Assembly: GCA_001304015.1 (NCBI GenBank)
Contig: LJUY01000059.1
Location: 1-16,148 of the forward strand
DNA length: 16,148 nucleotides
Direction: 5' to 3'
DNA from: a candidate division Zixibacteria bacterium SM23_81
Lineage (GTDB): Bacteria; SM23-81
Both the position numbers and the translations under genes were made by a program. Below the pieces are notes generated by a model. It was not told the origin of the DNA and searched no databases. It saw nothing but the letters and a program-made list of their open reading frames with translations. This document shows positions 1-16,148 of the stretch, piece after piece. Position 1 is the stretch's first letter. Every line of letters starts with the position of its first letter.

Positions 1-2333
1 GGTTGGGTCGGAGCATAGCCCGAGTTGATGCGGTAGACAAAGTCACCGGAGCGGCAGAATACGTGGCCGACATCAGGTTACCGAACACCCTTCATATGAA
101 AGTGGTACGCTCCACCCAGGCTCACGCTCACATCGTGAAGGTAGATACCCATCGGGCCGAGCAAGTTCACGGCGTGGTGGCCGTTGTCACCGGCCAGAAC
201 TGCCCATATTTGTTCGGATCCTGCATTTTCGATCAACCGCCCATGGCTACTCATAAGGTTCGCTTCGTGGGAGAGCCGGTGGCGGCCGTCATAGGCCGTT
301 CGCGGGATGTCGCCCTGGAAGCCATGGATCTCATTCGAGTTAAATACGAACCTCTGCCCGCCGTTTTCGATCCCCAGCAGGCCATAGCACCTAAGGCACC
401 CTTGTTGCACGAGGGGCTGGGTCAGTACCGTTATGTGCCCAGTTTCCACCCCCAACCTGGCACCAACATCTTCCACCACTATAAGCTGCGCAAGGGTGAT
501 GTGAACAAAGGCTTGCAGCAAGCTGATGTGGTGGTGGAAAATCGATACCAATTTCCCCATATCTCTCACGCTCAGCTGGAGCCCCACGGGACCATCGCCC
601 TTTGGGAACGCAATGGCCAACTTAAGATTTGGTCAAGCGCTCAGTCTCCCTTCTTCGTGCGGCATTCCCTGGCAGGCGCCTTCGGCCTGCCCCATGCTCA
701 GGTGAAGGTGGTGGTTCCCTATATCGGGGGAGGGTTTGGGGGGAAATCGGATGTGACCATCGAGCCTCTGGTGGCCTACGCGGCGAGAGCCGCGGTGGGT
801 TATCCTGTCCGCCTCATCCTGACCCGAGAGGAGATGTTCTCGGGCACGGTGTTGGGTCGGGGTTGCTGGGCCCGGATAAAGACGGGCGTCCAGAAAGATG
901 GAACCATCTTGTCAGAGGAAATTGAGTTGCTGTTTGGCGGTGGCGCCTATGGAGATTGTTGCATCAACATCGTGGCAGGGGCCGGCCACAATGCTCCTGG
1001 CCCTTATGAAATTCCCAACCTGAAGGTTGACTCATACGGAGTCTACACCAATACCCCTCCGGTGGGGGCCTATCGGGGTTATGGCCATCCCGAGGCACAT
1101 TGGATGGCCGAGCGGCAGATGGAGATGATCGCCCAAAAACTGAAGATAAATCCCGTCACATTGCGCAGACGCAATATTTTGCGGCCCGGCTCCGTTAATG
1201 CATTTGGCCAGAAGATGGATGCCTCCCATGGAGACCTGGATAAATGCATTCAGCAAGTGGTTCACGAGTTGCAGAAAGGTACCGTCCGGGGTTCCAGCAA
1301 AAAGGCCGCTCATAAGGTCCGGGGCACCGGGATCGCCGCCTTCATGAAATCTCCGGTGATGGCCACCAATGCAGCTTCTTGCGCTACGGTCAATTTCGGG
1401 GAGGACGGTACCGTCAACGTCTTGGTGGGCTGCACAGAGATGGGCCAAGGCTCCTTTACCGTTTTGAGCCAAATTGCCGCCGAGGCCTTGAAGGTGCCGG
1501 TAGAAAAGGTGAAGATCAACCGCATCATCGACACCGACGTAAATCCCTACGAATGGCAGACGGTGGCCAGCAGCACCACCTGGAAGGTGGGCAATGCCAT
1601 TGCTCGCGCGGTCGGACAGGCCATCCAGCAGATCAAGGAGATCGCCGCAGAGGCGTGGGGGGTGAGCTCTGAGGAGATAGAACACGGGCCAGATCGCGTC
1701 TTTCTTCGGAAAAATCCCAAGAAATTCCTTCCGTTGTCCTCGGTGGCCATGGGGCGAGTGCAGCCCGATGGCCAAGCCATTGGGGGACCGGTGGTGGGGT
1801 ATGGTCGGTTCGTGCCCCAAGGTTTAACCTACCCCGATCCGGAGACGGGACAGGGAAATTTGGCGGCGGAGTGGACCTTTGGCTGCCAGGGAGCCGATGT
1901 AGAGGTGGACTTGCGCACCGGTCACATTCAGGTTATCCGGCTGATCACAGCTATCGACGCGGGCCAAATCGTGAATCCGATCCTGGCCCGAGGACAGGTG
2001 GTGGGAGCGATGGTTTACGGTCTGGGGGCGGCTTTGAGCGAGAAGGTGATTTACTCCCCGGAAGGGTGGATCCGCAATGACTCCCTGACAGATTACAAAG
2101 TGCCCACCCCTGGGGACGCAAGTTCGATAGAATTCAAGGTCGTCTTTTTAGATACTCCTCTTCCCGACAGCGTCTATGGAGCTCGCCCATTGGCGGAACA
2201 CGGCACCGTTTCGGTGGCTCCAGCCATCGCCAATGCCATCGGTCACGCCACAGAGATTCAGTTTTTTGCCCTGCCCATGACCGCCGAGCGGGTGGTGGAG
2301 AAACTCAAGATGAAAGAAGATCGTCGATGCTGA
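1..2333 (+). CDS. Xanthine dehydrogenase family molybdopterin-binding (large) subunit, 5' end cut off
   Basis: Catalytic subunit of a molybdenum hydroxylase that hydroxylates purines, other N-heterocycles or aldehydes using water. About 776 residues are visible. The window opens inside the family's N-terminal GRSIARVDAVDKVTG motif, so a few codons are missing; the TTG at 3 is probably an ordinary codon, not the start. The large-subunit landmarks are present (numbered from position 3): molybdopterin loop IGGGFGGK at 241-248, AYRGYGHPEA, GCTEMGQGS, and near the C-terminus GARPLAEHGTVSVAPAIANA. The last aligns with the family's GAKGIGEPP motif and places the catalytic Glu at about 732. The CO-dehydrogenase signature AYRCSFR is absent (AYRGYG instead), so this is not CoxL. 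The end overlaps the FAD subunit by 7 bases (ATGCTGA), implying translational coupling. The substrate cannot be read from sequence. Confidence 0.93.
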   Translation, partial: LGRSIARVDAVDKVTGAAEYVADIRLPNTLHMKVVRSTQAHAHIVKVDTHRAEQVHGVVAVVTGQNCPYLFGSCIFDQPPMATHKVRFVGEPVAAVIGRSRDVALEAMDLIRVKYEPLPAVFDPQQAIAPKAPLLHEGLGQYRYVPSFHPQPGTNIFHHYKLRKGDVNKGLQQADVVVENRYQFPHISHAQLEPHGTIALWERNGQLKIWSSAQSPFFVRHSLAGAFGLPHAQVKVVVPYIGGGFGGKSDVTIEPLVAYAARAAVGYPVRLILTREEMFSGTVLGRGCWARIKTGVQKDGTILSEEIELLFGGGAYGDCCINIVAGAGHNAPGPYEIPNLKVDSYGVYTNTPPVGAYRGYGHPEAHWMAERQMEMIAQKLKINPVTLRRRNILRPGSVNAFGQKMDASHGDLDKCIQQVVHELQKGTVRGSSKKAAHKVRGTGIAAFMKSPVMATNAASCATVNFGEDGTVNVLVGCTEMGQGSFTVLSQIAAEALKVPVEKVKINRIIDTDVNPYEWQTVASSTTWKVGNAIARAVGQAIQQIKEIAAEAWGVSSEEIEHGPDRVFLRKNPKKFLPLSSVAMGRVQPDGQAIGGPVVGYGRFVPQGLTYPDPETGQGNLAAEWTFGCQGADVEVDLRTGHIQVIRLITAIDAGQIVNPILARGQVVGAMVYGLGAALSEKVIYSPEGWIRNDSLTDYKVPTPGDASSIEFKVVFLDTPLPDSVYGARPLAEHGTVSVAPAIANAIGHATEIQFFALPMTAERVVEKLKMKEDRRC

Positions 2334-3187
2334 GGCCCTTCGATTACTTCCATCCCAATGATATGGCCGAGACGCTGACTCTCTTGGATCAAGAAGACGA
2401 GACATCCGTGTTAGCTGGAGGGACGGACCTGCTGGTCAAGATGAGGCGGGGCAGCATACGACCTCCTGTGGTGGTGGACATCAAGGGACTGGAGGAGTGC
2501 CAGGGAATACGCTGGGAAGGTGACCGGCTCTCGCTGGGCTCGCTGACCACTTTTAACGATCTTCTCCGGTCCCAGGAGGCTCACAAGCACTTTCCCCTCC
2601 TGATTGACGCCGCTCGGGTGATGGGCTGCTATGAAGTCCGTGAGCGTGCTACGCTGGGAGGTAATGTGGTCAACGCTTCACCGGGCGCCGAATCGGGATC
2701 TCCTCTGGCCGTTCTGGAGGCTCAGGTCGTCCTCAAGGGACGCCGAGGAGAGCGGCAGATGTCCATTGGACATTTCTGGCAGGGGGTGGGAAAGACCGAC
2801 CTGGCCCCAGGTGAATTGCTGGTTCGCATCGTCATCCCGCGTTTGCCCGAGGGATCCCGAAGCACCTATCTGCGGCGCAGCCGCGTGCAGGGTATGGACC
2901 TGGCCTCGGTGAACGTGGCCGTGGTGGTGATCAATCCCCGGTTGCCTGAAAGCCGGGAGATACGAGTGGCCTTAGGAGCAGTTGCTCCCACGCCAATTCG
3001 AGCAAGAGAAGTCGAGACCTTGCTGCGTGGTCAAGAGATCACCTCCTCGCTTCTGTCGCAGATGCGGGACAAAATTCAAGAAGGTTTAGCTCCCAGGACC
3101 ACAAGCCTGCGGGCCACTCCGGGATATAAAAAAGAGATGGTTGGAGTTCTCACGGAGATGGCCCTAGAGGTTCTGCTGAAAGGGTGA
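2327..3187 (+). CDS. Xanthine dehydrogenase family FAD-binding (medium) subunit
   Basis: A 286-residue flavin subunit that passes electrons from the iron-sulfur centres to NAD+ or another acceptor in a three-subunit molybdenum hydroxylase. The N-terminus (LRPFDYFHPNDMAETL) is typical of CoxM/XdhB proteins. Both FAD-pyrophosphate motifs of the family are visible: AGGTDLLVKM at residues 30-39 and TLGGNVVNASP at 109-119. The C-terminal third matches the CO dehydrogenase flavoprotein C-terminal domain (LGAVAPTPIRAREVE). Length is normal. The start overlaps the large-subunit stop by 7 bases and the [2Fe-2S] gene follows 7 bases after the stop, so this is a single operon in L-M-S order. Confidence 0.95.
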   Translation: MLRPFDYFHPNDMAETLTLLDQEDETSVLAGGTDLLVKMRRGSIRPPVVVDIKGLEECQGIRWEGDRLSLGSLTTFNDLLRSQEAHKHFPLLIDAARVMGCYEVRERATLGGNVVNASPGAESGSPLAVLEAQVVLKGRRGERQMSIGHFWQGVGKTDLAPGELLVRIVIPRLPEGSRSTYLRRSRVQGMDLASVNVAVVVINPRLPESREIRVALGAVAPTPIRAREVETLLRGQEITSSLLSQMRDKIQEGLAPRTTSLRATPGYKKEMVGVLTEMALEVLLKG

Positions 3188-3194
3188 GGGACCT

Positions 3195-3662
3195 ATGAAG
3201 CATACCATCAATTTGAGGGTAAATGGCGAGGAAGTGACGACTGATGTGAAATCTCACCGCACCCTTTTAGAGTTTCTGCGGGATCAGCTTCATCTCATGG
3301 GAGTCAAAGAGGGGTGCGGGGATGGGGAGTGTGGGGCTTGTACCGTCCTGTTGAACGGGGAGCCAGTGCGTTCCTGTCTGATCTTGGCCGTAGAGGCCCA
3401 GAACAGCGAGATCCTGACCATCGAGGGACTGGCTGAGGGTGAAAAGCTTCACCCGCTTCAACGGGCTTTTATCGACCAGGGAGCTGTACAGTGCGGTTTC
3501 TGCACTCCGGGACTCATCATGGGGGCCAAGGCCCTGTTGGATCGCCACTCCCATCCTACCGAGGAGCAGATTCGAGAGGCTATAGGCGGTCATCTTTGCC
3601 GCTGCACGGGCTACGAGACCATCTTGCAGGCCATAAGGTCTGTTGCCAAAATGCGTCCCTGA
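3195..3662 (+). CDS. Xanthine dehydrogenase family [2Fe-2S] (small) subunit
   Basis: A 155-residue electron-transfer subunit carrying two [2Fe-2S] clusters, full length for the CoxS/XdhC-like family. The N-terminal plant-ferredoxin-type domain ligates its cluster with Cys41, Cys46, Cys49 and Cys61 (CGDGECGAC then SCL). The C-terminal helical domain uses Cys100, Cys103, Cys135 and Cys137 (QCGFCTPG and LCRCTGYE). All eight ligands are present, so the subunit should be functional. A GTGAGGGACCT ribosome-binding region precedes the ATG. It is the third gene of the operon. No maturation factor (XdhC/CoxF-like Mo-cofactor sulfurase) is visible downstream in the window. Confidence 0.96.
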   Translation: MKHTINLRVNGEEVTTDVKSHRTLLEFLRDQLHLMGVKEGCGDGECGACTVLLNGEPVRSCLILAVEAQNSEILTIEGLAEGEKLHPLQRAFIDQGAVQCGFCTPGLIMGAKALLDRHSHPTEEQIREAIGGHLCRCTGYETILQAIRSVAKMRP

Positions 3663-3755
3663 GGAGGCATCATCTCATCGTAGAATGATCAGAAAAGTCT
3701 CTACAGGAATGTTTGCCAGAAATGCAAAAGGTCGCTTAAGCAGGAAGGAACACCC

Positions 3756-4052
3756 ATGGATTTCACGCCGATCATCGCATCCGTTCTATTGTTGGTCTTC
3801 TCTGTTCCATCGATGGCCAAGTTGTCCAGATATCGCGGAGTGAAAAGCACCGTGGTCAGCGCTGTGACCACCGTCTGCGTCGTCGTGGCGGTGATCGCTA
3901 CCTTTGGCCTTGCCCTGGGTTCACGTGCTCTTCCCTGGATTTTCCATTGGACCGTACCACTGGTGCTGCTGGGCGTCTGGGTCGTCCTCACCGTTCGAGT
4001 GGCCGATTGTCAGGGTGGCAAAGCTGGCGTAAATCCTCTAGATTCACCATGA
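3756..4052 (+). CDS. Small hypothetical membrane protein
   Basis: A 98-residue protein I do not recognise. It has three hydrophobic stretches, about residues 5-21, 33-56 and 63-82, so it is probably a small integral membrane protein; the C-terminal tail is polar (ADCQGGKAGVNP). The ATG at 3756 has a good purine-rich ribosome-binding site (AGGAAGGA, 3742-3749), which is the main support for it being real. It lies 93 bases after the [2Fe-2S] subunit on the same strand, but nothing ties it to the hydroxylase. Open frames continue past its stop in other registers to about 4356, so a frameshifted longer gene is possible but unproven. Confidence 0.5.
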   Translation: MDFTPIIASVLLLVFSVPSMAKLSRYRGVKSTVVSAVTTVCVVVAVIATFGLALGSRALPWIFHWTVPLVLLGVWVVLTVRVADCQGGKAGVNPLDSP

Positions 4053-4414
4053 CGCTCTCGACCATTCCTTTGTCCGCCGGAAATGTACGCGTTCCGTCAA
4101 CTCGGCTCTTTCGACCCTCTATGCGTTATCCCTCTGGTCGACGGTGCCGGCTGTTCTGGCCTTTACCGTGAGAAGAAAAAAAATGATTCGCAGGGCCCCT
4201 TGGGTTCTGCATGGCTCCACCGTCCGCTACCGGCATATGAGAGGTCCGCGCATCAGGTCTAATCCTTGGATGGCTGGAGTTTCGCCCCGACGCCTGTCGC
4301 CTCTGGCCCGTCGACTACGCCCTAAAAGTCGCATTTCCTGGAGTTCCTGGTATTGAAGGCGGGATCCGAAAATCATTTCTCCTTCGACTTTGGATGAACG
4401 TGGGAGGTGAATGG
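4053..4414. other. Intergenic stretch without a supported gene
   Basis: About 360 bases between the small membrane protein and the flavoprotein gene. A frame running from about 4052 to 4356 is open and starts with a moderately hydrophobic run (SALSTLYALSLWSTVPAVLAF), then becomes very Arg-rich. It has no convincing start and matches no family I know, so it may be the shifted remains of a longer membrane gene or chance. I saw no clear promoter, hairpin or repeat here. A strong ribosome-binding site (GGGAGGTGA, 4402-4410) at the right edge belongs to the next gene. Confidence 0.4.
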
Positions 4415-5434
4415 ATGATCCTCGACCAACTATGGCAGAGAGGACCAGAGTTCCTGGGAGTGCGCTACCCCATCATCTGCGGGGCCATGACCTGGATCTC
4501 GGATAGCGAGCTTGTCGCAGCCGTCTCCCGAGCAGGAGCTTTCGGCAGCCTGGCCGCGGGCAACCTCCCTCCCAAGAAACTGGAGGAGGAGATCGAGCGA
4601 ACCCGCCAATTCACTGGGAAACCCTTCGCCGTTAATCTCATCACTGTCGCCCCCAATTATGGAAAACATCTTCAAGTAGTGGCTGACCAGCGTGTCCCAG
4701 TGGTGATCTTCGCCGGCAGCTTTCCCCGAGCCGCTGAGATGCAGGTGGCCCGAAGGGCCGGAGCAAAGGTTGTCTGTTTTGCCTCCAGCGAGTCTATCGC
4801 GCACCGCATGATTCGTGCTGGGGCCGATGCCCTGATCTTGGAGGGAAGCGAGGCTGGGGGACACATCGGTCGCGTCTCTTTGACGATCTTAATTCAGCAG
4901 GTTCTCTTCAAGGTGGACGAAGTTCCCATCTTTGTCGCGGGAGGCATCGCGACCGGCCGTCTCATAGCTCACTTGCTTCTCATGGGGGCTTCTGGCGTTC
5001 AGTTGGGTACGAGGTTTGTCATGTCGCAGGAGTGTCGGGCCCATCCCAAGTTCAAGGAGGCCTTTCTTCAAGCCCGGGCCAGGGACTCGGTGGCCAGTCC
5101 GGCGGTGAGCTCCGACTTACACGTGGTGCCGGTGAGGGCCATCCGTAACAGGGGCACCGAGGACTTCGCCGACCTCCAGATCGATCTGCTGCAGCGGCTG
5201 CGGAGGGACGAGATCTCCCAAGCTCAGGCCCAGCACGAAGTGGAACGATACTGGATGGGAGCGCTACAGCGCGCCGTGGAGGAGGGAGATGTGGAGCGAG
5301 GTTCCCTGATGGCCGGGCAGAGCGTAGGTTTGGCCAATCGCATCCAGCCCATAAAGGAAATTATTGAAGAACTGGTGAAAGATGCACAAGAGGAGCTGGA
5401 TCGTGTCCGAACAAGGCTGTGCTCTATTCGCTGA
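4415..5434 (+). CDS. Nitronate monooxygenase / FabK-like flavoprotein
   Basis: FMN-dependent TIM-barrel enzyme of the 2-nitropropane dioxygenase family, which includes nitronate monooxygenases (detoxifying alkyl nitronates) and FabK enoyl-ACP reductases; sequence alone does not separate the two. Typical motifs are the N-terminal GVRYPIICGAMTWISD, GKPFAVNLI, GAKVVCFASS, GADALILEGSEAGGHIG with the conserved His at about residue 150, VPIFVAGGIATG and the phosphate-binding end GASGVQLGTRF. Two in-frame ATGs exist at 4394 and 4415. I chose 4415 (339 residues) because GGAGGT at 4403-4408 sits 6 bases before it, whereas nothing comparable precedes 4394. The C-terminal 80 residues are charged and helical, as usual for the family. 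A secreted phosphatase follows 47 bases later. Confidence 0.88.
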   Translation: MILDQLWQRGPEFLGVRYPIICGAMTWISDSELVAAVSRAGAFGSLAAGNLPPKKLEEEIERTRQFTGKPFAVNLITVAPNYGKHLQVVADQRVPVVIFAGSFPRAAEMQVARRAGAKVVCFASSESIAHRMIRAGADALILEGSEAGGHIGRVSLTILIQQVLFKVDEVPIFVAGGIATGRLIAHLLLMGASGVQLGTRFVMSQECRAHPKFKEAFLQARARDSVASPAVSSDLHVVPVRAIRNRGTEDFADLQIDLLQRLRRDEISQAQAQHEVERYWMGALQRAVEEGDVERGSLMAGQSVGLANRIQPIKEIIEELVKDAQEELDRVRTRLCSIR

Positions 5435-5481
5435 TTCGCCAAAATAGCGTGCATTCCTGTCATCATTTTTAAAAGAGGTTC

Positions 5482-7428
5482 ATGATGAAAAAGCAGGCAC
5501 TGTTCATGGCGCTCGTCCTGATTTCTCTCTGCTCCGCCGATGTCTTGTCGCAATCCCTGGAGCCCGTGGAGTGGTCCCAGGAGCATATATTCACGCAGCC
5601 GCCCCGAGTGGTGGGTTTTCGAGAGGGGAATGCGCTCTTGCATTACGCCATCGTACGCCCCATGGCAAGCACCGTCCATTATGGGGCTTTCCCCGCCGAC
5701 GAGGATCTCTGTCTGCCTTCTTTTCGCTTTCGCACTAAAGCACAGGAGATTGGCGAAAAAGGGGGTTATGAGGCGGCGCTTAGAGTCTATAGGTTTGAAC
5801 AGGACATTTATAACATGGCTAAGGGATCTACCCTGGAGGGAGTGGTGGTCTATCGTGTGGGTATTTTAAATGAGGACGATGGGATAGTCAACTATTACGA
5901 GGGTCGTTTTCGGTGTGGCAAAGATGACCAAGAAGTTTGGGCCCTCAGGCCATGTCTTATCGAGGGTCCCTTCGTGGACCTGATTACGGACCGCTCGGCG
6001 ACCATCTCCCTGGAGGCCGACAGCTCCTGCTTTGCCAGAGTTCGAGTTGCTGACCGGTGGATCCTCAGCCAGGATGCCCAGGGGCACCCTCTCAAAGCTC
6101 GTCATCACGAAATCGAAATTTCTCGACTCAGTCCCTCCACCCGGTACATCTATACGGTGGAGATCTCTAGCGACCCGGATTTTGGGAAGCATCCCTTGGC
6201 CTGGCCACAGAGAACCTTTCAGACGGCTCCACCCTTTGGGTCTCGGGAACCGTTTGCCTTCGCCTATATGTCCGACAGTCGGCAAAATCCCGGGGGTGGC
6301 GAGTATGGTTTTGGCGGGTGCAATTATCGGATAGCTCAACAATTCATGGTGGACCTCTATCGCCGGGGCACCGATCTGGTGCTTTTCGGGGGGGATCTGG
6401 TCAACGGCTATACCTCCAGCAAAGAGAGCTTTCTCCGACAGCTGCGGACCTGGAAGAAGGCTGTAGAGCCGGTGGGCTCCTATCTTCCCATCTATGAGAC
6501 CGTAGGAAATCATGAGCAGATAGGAGATTATATCCGAGTGAATTTCGCCGACAGAGAGCCCATGGTTCTCTTCGCCGACAGGGCTGGAGAGGAGAGTGCC
6601 GAGGCCCTTTTTGCCTCCCAGTTCGTAAATCCCCTAGGGAGCATTTACAAATTCGGTCCACCGGATGCAGAGGATCAGTGGTCTGGTGTGGGGGGGGATC
6701 TGACAGACGCATTACGCGAGCTTGGCCTACCTCACAGGAAGGGCCCCCCTTATGAAGAGACCGTGTATTCCTTCAATTTCGACAATGTTCACTTCGTGGC
6801 CTTCAACACGAATTACTGGTACACCGGGGTCTATTATGGATCGAGAGAAAATGTGAATTTGGCCTTGCAGATCGCGGGAGGCAACCGCGAGGGCTACGTT
6901 ATGGAAAACCAACTTGCATGGCTGAAGGGGGACCTGGATGCCGCACAGAATGACGAGCATATCGATTGGATAGTGCTCTTCGCCCATGAACCGGCTTTTC
7001 CCAATGGCGGCCATCTGGGAGATGCCATGTACTGGGTTGTCAGGGGCGAGAAGGAAGGTCTCAATGACCCTCGCATCCCTTCCGGGGACGTGATTGACAT
7101 GCGCAATCGGTTCTGGAGCCTGGTCAGCTCATATTCCAAGAGCTTGGTGGTTTTCTTCGGCGACGAACACAATTATTCAAGGACTTACGTCGACGACTCT
7201 GTGCACCCCAATTATCGATATCCCGTCTGGCAGATCACCTCCGGCGGTGCTGGAGCGCCCTTCTATGGCCAGGACTCTTCCGTTCCCTGGACGATGCAGG
7301 TGAGGAAATTCACCTCCGTGCCCCACTATTGTTTTCTGAAGGTCCATGGGATGAAGGTCCAGCTGGAGGTCTGGACTCGATCCGGCCGTCTTGTGGAGCG
7401 GGTTGCTCTCTCGGACCTGCCCCGATAG
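5482..7428 (+). CDS. Secreted purple-acid-phosphatase-like metallophosphoesterase
   Basis: A 648-residue exported enzyme, predicted to hydrolyse phosphate esters in the periplasm or outside the cell. Residues 1-24 form a signal peptide (MMKKQALFMALVLISL... ending near LSQ). A fibronectin-like domain of the purple acid phosphatase N-terminal type lies at about 165-255 (LSPSTRYIYTVEI, RTFQTAPP). The calcineurin-like catalytic domain follows with its metal-ligand motifs: SDSR (Asp265), GGDLVNG (Asp305), VGNHEQ (Asn343, His344), FAHEPAF (His502) and GDEHNYSRT (Asp561, His563). The last is normally GHxH, so one expected metal-ligand His is Asp here. A long insert at about 345-470 separates the motifs. 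AAAAGAGG precedes the ATG. No T9SS C-terminal sorting domain is visible. Confidence 0.88.
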   Translation: MMKKQALFMALVLISLCSADVLSQSLEPVEWSQEHIFTQPPRVVGFREGNALLHYAIVRPMASTVHYGAFPADEDLCLPSFRFRTKAQEIGEKGGYEAALRVYRFEQDIYNMAKGSTLEGVVVYRVGILNEDDGIVNYYEGRFRCGKDDQEVWALRPCLIEGPFVDLITDRSATISLEADSSCFARVRVADRWILSQDAQGHPLKARHHEIEISRLSPSTRYIYTVEISSDPDFGKHPLAWPQRTFQTAPPFGSREPFAFAYMSDSRQNPGGGEYGFGGCNYRIAQQFMVDLYRRGTDLVLFGGDLVNGYTSSKESFLRQLRTWKKAVEPVGSYLPIYETVGNHEQIGDYIRVNFADREPMVLFADRAGEESAEALFASQFVNPLGSIYKFGPPDAEDQWSGVGGDLTDALRELGLPHRKGPPYEETVYSFNFDNVHFVAFNTNYWYTGVYYGSRENVNLALQIAGGNREGYVMENQLAWLKGDLDAAQNDEHIDWIVLFAHEPAFPNGGHLGDAMYWVVRGEKEGLNDPRIPSGDVIDMRNRFWSLVSSYSKSLVVFFGDEHNYSRTYVDDSVHPNYRYPVWQITSGGAGAPFYGQDSSVPWTMQVRKFTSVPHYCFLKVHGMKVQLEVWTRSGRLVERVALSDLPR

Positions 7429-7512
7429 AGAGAGGGGGGAGATCCCTATTTTAGCATAATCTATTCATAGATTTACAACGAATCGTTAGTCGTTTGGCAG
7501 TTTCGAAGCACT

Positions 7513-7700
7513 TAACGTGAATCGTGATTCGTGATTCGAGAAAACCTGCCAACTGCCACTGCTATTTCCATCGCTATTGCCATTGCCCATTGCCGCTGTC
7601 TTTTTAACGAATATCGAGTTTCGAATCTCAAGTCTCTAGTCTCTGATTTCCTCGAGTCTCGATTCTCGATCCACGATTCACGATTCTCGAGTCTCGGCTT
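7513..7700. repeat. Intergenic low-complexity repeat mosaic, copy 1
   Basis: The gap between the phosphatase and the amidohydrolase is filled with degenerate short tandem words. First comes CGTGAATCGTGATTCGTGA (7516-7534), then ATTGCC-type repeats (7560-7598, including TATTGCCATTGCC at 7575-7587), then AGTCTCTAGTCTC (7631-7643), then a CTCGA/GATTC mosaic to 7697. CACGATTCACG (7672-7682) is the exact inverse complement of CGTGAATCGTG (7516-7526), so the ends could pair. There is no coding potential. The same words recur in the next two gaps. The block stops just before the amidohydrolase ribosome-binding site AAGGAGG (7704-7710). Confidence 0.75.
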
Positions 7701-7714
7701 TTCAAGGAGGCGGG

Positions 7715-8959
7715 ATGGATCTGATCATCAGAGATGCGCAGCTGCGTCACACTGAAGGTACCCGCGATATCGGCGTCTCCGATGGCAGGATCGTCCAGAT
7801 CGCGAATCGAATACCCCGGAAAGGCCAACGGGAGATCGATGCTCAAGGCAGGCTGACCACTCCTACCTTCATCGACCCTCACCTGCATCTGGATAAGGCT
7901 CTCATCAGCGAGGTGGTACGACCCAACCTCTCCGGAACGCTGGACGAGGCCATCGAGATTATCTGGGAGAAGAAGAAGCAGTACACCATAGAGGATATAG
8001 TGAAACGGGCCAGCAGAGTGCTGCACTGGGGCATCGGCTATGGCACCACCATTTTCAGGACAAACGTGGATGTGGATACCATCGGGAAGCTAGTTCCCGT
8101 AGAGGCCCTGCTGGAGGTAAAAAAACGATTCGCTGGTATTTGCCGGCTACAGATCGTGGCCTTCCCCCAGGAGGGCATTCTGAAAAACCCGGGAACAGAG
8201 GAACTATTGCGTCAGGCCATGAAGATAGGTGCGGATGTGGTTGGGGGCATGCCCTTTAACGAGCGCACCATGGCGGACTCGCAAAGGCACATCGACATCT
8301 GTTTTGAAATCGCTAAGGAATTCGGCGCGGACATAGACATGCACGTGGACGAGACGGATGATCCCAGCGCTCGGACTTTAGAACTGCTGGCCGCGAAGAC
8401 CATCCAGGAGGGCTATCAAGGTCGGGTGACTGCCGTCCACACCTGTGCCTTGGCCGCCTACGATGACGTCTACGCTGCGAAAGTCATCGGACTGGTCAAA
8501 GAGGCGGGCCTGAACATGATCACCAATCCGGCCACCAACCTGATGCTACAGGGTCGAATGGACACCGAGCCCAGAAGAAGGGGCATCACCAGGGTCAAGG
8601 AGCTTCTGGCCGCCGGGATCAACGTTGCCTATGGCCAGGATTGTCTCAAGGACACTTTCTATCCCACCTTTGGGCAGGCCGACCCTCTGGAGGTGGGCCT
8701 CATCACTGCCCATGCCGCCCAAATGAGCCTGCCGGAGGAGATTGAAACCCTCTTCGACATGGCCACCGTCAATGGAGCCAGGATTCTGAGGATGGAGGAT
8801 TATGGAATCGAGGAGGGCAGAACGGCCAATCTCAATATCATTGACACCACAACCGTGCAGGAGGCTTTTCGCACGCAGGCCGATCGCCGCCATGTTATTC
8901 GCAGGGGAGAGGTGATCGCCGAGACGGAGACGAGGACGAAACTGCATATTGACGCTTGA
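7715..8959 (+). CDS. Cytosine-deaminase-family amidohydrolase
   Basis: A 414-residue cytosolic zinc amidohydrolase, close in length to E. coli CodA (427). Motifs are DPHLHLDKA (His56, His58), AFPQEGIL (Gln152), DMHVDETDDP (His210, Glu213), AVHTCALAAY (His242) and GQDCLKDTFYP (Asp309). From my memory of CodA (H61, H63, Q156, H214, E217, H246, D313) these keep a near-constant offset of four or five residues, so the metal site and the cytosine-binding Gln are intact. The CodA Asp314 position is Cys310, and the Trp in DPWYP is Phe. The substrate may therefore be a cytosine analogue such as isocytosine, creatinine or an N-substituted triazine or pyrimidine rather than cytosine. AAGGAGG lies 4 bases before the ATG. 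Repeat mosaics flank the gene on both sides, and a nucleoside phosphorylase follows. Confidence 0.88.
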   Translation: MDLIIRDAQLRHTEGTRDIGVSDGRIVQIANRIPRKGQREIDAQGRLTTPTFIDPHLHLDKALISEVVRPNLSGTLDEAIEIIWEKKKQYTIEDIVKRASRVLHWGIGYGTTIFRTNVDVDTIGKLVPVEALLEVKKRFAGICRLQIVAFPQEGILKNPGTEELLRQAMKIGADVVGGMPFNERTMADSQRHIDICFEIAKEFGADIDMHVDETDDPSARTLELLAAKTIQEGYQGRVTAVHTCALAAYDDVYAAKVIGLVKEAGLNMITNPATNLMLQGRMDTEPRRRGITRVKELLAAGINVAYGQDCLKDTFYPTFGQADPLEVGLITAHAAQMSLPEEIETLFDMATVNGARILRMEDYGIEEGRTANLNIIDTTTVQEAFRTQADRRHVIRRGEVIAETETRTKLHIDA

Positions 8960-8970
8960 GGATTTGGGAT

Positions 8971-9094
8971 AAGAGACTAGAGACTGGAGACTGGAGACAT
9001 GTGAAATACATAATGGCAATGTGCAATGGCAGTAGCAATGAAAGATTAGTAAGCTCTTACTGCCGATTCTTTTTATTGCCATTGCCATTGCCAC
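8971..9094. repeat. Intergenic low-complexity repeat mosaic, copy 2
   Basis: Between the amidohydrolase and the nucleoside phosphorylase. GAGACTAGAGACT (8973-8985, continuing as GGAGACTGGAGAC) is the exact inverse complement of AGTCTCTAGTCTC in copy 1. A GGCAAT-type run (9013-9040) faces an ATTGCCATTGCCATTGCCAC run (9075-9094) across about 34 bases, so the two could form an imperfect hairpin. TATTGCCATTGCC (9074-9086) is identical to 7575-7587. No gene or clear promoter is seen. The block ends just before the ribosome-binding site AGAAGGGG at 9103-9110. Confidence 0.75.
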
Positions 9095-9116
9095 TTTAAC
9101 TTAGAAGGGGACTCCA

Positions 9117-9857
9117 ATGGCCAAACAATACCATATCCAACTAAACAAAGGAGAGGTTGGTAAATACGTTCTCTTGCCCGGCGATCCTGGGCGAGTGCCA
9201 CAGATCGCCAAGTTTTTCGACTCTGCCCAGCAGATGGCTGAGAACCGGGAATTCGTGACATATACCGGAGAGGTGGCAGGTATTCCCATCTCTGCCACCT
9301 CCACGGGCATCGGGTGCCCCTCGGCGGCCATCTGCGTTGAGGAGCTGGCCAGGATCGGCGCCCAGGTCTTTATCCGGGTGGGGACAGCCGGGTCGCTGCA
9401 GGAGAATGTGGATTTGGGTCATCTGGTCGTCACTACCGGCTCGATCAGGGACGAGGGGACCTCTCGGCAATACCTTCCTCTCAGCTATCCAGCGGTATCT
9501 GACCTGGGCGTCACTAGCGCGCTGGCGGAGGCGGCCGGGAAGCTGGGATTGCCTCACCACATGGGCATCACACACTGCAAGGATGCTTTTTATGCCGAGT
9601 TCACCGAAGGTCACCCGATGTCCGAGGATTGGACAAGGAGGTGGACCGTCTGGCGCCGTGCCGGGGTACTGGCCACCTCGATGGAGTCAGCGGCCATCTT
9701 CGTGATCGCCTCCATCAAGGGCCTCCGGGCCGGTGAGGTCCTGGCCGTCGTGGGATTGGCCTACAAGGACCACCCCGTGCTGGAGGGGAACAAAGGCATC
9801 GATGAGGCCATCCAGGTGGCCATCGAGGCGGTGAAAATTCTGGAGGGGAAGTCGTGA
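9117..9857 (+). CDS. Uridine-phosphorylase-family nucleoside phosphorylase
   Basis: A 246-residue cytosolic enzyme of the NP-I family that splits a nucleoside with phosphate into a free base and (deoxy)ribose 1-phosphate. It aligns over its whole length with E. coli Udp (253 residues). Motifs are LLPGDPGRV (Arg26, phosphate), NREFVTYTGE (Arg44), STGIGCPSA, FIRVGTAGSLQ (Arg87, Thr90), GSIRDEGTSRQY and the ribose-binding SMESAAIF. The loop that in E. coli Udp holds the uracil-reading Gln and Arg (FYPGQER) reads FYAEFTE here, so both are missing. The true base may not be uracil. Udp-like family membership is secure, substrate is not. AGAAGGGG lies 6 bases before the ATG. Repeat mosaics flank the gene, and a hairpin terminator lies about 230 bases downstream. 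Confidence 0.88.
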   Translation: MAKQYHIQLNKGEVGKYVLLPGDPGRVPQIAKFFDSAQQMAENREFVTYTGEVAGIPISATSTGIGCPSAAICVEELARIGAQVFIRVGTAGSLQENVDLGHLVVTTGSIRDEGTSRQYLPLSYPAVSDLGVTSALAEAAGKLGLPHHMGITHCKDAFYAEFTEGHPMSEDWTRRWTVWRRAGVLATSMESAAIFVIASIKGLRAGEVLAVVGLAYKDHPVLEGNKGIDEAIQVAIEAVKILEGKS

Positions 9858-9921
9858 GGAGGATTTTGCCGTTCCTGTTTCGGGATCCGAGAATTGGGAA
9901 AGAACTCGGAGATCGTTTATC

Positions 9922-9970
9922 GGTCTCGAGGCTGGTAACGTGAATCGTGGATCAAGAGACGTGAATCGTC
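9922..9970. repeat. Intergenic low-complexity repeat mosaic, copy 3
   Basis: A shorter block after the nucleoside phosphorylase. TAACGTGAATCGTG (9936-9949) is identical to 7513-7526 of copy 1, and ACGTGAATCGT recurs at 9959-9969. A GGTCTCGAGG word just before it also echoes copy 1. The rest of the gap between 9858 and 10084 shows no gene and no further feature I can support. Confidence 0.65.
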
Positions 9971-10084
9971 ACTGCAATCCCAGCCGAAAATTCTGCCTTC
10001 GAAAGACGAACTTCGACGACGACAGACGTAACGCACCTCGACACCGCTAAACGTTAATTTCTTTTCGATTTTCTCTCTTATAAA

Positions 10085-10120
10085 AAAGGCCATCAGGAAA
10101 CAGTGTTCCTGATGGCCTTT
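10085..10120 (-). terminator. Rho-independent terminator (best on - strand, possibly shared)
   Basis: AAAGGCCATCAGGAA (10085-10099) and TTCCTGATGGCCTTT (10106-10120) form a perfect 15-bp stem with a 6-base loop. Read on the - strand it lies just after the stop of the T9SS-sorted protein and ends in a run of six T (complement of 10082-10087), a textbook terminator. On the + strand the tail is only TTTCGTT, so it may also stop transcription coming from the nucleoside phosphorylase, but less efficiently. It sits exactly between two convergent transcription units. Confidence 0.9.
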
Positions 10121-10138
10121 CGTTATCCGGTCGCGGGC

Positions 10139-11155
10139 TTATTTGAGCAGGGTCATTTTTCGGATTCTGGTGTAGGGTCCCGCGGACAGGCGGAAAAAGT
10201 AGATCCCACTGGCGACTGAGTTTCCCCACTCATCTTGGCCGTCCCAATCGACTTGGTAGCAGCCAGACTGTTGAGTTGCTTTCACAAGGGTACGCACTCG
10301 CTGCCCCAACAGGTTGTAAATTACCAGGCTGACCTGGGAGCTCTGAGGCACCTGATATGTGATGGTCGTCCTGGGATTGAAGGGATTGGGGTAGTTTTGA
10401 AATAGTTGATAACTGGTGGGACCCGAGAAGTCGTTCTCTTGAGCCACATCTGTCCTCGCTGTGGCCGAGACAGGGCCAAACAGAGACAGGCTATCGCTGA
10501 ACTCGGCAAGACCTAATTTATACCAGTAGGTGATGCCGTTGGAAACCTGATAGTCGGTGTAGATACATTGTTGTTGTTGGTCAGGGGCAATGGGTTCAGC
10601 ATTGAGTTTCTGGTAGAAACCCTCCTCAGCAGTGCTCCGAAAGATGTGAAAGGTGAGATGAGGAGCAGTCTGATGTAAGGTCCATACCACCCTGACCTGA
10701 TCGTCAGATCCCATCGCGTTTAGGTTCTGGAGAAAAGGTTGAAGGTGGAGAGTTTGGACCAGTTGAGGTTCGACGGCAGCGTCCAGTGGGATGGAAAGTA
10801 TGAGCAATTGGTCGTTGGTCGCATTGGCGATGGCCAGGCGGAGGGAGTCGCCATTGGCCCACTCGAATTGAGTGAAGTTCGCGCACTCCAACTCGAACCA
10901 TCCCTCACCCATGACGCCATTTCCGTAAGCGTTGCCGGTATCGTAGTTGCTTCTGGTTTCGGATTGGACGCCGCCGTCGGATACGTCTATTAGAAAAGCC
11001 GCGAAAGTCACGTCGTTAGCGGGGGGAATATTTTCATTATCATCGCGTACCATCCCCAACACCGTATGCGGCACTTGGCCCTGCGAAAGACTCACAAAGA
11101 GCAGCAGCAGGACGACGAGAAAAATACCCGCAGATAAGATTCGTTTCCTGAACAT
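10139..11155 (-). CDS. Secreted protein with T9SS C-terminal sorting domain
   Basis: A 338-residue exported protein of unknown function. Residues 1-26 are a signal peptide (long Leu/Val core, cleavage near SQG|QVP). Residues about 27-112 form a domain shared with the neighbouring 676-residue protein (VPHTVLG, GNAYGNGVMGEGWFELEC, FEWANGDSL). Residues about 150-235 resemble a fibronectin type III-like fold (VRVVWTLHQ, ITYWYKLGLAE). Residues 245-338 are a typical type IX secretion sorting domain: YQLFQNYPNPFNPRTTITYQ, VSLVIYNLLGQRVRTLV, SGIYFFRL, ending KMTLLK. It should be passed through the outer membrane by T9SS and anchored or released. AGAGGGGG lies upstream of the ATG and could be masked by a hairpin. 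A terminator follows the stop. Confidence 0.88.
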   Translation of the reverse strand: MFRKRILSAGIFLVVLLLLFVSLSQGQVPHTVLGMVRDDNENIPPANDVTFAAFLIDVSDGGVQSETRSNYDTGNAYGNGVMGEGWFELECANFTQFEWANGDSLRLAIANATNDQLLILSIPLDAAVEPQLVQTLHLQPFLQNLNAMGSDDQVRVVWTLHQTAPHLTFHIFRSTAEEGFYQKLNAEPIAPDQQQQCIYTDYQVSNGITYWYKLGLAEFSDSLSLFGPVSATARTDVAQENDFSGPTSYQLFQNYPNPFNPRTTITYQVPQSSQVSLVIYNLLGQRVRTLVKATQQSGCYQVDWDGQDEWGNSVASGIYFFRLSAGPYTRIRKMTLLK

Positions 11156-11165
11156 CGCTCAAACC

Positions 11166-11201
11166 CCCTCTATAGCATTTTCGACCAGAGGGATAATCCC
11201 T
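11166..11201 (-). promoter_or_regulatory. Possible hairpin masking the ribosome-binding site
   Basis: In the leader of the 338-residue protein, AGAGGG (complement of 11166-11171), part of the likely Shine-Dalgarno sequence, can pair with CCCTCT (complement of 11187-11192). The CCCT half of that arm can instead pair with an upstream AGGGA, because 11189-11201 (AGGGATAATCCCT) is an inverted repeat. The two pairings exclude each other, which could act as a translation switch. Both stems are short, so this is tentative. Confidence 0.3.
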
Positions 11202-11257
11202 TATAGATCTCTTAAAGCAAAGGTCGGGCCATTTTTCTTACCAAAAGACGCCCCCGA

Positions 11258-11263
11258 ATTATA
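11258..11263 (-). promoter_or_regulatory. Candidate -10 box for the 338-residue secreted protein gene
   Basis: On the - strand the sequence reads TATAGTATAATTCGGG, with a perfect TATAAT at 11263-11258. No good TTGACA lies 16-18 bases upstream. If real, transcription would begin near 11251 and give a leader of about 95 bases before the ATG at 11155. The surrounding 40 bases are strongly AT-rich, as expected of a promoter. Confidence 0.45.
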
Positions 11264-11280
11264 CTATAACATGATATCTA

Positions 11281-11589
11281 TTAATAACTTACATTAACAC
11301 TCAGGCTAAGCCCCAAATAGCAATGCATGGCCTCTGGATAGAATTTGAACAGTTTGACGAATCCCGAGGGCCTTTTCTTTGGTATACCTTTCTCCCCGGC
11401 ACCATGGTGACAAAATTCGCAGTCAACGCATTGATGCCCATGGCTTTTAGTATCGCCATAGAGGTTACAGTGAACGATAATCCTTGGCCTGAATCTGTTC
11501 GAATGCTGAGCAGAGCGGGGCGATGTCCTCAGGCTATAGCGAGCATCTTTGGCGGCAAACGCCCACTGAGTCCCCGGTATATCGGCGTA
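11281..11589 (-). other. Open frame continuing past the 676-residue gene's stop; possible gene remnant
   Basis: After the TAA at 11590-11592 the same reading frame stays open for 102 codons, to a TAA at 11281-11283. It has only one ATG, close to its end, and no start near its beginning. It contains GHQCVDCEFCHHGAGEKGIP, including a CxxCH haem-c motif (CEFCH) reminiscent of multihaem cytochromes (DCxYCHHGAEKG). It is not a T9SS sorting domain. It could be a decayed cytochrome fragment or chance. Apart from the promoter and leader at 11156-11263, I see nothing else in this gap. Confidence 0.25.
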
Positions 11590-13620
11590 TTACAGACCAG
11601 CAGCGCCGACCAGATGGCGATGCTGCGGAGACCTCTTGCCAGGAGGCCAGCTGCTTGTATTGGTCACGTTCACGTAGTAAGGGTACCCTCTTCGCACAGC
11701 ACCCTCGCCGAACCAAGTTTCTCCCACCTTGAAGGCGATGGGGACGTAGGCTTGGCTCTTTGTGCTCCATTCTTTTACGGCTGTGCAGTATGGAATGGCA
11801 GCCCCGAGATCCTTGGCCGTGGCGATGTCGCTGGATAGAGGAAGAGAGATGGTGTTGTAGTCGTTCCCGGTTGGAGCCACGAGATCGAAGCTGGGATCGG
11901 GGGGAGCCTGTCCCGCCAGGGTCCATAGGCTCTCGGCGGTGGTGCCGACGAACAGGTAGTAGGGGTGTCCCATAAAAACACTCGCCGATCCATGCCAGAC
12001 GTTGTTAACCTTAAAAGCCACAGAGACGTAGCCTCTCTGCTCGGCGTTCCACACCTTGACCGCCGAGCAGTTGGGCACTTTGGCCCCCAGCTCTCTGGCC
12101 AAGGTGGTGATCCCATCATCTAAGCTCAGGGAAATCATGGTATAGCCAGAGCTGGTTTGGGGGAGGCGGTAATCAATCTCCCCAGCTCGGTTGGAGTTAT
12201 CGCCGATATTACCGACATAATCCACGCCCTGCACCAGGTAAAAGCTATTGGTCTCCAAGTTGCCCGCGCCGCCGTCATCATCGAGGAAGCTGGTGTCGGA
12301 GGCGACGCCGATGGATTCGACAGAGGTGGGTGTGAAATATGGAGCTTCATTTCGATAGATGATATAGCCCTGCATGGTCTCTGGATTTCCATAAATGTCC
12401 GTGGTGATGGCCGACCAGCGGAGGCGTAACTCATGGTTTTCTTCAGAGGCCATCAGGTCGGTCACGGCGGCTGGTGGAAACTGGTCAGGGACAACCTGGG
12501 TGGTCTGGCTGCTAATGGCCTCGACCCCTTGGTCACAGGTGATGTAAGCGACGTCCTCGAGTTGGATGCCATTGGGCAATGGCCAGTCCACCAGGACAGT
12601 GAGGCTCAGGAAGCCCGAGGTGCCCGCGGATATCGTGCCCAAGTTCCAGATCACCCGCTGGCCGTCATAGGATCCACCGCCGGTGTTGGAGACGTAGGTG
12701 GTATGAGTGGGTATGGTGTCCACCACGACCACACCCGTGGCCTGGTCGCTGCCGGTGTTGTCGTAGAAAATCGAATAGGTCAGGCTGGCACCGGCTGCAA
12801 CGGGATCTGGAGATTCGAACAGGTTGAAAGTCCAGGCTGGGGCCGCTTGAACTGTGAGTGATTGCGAGACACTGGTCTCAACTTCTTGATCACAGGTGAT
12901 GTGGACCACGTTGATGATGACGGTACCATCGGCCAGAGGGCTGTTCACCCTCAGGGTGAGAGAGATGCTTCCCGAACCTCTGGGCGGAATTGCGCCCAGG
13001 GTCCAAACCACCCGCTGGCCATCATAGTTCCCACCACCGGTGCTTGAGAGATACGTGGTATTGGCAGGTATGGTATCCAGGATGGTGACGCCCGTGCCCG
13101 TACCATCCCCCATGTTTTGGTAGTTGATGGTATAGGTCACGGTCTGACCTGCCCAAACGGGATCGGGATCGTCATCCATGCTCATGGACCAGTCCGGCAA
13201 AGGTTCCATGAGGATGATGTCGGCGGTAATCTGTGGCTCCTGATCGGCGAACAAAAGGACAGCTAACAGTCCCTGCTCTCCATTTATGGAGTTAGAGAAA
13301 TTGACCATCAGGGAGTCACCATCTGACCAGTCGAAGGTGGTGAAGTTTCCGCACTCGACCTCGAACCATCCCGGTCCCACAATGCCGTTGCCATAGGCAT
13401 TGCCGGGATCTGCTTCCGTTCGCGTCTCCGAGTGAGAGTTGTTGTTGGAGACGTCCACGAGATAGGCCTCGAAGGAAAGCTCGCCCACCTCGGGGACGGT
13501 GTCATCGGAGTTGAAGACCTGACCGATGACGGTGTGGGGCACCTGCGCGCCACTTCGTGTGGAGCTCAGCAGCAAGGAAATAGCCGCCAAACCGATGATG
13601 AGAAAGCTCCTCGATGACAT
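11590..13620 (-). CDS. Large secreted multi-domain protein (shared N-domain, two DUF11, Fn3-like, two tandem modules)
   Basis: A 676-residue exported protein, function unknown, likely extracellular. Signal peptide 1-25. Residues 26-112 form the domain shared with the 338-residue neighbour (QVPHTVIG, GNAYGNGIVGPGWFEVEC, FDWSDGDSL). Two DUF11-type surface repeats follow at about 150-257 and 268-377, each with TGVxxxDTIPxxTTY and GGGxYDGQRVxWxLG. A fibronectin-like domain (381-484, with ETNSFYLVQGVDYVGN) is followed by two copies of an unrecognised module, 490-583 and 584-657 (IPYCTAVKEW, AFKVGETWFGE, GYPYYVNV). It ends WPPGKRSPQHRHLV..., with no T9SS sorting domain. GGGAGGAG precedes the ATG. 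It lies 30 bases after the stop of the 429-residue gene, so the two are probably one operon. Confidence 0.85.
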   Translation of the reverse strand: MSSRSFLIIGLAAISLLLSSTRSGAQVPHTVIGQVFNSDDTVPEVGELSFEAYLVDVSNNNSHSETRTEADPGNAYGNGIVGPGWFEVECGNFTTFDWSDGDSLMVNFSNSINGEQGLLAVLLFADQEPQITADIILMEPLPDWSMSMDDDPDPVWAGQTVTYTINYQNMGDGTGTGVTILDTIPANTTYLSSTGGGNYDGQRVVWTLGAIPPRGSGSISLTLRVNSPLADGTVIINVVHITCDQEVETSVSQSLTVQAAPAWTFNLFESPDPVAAGASLTYSIFYDNTGSDQATGVVVVDTIPTHTTYVSNTGGGSYDGQRVIWNLGTISAGTSGFLSLTVLVDWPLPNGIQLEDVAYITCDQGVEAISSQTTQVVPDQFPPAAVTDLMASEENHELRLRWSAITTDIYGNPETMQGYIIYRNEAPYFTPTSVESIGVASDTSFLDDDGGAGNLETNSFYLVQGVDYVGNIGDNSNRAGEIDYRLPQTSSGYTMISLSLDDGITTLARELGAKVPNCSAVKVWNAEQRGYVSVAFKVNNVWHGSASVFMGHPYYLFVGTTAESLWTLAGQAPPDPSFDLVAPTGNDYNTISLPLSSDIATAKDLGAAIPYCTAVKEWSTKSQAYVPIAFKVGETWFGEGAVRRGYPYYVNVTNTSSWPPGKRSPQHRHLVGAAGL

Positions 13621-13650
13621 TTTTCTCCTCCCAGATGAAGGTGAAAGCCG

Positions 13651-14940
13651 TCAATTTTGGCCCCGCTTACGGAATCCCTGCTTGTCTGAAAGAACGATCT
13701 TTCCGCCAGGCCAAACCCCATCCTGGGTGACGTTGACAAAATAGGGTTGTCCTCGACGGATGGCCGCCTCTCCATACCACGTTCCCGACACTTTGAAGGC
13801 GATGGAACTGTAAGCTTGAGTTTGGGGATCCCACATTTTTACCGCTGTGCAGTGAGGAATGGACTGCCCCAGCTCCTTGGCCAGGGTAAGGGTGTTGGAG
13901 AGAGGTAGGGTGATGGTATTATAGCCATTGCCTCCGGGGGCATACAGTGTGAAGATGGGGTCCGCGGGAACCCCGCCCACCATGGTCCAGACGTTCTGTG
14001 GGCTGGCCTCTACGAAGACATAGTATGGATATCCTAATTGCAGATCTGTCTCTCCGTACCAAGTATCATCAATCTTGAAGGCACGGGATGCAAAACCTTG
14101 TATCTGGGGATCCCACTCCTTAACCGCCGTGCAGTTGGGTATGTCCTGGCCCAGATCTTTGGCCTTGATGATCTGCCCATCGTCCAGAATCAGGGAGACC
14201 ATGTGATATCCCGATATCTGGGGGATGATGGTGTAATCGTATTCGCCCACGCGGTTAGAGATATCACTTTCGTTACCCATGAGATCCACAGCTGTGACCA
14301 GATAGAAGGAATGGCGATCGACAGAGCCTATATCGCTGTTTTCGTCGAGATAAGAGGTTGTTTGAACTCCATGGATGAAATCCGTCACATCAGGCCAGAA
14401 CAGAGGGATTTCGTTACGATAGATATTATAGTGGCTGAGATTCTCCGCTAAGCCCAGGGAGTCCAATGTGACCGCGGGCCAGCTCAGCAACACTGCGCCC
14501 CCCGACTCCTCAGCCGCCAGCTGATCGATGTACTGTGGGGGAATCTCGTCGGAACCAGCGGGCAGGCACAAGATCTCGTCCGATTCCGGCGAGTGGCTCC
14601 CCTCCTCACCGTATTGGTTCACTCCGGCCACCTTCATTTTGTAGCGATGGCCGCTGACCCCCGGGACGGAATAGGTGTTCGTGTAAACGGTATCGTAGTG
14701 GCTAAATTCTGTACCATCTATGGACAGATAGATGTTGTAATAGGCCAGGGCATTGTCGGCATTTTCCGGCTCGGTCCAGGTGAAATCTAACCAGGAATCG
14801 TCGTCAACGCCGTCGAAATTGATCTTAGCCTGGCACCACGAAGCTGGGGCGAAGAGAATCAGGAAAATGCCCACCGCGAAGAGCCATCTTGGCGTTAGAT
14901 GGCGGTGTTTTCGCTTCTCGAAAATGATGATGTTGGTCAT
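13651..14940 (-). CDS. Secreted protein with two Fn3-like domains and two tandem modules
   Basis: A 429-residue exported protein, function unknown. The frame is open back to an ATG at 15150, but I chose the ATG at 14940: GGGAG lies just upstream of it, and only from there does a normal signal peptide begin (charged start, core LFAVGIFLILFAPASW, cleavage near WCQA). Fibronectin-like domains lie at about 47-125 (SWLDFTWTEPE, YYNIYLSIDG) and 135-237 (HYNIYRNEIPLF, HSFYLVTAVDLMGNESDIS). Two tandem copies of the unrecognised module follow at 242-335 and 336-408 (IPNCTAVKEWDP, TWYGE, GYPYYVFV). The tail ends WPGGKIVLSDKQGFRKRGQN, without a T9SS sorting domain. The second half is collinear with the second half of the 676-residue protein encoded next. 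Confidence 0.85.
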   Translation of the reverse strand: MTNIIIFEKRKHRHLTPRWLFAVGIFLILFAPASWCQAKINFDGVDDDSWLDFTWTEPENADNALAYYNIYLSIDGTEFSHYDTVYTNTYSVPGVSGHRYKMKVAGVNQYGEEGSHSPESDEILCLPAGSDEIPPQYIDQLAAEESGGAVLLSWPAVTLDSLGLAENLSHYNIYRNEIPLFWPDVTDFIHGVQTTSYLDENSDIGSVDRHSFYLVTAVDLMGNESDISNRVGEYDYTIIPQISGYHMVSLILDDGQIIKAKDLGQDIPNCTAVKEWDPQIQGFASRAFKIDDTWYGETDLQLGYPYYVFVEASPQNVWTMVGGVPADPIFTLYAPGGNGYNTITLPLSNTLTLAKELGQSIPHCTAVKMWDPQTQAYSSIAFKVSGTWYGEAAIRRGQPYFVNVTQDGVWPGGKIVLSDKQGFRKRGQN

Positions 14941-14973
14941 GGTTTCATCTCCCTCATGGGATAAAAAAGGAGA

Positions 14974-15019
14974 ACGCGCATAGCATGTGTTTTGGAGAAA
15001 GCACGTGCATAGCGCGCGT
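14974..15019. repeat. Inverted repeat in the leader of the - strand operon
   Basis: ACGCGC (14974-14979) faces GCGCGT (15014-15019), and CATGTG faces CACGTG further in, with one G-T pair and an asymmetric internal loop between the two stems. The sequence GCATAGC also occurs as a direct repeat, once in each arm. It lies 34 bases upstream of the ATG at 14940 and could be an operator or a leader-RNA hairpin. Confidence 0.4.
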
Positions 15020-15270
15020 TTCGAAAGAAGTCTTCTTATTATCTTGCTTTTCTCTCGCTTCATGGAAAAACCTGCACGCAAGACTTGGGCCAGATTTTCG
15101 AGGAAGGGCGATCGCTTATTGAGTTGCTTTGTCAACATTTTCATTCTCATAGAGATGGGAAAATCTCATGGTCACCTAAAAAGCGCATATCCGCTGATTT
15201 GAACACCATGGCTGTGAGCAAAATTTATTCAACAGGTATTGATCAAGTGCGATATTGGCATCCCAGGTTT

Positions 15271-15350
15271 TGCTGAAGCTGGCCTCACTGTTAAGCCAAC
15301 TCGATACTTTATTGACTATTGAACAGCTTCAGAAATGGGAAAATTCGCGG
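15271..15350 (+). repeat. Hairpin plus GGGAAAATT element, copy A
   Basis: CTGAAGCTG (15273-15281) and CAGCTTCAG (15324-15332) form a perfect 9-bp stem enclosing 42 bases. Four bases later comes GGGAAAATT (15337-15345), then CGCGG. The same arrangement recurs at 15578. There is no coding potential. The orientation is taken from copy B, which lies just behind a + strand promoter. Confidence 0.5.
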
Positions 15351-15444
15351 ATAAGGGGTGGGAAGGCTCTGGTCAAATATTGAGCAGGGGCTGGGCGTTT
15401 GAGAGGCCATTTGCGATAAACATGGGGGAAATTTTAATGGGATT

Positions 15445-15460
15445 TGGCATATAACTTGCC
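15445..15460 (+). promoter_or_regulatory. Candidate sigma54 (-24/-12) promoter
   Basis: TGGCATATAACTTGCC (15445-15460) fits TGGCAYR-N4-TTGC, with the invariant GG (15446-15447) and GC (15458-15459) exactly 10 bases apart, as sigma54 holoenzyme requires. It points toward the gene at 15814. I did not find an activator-binding site with certainty. Confidence 0.45.
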
Positions 15461-15528
15461 CCGAAATTACATAGGGAGCTTTTCGATTTGGGACGGTAAA
15501 ATAAAAGAGGAATTAGGAGAAAAAAGAC

Positions 15529-15557
15529 TTGACAACAAATGAGCATTCTGGTAAAAT
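15529..15557 (+). promoter_or_regulatory. Sigma70-type promoter
   Basis: TTGACA (15529-15534), a 17-base spacer and TAAAAT (15552-15557), followed by a purine-rich start region near 15564. This is close to the consensus for housekeeping sigma. It would give a leader of about 250 bases before the ATG at 15814, opening almost directly into hairpin copy B. Confidence 0.75.
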
Positions 15558-15577
15558 AGTAGAGTACCCATATAGGT

Positions 15578-15667
15578 GCTGAAGCCAGGCCTATCTGCTT
15601 GATGAGAAGAAGGTTTGAAATCTACTTTTATTTTGCCTAGCCGGCTTCAGTTTACGGGAAAATTACG
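15578..15667 (+). repeat. Hairpin plus GGGAAAATT element, copy B (5' leader RNA)
   Basis: CTGAAGCC (15579-15586) pairs with GGCTTCAG (15643-15650), and AGGC (15587-15590) can extend the stem by pairing with GCCT (15635-15638). Five bases after the right arm comes GGGAAAATT (15656-15664), then ACGG. This repeats copy A in order and spacing. AGGCCTA (15587-15593) could alternatively pair with TAGGCCT (15669-15675). It lies at the very start of the predicted transcript, as a structured leader or riboswitch would. Confidence 0.5.
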
Positions 15668-15723
15668 GTAGGCCTTGCTCAGGGTCAGGGGTATTTCTCC
15701 GGTATAGAGTTTTGTGTATCATG

Positions 15724-15765
15724 GCCGTTAGGGTCACATCCGGGGATCCGAACGGCTTTTATTTC
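15724..15765 (+). terminator. Terminator-like hairpin in the leader (possible attenuator)
   Basis: GCCGTT (15724-15729) pairs with AACGGC (15751-15756), followed at once by TTTTATTTC. The stem is only 6 bp with a 21-base loop, so it would be weak. Its position between the promoter and the start codon at 15814 suggests attenuation rather than the end of a gene. Confidence 0.4.
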
Positions 15766-15813
15766 AATATGAAACGCAAGGGCAATTGATATCTTATAAA
15801 ATCTGAGGAGCAT

Positions 15814-16148
15814 ATGGTAAATAAGACGAGTTATTTAGTCGGATTTCTAGGCATACTCTTTGCCGCGCTTTTGATTTCTGCTTCATCTCCATTCGCCGCG
15901 CCCACCAAGGAGCCAGCCGAGGTCGTGCTGAAGGACAGAGCCGAGCTGGAGAGGCTGGTCAAACTGGACATCAGCATCGATCGGATCAGAGATAACGTGG
16001 TGACCATTTATGTGAACCCAGAGGAGTTTAACCAGATTCGAGCCGCAGGTTTCCAGATTCAGTGGATTCCCAACCGGGCCAAGATGTATGCCGACAGCTT
16101 GTGGCAGGCCACCAAGGGAACTGCAAATCCCATGGCGGCCTATCACAC
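15814..16148 (+). CDS. Secreted protein, probable M14 zinc carboxypeptidase, 3' end cut off
   Basis: The frame is open from the ATG at 15814 to the end of the window (111 codons, no stop). GAGGAG (15805-15810) ends three bases before the ATG. Residues 1-29 are a signal peptide (YLVGFLGILFAALLISASSP, then FAAP). Residues about 35-95 resemble the propeptide of secreted M14 carboxypeptidases: a VxLKDRAELERLVKLDISID strand-helix, then VVTIYVNPEEFNQIRAAGF and a WIPN strand. The last residues seen (NPMAAYHT) match where the mature peptidase begins, usually YHTYDEM-like. The zinc-binding HxxE lies beyond the window, so the family call rests on the propeptide. A role in extracellular peptide breakdown is likely. 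Confidence 0.65.
   Translation, partial: MVNKTSYLVGFLGILFAALLISASSPFAAPTKEPAEVVLKDRAELERLVKLDISIDRIRDNVVTIYVNPEEFNQIRAAGFQIQWIPNRAKMYADSLWQATKGTANPMAAYH

Follow-up and report, generated by a model that had tools for sequence, protein, structure and literature searches.

A tandem module pair and a PHxVxG domain as candidate docking partners in type IX-associated secreted proteins of a Zixibacteria locus

Introduction

Two adjacent genes in a contig of candidate division Zixibacteria bacterium SM23_81 (LJUY01000059.1) encode secreted proteins that each carry two tandem copies of a module near the C-terminus. An earlier note, made from the sequence alone, knew no named family for this module and took it for a beta-rich extracellular binding domain. 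The locus raises the question of what the module is, why it comes in two copies, and what it might do at the end of these proteins. The window discussed here is the whole stretch of DNA that was analyzed, 16,148 nucleotides in length.

Results

The locus and its surroundings

Three genes for secreted proteins, denoted B, A, and C in the order of reading, lie on the minus strand of the window (Table 1). The gene for A starts 30 bp past the stop codon of B on the same strand, and gene C is located 434 bp past the stop codon of A; the latter gap weighs against assuming that A and C are co-transcribed. Protein C ends in a sorting domain of the type IX secretion system (T9SS) that scored over the cutoffs of TIGR04183 (38.4 bits, cutoff 23) and Por_Secre_tail (29.4 bits, cutoff 27), with a further match to FlgD_ig at 45.4 bits. 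The genome also encodes SprA, the T9SS translocon, in a frame of 1969 codons that scored over its own cutoff (G000:C94). On these two findings, a sorting domain over the cutoff and SprA in the genome, protein C is a putative T9SS type A cargo protein. Scans with Pfam and NCBIfam found no C-terminal T9SS sorting domain in A or B, in which 14 to 15 residues follow the module pair; the tail of B, about 15 residues long, is basic. PADLOC gave no matches to A, B, or C. The tail of A is unlike that of B; we do not claim a frameshift at this position, because the homolog of A in genome G001 likewise stops 13 residues past its pair.

Table 1. Features of the B-A-C locus, with positions counted from the first nucleotide of the window.
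Feature	Position	Strand	Description
Protein B, 429 aa	13651..14940	-	Signal peptide, two fn3-like domains, C-terminal tandem module pair
fn3-like domain immediately N-terminal to the pair of B	14230..14559	-	By eye
Module copy 1 of B, re-framed	13963..14253	-	RVGEYDY... to WTMVGGVPA
Module copy 2 of B	13699..13974	-	GVPADPIFTL to WPGGK; closed alpha/beta model, pLDDT 88.9
Protein A, 676 aa	11590..13620	-	Signal peptide, PHxVxG, two DUF11, fn3-like, C-terminal tandem pair
PHxVxG domain of A	13246..13539	-	Mature N-terminus
fn3-like domain immediately N-terminal to the pair of A	12169..12495	-	By eye; 41% identity with its counterpart in B
Module copy 1 of A, re-framed	11899..12189	-	
Module copy 2 of A, re-framed	11635..11910	-	
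Protein C, 338 aa	10139..11155	-	Signal peptide, PHxVxG, fn3-like part, T9SS type A sorting domain
PHxVxG domain of C	10778..11071	-	Mature N-terminus
T9SS C-terminal sorting domain of C	10154..10393	-	TIGR04183, Por_Secre_tail, FlgD_ig matches

The fibronectin-like domain that the earlier note placed ahead of the module is recognizable by eye in both proteins; Pfam, however, sees only a weak fn3 match farther upstream in B (residues 42–117, 20.7 bits against a cutoff of 25, E-value 4.9e-4), and neither Pfam nor the PDB gave a match for the domain that immediately precedes the pair in A and B. This preceding domain is conserved too, with the pattern 'IPPxxxxDLxAxE...SFYLVxAVDxxGNxSDxSNRVGEYDY'.

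A strong inverted repeat at about 10086–10122, directly 3' of gene C (AAAAGGCCATCAGGAA...TTCCTGATGGCCTTT), is likely a terminator common to converging genes. On the plus strand, positions 3–3662 hold a three-gene molybdenum hydroxylase operon of the xanthine dehydrogenase/CO dehydrogenase type, with MoCoBD, FAD-binding, and 2Fe-2S subunits. The genes at 4394–9857, also on the plus strand, encode a nitronate monooxygenase, a metallophosphoesterase with a purple-acid-phosphatase-like N-terminal domain, an amidohydrolase (cytosine-deaminase-like by eye), and a nucleoside phosphorylase superfamily protein; together with the molybdenum enzyme they suggest purine/pyrimidine salvage or catabolism. 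At the right edge of the window, a plus-strand gene divergent from B begins (15814–16146). Its 111-aa fragment had no Pfam match; the counterpart on the complementary strand of locus L008, where synteny with A and B is kept, is M14 zinc carboxypeptidase-like by eye.

Module boundaries, fold, and the two copies of a pair

Both proteins carry two copies of the same module where the earlier note had placed them, at residues 490–583 and 584 to about 661 of A and at residues 242–335 and 336 to about 412 of B (in that note's frame for the first copy), and the shared motifs that it quoted are found in the copies. Each of the six pairwise alignments between the four copies scored 31 to 53 SD over shuffled sequence. 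The copy boundaries, in contrast, were off by one strand, and copy 1 begins about 10 residues earlier. In relatives, 'DPxFxL' is the start of copy 2 and the counterpart of the 'VGEYDYxL' located just ahead of copy 1, while 'WTxxG' closes copy 1 as 'WP' closes copy 2; from these matching start and end motifs, each copy comprises about 85–90 residues.

A structure prediction (AF2) of the pair with the original boundaries and a four-row alignment was poor (pLDDT 55, pTM 0.47), had no PDB match at an E-value of 0.001, and was discarded. For a single re-framed copy (copy 2 of B), we used eight natural copies as the alignment, taken from the window and L008 only, and obtained a model with a pTM of 0.80 and the pLDDT given in Table 1. 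The predicted order is two short strands, a helix, and strands at 42–49, 54–62, 65–67, 77–82, and 86–88. One module is thus predicted to be a closed fold, but an alpha/beta one and not a purely beta structure. No fold search with this model reached significance (best Foldseek E-values 0.6 against the PDB and 0.07 against BFVD; best VIA Z 3.5). This does not make the module a new fold, as an existing fold may have been missed.

The single Cys that had been described as conserved is invariant inside a subfamily, but not across the family. Among 30 pairs, it occurs in both copies of 17, in neither copy of 11, and in one copy of two, which rules out an invariant binding Cys as a family feature. 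The joint gain or loss in the two copies may reflect an inter-copy disulfide or homogenization. Copies within a protein are also more alike (mean 0.49) than copies from different proteins (0.31). This likeness, together with a Cys present in both copies or in neither in 28 of the 30 pairs, suggests that the two copies of a pair form one functional unit. At about 75%, the identity of the two copies in loci L007 (G001:C47) and L039 (G068) is far over the average for the family and points to a recent duplication, or to gene conversion between them.

Family identity and distribution

The absence of a named family stood up to HMM and profile searches, with no significant match in Pfam, NCBIfam, PHROG, or the PDB. 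For A, B, C, and 30 diverse pairs, no score for the module exceeded a curated cutoff in Pfam-A (2025) or NCBIfam (2026), and sequence profiles of the window copies and 30 diverse relatives had no significant match to the PDB. Scattered Pfam matches (DUF1285_N, DUF5356, CdiI_N, and others) were each limited to one or two members and were dismissed as chance; the match to DUF1285_N, in one of the 30 members, was sub-threshold (19.9 bits against a cutoff of 29.3). PHROGs yielded weak matches only, to families of unknown function, and no relative of the module was found in the viral contigs and plasmids scanned. Single-copy modules of the type 'GLNMISVPL...GYIVNV' (G042, G399, and G268) were the closest relatives detected, with HMM matches at E-values of 1e-8 to 1e-6. 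The comparison of the pair with a profile of these modules in hhalign, made with small alignments (Neff about 2), gave an E-value of 2.4e-5 and a probability of 75% over 72 columns. They share the motif order with the pair and likewise have no Pfam name; they differ in having one copy and, in the three genomes named, no detected PHxVxG partner (see below). Protein A shares two DUF11 repeats with the DUF11/TIGR01451 surface repeat proteins, but the module pair is unrelated to DUF11.

Close relatives, at 73% and 58% identity and with the gene order kept, were found in a single genome from the family of the source bacterium; its record, DAOVRJ010000151.1, is labeled Candidatus Zixiibacteriota. 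In a profile search of one other phylum, 27 of 82 genomes contained the pair, with up to 11 matches per genome; among 386 broadly sampled genomes, 18 had matches, some of which are merely distant single-copy relatives. The pair also occurs in several lineages farther away. The module is nearly always present as a tandem pair, and it is this pair, not the single module, that is the conserved unit. The pair can form almost an entire small secreted protein (225 aa in L052 and 232 aa in L054).

A PHxVxG domain downstream of the pair

Downstream of the pairs we found a second domain, with the pattern 'PHxVxGxVxNxDGxxPxxxxIxFxAYL...W..GD.L.V.F', which had no match in Pfam, NCBIfam, or the PDB; no description of either domain was found in the open texts searched. 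The positions of PHxVxG domains from a whole-genome search were set against those of the 54 pairs in the other phylum. A PHxVxG domain was located at most 1 kb downstream on the same strand for 49 of these pairs (45 of them at most 300 bp), against about 0.02 expected; the profile was seeded from the neighborhoods of pairs, and PHxVxG domains far from pairs may be undercounted. Two of the five pairs without a nearby PHxVxG domain are at contig ends. The linked pairs divide into 27 that share an open reading frame with the PHxVxG domain and 22 in which that domain is encoded by the next gene.

The two domains also co-occur by genome. Each was detected in 27 of 81 genomes, 26 of them in common (Fisher test, 6e-19), and the association was seen at the family level as well (p 1e-4); both values are inflated by genome relatedness. 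In the broad set of 386 genomes, the pair was present in 11 of the 13 genomes with PHxVxG, and for each of the other two, a different genome of its family has the pair.

The fused proteins consist of a variable N-terminal part followed by the pair, the PHxVxG domain, and a T9SS sorting domain. In the split form, the first protein stops 0–19 residues past the WP of the pair, and the second has a signal peptide and the PHxVxG domain; nearly all complete second proteins end in a T9SS sorting domain. The first proteins are varied, with a subtilase as well as Ig-like and kelch proteins among them, as expected of a reusable connector. The split arrangement occurs twice in the window: B terminates in a pair, A runs from PHxVxG to a pair, and C runs from PHxVxG to the sorting domain. 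The T9SS type A sorting models (TIGR04183/Por_Secre_tail) match C and most PHxVxG partners at the C-terminus; they do not match the module pair, and A and B are without this domain. In loci L089 (G097:C68) and L088 (G122:C2), several genes for secreted proteins stand in tandem, each encoding pair, PHxVxG, and sorting domain, and small proteins made of a signal peptide, PHxVxG, and a sorting domain are interspersed among them.

Coupled evolution of the pair and the PHxVxG domain

The distance matrices of the pair and the PHxVxG domain correlate with an r of 0.78 over 34 tuples, a value reached by none of 2000 global permutations. When partners were swapped within genomes that have two loci, the true assignment came first of 64; the runner-up swap was almost equal and probably exchanged near-identical loci. 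L016 (G096) and L049 (G235) combine a window-type pair with a window-type PHxVxG domain, unlike the other loci of their genomes. Changes between the fused and the split form number four by parsimony on the pair tree, and at least two by its strongly supported (starred) branches. Physical linkage alone yields matched subtypes; the coupled evolution therefore backs a unit of pair and PHxVxG domain, not docking itself.

Discussion

The module of the earlier note is an unnamed domain with a closed predicted fold, and signal peptides together with the type IX secretion context support its extracellular placement. That reading is amended in the boundaries and the fold class, in the pair as the unit, and in the partner domain. 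As to function, our preferred reading, held at somewhat less than even confidence, is that the pair and the PHxVxG domain dock and thereby tether proteins without a sorting domain to an anchored one. The two alpha/beta modules of a tandem pair, similar to each other and each about 90 residues long, would form one structural unit; this unit would make up one half of a two-part joint, with the PHxVxG domain as the other half. A C-terminal pair would dock non-covalently onto the mature N-terminal PHxVxG domain of the next protein of the operon. The last protein would form the base of the chain and recruit proteins without a sorting domain to the outer surface, a role assigned to it because it alone carries the type IX sorting domain. 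In the window we infer docking in the chain B-A-C, in this direction, with anchoring at the surface through C as the base. The joint would act in cis in fused proteins and in trans in split ones.

Several observations count against docking. Fused proteins make trans docking unnecessary. Some pairs have no PHxVxG domain nearby (the one in G001:C47 and some in G131 and G132), and in G001 none follows protein A within the about 580 bp to the contig end. The main rival, somewhat unlikely in our judgment, is that pair and PHxVxG domain are consecutive rigid stalk segments ahead of the type IX sorting region, inherited as a block in a gene that was sometimes split between them, with no specific interaction in trans. 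Half of the cases are indeed one polypeptide with the order pair, PHxVxG, and sorting domain, and the linkage, the matched subtypes, and the fusions are equally expected from adjacent domains inherited as a block. However, a split pair protein, having no sorting domain, would lose its anchor as a stalk, and yet the split is kept in several families and outside the phylum. Furthermore, a standalone protein of signal peptide and pair (225 aa) adjoins a PHxVxG protein (L052/L093).

Less probable still is a role of the pair in binding carbohydrates or surfaces, as a CBM-like domain that secreted proteins display at their tip or C-terminus. The pair is rich in aromatic residues, secreted, and at times located at the C-terminus next to a catalytic domain (for example, a subtilase); but this function leaves the near-obligate PHxVxG partner and the co-loss (26 of 27 genomes) unexplained, and the structural searches gave no significant match among CBMs or lectins. 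The role that we consider most improbable is that of an alternative export or retention signal for the type IX machinery, used in place of the sorting domain. Proteins that terminate in the pair do lack a sorting domain and stop within 0–19 residues of the conserved WP, and SprA is encoded in the genome of the window. On the other hand, the pair is internal and followed by a normal sorting domain in 27 cases, and a partner with a sorting domain still neighbors most split cases.

Returning to docking, a broader proposal goes with it, which we put forward more tentatively: the two domains may constitute an undescribed complementary docking-domain family of type IX-secreted proteins in several mostly uncultured lineages, in which proteins without the C-terminal sorting domain (CTD) would be displayed on a CTD-bearing base and could be chained into linear surface fibers such as B-A-C. 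Cohesin and dockerin are the docking pair of the cellulosome, and dockerin is an internally duplicated motif, a calcium-binding EF-hand-like repeat. If docking holds, the two systems would have in common complementary domains on separate secreted proteins, an anchored base, and modular cargo; the pair, like dockerin, is internally duplicated. In contrast to dockerin, the module is a predicted alpha/beta fold of 85–90 residues and not EF-hand-like, and neither the pair nor the PHxVxG domain matched the cohesin or dockerin models of Pfam. The partner genes, unlike those of cohesin and dockerin, are adjacent or fused, and the exporter would be type IX.

The proposal would give two unnamed domain families, with up to 11 copies in a genome, a joint role that can be tested. 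Should docking prove true, the type IX route would have a connector similar to cohesin-dockerin, and this would explain how large surface proteins that have no sorting domain get to the cell and remain on it. Partners would then be predictable from sequence in uncultured phyla, and the two domains would provide a new tool for pairing proteins.
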